Assembly (NCBI RefSeq): GCF_000337035.1 | Contig: NZ_AOJL01000049.1 | Coordinates: 24,720-64,507, forward strand | Origin: Halorubrum coriense DSM 10284 | GTDB lineage: Archaea > Halobacteriota > Halobacteria > Halobacteriales > Haloferacaceae | Reading direction: 5' to 3' | DNA: 39,788 nucleotides | Made by a program: the position numbers and the translations under genes | Notes under the pieces: model-generated | What the model saw: the letters and a program-made list of their open reading frames with translations, nothing else | Database searches by the model: none | Told to the model about the DNA's origin: nothing | In this document: positions 1 to 39,788 of the stretch, piece by piece | Layout: every line of letters starts with the position of its first letter | Position numbering within the stretch: the stretch's first letter is position 1

Positions 1-991
1 CGCCCGCCGAGATGGACGCCGCGAACGGCTCCAGCTGGTCGCGGACCGTCTCCGCGACGAGCTCGTGTTCGTGGACGTTCTTCTCGTCGTCGAGGAGCTC
101 CTGCGCGAGCCACTCGTCCTCGGACGGGGTCTCGCCGCGTCCGGTCGTCCCGGCGAGCGCGTCGGTCTCGACCGTTCGACCCCGCAGCGAGACCAGTCGC
201 TCGGGCGTGGCTCCGAAGAACGCGCCCTCCCCGGCGACCGGCTCGAACCAGTAGCGGTGGCAGTCCGGGTACTTCTCCGCGAGGCGCTCGATCGTGGCCG
301 CCCGCGGGAAGTCGGCCGCGAGGTCCGCCTCCAGCGCCTGCGCCAACACGACCTTCTGGAGGTCGCCGTCGGCGATCCTGTCGACCGCGGCACCGACGCT
401 GTCGCGCCACGCCTCGCGGCTCGTTGTCCGGCGGCTCTCGCGGATCCCCGGCCGAGGCGGGCGGGCGCTCCGACCGTCGACCGCGGTGCGCGGGGAACGG
501 CTATCGGTCCCCTCGTCGAGGTCGGCGAACCGGTCGACCTCGCGAGCGAGTCGGTCCTCGACGGCGTCGACGCCGGCGTCCGGGCCCACCGCGTTGACGG
601 TCAGCCACGCGCCGTTGTCCGCGATCGTCAGCTGGACTCGGGGGAAGACGAACCGCGCCTCCGGGAACGCCCCCCACGGGTCGCCGTCGGAGGCCCCCTC
701 GTGGAAGGCGAAGCCGCCGAAGACGCGGGGACGCGCCGCCTCGGTCCCCGCGTGGACGTCGCCGGATTCGAACAGCTCCGTCGTCGCGCGGCGGATCGAC
801 GCGAACCGGTCGCCGCCCGACGCGGTCAGGGTCGCCGCCGCGCCGCCGCCAATCACCAGCGCGTCGTCGGGCGCGCTCCAGATCGTGCGCGGGGCCGAAA
901 GCGCGTCGAACGCCGCCGCGAACGCCGGCTCGTCGATCGCCGTGGTCCGGCTGACCAGCGGCGGCGACGACCGGGAGCGCGCCCGTTTCAT
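1..991 (-). CDS. menF: Isochorismate synthase MenF, C-terminus cut by the window edge
   Basis: Isochorismate synthase converts chorismate to isochorismate, the first committed step of menaquinone synthesis in the cytoplasm. About 330 residues are present, starting at the ATG complement at 989-991. The chorismate-binding domain begins near residue 190 and shows LQKVVLAQAL (K213, the position of the water-activating lysine in this family), FGATPERLVSL, ALAGTTGRGE and DEKNVHEHELV, all typical of MenF/EntC/TrpE-type enzymes. The N-terminal 180 residues are the more variable lobe. The last roughly 100 residues lie to the left of the window. A TATA-like element at 1017-1023 places transcription at or near the ATG, so the gene is probably leaderless. 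It lies 85 bp downstream of the molybdoenzyme gene on the same strand. A menE-like gene is at 7529. MenF is preferred over anthranilate or aminodeoxychorismate synthase because of the ALAGTTGRGE stretch. Confidence 0.9.
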   Translation of the reverse strand, partial: MKRARSRSSPPLVSRTTAIDEPAFAAAFDALSAPRTIWSAPDDALVIGGGAAATLTASGGDRFASIRRATTELFESGDVHAGTEAARPRVFGGFAFHEGASDGDPWGAFPEARFVFPRVQLTIADNGAWLTVNAVGPDAGVDAVEDRLAREVDRFADLDEGTDSRSPRTAVDGRSARPPRPGIRESRRTTSREAWRDSVGAAVDRIADGDLQKVVLAQALEADLAADFPRAATIERLAEKYPDCHRYWFEPVAGEGAFFGATPERLVSLRGRTVETDALAGTTGRGETPSEDEWLAQELLDDEKNVHEHELVAETVRDQLEPFAASISAG

Positions 992-1016
992 ACGTATCGA
1001 GTCGGGGCCGGGGACC

Positions 1017-1023
1017 CTTTATC
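1017..1023 (-). promoter_or_regulatory. TATA element of menF
   Basis: On the minus strand this reads GATAAAG, centred about 29 bp upstream of the menF ATG. That is the usual distance for haloarchaeal leaderless promoters. Confidence 0.45.
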
Positions 1024-1076
1024 CTGACTATCGGGGCGGAGCGAGCGGGGGAAATCGGGCTGCGAGCGGGCGGCGG

Positions 1077-1691
1077 TCAGCTGTAGCGCTCCTCGTTCCA
1101 GGGGTTCGCCGTGTCGCTGTACCCCCGCTTCTCCCAGTAGCCGAGTTCCGACTCGGTGAGGAACTCGACGCCCGAGACCCACTTCGCGCCCTTGTACGCG
1201 TACTTGTGCGGCGTGACGACGCGGATCGGGCCGCCGTGGTCGGCCGGGAGGGCCTCGCCGTCGTAGCCGTAGGTGAGCTGGACGCCCGGCTTCGTACACT
1301 CGTCAAGCGGGAGGTCGGTCGTGTAGCCGTCGAGCGCGTGGAACATGACGTGTTCCGCGTCGGCGCGGACGCCCGCGCGCTCGGCGAGGTCGGCGAACGC
1401 GACGCCCGTGAACTCGCAGTCGAACTTGCTCCAGCCGGTCACGCAGTGGAAGTCCTGTCGCTGGGTGACCGACGGGAGGTCGCGGAACTCGTCGAGCGAG
1501 AGGGAGAGCGGCTCCTCGACAGCGCCCCACACCTCCAGCTCGAACGCCTCCGGGTCCCACGACGGCGTCCCGCTCTTCGAGAGGACGGGGAAGCCGTCGG
1601 TCTCGCGCTGGCCCGGAGGGAGTCGGTCGCCGCCGTACTCGCGGTAGAGGTCGGTGAGGTCCTCGGCCGCGTCGACGCCGGATTCGCTCAT
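1077..1691 (-). CDS. Sulfite-oxidase-family molybdopterin oxidoreductase, cytoplasmic
   Basis: A 204-residue protein made almost entirely of the oxidoreductase molybdopterin-binding fold (sulfite oxidase/YedY superfamily). The block FHCVTGWS at residues 81-88 contains Cys83, expected to coordinate molybdenum in this superfamily. The downstream blocks DGYTTDLPL and GGPIRVVTPHKYAYKGAKWV are also typical. Family knowledge gives a Mo-cofactor-dependent redox enzyme; the substrate is unknown. There is no signal peptide, twin-arginine motif or membrane segment, unlike periplasmic MsrP/YedY, so it is probably cytoplasmic. It is compact and lacks the dimerisation domain of eukaryotic sulfite oxidase. 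The start is the ATG at 1691, since N-terminal extensions in this frame read as low-complexity. The gene diverges from the small regulator at 1936 and may have a long leader (see 1751-1771). Confidence 0.85.
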   Translation of the reverse strand: MSESGVDAAEDLTDLYREYGGDRLPPGQRETDGFPVLSKSGTPSWDPEAFELEVWGAVEEPLSLSLDEFRDLPSVTQRQDFHCVTGWSKFDCEFTGVAFADLAERAGVRADAEHVMFHALDGYTTDLPLDECTKPGVQLTYGYDGEALPADHGGPIRVVTPHKYAYKGAKWVSGVEFLTESELGYWEKRGYSDTANPWNEERYS

Positions 1692-1750
1692 GGACAGCCG
1701 TTCGGCCCGGACCGACGTATGAATGTCGCTCCCGGTGGGGAGGGCACGCG

Positions 1751-1771
1751 CGGCCGAGAGGCCCTCGGCCG
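1751..1771 (-). promoter_or_regulatory. Leader hairpin upstream of the molybdoenzyme gene
   Basis: A perfect 8-bp inverted repeat (CGGCCGAG/CTCGGCCG) with a 5-nt loop lies 60-80 bp upstream of the ATG at 1691. If transcription starts from the AT-rich element at 1841-1850, this hairpin would sit in a leader of about 130 nt. No U tract follows it, so it is not an obvious terminator. Its function is unknown. Confidence 0.3.
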
Positions 1772-1840
1772 AGACCGCGCCGGCGACGGGGCACCGGTGT
1801 CGAGGGCGTTCTGATTACTCCAACGAGAGTTCAGTGAAAC

Positions 1841-1850
1841 AAAAATAAAA
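1841..1850 (-). promoter_or_regulatory. Candidate TATA element for the minus-strand gene
   Basis: The minus strand reads TTTTATTTTT in an otherwise GC-rich region. It would direct transcription leftward towards the molybdoenzyme gene with a start near 1820. It stands back-to-back with the plus-strand TATA at 1901-1908. Confidence 0.35.
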
Positions 1851-1900
1851 TTTTGAGATATTGCCTCGAGTTTTCATATACGCGGATTCGCGACGCCAAT

Positions 1901-1908
1901 TTTATATA
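1901..1908 (+). promoter_or_regulatory. TATA box of the small RHH gene
   Basis: TTTATATA is centred about 31 bp upstream of the ATG at 1936, giving a transcript with almost no leader. This spacing supports the ATG at 1936 rather than the upstream in-frame TTG at 1861. Confidence 0.6.
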
Positions 1909-1935
1909 CGCCATCCCACAAGACCCGAACAGCAA

Positions 1936-2151
1936 ATGCCACGAGTGAAGATAACCGTGCCGGAGCATCTGGAGATGCAGATCGCCCAGATGGTCGAGGA
2001 GGGTGAGTTCCTCAACCGCGAGGAGGCGGTCGAGGAGCTGCTATCTACTGGCATCAAGGCGTACAAGACGAGCGGCCCGCGAGACGACGACGACTCCAAC
2101 GGGTTCGAAGACGAGGGGATGATGGGCCACGAAGACGAGTACGTCTTCTGA
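1936..2151 (+). CDS. Small CopG-like ribbon-helix-helix protein (DUF7120-like)
   Basis: A 71-residue protein. Residues 1-48 (PRVKITVPEH, QMVEEGEFLNREEAVEELL) match the ribbon-helix-helix fold: one short beta strand followed by two helices, as in CopG/NikR-type DNA-binding proteins that act as dimers. The tail is acidic and ends MMGHEDEYVF, a terminus I recognise from a widely conserved haloarchaeal family (I believe DUF7120). The likely role is a DNA-binding regulator; the target is unknown. The start is set by the TATA box at 1901-1908 and by the natural onset of the first beta strand. It is a single-gene unit followed by an 80-bp gap. Confidence 0.85.
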   Translation: MPRVKITVPEHLEMQIAQMVEEGEFLNREEAVEELLSTGIKAYKTSGPRDDDDSNGFEDEGMMGHEDEYVF

Positions 2152-2213
2152 CCGAAACCGTCTCCGAGCGAGGCCGACGCGGCGCGGACCCGTGCGTACC
2201 GCCCTCAACAACC

Positions 2214-2220
2214 CTTAAAG
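2214..2220 (+). promoter_or_regulatory. TATA element of the UPF0058 gene at 2245
   Basis: CTTAAAG lies about 28 bp upstream of the ATG at 2245. This fits a leaderless start there and argues against the GTG at 2239. The element is inside an imperfect inverted repeat, CCCTT-A-AAGGG (2212-2222). Confidence 0.5.
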
Positions 2221-2244
2221 GGCCTACATCCCGTATCCGTGGGT

Positions 2245-2523
2245 ATGCACAAGGACGAGCTGCTCGAACTCCACGAACAGATGGTGACGATCATGGAGCA
2301 CTTCCGCGCGCAGGAGACGGTCGACAGGTCGCTGTTCGATCCGTACGACGAGCTCGACGTCGACCCCTCGCACGTTCACAAATCGAAGAGCGAGCACAAG
2401 CACGCGGTGTTCGTCCTCGGCAACGCGCTGGCGAACGCGATGAGCGAGGACGAGTTCTCGCCCGCCGGCCGCGTCGGCAAGCGGATGGAAGAGCTCGCCG
2501 ACGACGCGGAGAACAAGATCTGA
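2245..2523 (+). CDS. UPF0058 family protein (copy 1)
   Basis: A 92-residue protein opening MHKDELLELHEQMV, the standard beginning of the archaeal UPF0058 family, with the signature HVHKSKSEHKHAVFVLGN near residues 50-67. The family is small, soluble and largely alpha-helical. Its function is not established. The ATG at 2245 is preferred to the GTG at 2239 because of the family start and the TATA position. A second, more divergent member lies at 31068-31301. It is transcribed alone ahead of the rhomboid gene. Confidence 0.9.
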   Translation: MHKDELLELHEQMVTIMEHFRAQETVDRSLFDPYDELDVDPSHVHKSKSEHKHAVFVLGNALANAMSEDEFSPAGRVGKRMEELADDAENKI

Positions 2524-2601
2524 CGCCGAGCGGCCCCGCCGCCGACGCACCGCTACTCCTGACCCCCGTATTGATGTGCGCGCGGCCCCGTCCCGTGTGA
2601 T

Positions 2602-4485
2602 ATGATCGCGGAGGCGCTGGGGTCCGACGCCGTTCACCTCGCCGCCGGCGGCGTCGGCGTCGCTCTCGCGCTCGCCGCGGTGTCCCTCGTCGACCGCCGG
2701 GAGGGCGGCTGGACGCGGGCGCTCCGCTCGCGGCTCCTCTGGGGCGTCCCGTGGGGAACGCTCCTCGTGATCGCCGGGGTGATCGGGGTGTACCTGTTCG
2801 TCCAGTCCGGCGTCGACGACCCGAACCGGCCGGTCGTGATCCCGTTCCGGTCATGGTCGTACTTCTATCCGGAGGGACTCCTCTGGTCCAGCTTCGCGCA
2901 CGCGAGCCGCGGGCACGTCACGGGGAACCTCCTCGCCGCGCTCGTCGCGGGCGGCCTCGCGGAGTACGCCTACGGTCACTTCCCCGAGGGGCGCGACGTC
3001 GACGACGGGAAGGGGCTCGCCGTCCGCCTCCGGCGACTCCCGGCTCGTCTGCGGCGGCTCCCGGAAGGAGTCGGGCGGATTCCGAGCCGCGTCGCCGCAG
3101 TCGAGTCGCCGGGCGCGAACCCCTACGTCCGGGCGTTCCTGATCGTCCCCGGGGTCGCCGTCGGGTTCGGCCTCCTCTCGGCGCTGTTCGCGTTGGGGCC
3201 GGTGGTCGGCTTCTCGCTCGTGGTGTTCGGCTACTGGGGGTTCGCGCTCGTCTCGCGCCCCGTCGCCGCGCTCGTCGCCATGGCGGGGACGACGCTCGTC
3301 GGCGTCCTCTACAACGCCGTCCGGGTCCCGGTGGCGTTCGCGGAGGCCTCGCCCTCCTACGGCGTCCCGGGGTGGGCGAACATCGCGATCCAGGGGCACG
3401 CGCTCGGGCTCATCGGCGGCGCGCTGGTCGCCGTCCGCCTCTTGCGGCGTCGCGCCCGAGCGCGGAGCGACGGGAGCCGCGACGGGGACGGAGTCGGGGG
3501 GCGGTGGAGCAGCCACCCGGTCGCGACCGCGGACAAGGGGGAGTCCGCCGCGACCCCGACCGAGCGGTCCGCGCTCGTCGTCTTCGGGGCGCTGCTGCTG
3601 TTCGGTGCCTCGCGCCGGCTGTGGGCGGTGTACTGGTACCTCGGGAACGAGCGGTACGAGCTGTACCGCGCGGTCGGCGTCGGGCTGCTCGCCCTGCTGG
3701 CCGCGATCGTCGCCGTCGCCGCCGTCTCGCGGGACGAGCCCCTGTGGCCGAGCCGGGCGGTCCCGGAGCCCGAGACGATCAGGGACGGGATCCGGTCCGC
3801 GACGCCGGCGGCGGTCGGGGCGCTCCTGCTCGTCGCGGCGCTGGCGGCCGTCGCCGGACCGGGGATCGTCCCGAACCTCGTCGCCGTCGACGACGGGGAC
3901 CTCCCCGGCGACCCGATAGAGGTGGAGGGGTATCAGGTGACATACGCCGAGAACGTTGAGGACCGGCTCGTGAGCGTGGTCGACGTGGAGGCGTTCGGTC
4001 GCTCCACGTCGGTCAACACCTCGGGGGTGATCGTCAGCAACCCGGACCGCGAGATATGGACGACCGCCGTCTCGAAGGGGAACCTCGCGTTCTGGGGGTA
4101 CCGCGCGGTCGACGTTGGCGGGACCGGCTGGCGGGAGACCGTCGGGGTCCAGCGCGTGGGCTGGGTCGCCGCGAACGGCGGCCCGGCGTACCGCGTGGAC
4201 GCGATCCGCAACGAGAGCAGGCGGACGCTGTTCACCAGCGACCCGGCGCGCGCCGAGCCGCGGATCGACGGCCGCAACGTCGTCGTCGCGGCCACGCCCG
4301 ACGGGTTCGAGCTGACGGTGGTCGGCGGGAGCGGCAACAACGTCACGGCACCGCTCCCGGCCGCCAACGAGTCGGTGACGGTCCGCGGGCTCAGGCTCGT
4401 GCGCGAGGGGGACACCGTGTTCGCGGAGCGCGGCGAGACGCGTGTCAGGGTCGCGGAGCGGGAGCGGTACGAAGGGCGGCAGTAG
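2602..4485 (+). CDS. Rhomboid-family intramembrane serine protease with a large C-terminal domain
   Basis: A 627-residue membrane protein. The rhomboid signature is complete. HVTGN (H105, N109) corresponds to the HxxxN oxyanion motif, GFSL carries the expected nucleophile Ser205, and GHALGLIGG carries the expected base His266 in an HxxGxxxG helix. The residue after the serine is Leu instead of the usual Gly. A charged insertion of about 45 residues (125-170) separates the HxxxN helix from the next helix. At least three more hydrophobic segments follow, near 325-345, 360-380 and 395-420. A soluble region of about 200 residues (425-627) rich in short beta segments follows and probably lies outside the membrane. 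The family cleaves transmembrane substrates; the substrate here is unknown. The ATG at 2602 follows a TATA-like GTATTGATG by about 28 bp. Confidence 0.85.
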   Translation: MIAEALGSDAVHLAAGGVGVALALAAVSLVDRREGGWTRALRSRLLWGVPWGTLLVIAGVIGVYLFVQSGVDDPNRPVVIPFRSWSYFYPEGLLWSSFAHASRGHVTGNLLAALVAGGLAEYAYGHFPEGRDVDDGKGLAVRLRRLPARLRRLPEGVGRIPSRVAAVESPGANPYVRAFLIVPGVAVGFGLLSALFALGPVVGFSLVVFGYWGFALVSRPVAALVAMAGTTLVGVLYNAVRVPVAFAEASPSYGVPGWANIAIQGHALGLIGGALVAVRLLRRRARARSDGSRDGDGVGGRWSSHPVATADKGESAATPTERSALVVFGALLLFGASRRLWAVYWYLGNERYELYRAVGVGLLALLAAIVAVAAVSRDEPLWPSRAVPEPETIRDGIRSATPAAVGALLLVAALAAVAGPGIVPNLVAVDDGDLPGDPIEVEGYQVTYAENVEDRLVSVVDVEAFGRSTSVNTSGVIVSNPDREIWTTAVSKGNLAFWGYRAVDVGGTGWRETVGVQRVGWVAANGGPAYRVDAIRNESRRTLFTSDPARAEPRIDGRNVVVAATPDGFELTVVGGSGNNVTAPLPAANESVTVRGLRLVREGDTVFAERGETRVRVAERERYEGRQ

Positions 4486-4530
4486 TGCGGGGTTCTCCGG
4501 ATCGCGGAGGGGAGAGCGGTACGGCGGGGC

Positions 4531-5154
4531 TCAGGCCCACTCGATCCGGTACACTTCGGTGTCGATGTCGCGCGCGTCGTCGGTGTGGTGGTCGAACTGC
4601 GCCTCCACCCGGAACTCGGCCGCGAAGGCGTGGGTGACTTCCCCGTCCTCGTCGGCGGCGAACGCCTCGACGAACTCTCGGCTGCCACCGTTGTGGATCG
4701 AGTAGGAGACGTCGGCGAGGTCACTCGCGGCGTCGAGGAACGCGCGGTCCGCGTTCCGGTTGCCGTCCTGCGCGCCGAACGGCGGGTTCATCACAACGGT
4801 CGCCGGTTCGGCGACGGCGAGCGGCGGGCGCGTCGCGTCGCCGCGGACCCAGTGGACCGGCGCGCTGGCGGCGACGCGGCGCTCGTTGGCCCCGGCGGTC
4901 GCCAGCGCGTCGTCGTCGAGTTCGAGGCCGACGACGCGGGCGGGGCCGCGCAGCGCGGCGGCCAGCGCGAGCATCCCGGTGCCGGTGCCGAGGTCGATCA
5001 CGGTCCGGCCGTCGACGTCGCCGTGGAGGTCGGCGAGGTGGACGACGTGGGCGGCCAGCTCCGGCGGCGTCGGGTACTGTTCGAGGGCGGCATCCGGGCG
5101 CTCGAAACCGGCGACGACGCCGAGCTTGGTCGCGAGCGACCGCTTCGTCGCCAT
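4531..5154 (-). CDS. METTL5-family RNA (adenine-N6) methyltransferase homologue
   Basis: A 207-residue class I SAM-dependent methyltransferase. Motif I, VIDLGTGTGMLALAA, is at residues 52-66; the acidic residue after strand 2 is in GLELDDDAL (76-84); the catalytic motif NPPFG is at 123-127, as in enzymes that methylate exocyclic adenine nitrogens. The N-terminal LEQYPTPPELAAHVV and the spacing match archaeal METTL5 proteins. Human METTL5 makes m6A in 18S rRNA together with TRMT112, so rRNA is the likely substrate here (inference). It lies 3 bp downstream of the 5158-5547 gene and is almost certainly co-transcribed with it. It converges on the rhomboid gene. Confidence 0.87.
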   Translation of the reverse strand: MATKRSLATKLGVVAGFERPDAALEQYPTPPELAAHVVHLADLHGDVDGRTVIDLGTGTGMLALAAALRGPARVVGLELDDDALATAGANERRVAASAPVHWVRGDATRPPLAVAEPATVVMNPPFGAQDGNRNADRAFLDAASDLADVSYSIHNGGSREFVEAFAADEDGEVTHAFAAEFRVEAQFDHHTDDARDIDTEVYRIEWA

Positions 5155-5157
5155 CGG

Positions 5158-5547
5158 TCAGGCCGCGCCGTCGACGCGGACGAACTCGACGCCCTCGCGG
5201 TCGGCGCGCTCGGCGAGCGCCGCGAGCGCGGTGCGGGCCGCCTCGGACGTCTCGCCGTCGACGCTGACCTCGATCCGGCCGGCCCCGAGGAACGACGCGG
5301 CGCGGACGAGCGCGCGCAGGCGGTCGGCCTCGCGCTGTCGTTCGAGGGTGCTCTCGGCGTCGAACGCCGCCTCGGCGGCGACCGCCGCGGGCTGGTAGCC
5401 GCGGGCCGCGAGCCCCTGTTTGATGTCGCGGAGGTGGTCGGGGGCGGTGCTTTCGAGGTCCGACGCGTCGACGACGACGGGCTCGACGTCGGCGGGGCGA
5501 CAGCCGCGCAGCGTGCGTTCGACGCCGGCCGAGGAGGTCGTGCTCAT
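5158..5547 (-). CDS. Uncharacterised protein paired with the METTL5 homologue
   Basis: A 129-residue protein I cannot assign to a named family. It has an N-terminal part (1-45) with RGCRPADVEPVVVD, a helical central part (45-95) and a C-terminal alpha/beta-like part with RIEVSVDGET and VEFVRVDG. There is no zinc-binding cysteine cluster and no membrane segment. It is the first gene of a two-gene unit with the methyltransferase. The three-base gap means translation may be coupled, which suggests a functional link, for example a partner or accessory subunit (inference). Its promoter is AT-rich (5553-5590), with a TATA-like element at 5579-5585 and an inverted repeat CCTAT/ATAGG at 5553-5566 just upstream of the ATG. 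Confidence 0.75.
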   Translation of the reverse strand: MSTTSSAGVERTLRGCRPADVEPVVVDASDLESTAPDHLRDIKQGLAARGYQPAAVAAEAAFDAESTLERQREADRLRALVRAASFLGAGRIEVSVDGETSEAARTALAALAERADREGVEFVRVDGAA

Positions 5548-5578
5548 ACACGCCTATTGGTATAGGTTATACAAAAAT

Positions 5579-5585
5579 CTTTATA
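5579..5585 (-). promoter_or_regulatory. TATA element of the 5158-5547 / METTL5 unit
   Basis: The minus strand reads TATAAAG about 35 bp upstream of the ATG at 5547, giving a leader of under 10 nt. A second A/T stretch, TATAACC (5565-5571), is closer. The inverted repeat CCTAT-TGGT-ATAGG (5553-5566) lies between promoter and start and could be an operator. Confidence 0.45.
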
Positions 5586-5978
5586 GATGTTTAGTAGTAA
5601 TACGGGGCCGGACTCGCTTCCGAACTCCGGACCGTGTCGGGCGGCCGCCGCGACGGAAGGACCCGGATCGCCGAGCGCGCGGGTCATGGATCGCGAAGAC
5701 GCGCGTTCGTTGGGTAATCGCGTCGAAAACGACGGGATCCACCGCGCCCGTCGCCGCGGGACCTGTCGGACGGCGGATCCGTCGGTTCGGCCGACAGATT
5801 CCGACCTCGAACCGCGGTCACGTTTTGTGCGTCGCGGCGTCGCCTGTGGACGCGCGAGTGGCCACCGCCGGGGCCCGGGGCCGATCCGCAAAGCGGCGGC
5901 AGAACGGGTCTGTACGCCGTAGTGCCGTACTTCGGAGGGCCGGGATTCTGTCAGGGTCATTGATTAGCGTGGACAAGA
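5586..5978. other. Intergenic region with no recognisable gene
   Basis: About 390 bp between two divergent promoters. Reading frames of up to 140 codons exist on both strands, but they are rich in Arg, Ser and Pro and show no family motif, so I treat them as chance open frames in GC-rich DNA. The stretch could hold regulatory sequence for the tfb gene or a non-coding RNA. I see no tRNA or clear hairpin-plus-U-tract terminator in it. Confidence 0.4.
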
Positions 5979-5986
5979 GTTAAATG
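5979..5986 (+). promoter_or_regulatory. TATA element of the first tfb gene
   Basis: GTTAAATG is centred about 28 bp upstream of the ATG at 6010, predicting transcription from the ATG itself (leaderless). An in-frame GTG at 5986 falls inside this element and therefore cannot be the start. Confidence 0.6.
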
Positions 5987-6009
5987 TGCGACTGACCACA
6001 AACCTTTTA

Positions 6010-6963
6010 ATGGAACGTCCGAGTCGCCAACGGCAACAGGAGCGAGACACGGAGCAGGAAACGGACGAATCGACGGTCTCCTGTCCGGAGTGTGACTCGG
6101 AGAACATCGTCACCGACGCCGATCAAGAGCTGGTTTGTGAGGACTGCGGGCTCGTCTTGGACGAGCGGAACATCGACCGCGGGCCGGAGTGGCGCGCGTT
6201 CAACCACAACGAGCGGCAGTCGAAGTCGCGCGTCGGCGCACCGATCACGGAGACGATGCACGACAAGGGGCTGACGACGACCATCGACTGGAAGGACAAG
6301 GACGCCTACGGTCGGTCGCTCTCCTCCGAGAAGCGGTCGCAGATGCACCGTCTGCGCAAGTGGCAAGAGCGGATCCGGACGAAAGACGCGGGCGAGCGCA
6401 ACCTCCAGTTCGCGCTCTCGGAGATCGACCGCATGGCGAGCGCGCTCGGCGTTCCCCGCTCGGTACGAGAGGTAGCGTCGGTGATCTATCGACGCGCGCT
6501 CAACGAGGATCTGATCCGCGGACGCTCCATCGAGGGCGTCTCCACCGCCGCCCTGTACGCCGCCTGTCGACAGGAGGGGATCCCCCGCAGCCTTGACGAG
6601 GTTGCCGACGTGTCGCGAGTTCCGCAGAAGGAGATCGGCCGGACGTATCGGTACATCTCTCAGGAGCTCGGCCTGGAACTGAAGCCGGTCGACCCCAAGC
6701 AGTTCGTCCCGCGCTTCGCGTCGGCGCTCCAGCTCTCCGAGGAGGTCCAGTCGAAGGCGACCGAGATCATCGACGTCTCCGCCGAGCAGGGGCTCCTCTC
6801 CGGGAAGTCGCCCACCGGCTTCGCGGCGGCCGCAATCTACGCGGCCTCGCTGCTCTGTAACGAGAAGAAGACACAGCGCGAGGTCGCCGACGTGGCACAG
6901 GTGACCGAGGTCACCATCCGGAACCGGTATCAAGAGCAGATCGAAGCGATGGGGTTCCGCTAG
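6010..6963 (+). CDS. tfb: Transcription initiation factor TFB (copy 1)
   Basis: A 317-residue archaeal TFIIB homologue that bridges TBP-bound DNA and RNA polymerase. The N-terminal zinc ribbon uses C25, C28, C43 and C46. The B-reader/linker follows, with the conserved RGPEWRAFN and [10 protein letters not shown]. Two cyclin-fold repeats follow: the first contains [20 protein letters not shown] and [18 protein letters not shown], the second FVPRFAS and [16 protein letters not shown]. The C-terminal recognition helix [12 protein letters not shown] should contact the BRE. The start at ATG 6010 is fixed by the TATA at 5979-5986. Haloarchaea usually carry several TFBs with distinct promoter preferences. 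A second TFB lies at 29546-30553, highly similar in the core but different before the zinc ribbon. Confidence 0.97.
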
Positions 6964-7026
6964 ACGGCTCCGCGGTCGAGACGCCGGAGTGCGTTCCGTT
7001 CCGCGACCCGGGGCGGTTGGATCGGG

Positions 7027-7034
7027 TTTTTAAT
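7027..7034 (+). promoter_or_regulatory. TATA element of the universal stress protein gene
   Basis: TTTTTAAT is centred about 31 bp upstream of the ATG at 7061, consistent with a very short leader. Confidence 0.5.
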
Positions 7035-7060
7035 CGCTACCCGCTGTAGCACGGGGTGAG

Positions 7061-7495
7061 ATGTACTCAGAGATCCTCGTTCCCACCGACGGCAGCCCGG
7101 CGTCGGACGCCGCGATCGAACACGCCATCGACCTCGCCGACCGGTACGACGCCCGCCTCCACGCGCTCTACGTGGTCGACGGCGCGGCGTACTCCACGCT
7201 GGAGGCCGGCGCGGAGGTCGTGGTCGAGGCGCTCGAATCCGAGGGCGAGGAGGCGACGGGGCGCGTGGCCGACGCCGCCGCGGACGCGGGCGTCGAGTGC
7301 GTCGGCAGCGTCACGTCCGGTACCGCGTACCGCTCGATCGAAAACTACGTCGACGAACACGACATCGACGTCGTCGTGATGGGCACCCACGGCCGGAAGG
7401 GGCTCGACCGCTACCTGCTCGGGAGCGTCACGGAGCGCGTCGTCCGCACCTCGGACGTGCCGGTGTTGACCGTGCGACAGCCGACGGATGAGTAG
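7061..7495 (+). CDS. Universal stress protein, UspA family
   Basis: A 144-residue single Usp domain. It starts with the classic strand and loop MYSEILVPTDGSPASDAA, has DIDVVVMGTHGRKGL near residues 100-114, and ends with GSVTERVVRTSDVPVLTV. The G-x2-G-x9-G-S arrangement (GTHGRKG...LGS) is the nucleotide-binding loop of ATP-binding Usp proteins. Such small cytoplasmic dimers are linked to stress and growth-arrest responses; the specific role is unknown. It is probably transcribed alone, 33 bp before the acyl-CoA ligase start. Confidence 0.93.
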   Translation: MYSEILVPTDGSPASDAAIEHAIDLADRYDARLHALYVVDGAAYSTLEAGAEVVVEALESEGEEATGRVADAAADAGVECVGSVTSGTAYRSIENYVDEHDIDVVVMGTHGRKGLDRYLLGSVTERVVRTSDVPVLTVRQPTDE

Positions 7496-7528
7496 TCGGC
7501 CGGGCCTCGGCGGGCACGGGTGACACCG

Positions 7529-9643
7529 ATGCGCGACTGGCTCTCTCACCGCGTGGCCTCGTCGCCGGACGGGACCGCCCTCGTCCGCGCCGAGGACGGC
7601 GAGGCGTGGAGCTACACCGACCTCGATCGCCTCGTCGCCGAGACGGCGGGGCGGCTCGTGGCGCACGGGCTCGGCGAGGGCGACCGGATCGGCGTGCTCA
7701 CGCCCCCGTACGTGGGGACCGTCGGGTTGGTCCACGCGACGATGCGGATCGGGGCGACGTTCGTGCCGCTCGGCACGGAGCTGACGGCGCGCGAGATCGC
7801 CGCGCGGATCGACCGGACCGACCTCGACGCCGTCGTCTGCGCGGAGCCGACCGAGCCGACCGCGACCGAGGCGGCGTCGCAGATCGAGGGCGTCCCCGTC
7901 TATTCCGTCGACGACCCGACGAGCGCGGACGTGACCGGCGTCCACGACGTCGACCCGGCGGCGCTCGACCCCCCGGCGTGGTCGTTCGAAGACCCGCTCT
8001 GCGTGCTGTTCACCTCGGGGACGACGGGCGAGCCCAAGCCCGTCCCGCTGACCGCGGGCAACGTGTACAGCTCGGCGGTCGCCTCCGCGTTCCGCCTCGG
8101 CGTCGAGGCCGACGACCGATGGCTCGTGTCCCTGTCGCTCCACCACATGGGCGGGCTCGCGCCGGTGTACCGCTCGGTGCTGTACGGGACGACGCTCGTG
8201 TTGCGCGAGGGGTTCGACGCGGGCGGCACCGCCGACGACATCGACGCGTACGACGTGACCGGCGTCTCGCTCGTGCCGACCATGCTCAAGCGGATGCTCG
8301 ACCGGCGCGGGACGCTGTCGGATTCGCTCCGGGTGGTGCTGCTCGGCGGCGCGCCGGCGCCGGCGGAGCTGCTGGAGCGGTGTCGCGACTACTCGATCCC
8401 CGTCTACCCGACCTACGGGATGACCGAGGCCGCCTCGCAGATCACGACGGCGACGCCGAGGCAGACGAGGGACCGGATCGGGACGGTCGGCCGGCCGCTG
8501 TTCGGCACCGACGTGACGGTCGTCGACGACGGGGGCAACCCGGTAGCGCCGGACGAGACCGGCGAGATCGTCGTCGACGGGCCGACGATCACGCCGGGAT
8601 ACCTCGCCGCGGGGGCGGGTGAGGCGGGCGACGGCGGCGACGCCGTCGACGAAGGCGAGGCGTCTTCTCTCGACGCCGTCGACCTGAACGGGATCGACGC
8701 TTCGGAGCTCGACCGGTCGGACTTCGGTCCGCACGGACTCCACACCGGCGACGTGGGGCGGTTCGACGAGGACGGCTACCTCCACGTGCTCAACCGCGTC
8801 GACGACCGGATCATCAGCGGCGGCGAGAACGTCGAACCGGGAGAGGTCGCGGACGTGCTCCGGGAGTACGCCGAGGTCGACGACGTGGCCGTGGTCGGGC
8901 TCGACGACGACGTGTGGGGCGAGCGCGTCGCGGCGCTCGTCGCCGTCGGCGACCGGCTCCCGTCGGCGGGCGGGCCAGCCGGAAACGGCGCGGTCCCGGA
9001 AGCCGGCTCCGCGGAGACCGACTCCGCAGACGACGAACCCGGAGCGCGCAACTCGGTCGACGAATCCGCAGCGTCGGTCGTCGGGTCCGGCGGCATCGGG
9101 CCCGCCCCCATCGACGAGGCCGCCTTCGTCGCCTTCGCTCGCGAGCGACTGGCCGCGTTCAAGATTCCGAAGACGGTCGCGTACGCGACGGAACTCCCGC
9201 GCACGGTCTCGGGGACGGTCGACAGGGAGGCGGCGCGGGCCGTCCTCCGCGAGCGCGGGTCGGACCCGCGCGAGAACCTCGACGCGGACCTAGAGACGGC
9301 CGGGTTCGAGCCGGCCGACCCGGCCGAGCCGCCGTCGGAGTCGAACGGCGCCGCCGCCGAGGACGGCGACGTCGAAGTCGAGATCGCCGACGCCGACGAG
9401 GTCGCGTCGGAATCGGTTAGCGCCACCACCGACGCCGTCGACGCCGAGGGCGACGCGAATTCCACCGACGCCGGGTCCGACACGGATGTCGGCGACGCCG
9501 AGAGCGACGCGAATTCCACCGACGCCGGGGCCGACACGGATGTCGTCGACGCCGAGAGCGACGCGGACTCCGAGAGTTCCGACGACGAGGACGGCGCGGA
9601 CGGCGACGGTGGGAACGGCGCGGACGCGGTCGACGGTTCGTAA
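7529..9643 (+). CDS. menE: AMP-forming acyl-CoA ligase, probable o-succinylbenzoate-CoA ligase MenE
   Basis: A 704-residue member of the ANL superfamily. The phosphate loop TSGTTGEPK begins at residue 162, YPTYGMTEAASQI is the A5 region, and TGDVGRFDEDGYLHVLNRVDDRIISGGENV is the A7-A8 hinge. The opening MRDWLSH and the LSLHHMGGLAPVYRS stretch fit haloarchaeal MenE, which activates o-succinylbenzoate for menaquinone synthesis; menF is 6.5 kb away. Two oddities stand out. The A10 region reads LPRTVSGTVDRE, with Thr563 where the adenylation lysine is usual. There is also an acidic Ser/Glu-rich insertion of about 60 residues (roughly 480-540) and an acidic tail of about 110 residues with tandem repeats. 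The ATG at 7529 is preferred over the GTG at 7520. Alternatives are a salicylate- or benzoate-type CoA ligase. Confidence 0.75.
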   Translation: MRDWLSHRVASSPDGTALVRAEDGEAWSYTDLDRLVAETAGRLVAHGLGEGDRIGVLTPPYVGTVGLVHATMRIGATFVPLGTELTAREIAARIDRTDLDAVVCAEPTEPTATEAASQIEGVPVYSVDDPTSADVTGVHDVDPAALDPPAWSFEDPLCVLFTSGTTGEPKPVPLTAGNVYSSAVASAFRLGVEADDRWLVSLSLHHMGGLAPVYRSVLYGTTLVLREGFDAGGTADDIDAYDVTGVSLVPTMLKRMLDRRGTLSDSLRVVLLGGAPAPAELLERCRDYSIPVYPTYGMTEAASQITTATPRQTRDRIGTVGRPLFGTDVTVVDDGGNPVAPDETGEIVVDGPTITPGYLAAGAGEAGDGGDAVDEGEASSLDAVDLNGIDASELDRSDFGPHGLHTGDVGRFDEDGYLHVLNRVDDRIISGGENVEPGEVADVLREYAEVDDVAVVGLDDDVWGERVAALVAVGDRLPSAGGPAGNGAVPEAGSAETDSADDEPGARNSVDESAASVVGSGGIGPAPIDEAAFVAFARERLAAFKIPKTVAYATELPRTVSGTVDREAARAVLRERGSDPRENLDADLETAGFEPADPAEPPSESNGAAAEDGDVEVEIADADEVASESVSATTDAVDAEGDANSTDAGSDTDVGDAESDANSTDAGADTDVVDAESDADSESSDDEDGADGDGGNGADAVDGS
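9437..9570 (+). repeat. Tandem 54-bp coding repeat in the acidic tail of the acyl-CoA ligase
   Basis: Two nearly identical 54-bp units (9437-9490 and 9491-9544) are followed by a partial third (from 9545). Each encodes 18 residues of the pattern DAESDANSTDAGADTDV. The two full units differ at only a few bases, and both contain GAATTC, an unusual A/T run for this gene. This indicates recent duplication, so the copy number may vary among strains. Confidence 0.85.
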
Positions 9644-9649
9644 ACTCTC

Positions 9650-9663
9650 ACGAAGTTCTTCGT
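9650..9663 (+). other. Short hairpin after the ligase stop codon
   Basis: ACGAAG-TT-CTTCGT is a perfect 6-bp inverted repeat starting 7 bp after the TAA of the acyl-CoA ligase and ending about 40 bp before the acyl-CoA dehydrogenase ATG. No U tract follows directly, though CGTTTTGT comes 11 bp later (9674-9681) and could be the TATA of the next gene. It could be an operator or a weak termination signal. Confidence 0.3.
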
Positions 9664-9704
9664 TGTTCCACGAACGTTTTGTCGGCGGGGGCCACAGTGG
9701 TGTT

Positions 9705-10853
9705 ATGGAGTTGTTCGACGACAGCATCGTGCCGGAGCGCGCGCGAGACGTCAAACAGGAGGCCCGCGAGTTCGCCGACGAGTACATCGCCCCGAACGCC
9801 GAGTCGTACTACGACACCGGCGAGTATCCGTGGGAAGTGCTCGAAGCGGGGATGGACGCCGGCCTCGTCGCCCAGGACATCGGCGAGGAGTACGGCGGGA
9901 GGGGGTTCGACCTCGCGCAGGTGCTCGCCATGGCGGAGGAGTTCTACCGCGCGGACGCCGGCATCGCGCTCACCCTCCAGCTCGCCAGCTTCGGTGCCGA
10001 GATGGTCGAAGACTACGGCACGGAAGCGCAGAAGGAGAAGTACCTCCGGCCGGTGGCCGAGAACGAGCAGCTCTCGGGGCTCGCGGTGTCGGAGCCGCAG
10101 ACCGGCTCGGACCTGGCAGGGATGACGACGAAGGCCGAGAAGGTCGAGGGGGGCTACGAGCTCACCGGCGAGAAGTACTGGGTCGGCAACGCGGTCGAGG
10201 CCGACTGGCTCACCGTCTACGCCAAGACCGGCGAGGGCGACGACCGCTACTCGAACTACACGCTGTTCATCGTCGAGACGGACTCGGACGGCTACGAGGC
10301 CGAGCACATCCCCGAGAAGATGGGGATGCGCGCGTCCAAGCAGGGCCACATCGTCTTCGAGGACTGCTTCGTCCCCGAGGAGAACGTCGTCGGCAGCGAG
10401 GGCGGCGGGTTCTACGCCCTCGCCGACTTCTTCAACCACGGCCGCGTCATCGTCGGGGGCCACGGGCTCGGCCTCGCGGCGGCGGCCATCGAGGAGGCGG
10501 AGGCGTTCATCGACGAGCGCGAGGCGTTCGGCCGCACCATCGACGATTTTCAAGCCGTCCAGCACACGGTCTCGGACATGCGGATCGGCTTCGAGTCGGC
10601 GCGCGCGCTCAACTGGCGCGCCTGCGAGAAGGTCGCGAACGGAACGGACGCCGGCTACTGGGCCGCGCTGGCGAAGACCAAGTCCACCGAGGTCGCCACC
10701 GACTGCGCCGAGAAGGGGATGAAGCTCCACGGCGGCCGGTCGAACCTCACCGACCGCCGGATCGCCCGCGTCTACCGCGACGTGCGCATCCCGGTGATCT
10801 ACGAGGGCGCGAACGACATCCAGCGCAACCTCATCTACCGGCAGTCGCGCTAG
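9705..10853 (+). CDS. Acyl-CoA dehydrogenase
   Basis: A 382-residue flavoprotein that introduces the alpha-beta double bond into acyl-CoA and passes electrons to ETF. The all-helical N-terminal domain is followed by the FAD-binding signature LAVSEPQTGSDLAGM (about 128-142), the middle-domain block GEKYWVGNAVEADW and the C-terminal AFGRTIDDFQAVQH. The catalytic base is seen in IYEGANDIQRN at Glu367, the position used by short- and medium-chain and glutaryl-type enzymes. Length is normal. Substrate chain length cannot be read from sequence. The ATG at 9705 gives the standard N-terminus MELFDDSIVPERAR; longer frames run into the preceding gene. It may be transcribed from its own weak TATA (CGTTTTGT at 9674-9681). 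Confidence 0.93.
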   Translation: MELFDDSIVPERARDVKQEAREFADEYIAPNAESYYDTGEYPWEVLEAGMDAGLVAQDIGEEYGGRGFDLAQVLAMAEEFYRADAGIALTLQLASFGAEMVEDYGTEAQKEKYLRPVAENEQLSGLAVSEPQTGSDLAGMTTKAEKVEGGYELTGEKYWVGNAVEADWLTVYAKTGEGDDRYSNYTLFIVETDSDGYEAEHIPEKMGMRASKQGHIVFEDCFVPEENVVGSEGGGFYALADFFNHGRVIVGGHGLGLAAAAIEEAEAFIDEREAFGRTIDDFQAVQHTVSDMRIGFESARALNWRACEKVANGTDAGYWAALAKTKSTEVATDCAEKGMKLHGGRSNLTDRRIARVYRDVRIPVIYEGANDIQRNLIYRQSR

Positions 10854-10860
10854 GAGCCCC

Positions 10861-11535
10861 TCAGAGCGTCGCCGCCAGTCGGCGAAGCTCGCCGTCGCCG
10901 TCGGCGGTGAGCGGGTCGCCGTGCCCGACGCAGGCGACGTCGAACGCGGGGGCGCGCTCCGCGAGCGACCGGACGCTCGCGGCGACCTCGGCCGTGTCGT
11001 AGCTTATTATCCAGCCCGACTCGTTCAACTCGCCGTCCGACTCCGAAACGAGGTCGCCCAGCAGCGCGACGCCCAGTTCCTCGCTGACGTAGGCGAGGTG
11101 GCCCGGCGTGTGACCGGGCGTGTGGTACGCCGCGAACGAGCCGATCGCGTCGCCGTCGCGGACGCCGACGACGTCGAGGTCGGGCAGGTCGGTGACGAGG
11201 CCGCCGAGCCGCTGGATCAGCCCCTTGTGGTTCCGCAGCGGCGGCGACCGCACCCCCCGCAGCAGTTGCGCGTCGAAGCCGTACGCGTACACCGGCGCGT
11301 CGAGGTCGGGGGCCAGCGCCGCCAGCGTTCCGACGTGGTCGAGGTCGTAGTGGGTGAGCAGGACGCGACCGATCTCCGAGACCTCGACGCCGGCGTCGTC
11401 GAGCCCGTCGCGGATCGCGTCCTCGTCCCACGGCGTCCCGGCGTCGACGAGCGTCGGCACGTCGTCGGAGACGAGGTACGCGTTGACTCCGCCGCAGTCG
11501 AGTCGCCAGACGCCGTCCGCGATCTCGGTCCCCAT
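10861..11535 (-). CDS. MBL-fold metallo-hydrolase
   Basis: A 224-residue metallo-beta-lactamase-fold protein. The motif THYDLDHVGT corresponds to the THxHxDHxG metal motif, with Asp in place of the second His. Further ligands are seen in YHTPGHTPGHLAYV and LLGDLVSES, and the last His in VACVGHGDPL. The overall pattern is like glyoxalase II-type or quorum-type MBL hydrolases; the substrate is unknown. The start is the ATG at 11535 (MGTEIADGVWRLDCGGVNAYLV), matching the usual N-terminal strand pair; upstream in-frame sequence is Arg-rich and does not look like protein. It converges on the acyl-CoA dehydrogenase gene (7-bp gap) and diverges from the MutS-like gene. Confidence 0.88.
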   Translation of the reverse strand: MGTEIADGVWRLDCGGVNAYLVSDDVPTLVDAGTPWDEDAIRDGLDDAGVEVSEIGRVLLTHYDLDHVGTLAALAPDLDAPVYAYGFDAQLLRGVRSPPLRNHKGLIQRLGGLVTDLPDLDVVGVRDGDAIGSFAAYHTPGHTPGHLAYVSEELGVALLGDLVSESDGELNESGWIISYDTAEVAASVRSLAERAPAFDVACVGHGDPLTADGDGELRRLAATL

Positions 11536-11681
11536 GGCCGCGAGTAGGTGGCAGGACGGTATGAACGCTGTCGTGGCGGAAACGGAGACGCGGGGACCGG
11601 ACCCGCGGCGGCGTCTCGCGCGGCCGCCGCCGGCGGCGCGGGCGACGAAAGCGCCAAGACGCCGGGGCGACACCACGGGGT

Positions 11682-13538
11682 ATGCGACTGGAGGACTACT
11701 GGGGGATCGGCCCGAAGACGAGCGAGCGGCTCACCGAGGCCCTCGGGACCGAGCGGGCGGTCGAGGCGATCGAGTCGGCCGACGTCCGCGCGCTCGTCGA
11801 CGCGGGGCTCCACCGCGGCCGAGCGACCCGCATCCTCCGCCGGGCGAGCGGGGAGGCCGGGATGGACGTCCTCGCGACGAGCGACGCGCGCTCCGTGTAC
11901 GACGACCTGCTCGCGCTGGCGGCGGGCGAGGCGCTGACCGCGCACGCGGCCGACCGGATTCGGGTGTTGACCCCGCTCCTCGACCGCGACGCCGTCGAGG
12001 CGCGGCTGGACCGGGTCGTCGCCGCCCGCGACGCGTGGGCCGACCTCGACGAATCGGACCGGGAGGCCGTCGCGGAGGCGTTCGACGCGTACGACGAGGC
12101 GGACGGATCCGATCTCGCCGCCGTGGAGACCGCCGTCGCGCTCCGCGAGGCGGGGCTGACGGCGGGACCGTTCGCCGACGTCGGCGCGCTGGACGGGGGC
12201 CGACTGCGCGACGCGGCCGACGCGCTCGCCGACGTGCGAGGGTCGATCGACCCCGCCGGCGGGCTCGAAGGCGACGACATCGAGATCGCCGCGGGCGCGG
12301 ACGCGGACCTGGACCGGCTTCGCGGGCGGCTGTCGGCCGCGCGCGACCTCGCGGACTCCGCGTTCGACGTGCTCGAATCGGTCCGCGACGGGAGCCTCCG
12401 CGACTTCGAGGCGCTGGAGTCGGCGACGATCGACCACGTCGCCCGCGAGACGGGCGTCGAGCCGGCCACGGTCCGGTCTGCCGCGCCCGACGAGGCGCTC
12501 GACGCCGCGGACTTCGTCTCCGGGACGCTGCGGGACCTCGTCGTCGAACTCGAATCGGCGGTCGACGAGCGCGAGGCCGCCGTCGCGGCCGACGTCCGCG
12601 AGCGCTTGGGGGACGACCCGAGCGGCGCGAACGGTGACGACGACGGCGACGAGGACGGAGCGAACGGGGGCGGAGACACCACCGTCGCCCGCGCCGCGGC
12701 CGCGGTCTCGGACGCCGCCTTCCTGCTGTCGCTCGGGCGGTTCGCGGCCGAGAACGGGCACGTCCGCCCGACGCTCGTCGACGACGGCATCGCGGTGCGC
12801 GGCGCGCGGAATCCCTTCCTCGGCGGCGACGTCCAGCCGGTCTCGTACGGCGTCGGCTCGCACTCGCTCGCGGACGCGTCCGGCGTCGCGAGCGCTGACG
12901 CGCCGCCGACCGGCGACCGCGTGAGCGTCCTTACCGGGGCGAACTCCGGCGGGAAGACGACCCTCCTCGAAACGCTCTGCGCGGTGGCGCTGCTCGCGTC
13001 GATGGGGCTGCCCGTGCCCGCCGACGCGGCCGAGGTCGGAACGTTCGATCGGATCGTCTTCCACCGCCGACACGCCTCGTTCAACGCCGGCGTGCTGGAG
13101 TCGACGCTGAAGTCGGTCGTCCCGCCGCTGGTCGCGGACGGCCGCACGCTGATGCTCGTCGACGAGTTCGAGGCGATCACCGAGCCGGGTCGCGCCGCCG
13201 ACCTGCTGAACGGGCTGGTGACGCTCACGGTCGACCGCGGCGCGCTGGGCGTCTACGTCACGCACCTGGCCGAAGACCTGAGTCCGCTGCCGGACGCCGC
13301 GCGGATCGACGGGATCTTCGCGGAGGGGCTCACGAACGACCTGGAGCTCCGCGTCGACTACCAGCCGCGGTTCGAGACGGTCGGGAAGTCGACGCCGGAG
13401 TTCATCGTCTCGCGGCTGGTCGCGAACGCCGGCGACCGCGGGGTCCGCGCCGGCTTCGAACACCTCGCCGGCGCGGTCGGGGAGGAGGCGGTCCAGCGAA
13501 CGCTCTCGGACGCCGAGTGGGCGGCGAACGATGACTGA
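11682..13538 (+). CDS. MutS-family ATPase with N-terminal helix-hairpin-helix
   Basis: A 618-residue protein. Residues 1-55 (YWGIGPKTSERLTEALG, LVDAGLHRGRATRILRRA) look like a helix-hairpin-helix DNA-binding unit. A long helical middle (60-330) resembles the MutS core/lever. The C-terminal ATPase has Walker A GANSGGKTT (residues 419-427, Lys425), a Walker B-type TLMLVDEFEAI and the Q/H-loop region GVYVTHLAEDL. There is no MutS domain I, and so no Phe-x-Glu mismatch-reading wedge. It therefore belongs with the archaeal MutS5/MutS2-like ATPases rather than the mismatch sensor MutS1. DNA-structure processing or recombination control is plausible but unproven. An acidic Asp/Gly linker precedes the ATPase. 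It overlaps the next gene by 8 bp. Confidence 0.85.
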   Translation: MRLEDYWGIGPKTSERLTEALGTERAVEAIESADVRALVDAGLHRGRATRILRRASGEAGMDVLATSDARSVYDDLLALAAGEALTAHAADRIRVLTPLLDRDAVEARLDRVVAARDAWADLDESDREAVAEAFDAYDEADGSDLAAVETAVALREAGLTAGPFADVGALDGGRLRDAADALADVRGSIDPAGGLEGDDIEIAAGADADLDRLRGRLSAARDLADSAFDVLESVRDGSLRDFEALESATIDHVARETGVEPATVRSAAPDEALDAADFVSGTLRDLVVELESAVDEREAAVAADVRERLGDDPSGANGDDDGDEDGANGGGDTTVARAAAAVSDAAFLLSLGRFAAENGHVRPTLVDDGIAVRGARNPFLGGDVQPVSYGVGSHSLADASGVASADAPPTGDRVSVLTGANSGGKTTLLETLCAVALLASMGLPVPADAAEVGTFDRIVFHRRHASFNAGVLESTLKSVVPPLVADGRTLMLVDEFEAITEPGRAADLLNGLVTLTVDRGALGVYVTHLAEDLSPLPDAARIDGIFAEGLTNDLELRVDYQPRFETVGKSTPEFIVSRLVANAGDRGVRAGFEHLAGAVGEEAVQRTLSDAEWAANDD

Positions 13539-13983
13539 GGAGCCGGCGGACGACGCGGCCGGCCCCGACCGGATCCGGTCGGTCGCGGTCCACCGCGAGG
13601 ACGTGGCGAACGCGCTCGAAGCCACGCTCCGGAGCGACCGCGAGGTCGTCCTCCGCGCGACGCCGCCGTTCTCCGGGCGGATGCGGGCGCGCCTCCACGC
13701 GCTCGACGCCGGGGGGGCCGGCGAGGACGGCGGCGGTTCGCCCGCCGACGCTCCCGGGCCGATCCACGTCGACCCCCGGGACCTCGTCGCGGAGGTCCCC
13801 CCGTATCCCGAGGTTGACGACACGGCCGCCGAGCTCCCCGACGCGGACCTCGAGACGCGCCGAGAGCGACACGCCGCGAACGTCGAGGCGTGGCGCGAGA
13901 CCGTGCGCGAGCGCGTCCGCTCGACGGTCGATATCGAGGTCGGCGGCGAGGTCCGCACCGTCGACGTGAACGCGCTCGGGTAG
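13531..13983 (+). CDS. Uncharacterised protein co-translated with the MutS-like ATPase
   Basis: A 150-residue protein starting inside the end of the MutS-like gene (8-bp overlap), which suggests translational coupling. The N-terminal half reads like a small alpha/beta domain (IRSVAVHREDVANALEATL, EVVLRATPPFSGRMRARLH). A Gly/Ser/Asp linker follows, and the end is a helix (LETRRERHAANVEAWRETVRERVRS) followed by a beta strand pair (VDIEVGGEVRTVDVNALG). I do not recognise the family with certainty. The basic, amphipathic helix and the pairing with a DNA ATPase suggest an accessory role in DNA transactions (inference). Confidence 0.75.
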   Translation: MTEEPADDAAGPDRIRSVAVHREDVANALEATLRSDREVVLRATPPFSGRMRARLHALDAGGAGEDGGGSPADAPGPIHVDPRDLVAEVPPYPEVDDTAAELPDADLETRRERHAANVEAWRETVRERVRSTVDIEVGGEVRTVDVNALG

Positions 13984-14035
13984 ACGGCCAGTCCCCCGAA
14001 AAGAGGGAGGCCGCCGGGAGTTCAGTTGGCGAGGG

Positions 14036-17000
14036 CTACAGCCGGATCCGCTCGACCGACGTGCCGGCGGTCTCGAACGCCTCGTCGGTCGCGGCCGCGA
14101 CCACGACGGTGTCGGCGTCGGTCGCGGCGTCGAGGTCGACCTCGAACGCGCCGTCGGCGTCGGGCGTCACGAGGCGCGACGTCTTCCGGGTGTGGACGGC
14201 CACGCGAGCGGCGTCGGTCTCGCCGGCGACGGCGACCGAATCCCCGACGAACTCGGCGGTCGCGGTCAGCTCCGGTCCCGCGGGACGGTCGCGCTCGACG
14301 TACCGGTCGCGGACGACCGTCGGCGTCTCGACGGGTTCGCCCGCGTCGACGCCGTGCGCCAGCCGGACGAAGCCGGCCATCGACCACGCGAGGGGGGTCG
14401 CCCCACCGGTACCCTCGCCGAACTCCCAGCCGTACTTCGTCGGGTGTTCGCGGTCCCACACCTGCTCCGGGAGCATCAGCCCGGAGTTACCGAACCCGGC
14501 CATCGTCTCCAGCAGAGTCTCGGGTTCGAGGGCCTCGTCGTCCGTGCCGCCGAAGGCGTCCGGGCCGTCGGCGCGAGCGCGCAGTTCGTACTCGCCGCGC
14601 TCGCCGGTGAAGATGGGCCAGAGGCGGCCGCGGCCGTCGCCGGTGCCGGCCCACGGCGCGCCGGGGTCGCCGACGGCGATCTCGCCGTACGCGTCGCCGA
14701 CGTACCGGTACCAAGCCGCGCCGTGCGGCGTGTCCACTCGGATCGAGTCGTCGACGACGGAGACGGAGTTGCGGACGACGGGGTCGTCGGCCGGCTTGAT
14801 CCCCAGTCGGACGAGTTCGAGGAACCCGCCGTCGATGATCTCCCGCTCGTCGTACGTCGGCCCGTCGTTGGCGATGGTCCGGGGTCGCCCGGACTCGGGG
14901 TCGCCGTCGGCCGTGATCCGGAGGTAGTACGGCGTCTCCTCGTGGCGGTCCGTCCCGGTCGCGGTGGCGGTCCACTCCTCGACGCGCGCCGTCCAGTCGT
15001 CCGCGAGCCCCAGCCACGCGAGCGCGTCGGCGCGGAGGGAGTCGGGCGACTCGGCGGCCGTCGACGAGCCGTCCGCCTCGCGGCGGTCGGCCTCCGCGAG
15101 CGCCAGCGCCGCGCCGCAGACCAGCCCGGCGATCTCGGCGGCGATGCTCGACGGGGAGTAGCCGGCCTCCTCCTCCCAGCGCTCCTGGGCGGTCTCGGGG
15201 CCGTTCTCGGCGATGTAGTCGAGCGAGCGGCTGACCTGGTCGTAGGTGTAGCCCGCGTCGGCGAGCGTCACGCCGCGCTCGTACAGCTGCCAGGCCATCA
15301 CCGAGGGGAACGCGATGTTGTCCATCTGTTCGCCGCCCCACCGGGTCCGGCCGTCGATGTAGGTGTTCTGCGGGAGGAACCCGTCGTCGTCCTGCTGGGT
15401 GTTGTAGAGGTACGCCAGCGCGTCCGCGCCGCGTTCGAGTTCGTCCATCTCGATCAGCGCCGTGAACACCTGATAGAGGTCGCGCGACCAGACGAAGTTG
15501 TAGCCGTAGCCGCGCTTCTCCGCGGCGTACTCGGTCTCGCCCCAAGGGACGGAGGGGCTCGCTATCCCCGCACCGTCCTGGGCCTTGTCCTCGACGGCGG
15601 CCAACGTCATCAGCGCGAACCGGTACTGCGACGCGAGGTCGGGCGCGTCCGTCACCGAGTCGGGGAGGTCGCGGTCCGCGAGCCACGCGCGCCACGTCTC
15701 GGCGTACGCGTCCGCGACGTCGTCGAAGCCGCGCGAGAGCGCCCCCTCCGCCTCGCCGAGGGCGGCGGCGGTGTCCGACGCCTCGGCGAACCCGAGCGCG
15801 ACCGTGTCCATGACGATCTCGCCGCTGCCGACGAGGCCGGCGAGGACGACGTTGCCGGTCGCCTCGGTCGACTCCTCGACGCGCTCGCCGTCGCCGAACA
15901 GCGCGTCCGCCGCCTCGCCGCCGGCCGGGAGCGCGCTCGCCCAGTCGAACCCGCCGCCGCTCGCCAGGGCGAGCGCGGTGTCGAACGTCTCGCCCTCGGC
16001 GTCGACGAGTTTGCCGGGTTCGCGGTCGGGGTCGTCCTTGCGCGCGAGCAGGTGCGCCCCGGCGTCGCCGTCGGCCCGCTCGGCGCGGTCGTCCGTGCCG
16101 ACGTTGGCGATGGTCACGTCGGCGAGGGCGTACACGTCGTACTCGCGGCTCCCCTCGAACCGGACGTCGGCGAGGATCGCGGCGCCGTCCGTGTCGACCG
16201 CGTACTCGACGCGGAGCGTCCACGTGTGGCCGTGGCCGTCGCCGGTCTCGCGGATCGTCTGGACGTACGCGAGCGCGTCGTCGGCCGCCGGCTCCGTCGT
16301 CCGCTCGATCGTCTCCGTCGTAGAGACGTGGCCCGTCTCGTCGAAGGTCCGGATCGCGTAGTCGGAGTCGGGGTCGGCGACGAGGAAGTCGACCGTCCGG
16401 ACGTTCATCACGTCGATCCGGGGGAACCGCGCCTCGGTGAGCGCCCCCTCGGTGAGCGTGAACCACACCGGCACGGGCTCGTCGGCCTCGTAGTCGGCGG
16501 GCGTGCCGACGCCGAACTTCCGGCCGGTGGTCCAGTGCGGCGCCGCCTCGGGGCCGGTCTCGCGGTCGTGCGGGACGGGGAGCTCGCCGTGGCTCGCGAG
16601 CGTCACCGTGGCGTCGATCCGGAGGGCGTGGGACCACGCGATGGGGGTCGCGCTGTCGAGGTCGCCGTCGTCGAACACCTGCTCCGCGAACAGCCCCGCC
16701 TCGTTGACGAAGGGGCCGTCCGGCCCGCAGAGCGCGTAGAGGTCGCGGGCGTCGGCGAACAGCGGCTCGGCCGCCCCGCCGCGCTCCTCGACGACGCCGG
16801 CGAGCGTCGCCGCCGCGGTCGCGCCCCACAGGGTCGCGATCGACCACACCTTCGCGGCCCCCTGCTCGGCCGTGCGCCAGTCGTCCCCGGTGAACCTGAC
16901 GAGCCCCTCCACGGCGGCGGTCTCGCGCCGGAGCGCCTCGATCGACTGCCGGACGTGGGTGTTGACGCGGTCGAGGAAGCGGTCGAACTCGCTCGACGCG

Positions 17001-18754
17001 ACGGGGTCGACGCCGGCGGAGCCGGAGCCGTCGGTGGCCGCTGCGTCTCCCTCGGCCGCGCCGTCGTCGGCGGCGTCGTCGAGGAGTGCCGCGTACTCGG
17101 CGGTCGCGGTCGCGAGCGCGAAGGTGCTCGCGTCGGCGCGGGCGTCCCGGCCCTCCTCGCTCGCGCGCTGGAGGAACCGCCCCGTGTCCGGGTTCCAGCG
17201 GGCGTCGAGCCCCGAGAGCGCCGCGTCCGCGGCGGCCGCCGCGTCGGCCCGGAGCGCCTCGTCGACCGGCGCGCGCGCCACCGCGGCGAACGCCCGGAGG
17301 TACTCCGCGCCGGTGTGGGTGAAGCGGCCGAGCGCGTTCTCCCAGCAGTTCTGACAGCGGCGGGGGAGCCCGTCGTCCTCGGTGGTCTCTAAGAGGAAGT
17401 CGACGGCGTCGGCGATCGTCTCGTCGATCCGGTCGCGCCACTCCGCCGGGAGGTCGGCCTCGCGGCGGAGGCCGGCGAGGAACGCGACGACCGTGGCGGG
17501 CTGGTCGAGCTGGTCGTTCGGGCCCGGAGTCGCGTTCGCGCCCTCGATCCGGGCGTTCGCCCAGCCGGGCGCGACCTTCCCGGAGTCGGCCCACACGCGG
17601 TGGGGCCACGAGCCGTCGGCGTCCTGCGTCCGACAGAAGAAGCTCGCTGCCGCGAGCAGTTCCTCGTCGGCGTCGAGGCCGAGCTCGTCGCTCGCGCCGA
17701 GCAGCGCCGTCGAGACGGTCGCCTCGTCCCGGAACCACGTGTAGCCGTAGCCGCCGGAGGTGGAGTAGAACGGGTCGAACTCTGGGGCGGCGATCCGACC
17801 TCCGGACTCCGCGGTGAGCAGGTCGAGCGCGCGGAGGTCGCTCGCGATCACCGACCGGCGCGGGGCGTCGGTCGGGACGTTCGGACCCCGCCCGTCCGCG
17901 GCCTCGCGGAGGTCGCCGGCGTCGGGGTACGCGGTGGCGATGTTCGACACCGCCTCGATCCGGCGCTGGCGGTCGGTCCCGTCCGTGAGGGCGTCCTTCG
18001 CGTCGTCGCCGGTGTCGCGGGCCGCGCGGCGGTCGACGACGGCGCGCCCGGCGAGCGTGACGCGCTCCGTGCGCCCGTCGCGCTCGAAGGGGGCGCGGAC
18101 GACGACGTCCGGGGTGAGCCGCGAGTCCTCGCGGCGGTCGATCTCGCCGCGGTGCGGGAAGCCGTCGTCCTCCTCGCCGAGCAGTTCCGGGATCGTCCGC
18201 AGCCGCTGGCCGTGGGCGTTCGAGAGGCCGGTCGAGGCGGTGAGGAAGTCGTGTTCGGTCCGGTGGTACACCTCGACGACGCCGCCGTCGTCGGGACCGG
18301 CCCCGTCGTGGACCATGTTGCCGACGCGGCCCTCGACCATGTCGGGCGAGAACGCGTAGGCGGCCACGAGTTCGGCGTCGGCGGGGGGCGACCCGCGGAG
18401 TTCGACGTGGGTCAGGTGGGTGTCGCTCACGACGAGGTCGAACTGGTGGATGGTGTAGCGGCCGGCGTCGTACTCGGTCTCGACGAGCGGTGTGTCGCCG
18501 TCGTAGTGTTGGCGGGTCGTCTCGAGGTCGTCGAACCAGCGGACGCCGCGCCCGGCGGTGATCCCCATCCGGAGCCGGTCCGCGCCGCCGACTTCGGAGA
18601 GGGAGTACGAACAGTCGTGGACGGTCCCGTCCGGCCCCACGTGGACCAGTCGGCCGTCGTCGCCGGTGAACGCGCCGGCGGTCATCGAGTGTTCCGCCGG
18701 GTAGCGCTCCCCGCGCCGACGTTCGTGCTCCGTAAGGGCGGTACGCAATCGCAT
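14036..18754 (-). CDS. Double GH15 glucoamylase-type protein (two catalytic domains fused)
   Basis: A 1572-residue protein containing two complete GH15-like units. Unit 1 (about 1-735) has a beta-rich N-terminal domain, then an (alpha/alpha)6 barrel with GYGYTWFRDE (335-344), CWEN (Glu472, expected general acid) and FAEQVFDD (Glu691, expected base). Unit 2 (about 740-1500) resembles bacterial glucoamylase/glucodextranase: a beta supersandwich (740-1010), GYNFVWSRDLYQ (1084-1095), RWEEEAGYSPSS (acid about Glu1194) and LPEQVWD (base Glu1430), then a C-terminal beta domain (to 1572). GH15 enzymes release glucose or related sugars from the non-reducing ends of alpha-glucans. There is no signal peptide, so it is probably intracellular. 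The ATG at 18754 lies 25 bp from a TATA-like CTTTTACTCC. It diverges from the GH13 gene. The closest alternatives are dextran-dextrinase or glucodextranase activity for unit 2. Confidence 0.88.
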   Translation of the reverse strand: MRLRTALTEHERRRGERYPAEHSMTAGAFTGDDGRLVHVGPDGTVHDCSYSLSEVGGADRLRMGITAGRGVRWFDDLETTRQHYDGDTPLVETEYDAGRYTIHQFDLVVSDTHLTHVELRGSPPADAELVAAYAFSPDMVEGRVGNMVHDGAGPDDGGVVEVYHRTEHDFLTASTGLSNAHGQRLRTIPELLGEEDDGFPHRGEIDRREDSRLTPDVVVRAPFERDGRTERVTLAGRAVVDRRAARDTGDDAKDALTDGTDRQRRIEAVSNIATAYPDAGDLREAADGRGPNVPTDAPRRSVIASDLRALDLLTAESGGRIAAPEFDPFYSTSGGYGYTWFRDEATVSTALLGASDELGLDADEELLAAASFFCRTQDADGSWPHRVWADSGKVAPGWANARIEGANATPGPNDQLDQPATVVAFLAGLRREADLPAEWRDRIDETIADAVDFLLETTEDDGLPRRCQNCWENALGRFTHTGAEYLRAFAAVARAPVDEALRADAAAAADAALSGLDARWNPDTGRFLQRASEEGRDARADASTFALATATAEYAALLDDAADDGAAEGDAAATDGSGSAGVDPVASSEFDRFLDRVNTHVRQSIEALRRETAAVEGLVRFTGDDWRTAEQGAAKVWSIATLWGATAAATLAGVVEERGGAAEPLFADARDLYALCGPDGPFVNEAGLFAEQVFDDGDLDSATPIAWSHALRIDATVTLASHGELPVPHDRETGPEAAPHWTTGRKFGVGTPADYEADEPVPVWFTLTEGALTEARFPRIDVMNVRTVDFLVADPDSDYAIRTFDETGHVSTTETIERTTEPAADDALAYVQTIRETGDGHGHTWTLRVEYAVDTDGAAILADVRFEGSREYDVYALADVTIANVGTDDRAERADGDAGAHLLARKDDPDREPGKLVDAEGETFDTALALASGGGFDWASALPAGGEAADALFGDGERVEESTEATGNVVLAGLVGSGEIVMDTVALGFAEASDTAAALGEAEGALSRGFDDVADAYAETWRAWLADRDLPDSVTDAPDLASQYRFALMTLAAVEDKAQDGAGIASPSVPWGETEYAAEKRGYGYNFVWSRDLYQVFTALIEMDELERGADALAYLYNTQQDDDGFLPQNTYIDGRTRWGGEQMDNIAFPSVMAWQLYERGVTLADAGYTYDQVSRSLDYIAENGPETAQERWEEEAGYSPSSIAAEIAGLVCGAALALAEADRREADGSSTAAESPDSLRADALAWLGLADDWTARVEEWTATATGTDRHEETPYYLRITADGDPESGRPRTIANDGPTYDEREIIDGGFLELVRLGIKPADDPVVRNSVSVVDDSIRVDTPHGAAWYRYVGDAYGEIAVGDPGAPWAGTGDGRGRLWPIFTGERGEYELRARADGPDAFGGTDDEALEPETLLETMAGFGNSGLMLPEQVWDREHPTKYGWEFGEGTGGATPLAWSMAGFVRLAHGVDAGEPVETPTVVRDRYVERDRPAGPELTATAEFVGDSVAVAGETDAARVAVHTRKTSRLVTPDADGAFEVDLDAATDADTVVVAAATDEAFETAGTSVERIRL

Positions 18755-18881
18755 ACCCGGTCTGCGCCTGCCGGAGTAAAAGCCTTGACGACCGCGGCCG
18801 GTATCCGAACGGGCGCTTCGCGGGGCGAAGACCGCCGAAACAAGAGCAACAACGAAGGCCCCGGGCGTCGATGGGCGTCAC

Positions 18882-20975
18882 ATGCACCACCCCGGACCCC
18901 CACGCTTCCTCGCGACCGGCGAGCGGACGGAACTGGCGCCGAGAGACCCGAACCCGGACGCGACGTACGCCTGGCGCGTCGCCGACGCCCCGCCCGGCAG
19001 CGAGGCGACCGTCGGCGACGACGCCGTGACCGAGTTCACGCCCGACGTACCCGGCCGCTACCTGCTCGGACTCGACGCGCCGGACGGCGACCACCTGCTC
19101 ACGGTCCGCGCGTTCCCCGCGAGCTACGAGGGCATCGACGTGTCCGGCGGGAGCGGAACCGCGATACGCGACCGCGACGCGGACGACGGGCCGATCGACT
19201 ACGCCGCGCAAGAGCGACGCGAGGGCGTGGCTCGCCCGCGGGTCGAAGTGGACGCGGGCGTCGCGTTCGAAGAGCGCGGCGAGTCGGAGAGCGAGCGCAC
19301 CGGATCGGCGGTGTTCTCCGCGGTCGCGACGCCGAACCCGGAGTCCGCGCTCGACGCCGACGACCTCTCGGTGACGTTCGTCGTCGACGACCGCGACGTC
19401 GCCAGCGCCGTCGAGACGGGACGCACTAATCCGCGGGACGCGCTGCGCGTGAGCGAGGACGGCCGCGAGCTCCGCGTGCCGCTCGACGCGGTCCCGGACC
19501 GCCTCCGGGTTCACGCCGTCGCCGTCGCGCACGACCCGGACGGCGACCCGCGAGTGAGCGTCGCGGACGCGGCCGCCGTCGTGCGGGGCCCGTCCGCGGC
19601 CGACGACGCCGGCGGCGAGGCCGCGCTGACGCCGGGCGCGCCCGACTTCGAGACGGTGCGACTCAACCAGCCGCCGGCGTGGACGCGTGAGGCCTCCGTC
19701 TACGAGATATTCGTCCGGACCTTCGCGGACGCCGACGAGGGCGCGGCGTTCGACGCGATCGCGGAGCGGATCCCCCGGATCGCGGACCTCGGCGTCGACA
19801 CGCTCTGGCTCACGCCGGTGCTCGGGCACGACGGGAAGCCGCACGGCTACAACATCGTCGACTTCTTCGACACGGCCGACGACCTCGGCGACCGCGCCGA
19901 CTTCGAGGCGCTCGTCGAGACCGCTCACGACCACGGGATGCGCGTGCTGTTCGACTTCGTCGCCAACCACACCGCGCGCGACCACGAGTGGTTCCGCGAC
20001 GCCTACCGGAACCCCGACTCCCCGTACCGCGACCGGTACGAGTGGCAGGCGTCGGGCGAGCCGGGCACCTACTTCGACTGGGAGCTCATCGCGAACCTGA
20101 ACCACGCGAACCTCGACGTGCGGCGGTTCCTGCTCGACGTGGTCGACGAGTGGGCGCCGCTGGTCGACGGGTTCCGCTGCGACATGGCGTGGGCGGTCCC
20201 GGACTCGTTCTGGCGCGAGCTGCGCGACCGCGTGAAGGACATCGACCGCGAGTTCCTCCTGATGGACGAGACGATCCCGTACATCCCCGGCTTCCACGAG
20301 GGGATGTTCGACGTCCACTTCGACGCGACGCTGTACTTCCAGCTCCGGCAGGTCGGCCGCGGGGCGGAGCCGGCGGCGAGCGTCCTCGACGCGATCGACC
20401 AGCGCGCCGAGATCGGGTTCCCGGACCACGCGGAGTTCCTCCAGTACATCGAGAACCACGACGAGACGCGCTACCGCGTCGAGTGCGGCGACGCCGCCGC
20501 GGCCGCCGCGGGCGCGGCGATCATGACCCTGCCGGGCGTGCCGATGGTGTACGCCGGCCAGGAGATCGGTCAGCGCGGCCGGCGGGACGCGATCGCGTGG
20601 GATCACGCGCGCGGAGACGTCCGCGACCGCTACGAGCGCCTGCTCGCGACGCGGCGGGAGCACCCGGCGCTCGGGCCGGCCGGCGACGTCTCGCGGGTCG
20701 ACTACCACGTCGCGAGCGGCGACCTCTCGGAGCGACCGATCGTCGCGAGCGGCGACGTCCACCCCGACGACGTGGTCGCGTTCCGGCGGCGCGACGGCGA
20801 CGAGGAACTCGTCGTCGTCCTCAACTTCGCGCCCGCGGACGCGAGCGTCGCGGTCGAGGCCGACCACGGCGAGCGCGACTTGGTCACCGGCGAACGATGT
20901 ATCGTCGAGGACGCCGACGGGACCGAGCGGATCCGCGTCGACGAGGTTGCGGTGGTGTCGGTCGCGGAAGAGTAG
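18882..20975 (+). CDS. GH13 alpha-amylase-family glycoside hydrolase
   Basis: A 697-residue protein. The first 250 residues form an N-terminal beta domain, with PDATYAWRVADAPPG suggesting an Ig-like starch/glycogen-binding or linker module. The GH13 barrel follows, with all four conserved regions: DFVANHT, GFRCDMA (nucleophile Asp434), LMDETI (acid Glu463) and IENHDE (Asp527). A C-terminal beta domain ends at LVTGERCIVEDA. The family hydrolyses or transfers alpha-1,4/1,6 glucans; neopullulanase or maltogenic-type specificity is possible. No signal peptide is visible, so it is probably intracellular. It diverges from the double GH15 gene and is followed 116 bp later by the GH77 gene, giving a maltodextrin/glycogen unit. 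Confidence 0.93.
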   Translation: MHHPGPPRFLATGERTELAPRDPNPDATYAWRVADAPPGSEATVGDDAVTEFTPDVPGRYLLGLDAPDGDHLLTVRAFPASYEGIDVSGGSGTAIRDRDADDGPIDYAAQERREGVARPRVEVDAGVAFEERGESESERTGSAVFSAVATPNPESALDADDLSVTFVVDDRDVASAVETGRTNPRDALRVSEDGRELRVPLDAVPDRLRVHAVAVAHDPDGDPRVSVADAAAVVRGPSAADDAGGEAALTPGAPDFETVRLNQPPAWTREASVYEIFVRTFADADEGAAFDAIAERIPRIADLGVDTLWLTPVLGHDGKPHGYNIVDFFDTADDLGDRADFEALVETAHDHGMRVLFDFVANHTARDHEWFRDAYRNPDSPYRDRYEWQASGEPGTYFDWELIANLNHANLDVRRFLLDVVDEWAPLVDGFRCDMAWAVPDSFWRELRDRVKDIDREFLLMDETIPYIPGFHEGMFDVHFDATLYFQLRQVGRGAEPAASVLDAIDQRAEIGFPDHAEFLQYIENHDETRYRVECGDAAAAAAGAAIMTLPGVPMVYAGQEIGQRGRRDAIAWDHARGDVRDRYERLLATRREHPALGPAGDVSRVDYHVASGDLSERPIVASGDVHPDDVVAFRRRDGDEELVVVLNFAPADASVAVEADHGERDLVTGERCIVEDADGTERIRVDEVAVVSVAEE

Positions 20976-21091
20976 CGGCCCCGCGGGCGCGCTCGGCGAG
21001 TCGGCGGACCGGGGCTCGTACGGCCTCGACCCTCCGGACGCGGCCGGGGCGTACGCAACGTTTGAAGTCGGTGGGGGGCACAGGGTGGCGT

Positions 21092-22582
21092 ATGCGATTC
21101 GACCGCTCCGACGCCGTCTTCTGTCACGTCACCTCGCTGCCGGGGGCGTACGGGATCGGCGACCTCGGCGAGGGCGCGCGCGAGTTCCTCTCGTTCCTCG
21201 GCGACGCCGGCGTCGACCACTGGCAGATCTGTCCGATCGGGCCGACGCTCTCCGTGGCCGGGGAGTCACCGTATCAGTCGCCGTCCGCGTTCGCCGGCAA
21301 CCCGCTGTTCGTCGACCCCGAGGGGCTCGTCGACGACGGCTGGCTCGACGCCGACGACCTGCGTCCGGTCCCCGAGTTCCCAACGGGCCGGGTCGACTAC
21401 GACGCGGTGCGGGAGTACAAGCTCCCGCTGTTGCGGACCGCCTTCGAGCGGTTCGAGGAGCGGGCGACCGAGGACGACCGCGCGGCGCTCGACGCGTTCC
21501 GCGAGCGCGAGCCGTGGCTCGGCGACTACGCGCTGTTCCGAGCGCTCTCGGACGCCCGGCCGGAGGACGTGTGGACGGAGTGGCCCGCGCCGCTGCGGAC
21601 GCGCGACCCGGACGCGCTGGCCGAGGCGCGCGAGGAGCACGCCGCGGAGGTCCGGTTCCGCGCGTTCGTCCAGTGGACGTTCGACCGCCAGTGGCGCGAC
21701 CTCCGCGCGGTCGCGGCCGACGAAGGCGTCTCGATCGTCGGCGACGTGCCGATATACGTCGCGCTCGACTCCGCGGACGTGTGGGCGAGCCCGGAGGCGT
21801 TCCGGCTCGACGAGGGGAACCGCCCGACCGCGGTCGCGGGCGTCCCGCCGAACGCGGGCGACGACGGCCAGCGGTGGGGGAACCCGCTGTACGACTGGGA
21901 GCGGCTCGCCGAGTCGGGGTACGACTGGTGGCTCGATCGGTTCCGCCGGCTGTTCGACCTCGCGGACGTGGCGCGGCTCGACCACTTCCTCGGGTTCGTG
22001 AAGTACTGGGCGATCCCCGCCGACAGCGACGACCCCGCGGACGGCGAGTGGCGCGACGGCCCGGGGCGCGACCTGTTCGAGGCGGTCGAGCGCGAGCTCG
22101 GTGAGACCCCGTTCATCGCCGAGGACCTCGGCTTCGAGGAGCCCGCGATGGACGGGCTGATGGCCGAGTTCGGCTTCCCGGGGATGCGCGTCCCGCAGTA
22201 CGCCGACTGGTGCGCGGAGGGGAACGAGTACCAGCCGATGCACTACGACGAGGGCGTCGTCGGCTACACCTCGACGCACGACACCGACACGTGGGCCGGC
22301 TACTTCGCCGACCTCCCGGCCGAGCAGCGCGACTGCTTCCGGTACAACGTCGGGAGCGACCCCGACGAGCCGTCCGAGTGGGCGATCATCGACGAGGTGT
22401 GGGGTTCGGACGCGATCCTCGCCGTGACGACGGTCCAAGACCTGCTCGGGCTCGGCTCCGAGTCGCGGTTCAACGAGCCCGGGACGCTGGACGGCAACTG
22501 GGAGTGGCGCGTCGCCCGAGACGACCTCGACGACGCGGTCGCGGACCGGCTGTGGGAACTCGGCGGGAAACACGTGCGCTAG
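21092..22582 (+). CDS. malQ: 4-alpha-glucanotransferase (GH77, MalQ)
   Basis: A 496-residue amylomaltase, the normal length for the family. Visible landmarks are TSLPGAYGIGDLG at the N-terminus, SPYQSPSAFAGNPLF (acceptor loop), VGDVPIYVALDSADVW, RLDHFLGF with the nucleophile Asp297, IAEDLG with the acid/base Glu344, and THDTDTW with Asp397. It transfers maltosyl and longer units between alpha-1,4-glucans, reshaping glycogen or maltodextrin for the hydrolases next door. The start at ATG 21092 gives MRFDRSDAVFCHVTSLPG; longer in-frame sequence is Arg-rich and antisense-like. There is no strong TATA, so it is probably co-transcribed with the GH13 gene. Confidence 0.97.
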   Translation: MRFDRSDAVFCHVTSLPGAYGIGDLGEGAREFLSFLGDAGVDHWQICPIGPTLSVAGESPYQSPSAFAGNPLFVDPEGLVDDGWLDADDLRPVPEFPTGRVDYDAVREYKLPLLRTAFERFEERATEDDRAALDAFREREPWLGDYALFRALSDARPEDVWTEWPAPLRTRDPDALAEAREEHAAEVRFRAFVQWTFDRQWRDLRAVAADEGVSIVGDVPIYVALDSADVWASPEAFRLDEGNRPTAVAGVPPNAGDDGQRWGNPLYDWERLAESGYDWWLDRFRRLFDLADVARLDHFLGFVKYWAIPADSDDPADGEWRDGPGRDLFEAVERELGETPFIAEDLGFEEPAMDGLMAEFGFPGMRVPQYADWCAEGNEYQPMHYDEGVVGYTSTHDTDTWAGYFADLPAEQRDCFRYNVGSDPDEPSEWAIIDEVWGSDAILAVTTVQDLLGLGSESRFNEPGTLDGNWEWRVARDDLDDAVADRLWELGGKHVR

Positions 22583-22586
22583 CCCC

Positions 22587-23615
22587 GTGACGGGAGCCCT
22601 CCCCGACTCGCCGCTCCTCCACGTCCTCGTGATCGCCGCGGCGACGGCCTTCATCTGGATCGGGAGCGGCTGGTTGGAGGAGGCCGCCGAGACCCTCTCC
22701 GGGTACTACGGACTCCCGGCGGTGGTTCAGGGGTCGGTCGTCGTCGCGGTCGGGTCGAGCTTCCCGGAACTCGTGAGCGTCCTCGTCACCGCCGTCACGG
22801 GCGTCTTCGACATGGGCGTGGGCGCGCTCGTCGGGTCGGCCATCTTCAACGTCCTCGTGATCCCCGCGGCGTCCGGGCTCGGGAGCGACGAGGACCTCGA
22901 GGCCAGCCGAGCGATCGTGTACAAGGAGGCGCAGTTCTACATGCTCGCCGTCTCCGCGCTGGTCGTGACGTTCGCGCTGGCGGTGATCTACTTCCCCGTG
23001 TCGACGGACCCGATCGTCGGGACCATGCCGCGCTCGCTCGCGGTCATCCCGCTCGCGCTGTACGGCCTGTACCTCTTCATCCAGTACCAGGACGTCGACG
23101 ACGCGCGGATCGACCCCGTGCGCGACGGAGTCGACGTCCGCCGCGAGTGGGCGAGGCTCGGCGGCGGGCTCGCGATCATCGTCGTCACCGTCGAGCGCCT
23201 CGTGGCGTCGGTGGAGTCGCTCGGCGTCACCTTCGGGATCCCCGAGTTCCTCGCCGGGGTCACCGTCGTCGCGGCCGCGACGAGCCTGCCGGACACCCTC
23301 GTCAGCGTTCGGACGGCGCGGGAGGACCGCGGCGCGACGAGCCTCGGGAACGTGCTGGGGTCGAACACCTTCGACCTGCTCGTCGCGATCCCGCTCGGCG
23401 TGCTGATCGTCGGCGAGGTCGCCGTCAACTTCTCGACGGCGGTGCCGATGCTCGGCGTGTTGACTGCCGCGACCGTCCTCCTCTTCGTGACGCTCCGGAC
23501 GAGCCTCACGCTCGACGCGCGCGAGTCGTACGCGCTGCTCGCGGCGTACGGGCTGTTCGTCGCGTGGGTCGTCGCCGAGAGCGTCGGGGCGACGAGCGTT
23601 CTGCGGGGCGTCTGA
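22587..23615 (+). CDS. Calcium/cation antiporter, CaCA (NCX/YrbG) family
   Basis: A 342-residue membrane protein with about ten hydrophobic helices in two inverted halves. The alpha-1 repeat reads GSSFPELVSVLVTAVTGVF with Glu61 and GALVGSAIFNVL. The alpha-2 repeat reads ATSLPDTLVSVRTA with Asp236 and GNVLGSNTFDLL. In NCX-type exchangers both positions are normally Glu and bind Ca2+ and Na+; here the second is Asp. The GTG start at 22587 lies 4 bp after the malQ stop, so co-transcription is very likely. Na+/Ca2+ exchange is the default prediction. Why it follows glucan enzymes is unclear. Confidence 0.9.
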   Translation: MTGALPDSPLLHVLVIAAATAFIWIGSGWLEEAAETLSGYYGLPAVVQGSVVVAVGSSFPELVSVLVTAVTGVFDMGVGALVGSAIFNVLVIPAASGLGSDEDLEASRAIVYKEAQFYMLAVSALVVTFALAVIYFPVSTDPIVGTMPRSLAVIPLALYGLYLFIQYQDVDDARIDPVRDGVDVRREWARLGGGLAIIVVTVERLVASVESLGVTFGIPEFLAGVTVVAAATSLPDTLVSVRTAREDRGATSLGNVLGSNTFDLLVAIPLGVLIVGEVAVNFSTAVPMLGVLTAATVLLFVTLRTSLTLDARESYALLAAYGLFVAWVVAESVGATSVLRGV

Positions 23616-23672
23616 GCGATCCGACGGGAACAGTCCCGGAGGACCGTCACCGACGGTGCGCGAGACGGCGGT

Positions 23673-23885
23673 TCAGTAGGAGTCGCGGCCGATGATGAGG
23701 TACAGCAGGATCCCGAGCAGCGGCGCGAAGAACACGACGAGCGCCCACAGGATCGGCGGGTGGTCGCTGCGGCTCTGCGCGTCCGAGTACGTCCACACGA
23801 TCATCGCGAGGTGGACGACGAGGAGGCCGAGGCTGATCAGGAGGGCGATACCGGCCGCCGCGCCTTGGAGGAGCAACGGGGACAT
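23673..23885 (-). CDS. Small two-helix membrane protein with a PLDc_N-like end
   Basis: A 70-residue protein starting MSPLLLQGAA (ATG at 23885). It has two hydrophobic segments, residues about 8-32 and 47-65, and ends FFAPLLGILLYLIIGRDSY. The P-L-x-G-x-x-x-Y-x-x-x-G-R ending is the signature of the phospholipase D nuclease N-terminal (PLDc_N) family, found in cardiolipin synthases and as free-standing small proteins. The function of free-standing members is unknown. Longer in-frame starts add an Arg/Pro-rich stretch and are rejected. It diverges from the gene at 23966. Confidence 0.75.
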   Translation of the reverse strand: MSPLLLQGAAAGIALLISLGLLVVHLAMIVWTYSDAQSRSDHPPILWALVVFFAPLLGILLYLIIGRDSY

Positions 23886-23965
23886 GTCGGCTGACACCAC
23901 GACGCCGCGCGCAAAGTGTCTTCGGGGTCGGGGTGCGCTCGCGGCGAAACGGCTATTCGTGACGA

Positions 23966-24313
23966 ATGCGAACAGTATGCATGGTTGGCGTCGTGCGCGC
24001 GGTCGGTGTCGCGACCGAGTGTCTCTGGGGCGTCGGGCTGCTCGCGTTGTCGCGGGCCGGCGGCGAGGGGGTTCCGGCGGCACCGTTCGCGACCGGGTTC
24101 GCGGTCGGCTACCTCTACCGGCACGCGCGGGCGACCGCGGGCTGTCGGCGGTTCCGCGGCGGCCCCGGGCGAAGCCTCGGGATCGCGTTGGCGTGGTCGG
24201 CGCTCGGCGTCGCGGCCGGGCGGTCGATCGACGGGAGGGCGGCGAGCCGCGCGTTCGCGGCCGGAATCGGGCTGGGGTCGGCCGGCTACTGGCTCGCGCG
24301 GCGCGGCGGGTGA
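23966..24313 (+). CDS. Small hydrophobic protein of unknown function
   Basis: 115 residues with three or four short hydrophobic segments (GVATECLWGVGLLALS, FATGFAVGYLY, LGIALAWSALGVAAG, AFAAGIGLGSAGYWLA) separated by Arg-rich turns, suggesting an inner-membrane protein. I do not recognise a family. An in-frame ATG at 23981 (MVGVVRAVG) lies about 28 bp from a TATA-like CTATTC and is an equally good start. Base composition matches its neighbours. Confidence 0.5.
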   Translation: MRTVCMVGVVRAVGVATECLWGVGLLALSRAGGEGVPAAPFATGFAVGYLYRHARATAGCRRFRGGPGRSLGIALAWSALGVAAGRSIDGRAASRAFAAGIGLGSAGYWLARRGG

Positions 24314-24373
24314 CCGGGCCGACGCGACCGCCGGAGCCCGAACCGTTTTGATCGCGGAGCGCCCGGCTCAGGT

Positions 24374-25684
24374 ATGACGCTCCCAGTCGACGCGGACCGG
24401 CTCCGCGCGGACATCGAGGCGAACGCGGCGTTCGGCCGCGTCGAGACTGACGACCCGGACGCGCACGCGCGAACGAATCGAACGGGGACGGAGGCGAACC
24501 GTCGAGCCAGAGACCGGCTGGTCGAGCGCCTCCGCGACGCCGGCCTCGACGTGACCGTCGACGCCGTCGGCAACGTCCTCGGGACGTGGACGCCGGCGAG
24601 CGCCGACCCCGGGGCGGCCCCGGTCGTCTCGGGGAGCCACCTCGACAGCGTCCCGGAGGGCGGGATCTTCGACGGCCCGCTCGGGGTGTACGCCGCGCTG
24701 GAGGGGGTCCGCGCGATGCGCGACGCCGGGGTCGAGCCGGACCGGCCGGTCGGCGTCGTCAGCTTCACCGAGGAGGAGGGCGGCACCTTCGGCAACGGGC
24801 TGTTGGGGTCGTCGGTCGCGACCGGCGAACTGGCGCTCGACGACGCGCTCGGGCTGTCGAACGCGGACGGCGATCCGCTCGGCGAGGCCCTCGACCGGAT
24901 CGGCTACCGCGGGGGGAGCGCGGTCGACGCCGCCACGCCGACCGGCGAGGCCGGCGAGCCGACGACGCTCGACCCCGCGTCGTGGGCGGCGTTCTACGAG
25001 CTCCACATCGAGCAGGACACGGTCCTCGAAGCGGCGGGCGCGGCGGTCGGCGTCGTGACGACGATCACCGGCATCACCCACTGCGAGGCGGCGATCGCGG
25101 GCGAGGCGAACCACGCGGGCGCGACCCCGATGGACGAGCGGACCGACGCGCTCGCGGCCGCGAGCGAGTTCGTGTTGGACGTCGAGGCCGCCGCGAACGA
25201 GGTCGTGGCGTCGTCGTCGCCCTCGGCCGTGGGCACCGTCGGGTCGCTGTCGGTCGAGCCGAACGCGACGAACGTGGTCCCCGGTCGGGTCGAGGCCGCG
25301 GTGGACGTCCGCGACGTCGAGGCCGCGTCGATGGAGGCGATCGTCGACGCCGCCCGCGACTCGCTCGCGCGGCTGGAGCGCGAGCGGGGCGTCGAGACCG
25401 AGTTCGAGCGGCCGTTCGACGTCGCGCCGACGCCGATGAGCGACCGCCTCCGTGGGGCCGCACACAAGGCGGCCGACGCGGTCGGGCGCGAGGCGATCGA
25501 CCTCCACTCCGGGGCGGCCCACGACGCCATGCGGGTCGCGCGCGCCACGGACGCGTCGCTGCTGTTCGCCCCGTCTCGGGACGGAATCTCGCACAACCCT
25601 CGCGAGTGGACCGACTGGGACGACTGCGCGGCCGCGACCGAGGTGCTCGCGGGGGCGCTCGCGCGCGTCGCGGTCGACGAGTGA
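24374..25684 (+). CDS. M20-family Zn hydrolase, allantoate amidohydrolase / N-carbamoyl-amino-acid hydrolase type
   Basis: A 436-residue metallo-amidohydrolase of normal length. Metal-site residues are visible in order: GSHLDSVPEGG (His89), IFDGPLGV (Asp100), FTEEEGGTFG (Glu133-135), YELHIEQ (His211) and HSGAAHDAM (His383). NHAGATPMDERTDAL (245-260) is the dimerisation/substrate loop of the beta-ureidopropionase, allantoate and carbamoylase subgroup. These enzymes release ammonia and CO2 from ureido groups, or cleave related amides. The exact substrate is not readable. It is the first gene of a five-gene same-strand cluster and has a TATA-like GTTTTGAT about 28 bp upstream. Confidence 0.88.
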   Translation: MTLPVDADRLRADIEANAAFGRVETDDPDAHARTNRTGTEANRRARDRLVERLRDAGLDVTVDAVGNVLGTWTPASADPGAAPVVSGSHLDSVPEGGIFDGPLGVYAALEGVRAMRDAGVEPDRPVGVVSFTEEEGGTFGNGLLGSSVATGELALDDALGLSNADGDPLGEALDRIGYRGGSAVDAATPTGEAGEPTTLDPASWAAFYELHIEQDTVLEAAGAAVGVVTTITGITHCEAAIAGEANHAGATPMDERTDALAAASEFVLDVEAAANEVVASSSPSAVGTVGSLSVEPNATNVVPGRVEAAVDVRDVEAASMEAIVDAARDSLARLERERGVETEFERPFDVAPTPMSDRLRGAAHKAADAVGREAIDLHSGAAHDAMRVARATDASLLFAPSRDGISHNPREWTDWDDCAAATEVLAGALARVAVDE

Positions 25685-25700
25685 CGCTCCGGGGCGCACG

Positions 25701-25708
25701 TATTTGTA
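25701..25708 (+). promoter_or_regulatory. TATA element of the LarA-like gene
   Basis: TATTTGTA is centred about 27 bp upstream of the ATG at 25731, inside the 46-bp gap after the M20 gene. The LarA-like gene therefore probably has its own leaderless promoter. Confidence 0.45.
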
Positions 25709-25730
25709 TCGGGCGCGCCACCCGCCCGGC

Positions 25731-27029
25731 ATGGAGTTTCCGGACCGCGAGGACGTCGACGGGCTGATCGACCCCCGCCCGATGCCGGAGTTCGTTCGGG
25801 TCCGCCGGGAGCCCGCGACCGACGCGCTCGACGACCCGGCGGCGGTCGCGCGCGACGAACTGGACCGGCTCGACTTCGACGGGCTGCCCCCGGGCGCGAC
25901 CGTCGCCGTCGGGGCGGGGTCGCGGGGGATCCACGCGTACGGCTCGGTCGTCGCGGCCGTCGTCGCGGGGCTCGACGACCGCGGGTTCGACCCGGTCGTC
26001 GTGCCGGCGATGGGGAGTCACGGGGGCGCGACGCCGGCGGGCCAGCTGGAAGTGCTCGAAGAACTCGGCGTCACGGCGGAGCGCGTCGGCGCGCCGGTCG
26101 ACGCCCGGATGGCGACGAGCCCGGTGGAGGCCGTGGCGGTCGGCGACGGCGAGCTGACGGTCCACGTGGCGGAGGCCGCGCTGGAGGCGGACGCGACGCT
26201 CGTCGTCAACCGGGTGAAGGCGCACACGAACTTCACCGGGCCGATAGAGAGCGGGCTGACGAAGATGGCCGTCGTCGGGTTGGGGAAACAGCGCGGCGCG
26301 AAGGCGTTCCACTCGACGGCGATACCCGAGGGGTACGTGGAGGCGCTCACCGCGGCGCTGGAGCCCGTCGCGGCGGCCGCGGGGCTGGTTGGCGGGGTCG
26401 CGCTCGTCGAGAACGCCGACGAGCGGCTCTGCGCGGTCGATGGCGTCCCCGGCGACGCGTTTCTCGACCGCGAGCCGGCACTGTTAGACCGGGCGAACGC
26501 GGAGATGCCGACGCTGCCGGTCGACGACGTCGACCTGCTCGTCGTCGACGAGATCGGTAAGGAGATATCCGGGGCCGGGATGGACACCAACGTCGTCGGG
26601 CGCTACCGGGTGCTGAACGCGCCGGACCCGGAGACGCCGAAGGTGAAGCTGATCTACGTCCGCGGACTCACGGACGCGACGCACGGGAACGGCACCGGGA
26701 TCGGGCTGGCGGACCTCACCAGAACCGCGGCGGTCGAGCAGTTGGACGCGACGAAGACGTACGCGAACGTCCTCACGAGCGGCTCGCTCGCGAAGGGGAA
26801 GCTCCCGGTCGTCGCCCCCGACGACGAGTTCGCGCTCCGGACCGCGCTCGCCGCGCTCGGGGGCGACGACTCCGACGAGGCGCGGGTGCTCTGGATCCGC
26901 AACACGCAGGAGCTCGACGAGCTGTGGGCGTCGGAGACCGTCGTCCCCGACCTCCCCGCGGACGCGACGGTCGTCGGGCGGGCGACGCTCGACTTCGACG
27001 ACGGGACGGCGGCGTTCGACGAGGCCTGA
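25731..27029 (+). CDS. LarA/DUF2088-family protein (lactate-racemase-like)
   Basis: A 432-residue protein of the lactate racemase (LarA) superfamily. Blocks seen are VAVGAGSRGIHAYGSVV, PAMGSHGGATPAGQLEVLEELG (about 88-109), LVVNRVKAHTNFTGPIESGL (about 160-179) and KMAVVGLGKQRGAKAFHS, all typical of the family branch with GSHGGAT. LarA itself racemises lactate with a nickel-pincer cofactor; homologues act on other 2-hydroxy acids such as malate. No larB, larC or larE lies in this window, so cofactor supply cannot be judged here. The protein lies between an amidohydrolase and an SDR, pointing to hydroxy-acid metabolism (inference). Confidence 0.8.
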   Translation: MEFPDREDVDGLIDPRPMPEFVRVRREPATDALDDPAAVARDELDRLDFDGLPPGATVAVGAGSRGIHAYGSVVAAVVAGLDDRGFDPVVVPAMGSHGGATPAGQLEVLEELGVTAERVGAPVDARMATSPVEAVAVGDGELTVHVAEAALEADATLVVNRVKAHTNFTGPIESGLTKMAVVGLGKQRGAKAFHSTAIPEGYVEALTAALEPVAAAAGLVGGVALVENADERLCAVDGVPGDAFLDREPALLDRANAEMPTLPVDDVDLLVVDEIGKEISGAGMDTNVVGRYRVLNAPDPETPKVKLIYVRGLTDATHGNGTGIGLADLTRTAAVEQLDATKTYANVLTSGSLAKGKLPVVAPDDEFALRTALAALGGDDSDEARVLWIRNTQELDELWASETVVPDLPADATVVGRATLDFDDGTAAFDEA

Positions 27030-27143
27030 CCGGGCGACCGGCTGTTCTCATCGTCGCGCGCGCGCCGCGGACCGCGGGGGCGGGACGCCGGGGCCCTTGC
27101 CTCCAGGGAAACGTTTTCGGTCCGAACCGTGTACCCTGCGCAC

Positions 27144-27932
27144 ATGGACCTCGAAATAGCCGGGAACGCGGCGCTCGTCACGGCGTCGTCGAGCGGGCTC
27201 GGAAAGGCATCGGCGAAGGCGCTCGCCCGGGAGGGCGTCGACGTGGTGATCAACGGCCGCGACGAAGACCGACTGGCGGAGGCGAAGACCGAGGTCGGGG
27301 CGGTCGCGGCGGGCGAGGTCGTCGCCCAGCCCGGCGACCTCACCGAGCCGGACGACATCACGGCCCTCGTCGAGCGGACCGTCGAAGAGTTCGGCGGCCT
27401 CGACCACCTCGTCACGAGCGCCGGTGGGCCGCCGTCGGGGGCGTTCCTGGAGACCGACGACGAGGACTGGGCGGCGGCCTACGAACTGCTCGTGATGAGC
27501 GTCGTTCGCCTCGCGCGCGAGGCCGAGCCGCACCTCCGCGAGGGCGACGGCGGCACCATCGTGAACATCACCTCGCGGAGCGTGAAGGAGGCGCTCGACA
27601 GCCTCGTGTTGTCCAACTCGGTCCGGATGAGCGTCATCGGGCTGGAGAAGACGCTCTCGAAGGAGTTCGCGCCGGAGATCCGAGCGAACGCCGTGTTGCC
27701 GGGGCCACACGAGACGTCCCGGATCCGGGAGCTCGTGAACGACGCCGTCGACCGCGGCGAGTACGACACGTACGAGGAGGGACTCGCGGAGTGGGCCGGC
27801 AACCCCCTCGAACGTATCGGCGACCCGATGGAGCTCGGCGACACCGTCGCGTTCCTCTCCTCGCCGAAGTCCGGGTTCATCAACGGTACCGCGCTGCCGA
27901 TCGACGGCGGCGCGACCGGGTCGAACCTATGA
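27144..27932 (+). CDS. Short-chain dehydrogenase/reductase lacking the canonical Tyr-x3-Lys
   Basis: A 262-residue Rossmann protein. The dinucleotide loop is ASSSGLGKASAKALA (14-28), followed by VVINGRDEDRL, LVTSAGGPPSGAF (in place of NNAG) and IVNITSRSVKEAL with the conserved Ser region. Where YxxxK is expected the sequence reads LVLSNSVRMSVIGLEKTLS, so both Tyr and Lys are absent. PLPIDGGATG-like C-terminal sequence (ALPIDGGATG) is intact. A subgroup of SDRs with this replacement is known and is often annotated as 3-oxoacyl reductase-like; its chemistry is unclear. The ATG at 27144 is preferred over the GTG at 27129. Its stop overlaps the cupin start (ATGA). Confidence 0.88.
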   Translation: MDLEIAGNAALVTASSSGLGKASAKALAREGVDVVINGRDEDRLAEAKTEVGAVAAGEVVAQPGDLTEPDDITALVERTVEEFGGLDHLVTSAGGPPSGAFLETDDEDWAAAYELLVMSVVRLAREAEPHLREGDGGTIVNITSRSVKEALDSLVLSNSVRMSVIGLEKTLSKEFAPEIRANAVLPGPHETSRIRELVNDAVDRGEYDTYEEGLAEWAGNPLERIGDPMELGDTVAFLSSPKSGFINGTALPIDGGATGSNL

Positions 27933-28276
27933 GGGCGGTCGCGTTCGACGAGGCGGAGACGTACGAGCCCGAAGACGGGTGGCGACGCGTGTCGATGGCG
28001 GGCAGCGACCGCCTCTCGTTCGAGTGGTTCGAGAAGCCGCCGGACCACTCCTCGCCGCTCCACGACCACGAGAACGAACAGGTGTGTCTCTGCCTCGAAG
28101 GGGAACTGACGGTCGTCACCGACGAGGAGGAAGTCACGCTGGAGCCGAACGACTCCGTCCTCTTGGAGGCGAACGAGCCGCATCGCGTCGAGAACACCGG
28201 CGACGAGCGGGCGGTCGGGCTCGACGTGTTCGCGCCCGGCCGGTCGTTCGACTTCTGGACCGACCGCGATGAGTGA
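27929..28276 (+). CDS. Cupin-domain protein
   Basis: A 115-residue single-domain cupin. Motif 1 is PLHDHENEQVCLCLEGELTVV (two His and one Glu ligand) and motif 2 is ANEPHRVENTGDERAVGLDVF (His ligand), so a metal site is likely. Small cupins act as dioxygenases, isomerases or sugar/acid-binding proteins; nothing in the sequence decides which. The ATGA overlap with the SDR makes co-translation very likely. The next gene begins 27 bp downstream. Confidence 0.9.
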   Translation: MRAVAFDEAETYEPEDGWRRVSMAGSDRLSFEWFEKPPDHSSPLHDHENEQVCLCLEGELTVVTDEEEVTLEPNDSVLLEANEPHRVENTGDERAVGLDVFAPGRSFDFWTDRDE

Positions 28277-28303
28277 CCGGAGCGTGAACGGAGGACCGAC
28301 CGG

Positions 28304-29125
28304 ATGAGATATCTCGCGCGCACGGCGACGGGGCGACCGCTGCTCGGCGACGAGGACGGCTTCGTCCCGCTGGGGGCCGCCCTCCCCGGGGCGGCGACGG
28401 TACGCGACGCGCTCGGCGCGGCCGCCGCCGGCGACCTCCCGGCGGTCGGCGACGCTCCGGCCGATCGCGTCCCGGCGGGGGACCTCGCTTTCGGGCCGCC
28501 GCTGGAGCGGTTCGGCAAGCTGTGGGGGATCGGGCTCAACTACGCCGACCACGCCGGCGACCTCGACGAGCGGCGTCCGGAGGAGCCGGCGAGCTTCATG
28601 AAGCCGGCGACGGCGCTCACCGGTCCGGGCGGGCCGATCCGGCTCCCGCCGCCCGAGCAGAGCGAGCGCGTGACCGCGGAGGCGGAGCTGGCCGTCGTGA
28701 TGGGTCGGGAGTGTCGGTCCGTCGGGGTCGAAGAGGCGAGCGACGTCGTCGCGGGCTACCTGCCGGTGATCGACATGACCGCAGAGGACGTGCTCCGCCG
28801 GAACCCCCGCTTCCTCACGCGGGCGAAGAGCTACGACACGTTCCTCGTCGTCGGCCCGGCGATCGCGGTCCCCGACGGGCCGGCCGACCTCGCGGACGCG
28901 ACGGTGGCGACACGGGTGAACGGTGAGGTCGCCGCCGAGAACGAGGTGCGGAACATGCTGTTCTCGCCCGCCGAGATCGTGTCGTTCCACTCCGAGGTGG
29001 CGACGCTCGCGCCCGGCGACCTGTTCAGCACCGGGACGCCCGGGGCGGCGGCGATCGAGCCGGGCGACGAGGTGCGCGCGACGGTGGAGTCGATCGGCTC
29101 GGTCGCCGCGCCCGTGACGCGGTAG
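28304..29125 (+). CDS. Fumarylacetoacetate hydrolase (FAH) family protein
   Basis: A 273-residue member of the FAH superfamily. It shows a variable N-terminal domain, then WGIGLNYADHA (about 74-84), FMKPATALTGPGGPI (about 98-112), VTAEAELAVVMGR with the E-x-E metal pair, VIDMTAEDVL with an Asp ligand, KSYDTFLVVGPAI and STGTPGAAAI. These enzymes hydrolyse C-C bonds of 2,4-diketo acids, or decarboxylate, isomerise or dehydrate related acids; in sugar-acid pathways they act after an SDR. A GGAGG sequence (28290-28294), 9 nt before the ATG, looks like a Shine-Dalgarno site and supports this start. It is the last gene of the 24374-29125 cluster. Confidence 0.9.
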   Translation: MRYLARTATGRPLLGDEDGFVPLGAALPGAATVRDALGAAAAGDLPAVGDAPADRVPAGDLAFGPPLERFGKLWGIGLNYADHAGDLDERRPEEPASFMKPATALTGPGGPIRLPPPEQSERVTAEAELAVVMGRECRSVGVEEASDVVAGYLPVIDMTAEDVLRRNPRFLTRAKSYDTFLVVGPAIAVPDGPADLADATVATRVNGEVAAENEVRNMLFSPAEIVSFHSEVATLAPGDLFSTGTPGAAAIEPGDEVRATVESIGSVAAPVTR

Positions 29126-29456
29126 CGTCACCGTCGCACGGATCGGGCCCTGAGAGGGGCCGCCTCGGCGTTCTCGACGATCAACTCGGAACCGCTCCCG
29201 ACGCTGCGAGTCGTTCACGCTCGACCGCGAACGCTCCGCCCTCGGCCCGTCGTCGGCGCGACACTCCCGACCGGCGACCGATAGCCGGCGGAGCGTCGGC
29301 TCGCTCGACGCCGGTTTCGTGAAAGAAAGGTATATACCTTCTCGAAGCTCCGTCGCCGCGAACCGAGGCGAGAGCGCCGTATCCGCTTCGGCCGCCTGCC
29401 GGGCGATTGTCCGGCTCTGTGGCCGTTTTCATTCTCAGAGAGTGTAATTAGGAGCG
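29126..29456. other. Intergenic region; only a palindromic TATA recognised
   Basis: About 330 bp after the FAH gene and before the tfb promoter. No ATG-initiated protein with family motifs is present on either strand; an 83-codon minus-strand frame is Arg-rich and has no recognisable features. The region contains the 14-bp palindrome at 29327-29340. A small RNA is possible but not shown. Confidence 0.4.
29327..29340. promoter_or_regulatory. Perfect palindrome with a TATATA centre
   Basis: AAGGTATATACCTT is a perfect 14-bp palindrome in GC-rich DNA. Its centre could serve as a TATA box in either direction, but no start codon lies at leaderless distance on either side. It may be a protein-binding site for control of the tfb gene 206 bp downstream, or a promoter for a non-coding RNA. 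Confidence 0.4.
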
Positions 29457-29470
29457 ATATATTTATATAG
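29457..29470 (+). promoter_or_regulatory. TATA region of the second tfb gene
   Basis: ATATATTTATATAG is the strongest A/T run upstream of the ATG at 29546 and would give a leader of about 50 nt. A second A/T element (TACTATACGTTAATAAC, about 29481-29497) would give a leader of about 25 nt. Two promoters may be used. Confidence 0.5.
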
Positions 29471-29545
29471 TTGCGTCGATTACTATACGTTAATAACTGG
29501 CGACACCGATCTCGTGTTTTTCGTCGAGAGTCGTCGGGGGAACAA

Positions 29546-30553
29546 ATGACAGAGACACGCACCTACGGCGGCGCAGAGACGGAACGAGAGCGAGTACAAG
29601 GCCGAGACGAGGAGGAGTCGGCGAGCGAGGAGTGCTCCCGCGCAGAGGCCGAGCGGACCACGACCTGTCCTGAGTGCGACGGACGGCTCGCGACCGACAC
29701 GGAACACGGCGAGACCGTCTGTGAGGACTGCGGGCTCGTCGTCGAGGAGGACTCCGTCGACCGCGGGCCGGAGTGGCGCGCGTTCAACTCGGGCGAGCGC
29801 GACAGCAAGTCGCGGGTCGGGGCCCCGACGACGAACATGATGCACGACAAGGGGCTCTCGACGAACATCGGCTGGCAGGATAAAGACGCCTACGGCAAGT
29901 CGCTGTCCGGCCGCCAGCGACGCCGCATGCAGCGGCTGCGGACGTGGAACGAGCGCTTCCGCACCCGCGACTCCAAAGAGCGCAACCTCAAGCAGGCCCT
30001 CGGCGAGATCGACCGCATGGCGAGCGCCCTCGGCCTCCCCGACAACGTCCGCGAGACCGCCTCGGTCATCTACCGCCGCGCCCTGAGCGAGAACCTCCTG
30101 CCGGGGCGCTCCATCGAGGGCGTCGCGACGGCCTCGCTGTACGCCGCCGCCCGCCAGGTGGGGAACCCCCGGAGCCTCGACGAGTTCACCGCGGTCTCCC
30201 GCGTCGAGAAGATGGAACTGACCCGGACGTACCGCTACGTCATCCGGGAGTTGGGCCTGCGCGTCCAGCCCGCGGACCCGACGAGCTACGTCCCGCGGTT
30301 CGCCTCGCGGCTCGACCTCTCGGAGGAGACCGAACGGCGCGCCCGCGAACTGCTCGACGACGCCGCGAGCGAGGGGATCACGAGCGGCAAGTCCCCGGTT
30401 GGACTCGCCGCCGCGGCCGTCTACGCCGCGGCGCTGCTGTCCAACGAGAAGGTGACCCAGAGTCAGGTCTCCGGCGTCGCCGACGTCTCGGAGGTCACGA
30501 TCCGGAACCGGTACAAGGAGTTGCTCGACGCGAGCGCGTCGGTGAGCGCCTGA
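29546..30553 (+). CDS. tfb: Transcription initiation factor TFB (copy 2)
   Basis: A 335-residue TFIIB homologue. It has an acidic 40-residue N-terminal extension before the zinc ribbon (C41, C44, C59, C62), then RGPEWRAFN and [17 protein letters not shown]. Two cyclin folds follow ([68 protein letters not shown]) and then the recognition helix [11 protein letters not shown]. It is highly similar to copy 1 from the ribbon onward, with conserved sites but different N- and C-terminal ends. The ATG at 29546 is chosen because upstream in-frame residues cross the promoter. Multiple TFBs in haloarchaea let different promoter sets respond to conditions; the targets are unknown. Confidence 0.96.
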   Translation: MTETRTYGGAETERERVQGRDEEESASEECSRAEAERTTTCPECDGRLATDTEHGETVCEDCGLVVEEDSVDRGPEWRAFNSGERDSKSRVGAPTTNMMHDKGLSTNIGWQDKDAYGKSLSGRQRRRMQRLRTWNERFRTRDSKERNLKQALGEIDRMASALGLPDNVRETASVIYRRALSENLLPGRSIEGVATASLYAAARQVGNPRSLDEFTAVSRVEKMELTRTYRYVIRELGLRVQPADPTSYVPRFASRLDLSEETERRARELLDDAASEGITSGKSPVGLAAAAVYAAALLSNEKVTQSQVSGVADVSEVTIRNRYKELLDASASVSA

Positions 30554-30611
30554 CGCGCCGCACCCGACCGAAATCAGTCCGCTTCTCCCCCGCCTCGGGT
30601 CGCCACCTACG

Positions 30612-30618
30612 TTTTTAA
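30612..30618 (+). promoter_or_regulatory. TATA element of the small zinc protein gene
   Basis: TTTTTAA is centred 27 bp upstream of the ATG at 30642, predicting a leaderless transcript. This is independent support that the 59-codon gene is real. Confidence 0.6.
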
Positions 30619-30641
30619 CGGGGCCGGCTGTACACGGTGAC

Positions 30642-30821
30642 ATGGTTGATGCGTTCGTCAGACTCGTCTGTCCGGAGTGCGGCAAGGAGTGGCAGGACAA
30701 TCCCGCAGACCTTCAGGATCTTCGGTCGAACTTCAGCTGTCCGACGTGTCACGCGACGCGACGCCTGACCGAGTTCATGCGGACGGAACGCGACCTCGAG
30801 GCGGTCAAGCAGTTCCAGTGA
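30642..30821 (+). CDS. Small zinc-finger protein, 59 residues (DUF7836-like)
   Basis: Translation gives MVDAFVRLVCPECGKEW..., with two CxxC pairs: CPEC at residues 10-13 and CPTC at 33-36. They bind one zinc in a ribbon-like fold. The C-terminal end RRLTEFMRTERDLEAVKQFQ is helical. I recognise the pattern as a widely conserved haloarchaeal small zinc protein (I believe DUF7836); no function is established. The TATA at 30612-30618 and the direct ATG start fit a leaderless gene. It follows the second tfb on the same strand by 88 bp. Confidence 0.85.
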   Translation: MVDAFVRLVCPECGKEWQDNPADLQDLRSNFSCPTCHATRRLTEFMRTERDLEAVKQFQ

Positions 30822-31013
30822 CTCCCGCGGGGAGCGTCGAACCGACCGCCCCACCGGATCGACTCTTCGACCGCGCGCGCTGACCGCGGAGAGACGGCCG
30901 TCGCCCGCGGCCGTTAGCCGCCGCGTAGCCGCTGACACGCGAAAACGATCCCGAACGATCTATCGAGAAACGACTTCTCGGTCCCGCTACTCGCGAAATA
31001 CGCGGACAGTGTG

Positions 31014-31023
31014 GTAACGTTAC
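31014..31023. promoter_or_regulatory. Palindrome just upstream of the UPF0058 copy 2 TATA
   Basis: GTAACGTTAC is a perfect 10-bp palindrome ending about 10 bp before the TATA at 31034-31040, a position where activators or repressors bind in archaeal promoters. No regulator can be named. Confidence 0.3.
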
Positions 31024-31033
31024 TCAAGATAAT

Positions 31034-31040
31034 AATATAA
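31034..31040 (+). promoter_or_regulatory. TATA element of UPF0058 copy 2
   Basis: AATATAA within the longer A/T run at 31029-31041 is centred about 31 bp upstream of the ATG at 31068. Confidence 0.6.
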
Positions 31041-31067
31041 ACCTCCGGTAGCAAAGGACTGGTACTC

Positions 31068-31301
31068 ATGAAGAAGCAGGAGCTCATCCATCTTCACGGT
31101 CTCCTCGCGGAGGTACGAAAACAGTGCGAGTTCTGGGACGACGACGTCGACCTCGAAGCCTACGAGGAACTGGGCGTGAAACCGACATCGATTCACAAGT
31201 CGAAGACCGACCACAAAGCGGCCGTTTTCAAGCTGACCGAGGGAATCACTGAGCCGATGGAGTCGTCCGAATCGGAGCCGCTGGCCCCGACGGCCGACTG
31301 A
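31068..31301 (+). CDS. UPF0058 family protein (copy 2)
   Basis: A 77-residue protein starting MKKQELIHLHGLLAEVRKQ. It carries the family signature TSIHKSKTDHKAAVFKLTEGI (about 43-63), parallel to HVHKSKSEHKHAVFVLGN in copy 1 (2245-2523). It is shorter, and its central region (EFWDDDVDLEAYEELGVKP) differs. The function of the family is unknown. It has a strong TATA and is monocistronic. It lies close to the second tfb, as copy 1 lies near the first. Confidence 0.9.
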   Translation: MKKQELIHLHGLLAEVRKQCEFWDDDVDLEAYEELGVKPTSIHKSKTDHKAAVFKLTEGITEPMESSESEPLAPTAD

Positions 31302-31426
31302 GACGTCTATCGCGCGCCGCTCCTCGCCGACCACACCGAACACCGAGAGCGTCGCGACCGTTCTCCGTCCACCGTCACCGCGGTAGCGGCGGCGCTCGGT
31401 AGGGTTCGCCGGGTCGCGCGAGCCCG

Positions 31427-31810
31427 TTACTCGTCGCCGCTCGACGCGGACTCCTCGCCGCGGCCGCTCTCGTCGGGATCGATCTCCGTAACGGAGAGCA
31501 CCTTGAGCGGGATGTTCTGGAGCCGCTTGCCGATCTCCTTGCGCGCGACGCGACTGGCGTGTTCGCCGCGGTCGACGTTGAACACGTCCATCCGGAGCTC
31601 CAAGGCGACGAGCGCCTCGTCGGCCGCGACGAACGCCGGGTCAAGCCGCTCGCCGCTCGGTGACGTCCGCGTTCCGGTGTCGATCTCGACGTAGTTGAGA
31701 TCCGGGTTGAGCATCTCGCCGGTCTTCGAGATCGCGATCCGGACCGCCTCGTCGGCGGTCTCCACGTCGTACACCGGGACCGCGGCCTCGACGACGACTC
31801 GGCAGTCCAT
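31427..31810 (-). CDS. DUF555 (UPF0212) family protein
   Basis: A 127-residue protein opening MDCRVVVEAAVPVYDVETADEAVRIAI, with KTGEMLNPDLNYVEI and LVALELRMDVFNVDRGEHASRVARKEIGKRL; these blocks are characteristic of the archaeal DUF555/UPF0212 family. It appears soluble and alpha/beta. Function is not established. The ATG at 31810 is preferred over the one at 31843 because the shorter form begins at the family start. The acidic tail (SGRGEESASSGDE) is a common haloarchaeal addition. It is downstream of the DNA glycosylase on the same strand with a 69-bp gap. Confidence 0.85.
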   Translation of the reverse strand: MDCRVVVEAAVPVYDVETADEAVRIAISKTGEMLNPDLNYVEIDTGTRTSPSGERLDPAFVAADEALVALELRMDVFNVDRGEHASRVARKEIGKRLQNIPLKVLSVTEIDPDESGRGEESASSGDE

Positions 31811-31879
31811 CACGTGCGAACGTACCACACGAGCGAGTATCAAACTTCGGCCGCGGCCGACTCTCTGGGGCCCCAGCGG

Positions 31880-32806
31880 TCACTCGCCGCCGGCGCGGAG
31901 GTGGTAGAACACGTACGTCTGCGCGTAGCCGGCGAACTCGCCGCCGAACTGCTCCCGGATCGCGCGGGACGTCGCGGCGTAGCTCCCGCGGTCGCAGTCG
32001 GGGTAGTACTCCTCGACGGTCGTGCGGATCCAGGTGTCCAGCGGCACGGCCTCGAGGAACCCCAGCGAGAACAGCAGCACGCAGTCGGCGACCTTGTCGC
32101 CGACGCCGACGAATCGGGTGAGCGACTCCCGGGCCTCTTCGTAGGGGAGGTCGGCCGCGTCCAGCGGATCGGCCTCGCCGCTCGCGACCATCTCCGCGGT
32201 CCGCTGGACGTACGGCGCGCGGTAGCCCAAAGAGAGGTCGCGGAGTTCGTCTTCCGTGCGGGCGGACAGCTGCTCGGGCGTCGGGAACGCCCGGTACGTC
32301 TCTCCGCCGAGCGAGACCCCGTCGCCGTACGCCTCCCGGAGTCGGCGCTGCATCCCGTGGATCCGTGCGACCCGCATCTGCGCCGAGCAGATGAACGAGA
32401 CGAGGCAGGGGAACACCGGATCGCGCGTCAGCCGCATTCCCTCGTAGGCGTCGTACGCCCGCTCTAGAAGCGGAAGGTCCGGCGTCGCGTCCAAGATCGC
32501 GTCGAGGTCATCGTCTAACCGGAGCAGGTGCGTCAACAACGGTTCGGCGTCTGTCGACGCCTCCCAGTGGAGCGTGCCGTCGTGGACGCCGCCCTCCTGT
32601 CGGACCCGAAGCGCGACGCGCTCGTCGGTCACCCCCGGGATCGGGTCGACGACGGTCTCGTACCACGCGTCCCCGCCGTGGGCGTGGAGTTCGGCGTACG
32701 TCTCCCCGTCAGCACGGTTCCAGAGGTAGCTCTGACCGCTCTCGAGCGTGGCCTGAAGGTCGAACGGTCCAGCCAAGTCGCCGACGTCGATCGCCCCGCG
32801 TTCCAT
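31880..32806 (-). CDS. 8-oxoguanine DNA glycosylase/AP lyase, OGG1-type
   Basis: A 308-residue HhH-GPD DNA glycosylase. The N-terminal OGG-type beta domain contains LESGQSYLWNR (21-31). The helical domain has FPCLVSFICSAQMRVARI (132-149). The helix-hairpin-helix reads FVGVGDKVADCVLLFSLG, with Lys238 in the place of the Schiff-base lysine of human OGG1 (K249), and EAVPLDTWIRT with Asp257 at the catalytic Asp position. It is therefore predicted to excise 8-oxoguanine and cut the AP site (base-excision repair). The start is ATG 32806. It diverges from the SRPBCC gene. Confidence 0.9.
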   Translation of the reverse strand: MERGAIDVGDLAGPFDLQATLESGQSYLWNRADGETYAELHAHGGDAWYETVVDPIPGVTDERVALRVRQEGGVHDGTLHWEASTDAEPLLTHLLRLDDDLDAILDATPDLPLLERAYDAYEGMRLTRDPVFPCLVSFICSAQMRVARIHGMQRRLREAYGDGVSLGGETYRAFPTPEQLSARTEDELRDLSLGYRAPYVQRTAEMVASGEADPLDAADLPYEEARESLTRFVGVGDKVADCVLLFSLGFLEAVPLDTWIRTTVEEYYPDCDRGSYAATSRAIREQFGGEFAGYAQTYVFYHLRAGGE

Positions 32807-32860
32807 CGTCTCTACTCACGGTGCCCGCGGGCATGCGGGTTTCGGTCCCGGGCCGCCGCC

Positions 32861-32880
32861 GTGGACGGGTTTTTGTCCAC
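32861..32880. promoter_or_regulatory. Inverted repeat framing the TATA of the SRPBCC gene
   Basis: GTGGAC (32861-32866) and GTCCAC (32875-32880) flank the T-run TATA-like element GTTTTTGT (32869-32876), which is centred 27 bp before the ATG at 32899. A protein bound here would block TBP/TFB, so this is a candidate operator. Confidence 0.35.
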
Positions 32881-32898
32881 CCATCTCGTACCGGGCGT

Positions 32899-33399
32899 AT
32901 GCCGACGTACAGGCGGACGACTCGGGTGCCGGCCCCGATCGAAGACGTGTGGAATTTTCACTCCACGGTCGACGGACTGCGAGAACTCACGCCGGACTGG
33001 ATGCGGCTCCATATCGACGGCGTCGAGGGGCCTGACGGCTCGCCCGACCCCGAGGTCCTCGTCACCGATTCGGAGATACAGATGTCGATGCGTCCGTTCG
33101 GGGCCGGTCCGCGACAGCGGTGGACGTCGCGGATCGTCGAGCGCGAACCCGACGGGACGACGACGCCCGAGCGTTCCGCGCGGTTCGTCGACGAGATGGA
33201 AGGCGGGCCGTTCCGGCGCTGGGAACACACCCACGCGTTCTACGCAGACGGCGACGAGACCCTGCTCGTCGACACGGTCGCGTATCGACTGCCGCTCGGT
33301 CCGATCGGCGACCTCGCCGGTCCCGCGGCGAAGATCGGGTTCGAAGGGATGTTCCGCGACCGCCACCGGCGAACGGTCGACCGGTTCTCCGGGACCTGA
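32899..33399 (+). CDS. SRPBCC (START-like) superfamily protein
   Basis: A 166-residue single-domain protein. It opens with MPTYRRTTRVPAPIEDVWNFHSTVDGLRELTPDW, the standard first strand and helix pair of SRPBCC/polyketide-cyclase-like proteins. It ends with YRLPLGPIGDLAGP and a long C-terminal helix (KIGFEGMFRDRHRRTVDRF). The fold makes a deep hydrophobic cavity for a lipid-like or polyketide-like ligand; the ligand is unknown. The ATG at 32899 fits the TATA position, and the longer frame to 32821 overlaps the promoter. It is convergent with the histidine kinase. Confidence 0.85.
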   Translation: MPTYRRTTRVPAPIEDVWNFHSTVDGLRELTPDWMRLHIDGVEGPDGSPDPEVLVTDSEIQMSMRPFGAGPRQRWTSRIVEREPDGTTTPERSARFVDEMEGGPFRRWEHTHAFYADGDETLLVDTVAYRLPLGPIGDLAGPAAKIGFEGMFRDRHRRTVDRFSGT

Positions 33400-33437
33400 C
33401 CGCGTCGCGAATCCACCGGCGGGCGCGGACCGAGTCC

Positions 33438-35012
33438 TTACGCCGACGCGACCCGCTTCGCACTCGCGCCGAACGTGAGTTCGAAGACGGCTCCGCCGTC
33501 GTTGTGAGCCTCGATGTCCCACTCGTGCGCCTCCACGATCCGGTCGACGATCGCCAGTCCGATACCCGAGCTGTCGGCCGACGAGACGCCCGATTCGAAG
33601 ACGGTGTCGGCGAGTTCGACCGGGATACCCGGACCGTCGTCCGCGACGTACATCCCGTGACACCCGTCTTCCGCGGAGAGCGGACCGATCTCTATCGCCA
33701 CGTCCCGGCCCCCGTGGTCGATCGCGTTCCGGAAGAGGTTCTCTAGCGCCTGTCGGAGACGTCCCGGATCGGCCTCGACGTGACCGATCTCGTCCGCGAT
33801 GGTCAGCGTCGCGTCCGGCGAGCGGACGGACGCCCACGCGTCCTCCGCGACGGCTTCGATCGGGACGGACTCCGTCTCGCCGATCGTCTCGCCTCGCCGC
33901 GCGAGCATGAGCAGATCGTCGATCAGCGTCTCCATCCGGTCGACCGCGCCGCTCATCGCCTCGTACCGCGACGGAGCCAGTTCGTCCTCGGAGAGCGACA
34001 GGTACCCGGAGAGCACGTTCAACGGATTCCTGAGGTCGTGAGAGACGACCGCGCTGAACTGTTCCAGCTGTTCCGCCTGGCGACGGAGCGCAGCCCGACG
34101 GTCGTTTCGCGCGATCGTGTGCGCGACTAAGTCGCCGAGGGTACGGTACAGGTCGACCTCGTCGTCGGTCCAAGTGCGGTGGTCGTCGGACTCGAACGCG
34201 ACGATTCCGCTCAGTTCCCAGTCGACGACGAGCGGCACGTGAACGGTGGCCGGCGGCCCGACTTCACCCGTGTCGAGGCGCTCGTCGAGACCGCTCGGGG
34301 GAGCCGCCGCGCGCGCGACGTTGCCGAACGTCGACAGTTGCTCCGGCTCGGGGAAGTCGTCGAACCGCCTCGGCGCGGGGTCGAACCCGTCGGGACACCA
34401 GCTGTAAGCGGGCACGAACTGCCCGTCGTCTTCTCGGTAACAGACGATCCGATCGAGCTCGGCGTGCTCGCCGACGTTCTCCATCGTCCACTCGATCTTC
34501 GTTCCGACCTCGTCCGTGCGCGTGCTCATCAGCGTCGTTCCGGCGTCGAGCAATACCTCGGAGAGACGGCCCACGTCGTCGCTACCGAGCTGAACGCGGT
34601 CGGGCTCTAACAGTTCCGCGAGGCGATCCGTGAGCGGTCGGAGGCCGTCGCTCCCGTCGAGGGGGAGCGCCCAGTCGTCGACGGCGACCACGTCGTCGAC
34701 GCCGGCCGCCAATAGAGCGCGGATCGTCTCGGTCGTCGCGTCCTCGACGAGCGCGATCACCGGAACGTTCGACGGCAACGCCGCGAGCCGCTCGGCTACC
34801 GCGTCGTCGGTCGCTGCCGCGGCGGTGACGACGACACCGCAGGTGCCGTTTAGCGGGTCCCCGCCGTCGCGTTCTCCGTCCAACTCCGTCGGGGCAAACG
34901 TCCGAACCGTCGGTCCGTCGGGGCCCTTCCAAGCGGCGTCGACCGCGCGGGTTACGCGTTCGCTGACGCGCGCGTTATCGCCCACAAACGCGACGACCGT
35001 TCGCCGGTCCAT
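33438..35012 (-). CDS. Sensor histidine kinase with degenerate receiver and GAF-like domains
   Basis: A 524-residue soluble kinase. Residues 1-135 have receiver-like strands and helices (VVAFVGDNARVSERV, VPVIALVEDATTETIRALLAAGVDDVV), but the phospho-acceptor position reads VVVTAA, so it is a pseudoreceiver. Residues 140-300 form a GAF-like sensor. The dimerisation/phosphoacceptor helix FSAVVSHDLRNPLNV contains His325. The ATPase has ENLFRNAIDHG (N box), ADDGPGIP (G1) and SSGIGLAIVDRI (G2). It has no membrane helix, so it senses an intracellular signal. No cognate response regulator lies beside it, which is common in haloarchaea. The ATG at 35012 follows a weak TATA (about 32 bp away). Confidence 0.92.
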   Translation of the reverse strand: MDRRTVVAFVGDNARVSERVTRAVDAAWKGPDGPTVRTFAPTELDGERDGGDPLNGTCGVVVTAAAATDDAVAERLAALPSNVPVIALVEDATTETIRALLAAGVDDVVAVDDWALPLDGSDGLRPLTDRLAELLEPDRVQLGSDDVGRLSEVLLDAGTTLMSTRTDEVGTKIEWTMENVGEHAELDRIVCYREDDGQFVPAYSWCPDGFDPAPRRFDDFPEPEQLSTFGNVARAAAPPSGLDERLDTGEVGPPATVHVPLVVDWELSGIVAFESDDHRTWTDDEVDLYRTLGDLVAHTIARNDRRAALRRQAEQLEQFSAVVSHDLRNPLNVLSGYLSLSEDELAPSRYEAMSGAVDRMETLIDDLLMLARRGETIGETESVPIEAVAEDAWASVRSPDATLTIADEIGHVEADPGRLRQALENLFRNAIDHGGRDVAIEIGPLSAEDGCHGMYVADDGPGIPVELADTVFESGVSSADSSGIGLAIVDRIVEAHEWDIEAHNDGGAVFELTFGASAKRVASA

Positions 35013-35072
35013 ACGGATTTCAACCGGTCAGAGGTCTTCAACGTTTACCCCAAAATATCGGTGTTGAAAACG

Positions 35073-35960
35073 CTACGACCCGTCCGCGGTCGCGGTGAGG
35101 TAGATCCCGCCGAGGACGACGCAGCCGCCGGCGACCGTCGCCGGCGTCGGCGCCTCCGACAGTAACGCGAACGCGAGCAGCGTCGCGCCGACCGGTTCGC
35201 CGAGCAACGAGACGGAGACGACGCTCGATTCGAGGTGCGCGAGCGCCCAGTTGAGTACCGTGTGACCGAGTAACCCGGGGCCGACAGCGAGCCCGACGAA
35301 CAGGAGCCATTCCCTGGCCGGATATCCGGTGAGGGGATGCCCGGCGGCGAGGACGAAGCCGAGTAACACGAGTACACAGACGCCGTACACGACGGTGACG
35401 TAGGGAATCAACGAGATGCGCTGTCGGAGCGAACGCCCGGCCAACACGTATCCCGCGGCCGAGACAGCGCCCGTCAGCGCCAATACGTTGCCGTACAGCG
35501 GACGAGGGCCGATGGCCACGCCCCCGAGGAAGTCGCCGAGCGACATCGACGCCATCCCGGCGACGGCGACCGCGATACCCGCGGCCATCCGGCGCGTGAC
35601 GCGCTCGCGTAACAACAACCACGCGCCGGCCGCGACGAACACCGGTTGCGCCTGGACGAGCGTCACGCTCGCGGCGACGCTCGTCCACCGGAGGCTCTCG
35701 AACCACGAAGCGAAGTGGACCGCGAGCGCAATCCCAGAGAGCGCCGCGAAGGCGAGGTCGCGAGCGCGGATCTGGGCGAACTCTCCGCGGTACCGCCACA
35801 CACCTATCGCGGCCAGTGGCAACGTCGTGAACAGCACCCGGTAGAACGCGGTGACCGAGCTCGGCGCGTCGCTCAGCCGGACGAGAATCGCGCCGGCGCT
35901 GACGGCGACGACCGCCGCCGCCAGTCCCGCTTTCGGTGACACCGCCGGCTTCGAACTCAT
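35073..35960 (-). CDS. EamA/DMT-superfamily transporter
   Basis: A 295-residue membrane protein with ten hydrophobic helices in two EamA repeats (about 10-140 and 155-290). Typical family stretches include SSVTAFYRVLFTTLPLA, FASWFESLRWTSVAASVTLVQAQPVFVA and SSVVSVSLLGEPVGATLLAFALLSE. Members export or import metabolites such as amino acids or nucleosides; the substrate here is unknown. The start is ATG 35960 (MSSKPAVSPKAG). It lies upstream of the histidine kinase on the same strand with a 60-bp gap. Confidence 0.93.
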   Translation of the reverse strand: MSSKPAVSPKAGLAAAVVAVSAGAILVRLSDAPSSVTAFYRVLFTTLPLAAIGVWRYRGEFAQIRARDLAFAALSGIALAVHFASWFESLRWTSVAASVTLVQAQPVFVAAGAWLLLRERVTRRMAAGIAVAVAGMASMSLGDFLGGVAIGPRPLYGNVLALTGAVSAAGYVLAGRSLRQRISLIPYVTVVYGVCVLVLLGFVLAAGHPLTGYPAREWLLFVGLAVGPGLLGHTVLNWALAHLESSVVSVSLLGEPVGATLLAFALLSEAPTPATVAGGCVVLGGIYLTATADGS

Positions 35961-36097
35961 CGACTGTCACTACCGTTCGAGTGGCGGGCGCTTACCGGTT
36001 TCGAGAGCCGGCGGCGCGACCCGAGGCGACCCCCTCTCGAATTCCAGCCGTACGCGAGGCCGACGGTGATTTCCCTCCTCGATTCGAACGAAGCGGT

Positions 36098-36400
36098 ATG
36101 TGTGCGGACACGTTCGGCGTCGGGATTCGAGTCACGGAGACGGAGCTCCGCGTCGTCGTCGGCGTCCCCTCCGACATCGACTCCGGATGGACCGATCCCG
36201 AAGCGTTCCAGTCGCTCGTCGCGGAGGCCGTGTGGGAGCGACTCGAACAGCGCCCGACGCTGGAGGCCGTCGCCGCTCGGTACGACACCGGCGATACCGC
36301 CGGGCTCGGGAGCGTCACGCTGGAGCCAGACGGAACCGTGACCGAGACCGACCTCACACCGCTCGCGGAATCCGACGGCGAATCCGAACTCGAAGACTAG
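36098..36400 (+). CDS. Small acidic protein of unknown function
   Basis: A 100-residue protein starting MCADTFGVGIRVTETELRVVVG. It appears to be an alpha/beta domain (strand, strand, helix AFQSLVAEAVWERLE, strand GSVTLEPDGTVTE) with an acidic C-terminus. I do not recognise the family, and there are no membrane segments or zinc motifs. The open frame reaches back to 35936, but the part before 36098 overlaps the transporter promoter and looks random. It converges with the gene at 36424 across a 23-bp gap. Confidence 0.6.
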   Translation: MCADTFGVGIRVTETELRVVVGVPSDIDSGWTDPEAFQSLVAEAVWERLEQRPTLEAVAARYDTGDTAGLGSVTLEPDGTVTETDLTPLAESDGESELED

Positions 36401-36423
36401 CGGACTCCGGCTGACGCCTCCCA

Positions 36424-37269
36424 CTAGTCGTCCGACACGCCCGCCGCGAGCGCCACGGCCACGTCCCACGTCCGCTCGGACCGATAGGCGGTGAGGTCGT
36501 ATCTGGTCGACCCCACTGTGTCTCCCCACGTTTCCAGCGCGCCGAGAGTAACCAGCCCCGACAGCGTCGCCCCCAGCGTTCGCGGCGTCGTCTCCGGGTC
36601 CGTCAGCGCGGCGTGGACCTGTTTCGACTGCGGGTAGTTTCGGTCGCACGTCTCGATCCCGCGCTTAGCCTCGGCCCAGTGACGACGGACGTACCCGAAA
36701 GTCGTGGGGTCCTCTCGGGACAGCCGTTCGACCGCGCTCGCCGCGCCCGGGTCGACGCCAGCGACGGAGTCCACGTGCCCCTCAGCCCGTGCCAGCAGCT
36801 CCGCAGGCCCCTCGAAAGAGCACCCGATCGTGATTCGGCGCGCTCGTTCCCGAAAGCGCTCGCCGAGGCGCTCGGTAAACGTAACCGCCGGGTCGACACC
36901 GTCCCGAACGGCGACCCGTGCGAGGTCGTCGACGAACACGTCAATCGTCCCCGCCGGAACGCCGTCGAAGTGGTCGGCGAGGGCGTCGAACACCCGCTCG
37001 TGCTCCGTCGCACGGCCGAGTACCGTGTGTACAAGTCCGCTGTTCGGAACCACCTGCGTCGACGCGGCGGCTCCGCCCCGAACCACGTCGTTCACGTCCA
37101 CGACCGCCTCCCGAGTCGGTGTCCCGCCCGGCGTTCGACTCCAGCCGCTCCGCCACGCTTCGACATCAGTGCTAAACAACACAGACACGACGCGGTCGGA
37201 GACCCTGCCGTCGTGAACCGGCTGGCGATCGCTACAGTACAGCCGGACCGTGTTGTTCAAGCCCTCCAT
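36424..37269 (-). CDS. Probable winged-helix transcription regulator (haloarchaeal, TbsP/DUF5821-like?)
   Basis: A 281-residue soluble protein. The first 150 residues form an alpha/beta region containing HFDGVPAGTIDVFVDDLARV and RARRITIGCSFEG. The last 90 residues (FGYVRRHWAEAKRGIETCDRNYPQSKQVHAALTDPETTPRTLGATLSGLVTLGALETWG...RYDLTAY) read as a winged helix-turn-helix with recognition helix TPRTLGATLSGLVTLG. The pattern reminds me of the haloarchaeal DUF5821/TbsP regulators, but I cannot confirm this without a search. A TATA-like GTTTATCAC on the minus strand (37294-37303) lies 29 bp before the ATG at 37269. It is read away from the rRNA operon and is separated from it by a terminator. Confidence 0.6.
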   Translation of the reverse strand: MEGLNNTVRLYCSDRQPVHDGRVSDRVVSVLFSTDVEAWRSGWSRTPGGTPTREAVVDVNDVVRGGAAASTQVVPNSGLVHTVLGRATEHERVFDALADHFDGVPAGTIDVFVDDLARVAVRDGVDPAVTFTERLGERFRERARRITIGCSFEGPAELLARAEGHVDSVAGVDPGAASAVERLSREDPTTFGYVRRHWAEAKRGIETCDRNYPQSKQVHAALTDPETTPRTLGATLSGLVTLGALETWGDTVGSTRYDLTAYRSERTWDVAVALAAGVSDD

Positions 37270-37293
37270 TACACGTTGGCTTCAGCGAGAAAA

Positions 37294-37303
37294 GTGATAA
37301 ACT
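37294..37303 (-). promoter_or_regulatory. TATA element of the winged-helix gene
   Basis: The minus strand reads AGTTTATCAC, centred about 29 bp upstream of the ATG at 37269. Confidence 0.45.
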
Positions 37304-37502
37304 TACGCATGAAACTATTAGTACTGATATGGGTCTCGGAAAGCGGAGCGCCGCTCGGACACCGGTCGTCCGGCTTCTCCCCGTTTCCGGGCTCGACCGC
37401 TGACGCGGCTCGAATTAATATCGTTTGCGACGAGTACGCGTCTGCGTGTGTCAACCGGCTATCGCGGTCGCGTGTGGGCGGCGCGTCCGCTCGCTGTATA
37501 TG

Positions 37503-37534
37503 AAAAAAGCCCACGGACGCGGTGTCCGTGGGCT
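37503..37534 (-). terminator. Hairpin plus U-tract terminator of the rRNA operon
   Basis: On the minus strand an 11-bp perfect stem (AGCCCACGGAC/GTCCGTGGGCT) with a 5-nt loop is followed at once by six T. This is a bacterial-style intrinsic terminator shape located about 30 bp after 5S rRNA. A smaller hairpin, GGGAG-TATT-CTCCC (37539-37552), sits between it and 5S. In archaea the oligo-T run alone can terminate; the stem may also protect or process the transcript. Confidence 0.8.
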
Positions 37535-37562
37535 GAGTGGGAGTATTCTCCCGGATGAGTGG

Positions 37563-37684
37563 GCAGGCGGCGACCCGTGGTTCCCAGAGGATCGCTCACT
37601 CCAGTACTTCACGGTACGCTGGTGGGCTTAACTTCCGTGTTCGGAATGGGTACGGGTGTTTCCCCACCGCTTTGGCCGCCTTTA
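37563..37684 (-). rRNA. 5S ribosomal RNA
   Basis: About 122 nt, read on the minus strand. The terminal stem pairs AAGGCGGCC at the 5' end with the CGCCGCC stretch at the 3' end. The internal stretches GGTGGGGAAACACCCGTACCC, CCGAACACGGAAG and TAAGCCCACCAGCGT are the conserved archaeal 5S blocks. The exact ends are judged from the terminal helix and may be off by two or three bases. It lies 130 bp downstream of 23S and before a hairpin/U-tract terminator. Confidence 0.93.
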
Positions 37685-37814
37685 TGCCGACTCTCGGAGT
37701 TGAACCGAGACTCTCTACTGAGAGACGCCCGTGTCGGTCGTGGTTCGAAAAACCGTGTATACGTGCGATCCAGATACCGCCTGAACTCATGCGAGTCGTG
37801 GCGCGTCAGCGCCA
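37685..37814 (-). other. 23S-5S internal transcribed spacer
   Basis: 130 bp between 5S and 23S with two small hairpins (TCTCGG/CCGAGA at 37692-37710 and CTCTC/GAGAG at 37711-37724). It should contain the 3' strand of the 23S processing stem with a bulge-helix-bulge cleavage site; the other strand lies outside the window, so pairing cannot be checked. No tRNA is present. Confidence 0.7.

Positions 37815-39788
<1,974 letters not shown>

Follow-up and report, generated by a model that had tools for sequence, protein, structure and literature searches.

We describe a group of four adjacent genes in Halorubrum coriense DSM 10284 that encode a predicted LarA-superfamily nickel-pincer-nucleotide (NPN) isomerase, a divergent SDR-fold protein, a small cupin and an FAH-family hydrolase, and that form a real, conserved and apparently undescribed haloarchaeal module. 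We favor, with moderate confidence, its interpretation as a laterally mobile module for the breakdown of a sugar acid (aldonate). More tentative is the broader proposal of an undescribed archaeal pathway, mobile between haloarchaea, in which an NPN aldonate epimerase would be combined with an SDR-fold enzyme lacking the Tyr-Lys pair and with a dedicated cupin.

Gene content and layout

The window, which is the whole stretch of 39,788 nucleotides that was analyzed, contains five open reading frames on the + strand in the order M20, LarA-like, SDR, cupin and FAH. These genes and the promoter-like elements discussed below are as follows.

24374..25684, + strand: M20 hydantoinase/carbamoylase-type amidohydrolase (TIGR01879); resident neighbor, outside the module
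25699..25706 (approximate), + strand: TATA-like T-rich element about 30 nt upstream of the LarA ATG (window sequence, TATTTGTAT)
25731..27029, + strand: predicted LarA-superfamily NPN isomerase, 'group 22' (NF052515, structural model, residues)
27097..27101, + strand: TTGCC element, 47 nt upstream of the SDR start codon (SDR upstream alignment)
27114..27117, + strand: T-run (TATA-like), 30-27 nt before the SDR ATG (SDR upstream alignment)
27144..27932, + strand: divergent SDR-fold protein, ATG start (family profile, homologue alignment)
27929..28276, + strand: small metal-binding-type cupin (Cupin_2, invariant residues)
28304..29125, + strand: FAH-family hydrolase, predicted 2,4-diketo-3-deoxy-aldonate hydrolase (PF01557, PDB homologue)

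The intergenic gaps are 46 bp between M20 and LarA and 114 bp between LarA and SDR, the cupin start overlaps the SDR stop as ATGA, and FAH follows the cupin after 27 bp; the earliest possible start of the SDR frame is GTG 27129. The single-strand arrangement, overlap, spacing and family assignments recorded in a first-pass annotation of this DNA are all confirmed, and its remark that no transporter or regulator is adjacent holds within the window, where none fitting such a route adjoins the five genes and the flanking genes encode a Na/Ca exchanger and TFB.

Recurrence of the module across haloarchaea

A single search with the SDR as query, run over genomes of bacteria and archaea, yielded 80 loci, nearly all of them haloarchaeal. 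Within 4.5 kb of the SDR and on the same strand, a cupin was found in 59/80 loci, FAH in 58/80, LarA in 35/80 and M20 in 4/80. Counted anywhere in the fetched stretches, the wider partners were two enolase-superfamily genes (ENO1 in 34 loci, ENO2 in 27), IclR (26), a TAXI binding protein (25) and a TRAP permease (21). Locus counts from related genomes are not independent events, yet they span many genera, and the recurrence of LarA, SDR, cupin and FAH in dozens of genomes far exceeds chance while that of M20 with them does not. The co-conservation implied by the five-gene cluster originally proposed is thus borne out for LarA, SDR, cupin and FAH and fails for M20; its core, in which a 2-hydroxy-acid isomerase is joined by a protein of oxidoreductase fold and an enzyme of the diketo-acid hydrolase family, stands as a conserved unit.

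In its complete versions the module is accompanied by further enzymes (two enolase-superfamily acid-sugar dehydratases and a D-2-hydroxyacid dehydrogenase), by a TAXI-TRAP transporter and by IclR regulators. The copy in Haloarcula litorea, for example, has one arm encoding a D-2-hydroxyacid dehydrogenase, an acyl-CoA dehydrogenase and two MR/MLE-family genes, and a divergent arm encoding LarA (annotated DUF362/LarA), SDR, cupin, FAH, a universal stress protein and a TRAP permease, with a GntP permease and a DUF4147 gene farther along. Partial versions also occur: two Halorubrum genomes (G044 and G120) carry SDR-cupin-FAH and no group-22 LarA anywhere in the genome, some genomes carry LarA-cupin-FAH with an SDR (73-74% identity) elsewhere rather than adjacent, and the LarA-FAH pair extends to a more distant haloarchaeal branch. 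The first-pass annotation knew of no named pathway with this combination, and a literature search, mostly confined to papers outside subscription, likewise found no description of the cluster.

A predicted NPN isomerase of group 22

The LarA-like protein scores 467.9 bits against NF052515 (NPN isomerase group 22; cut-off 400). A search of its own genome with Pfam Lar_N (PF09861) returned no match to it, Pfam otherwise giving a weak DUF362 match, and phmmer against the PDB found nothing meaningful; since Lar_N gives no match, the LarA-like identity rests on NCBIfam and on structure. With an AlphaFold (AF2) model of pLDDT 89 as the Foldseek query, the 19 PDB matches with E<=0.001 all belong to the LarA family (TM about 0.5), at a structure-aligned identity of about 12-16%. 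Residues H97, H165, K178 and H194 correspond to LarA H108, H174, K184 and H200 and are invariant in 36 sequences; the first two are equivalents of the catalytic His pair and the latter two of the NPN-anchoring Lys and His, whose spacing of 16 residues is that of LarA K184-H200. Equivalents of D72 and K298 are not evident, since no Asp stands three positions ahead of R65 and, by motif, the K298-like position holds Thr286, in regions where the alignment is weak; the local profile match to LarA (hhalign) covers residues 50-236 only, with a probability of 35% and E 4e-4. Taken together, fold and residues identify the protein as a predicted NPN isomerase of NCBIfam group 22. The genome also encodes larB, larC and larE, each above its profile cut-off, which answers a check that the first-pass annotation had recommended.

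In the literature searched we found no substrate for group 22. Known LarA homologues include D-gluconate 2-epimerases (gluconate/mannonate) and deoxy-threonate/erythronate epimerases (PMC7583248, PMC11770544). Among bacteria, group-22 LarA adjoins altronate dehydratase and LarC in Sulfitobacter and Pseudosulfitobacter, and group-22-like LarA lies beside uxaC, an SDR and larEBC in Paenibacillus and beside MR/MLE and SDR genes in Rubrobacter. The simplest reading of group-22 LarA would be an aldonate 2-epimerase.

The SDR-fold protein, cupin and hydrolase

The SDR keeps Ser144, and the Tyr and Lys of the classical YxxxK motif are replaced by Ser157 and Arg161, so the protein lacks the Ser-Tyr-Lys triad of the 4-dehydrogenase that its proposed role would resemble. 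Because YxxxK is missing, with SxxxR in its place in 81/81 homologues, the chemistry of the SDR is uncertain. The pattern LSNxxR occurs where YxxxK is expected in PDB entries 2z1n, 5vps, 5va8 and 5idx, and our searches turned up no known substrate either for these or for BcSDR, a divergent SDR without the catalytic Tyr that has LxxxK instead (PMC11614110).

In the cupin, H45, H47, Q51 and H85 are invariant among homologues and form a metal-binding-type His-His-Gln-His set. This motif would fit KdgF, but a fold search does not single out that enzyme (KdgF structures rank 38th, 46th and 48th), and we did not adopt the assignment.

The FAH protein scores 186 bits against PF01557 (FAA_hydrolase), and E126, E128 and D157 are invariant among its homologues. 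It matches the L-2,4-diketo-3-deoxyrhamnonate hydrolase of PDB 8gsr at E 2e-35, with other FAH enzymes scoring higher, and shares 43% identity with annotated haloarchaeal RhcF, apart from a group at 60-78%. At the level of the family this supports a diketo-acid hydrolase, and given the matches to 8gsr and to RhcF at this identity, we predict related chemistry in a different member of the gene family. The SDR for its part shares 29% identity with the canonical SDR found near RhcF; with both values this low against Rhc-type genes, the rhamnose (Rhc) pathway was rejected as the identity of the module.

Promoter elements and predicted co-regulation

The TTGCC element (-47) and T-run (-30) upstream of the SDR keep a fixed distance from its start codon whatever the upstream gene. 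TTGCC is present at about -47 in 46/89 SDR promoters, against 8 expected after shuffling, and in 31/42 promoters of the divergent ENO2 (2.5 expected), with 30 of the 42 having it at -46 to -48. It is not enriched before ENO1 (0/48, 0.2 expected) or FAH (3/65, 5.9 expected), and before LarA it occurs in 4/56 (1.7 expected). Because the two promoters share the element at a like distance, SDR-cupin-FAH and ENO2 are probably co-regulated, and the element appears to tie the module to acid-sugar dehydration. Upstream of LarA, TTT is conserved at -29 to -27 in 57 regions, and the T-rich element there suggests that LarA has its own promoter. As SDR and LarA each carry a promoter-like element, a single operon of all five genes is unlikely.

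A proposed aldonate route

From these contexts we infer a non-phosphorylative route in which the TAXI-TRAP transporter would import an aldonate, the NPN enzyme would invert its C2 hydroxyl to fit the dehydratase, and an enolase-superfamily dehydratase would produce a 2-keto-3-deoxy acid. The SDR would then oxidize C4, with a role for the cupin in dealing with the cyclic hemiketal form as no more than a guess. FAH would split the resulting 2,4-diketo acid by hydrolysis, releasing pyruvate and a short 2-hydroxy acid that could be used by a D-2-hydroxyacid dehydrogenase or a glycerate kinase. The suggestion in the first-pass annotation that the substrate could be made internally is not upheld, as complete versions of the cluster carry an adjacent TAXI-TRAP transporter and IclR regulators.

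LarA might instead act downstream, racemizing FAH-released lactate or glycerate for a D-specific dehydrogenase or glycerate kinase. A D-2-hydroxyacid dehydrogenase of at least 56% identity does lie close to many module copies, and in Halomicrobium LarA, FAH and DUF4147 (MOFRL, glycerate-kinase-type) are neighbors, which favors this placement. However, DUF4147 is rare in close clusters, occurring near 8 loci only, and was rejected as a constant partner, and the bacterial group-22 LarA genes that accompany altronate dehydratase or uxaC do so with no FAH, which points to the aldonate itself as substrate. We consider a downstream LarA unlikely, though the strongest of the alternatives. The cluster context (acid-sugar dehydratases, diketo-acid hydrolase, transporter and shared promoter element) would narrow the substrate of group 22 to a few aldonates that can be purchased or made. 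The module also draws attention to the divergent SDR group, whose PDB representatives have no substrate that we could find; assays on these aldonates could probe its chemistry as well.

The Halorubrum site

The M20 protein scores 350 bits against TIGR01879 (cut-off 204) and has a match in 48/52 Halorubrum genomes. Its site reads malQ, Na/Ca exchanger (CaX), M20, MscS channel, TFB, DUF555 and a DNA-glycosylase-like gene, and in many species MscS and TFB are directly adjacent, with no module at the site. SDR-cupin-FAH lies between MscS and TFB in genomes G246 (locus L042), G044 (L043) and G120, the last with a truncated MscS, and in the window strain and its close relative L041 LarA occupies the former place of MscS. 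The SDR-cupin-FAH copies at the site in these five Halorubrum genomes form one clade (support 1.0), so a single insertion beside MscS is likely.

Of the proposed route, the window itself supplies four components, the epimerase, the SDR, the cupin and FAH, and no others. In the genome of the strain no orthologue of the cluster ENO2 was found (best 38%, versus 83-95% in relatives), an ENO1-like gene (54%) lies on another contig among apparently unrelated genes, and no close TAXI match was found, TAXI and TRAP relatives reaching only 34% and 48%. With the ENO2 orthologue and close TAXI absent, the route here would be fed otherwise or be incomplete. These absences, the lack of a nearby transporter and the replacement of MscS could mark the module in this strain as a relic or as being lost, a transferred fragment without dehydratase and transporter and of little function. 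Yet all four module genes are intact, their products share 91-97% identity with those of L041, SDR-cupin-FAH has been kept throughout the five-genome clade, and the SDR retains its TTGCC element although the genome has no ENO2 orthologue, all of which makes decay improbable.

The five-gene route, in which M20 would cleave a ureido or amide compound to supply LarA, SDR and FAH with a 2-hydroxy acid, draws on the same-strand adjacency of M20 and module, seen in the window and in a single close relative, L041. It is very improbable, since M20 is near-universal in Halorubrum and mostly stands without the module, G110 and G004 carry the module far away from an M20 locus that lacks it, and MscS rather than LarA follows M20 in L042 and L043. 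Synteny thus contradicts M20 as a pathway member and, with it, the amide or ureido cleavage step of the first-pass annotation; M20 belongs to the older gene content of the site.

Comparison with known systems

The module resembles the LarA superfamily (lactate racemase, GntE) in the fold, catalytic His pair and NPN Lys/His spacing of its isomerase and in the larBCE genes of its genome, and departs from it in belonging to group 22, in having no Pfam Lar_N match or evident D72/K298 equivalents, and in its low identity. The SDR shares with BcSDR the loss of the catalytic Tyr, but has SxxxR where BcSDR has LxxxK.

Haloarchaeal rhamnose breakdown leads to pyruvate and lactate (Reinhardt et al. 2019, cited in PMC8305020). 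The L-rhamnose Rhc pathway is similar to ours in its final FAH-family diketo-acid hydrolase, its IclR-type regulation and its SDR near FAH; the module differs in having a TRAP rather than an ABC transporter and in the addition of LarA and a cupin. The same predicted C4 oxidation followed by hydrolysis occurs in the bacterial non-phosphorylative L-fucose/L-rhamnose pathways (L-KDFDH; 8gsr). The bacterial L-KDF 4-dehydrogenase (L-KDFDH), which binds its substrate in the furanosyl hemiketal form (PMC11199699), retains the Ser-Tyr-Lys triad, in contrast to the SDR described here.

Genomic setting and variants of the module

In other Halorubrum, M20 is followed by an MscS-type channel gene, a place held by LarA in the window and in its close relative L041, and no MscS gene was found at this site in either of the latter two loci.

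Genes at the site after M20
Window, 25731-27029: LarA gene, occupying the MscS place after M20
Halorubrum locus L042, 8857-9879: MscS-type channel gene, downstream of M20
Halorubrum locus L043, 8801-9886: MscS-type channel gene, downstream of M20

Three Halorubrum genomes (L131, L134, and L136) carry LarA-cupin-FAH with the SDR missing from between, and each encodes a 73-74% SDR at another genomic site. Homologues with 73-75% identity to the window SDR are also present in Rhodothermia (uncultured Rhodothermaceae and Longimonas halophila; L094 and L101, 10001-10789), with no cupin, FAH, or LarA found near them, and their presence there indicates a possible exchange of the SDR between halophilic bacteria and archaea. 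The cluster occurs twice on the Haloarcula litorea plasmid NZ_CP119780.1 (L141 and L218), several genes of the two copies sharing the same protein accessions.

At L215:8885-11179, a more distant group-22-like LarA paralogue (44% identical) forms a divergent pair with another FAH gene. This pair adjoins DUF4147 and GH88 genes, an arrangement suggestive of a second version that may be uronate-related. At L139:8332-11300, in a different genus belonging to the window strain's family, a group-22 LarA adjoins a TFB gene, resembling the position of the module in the window.
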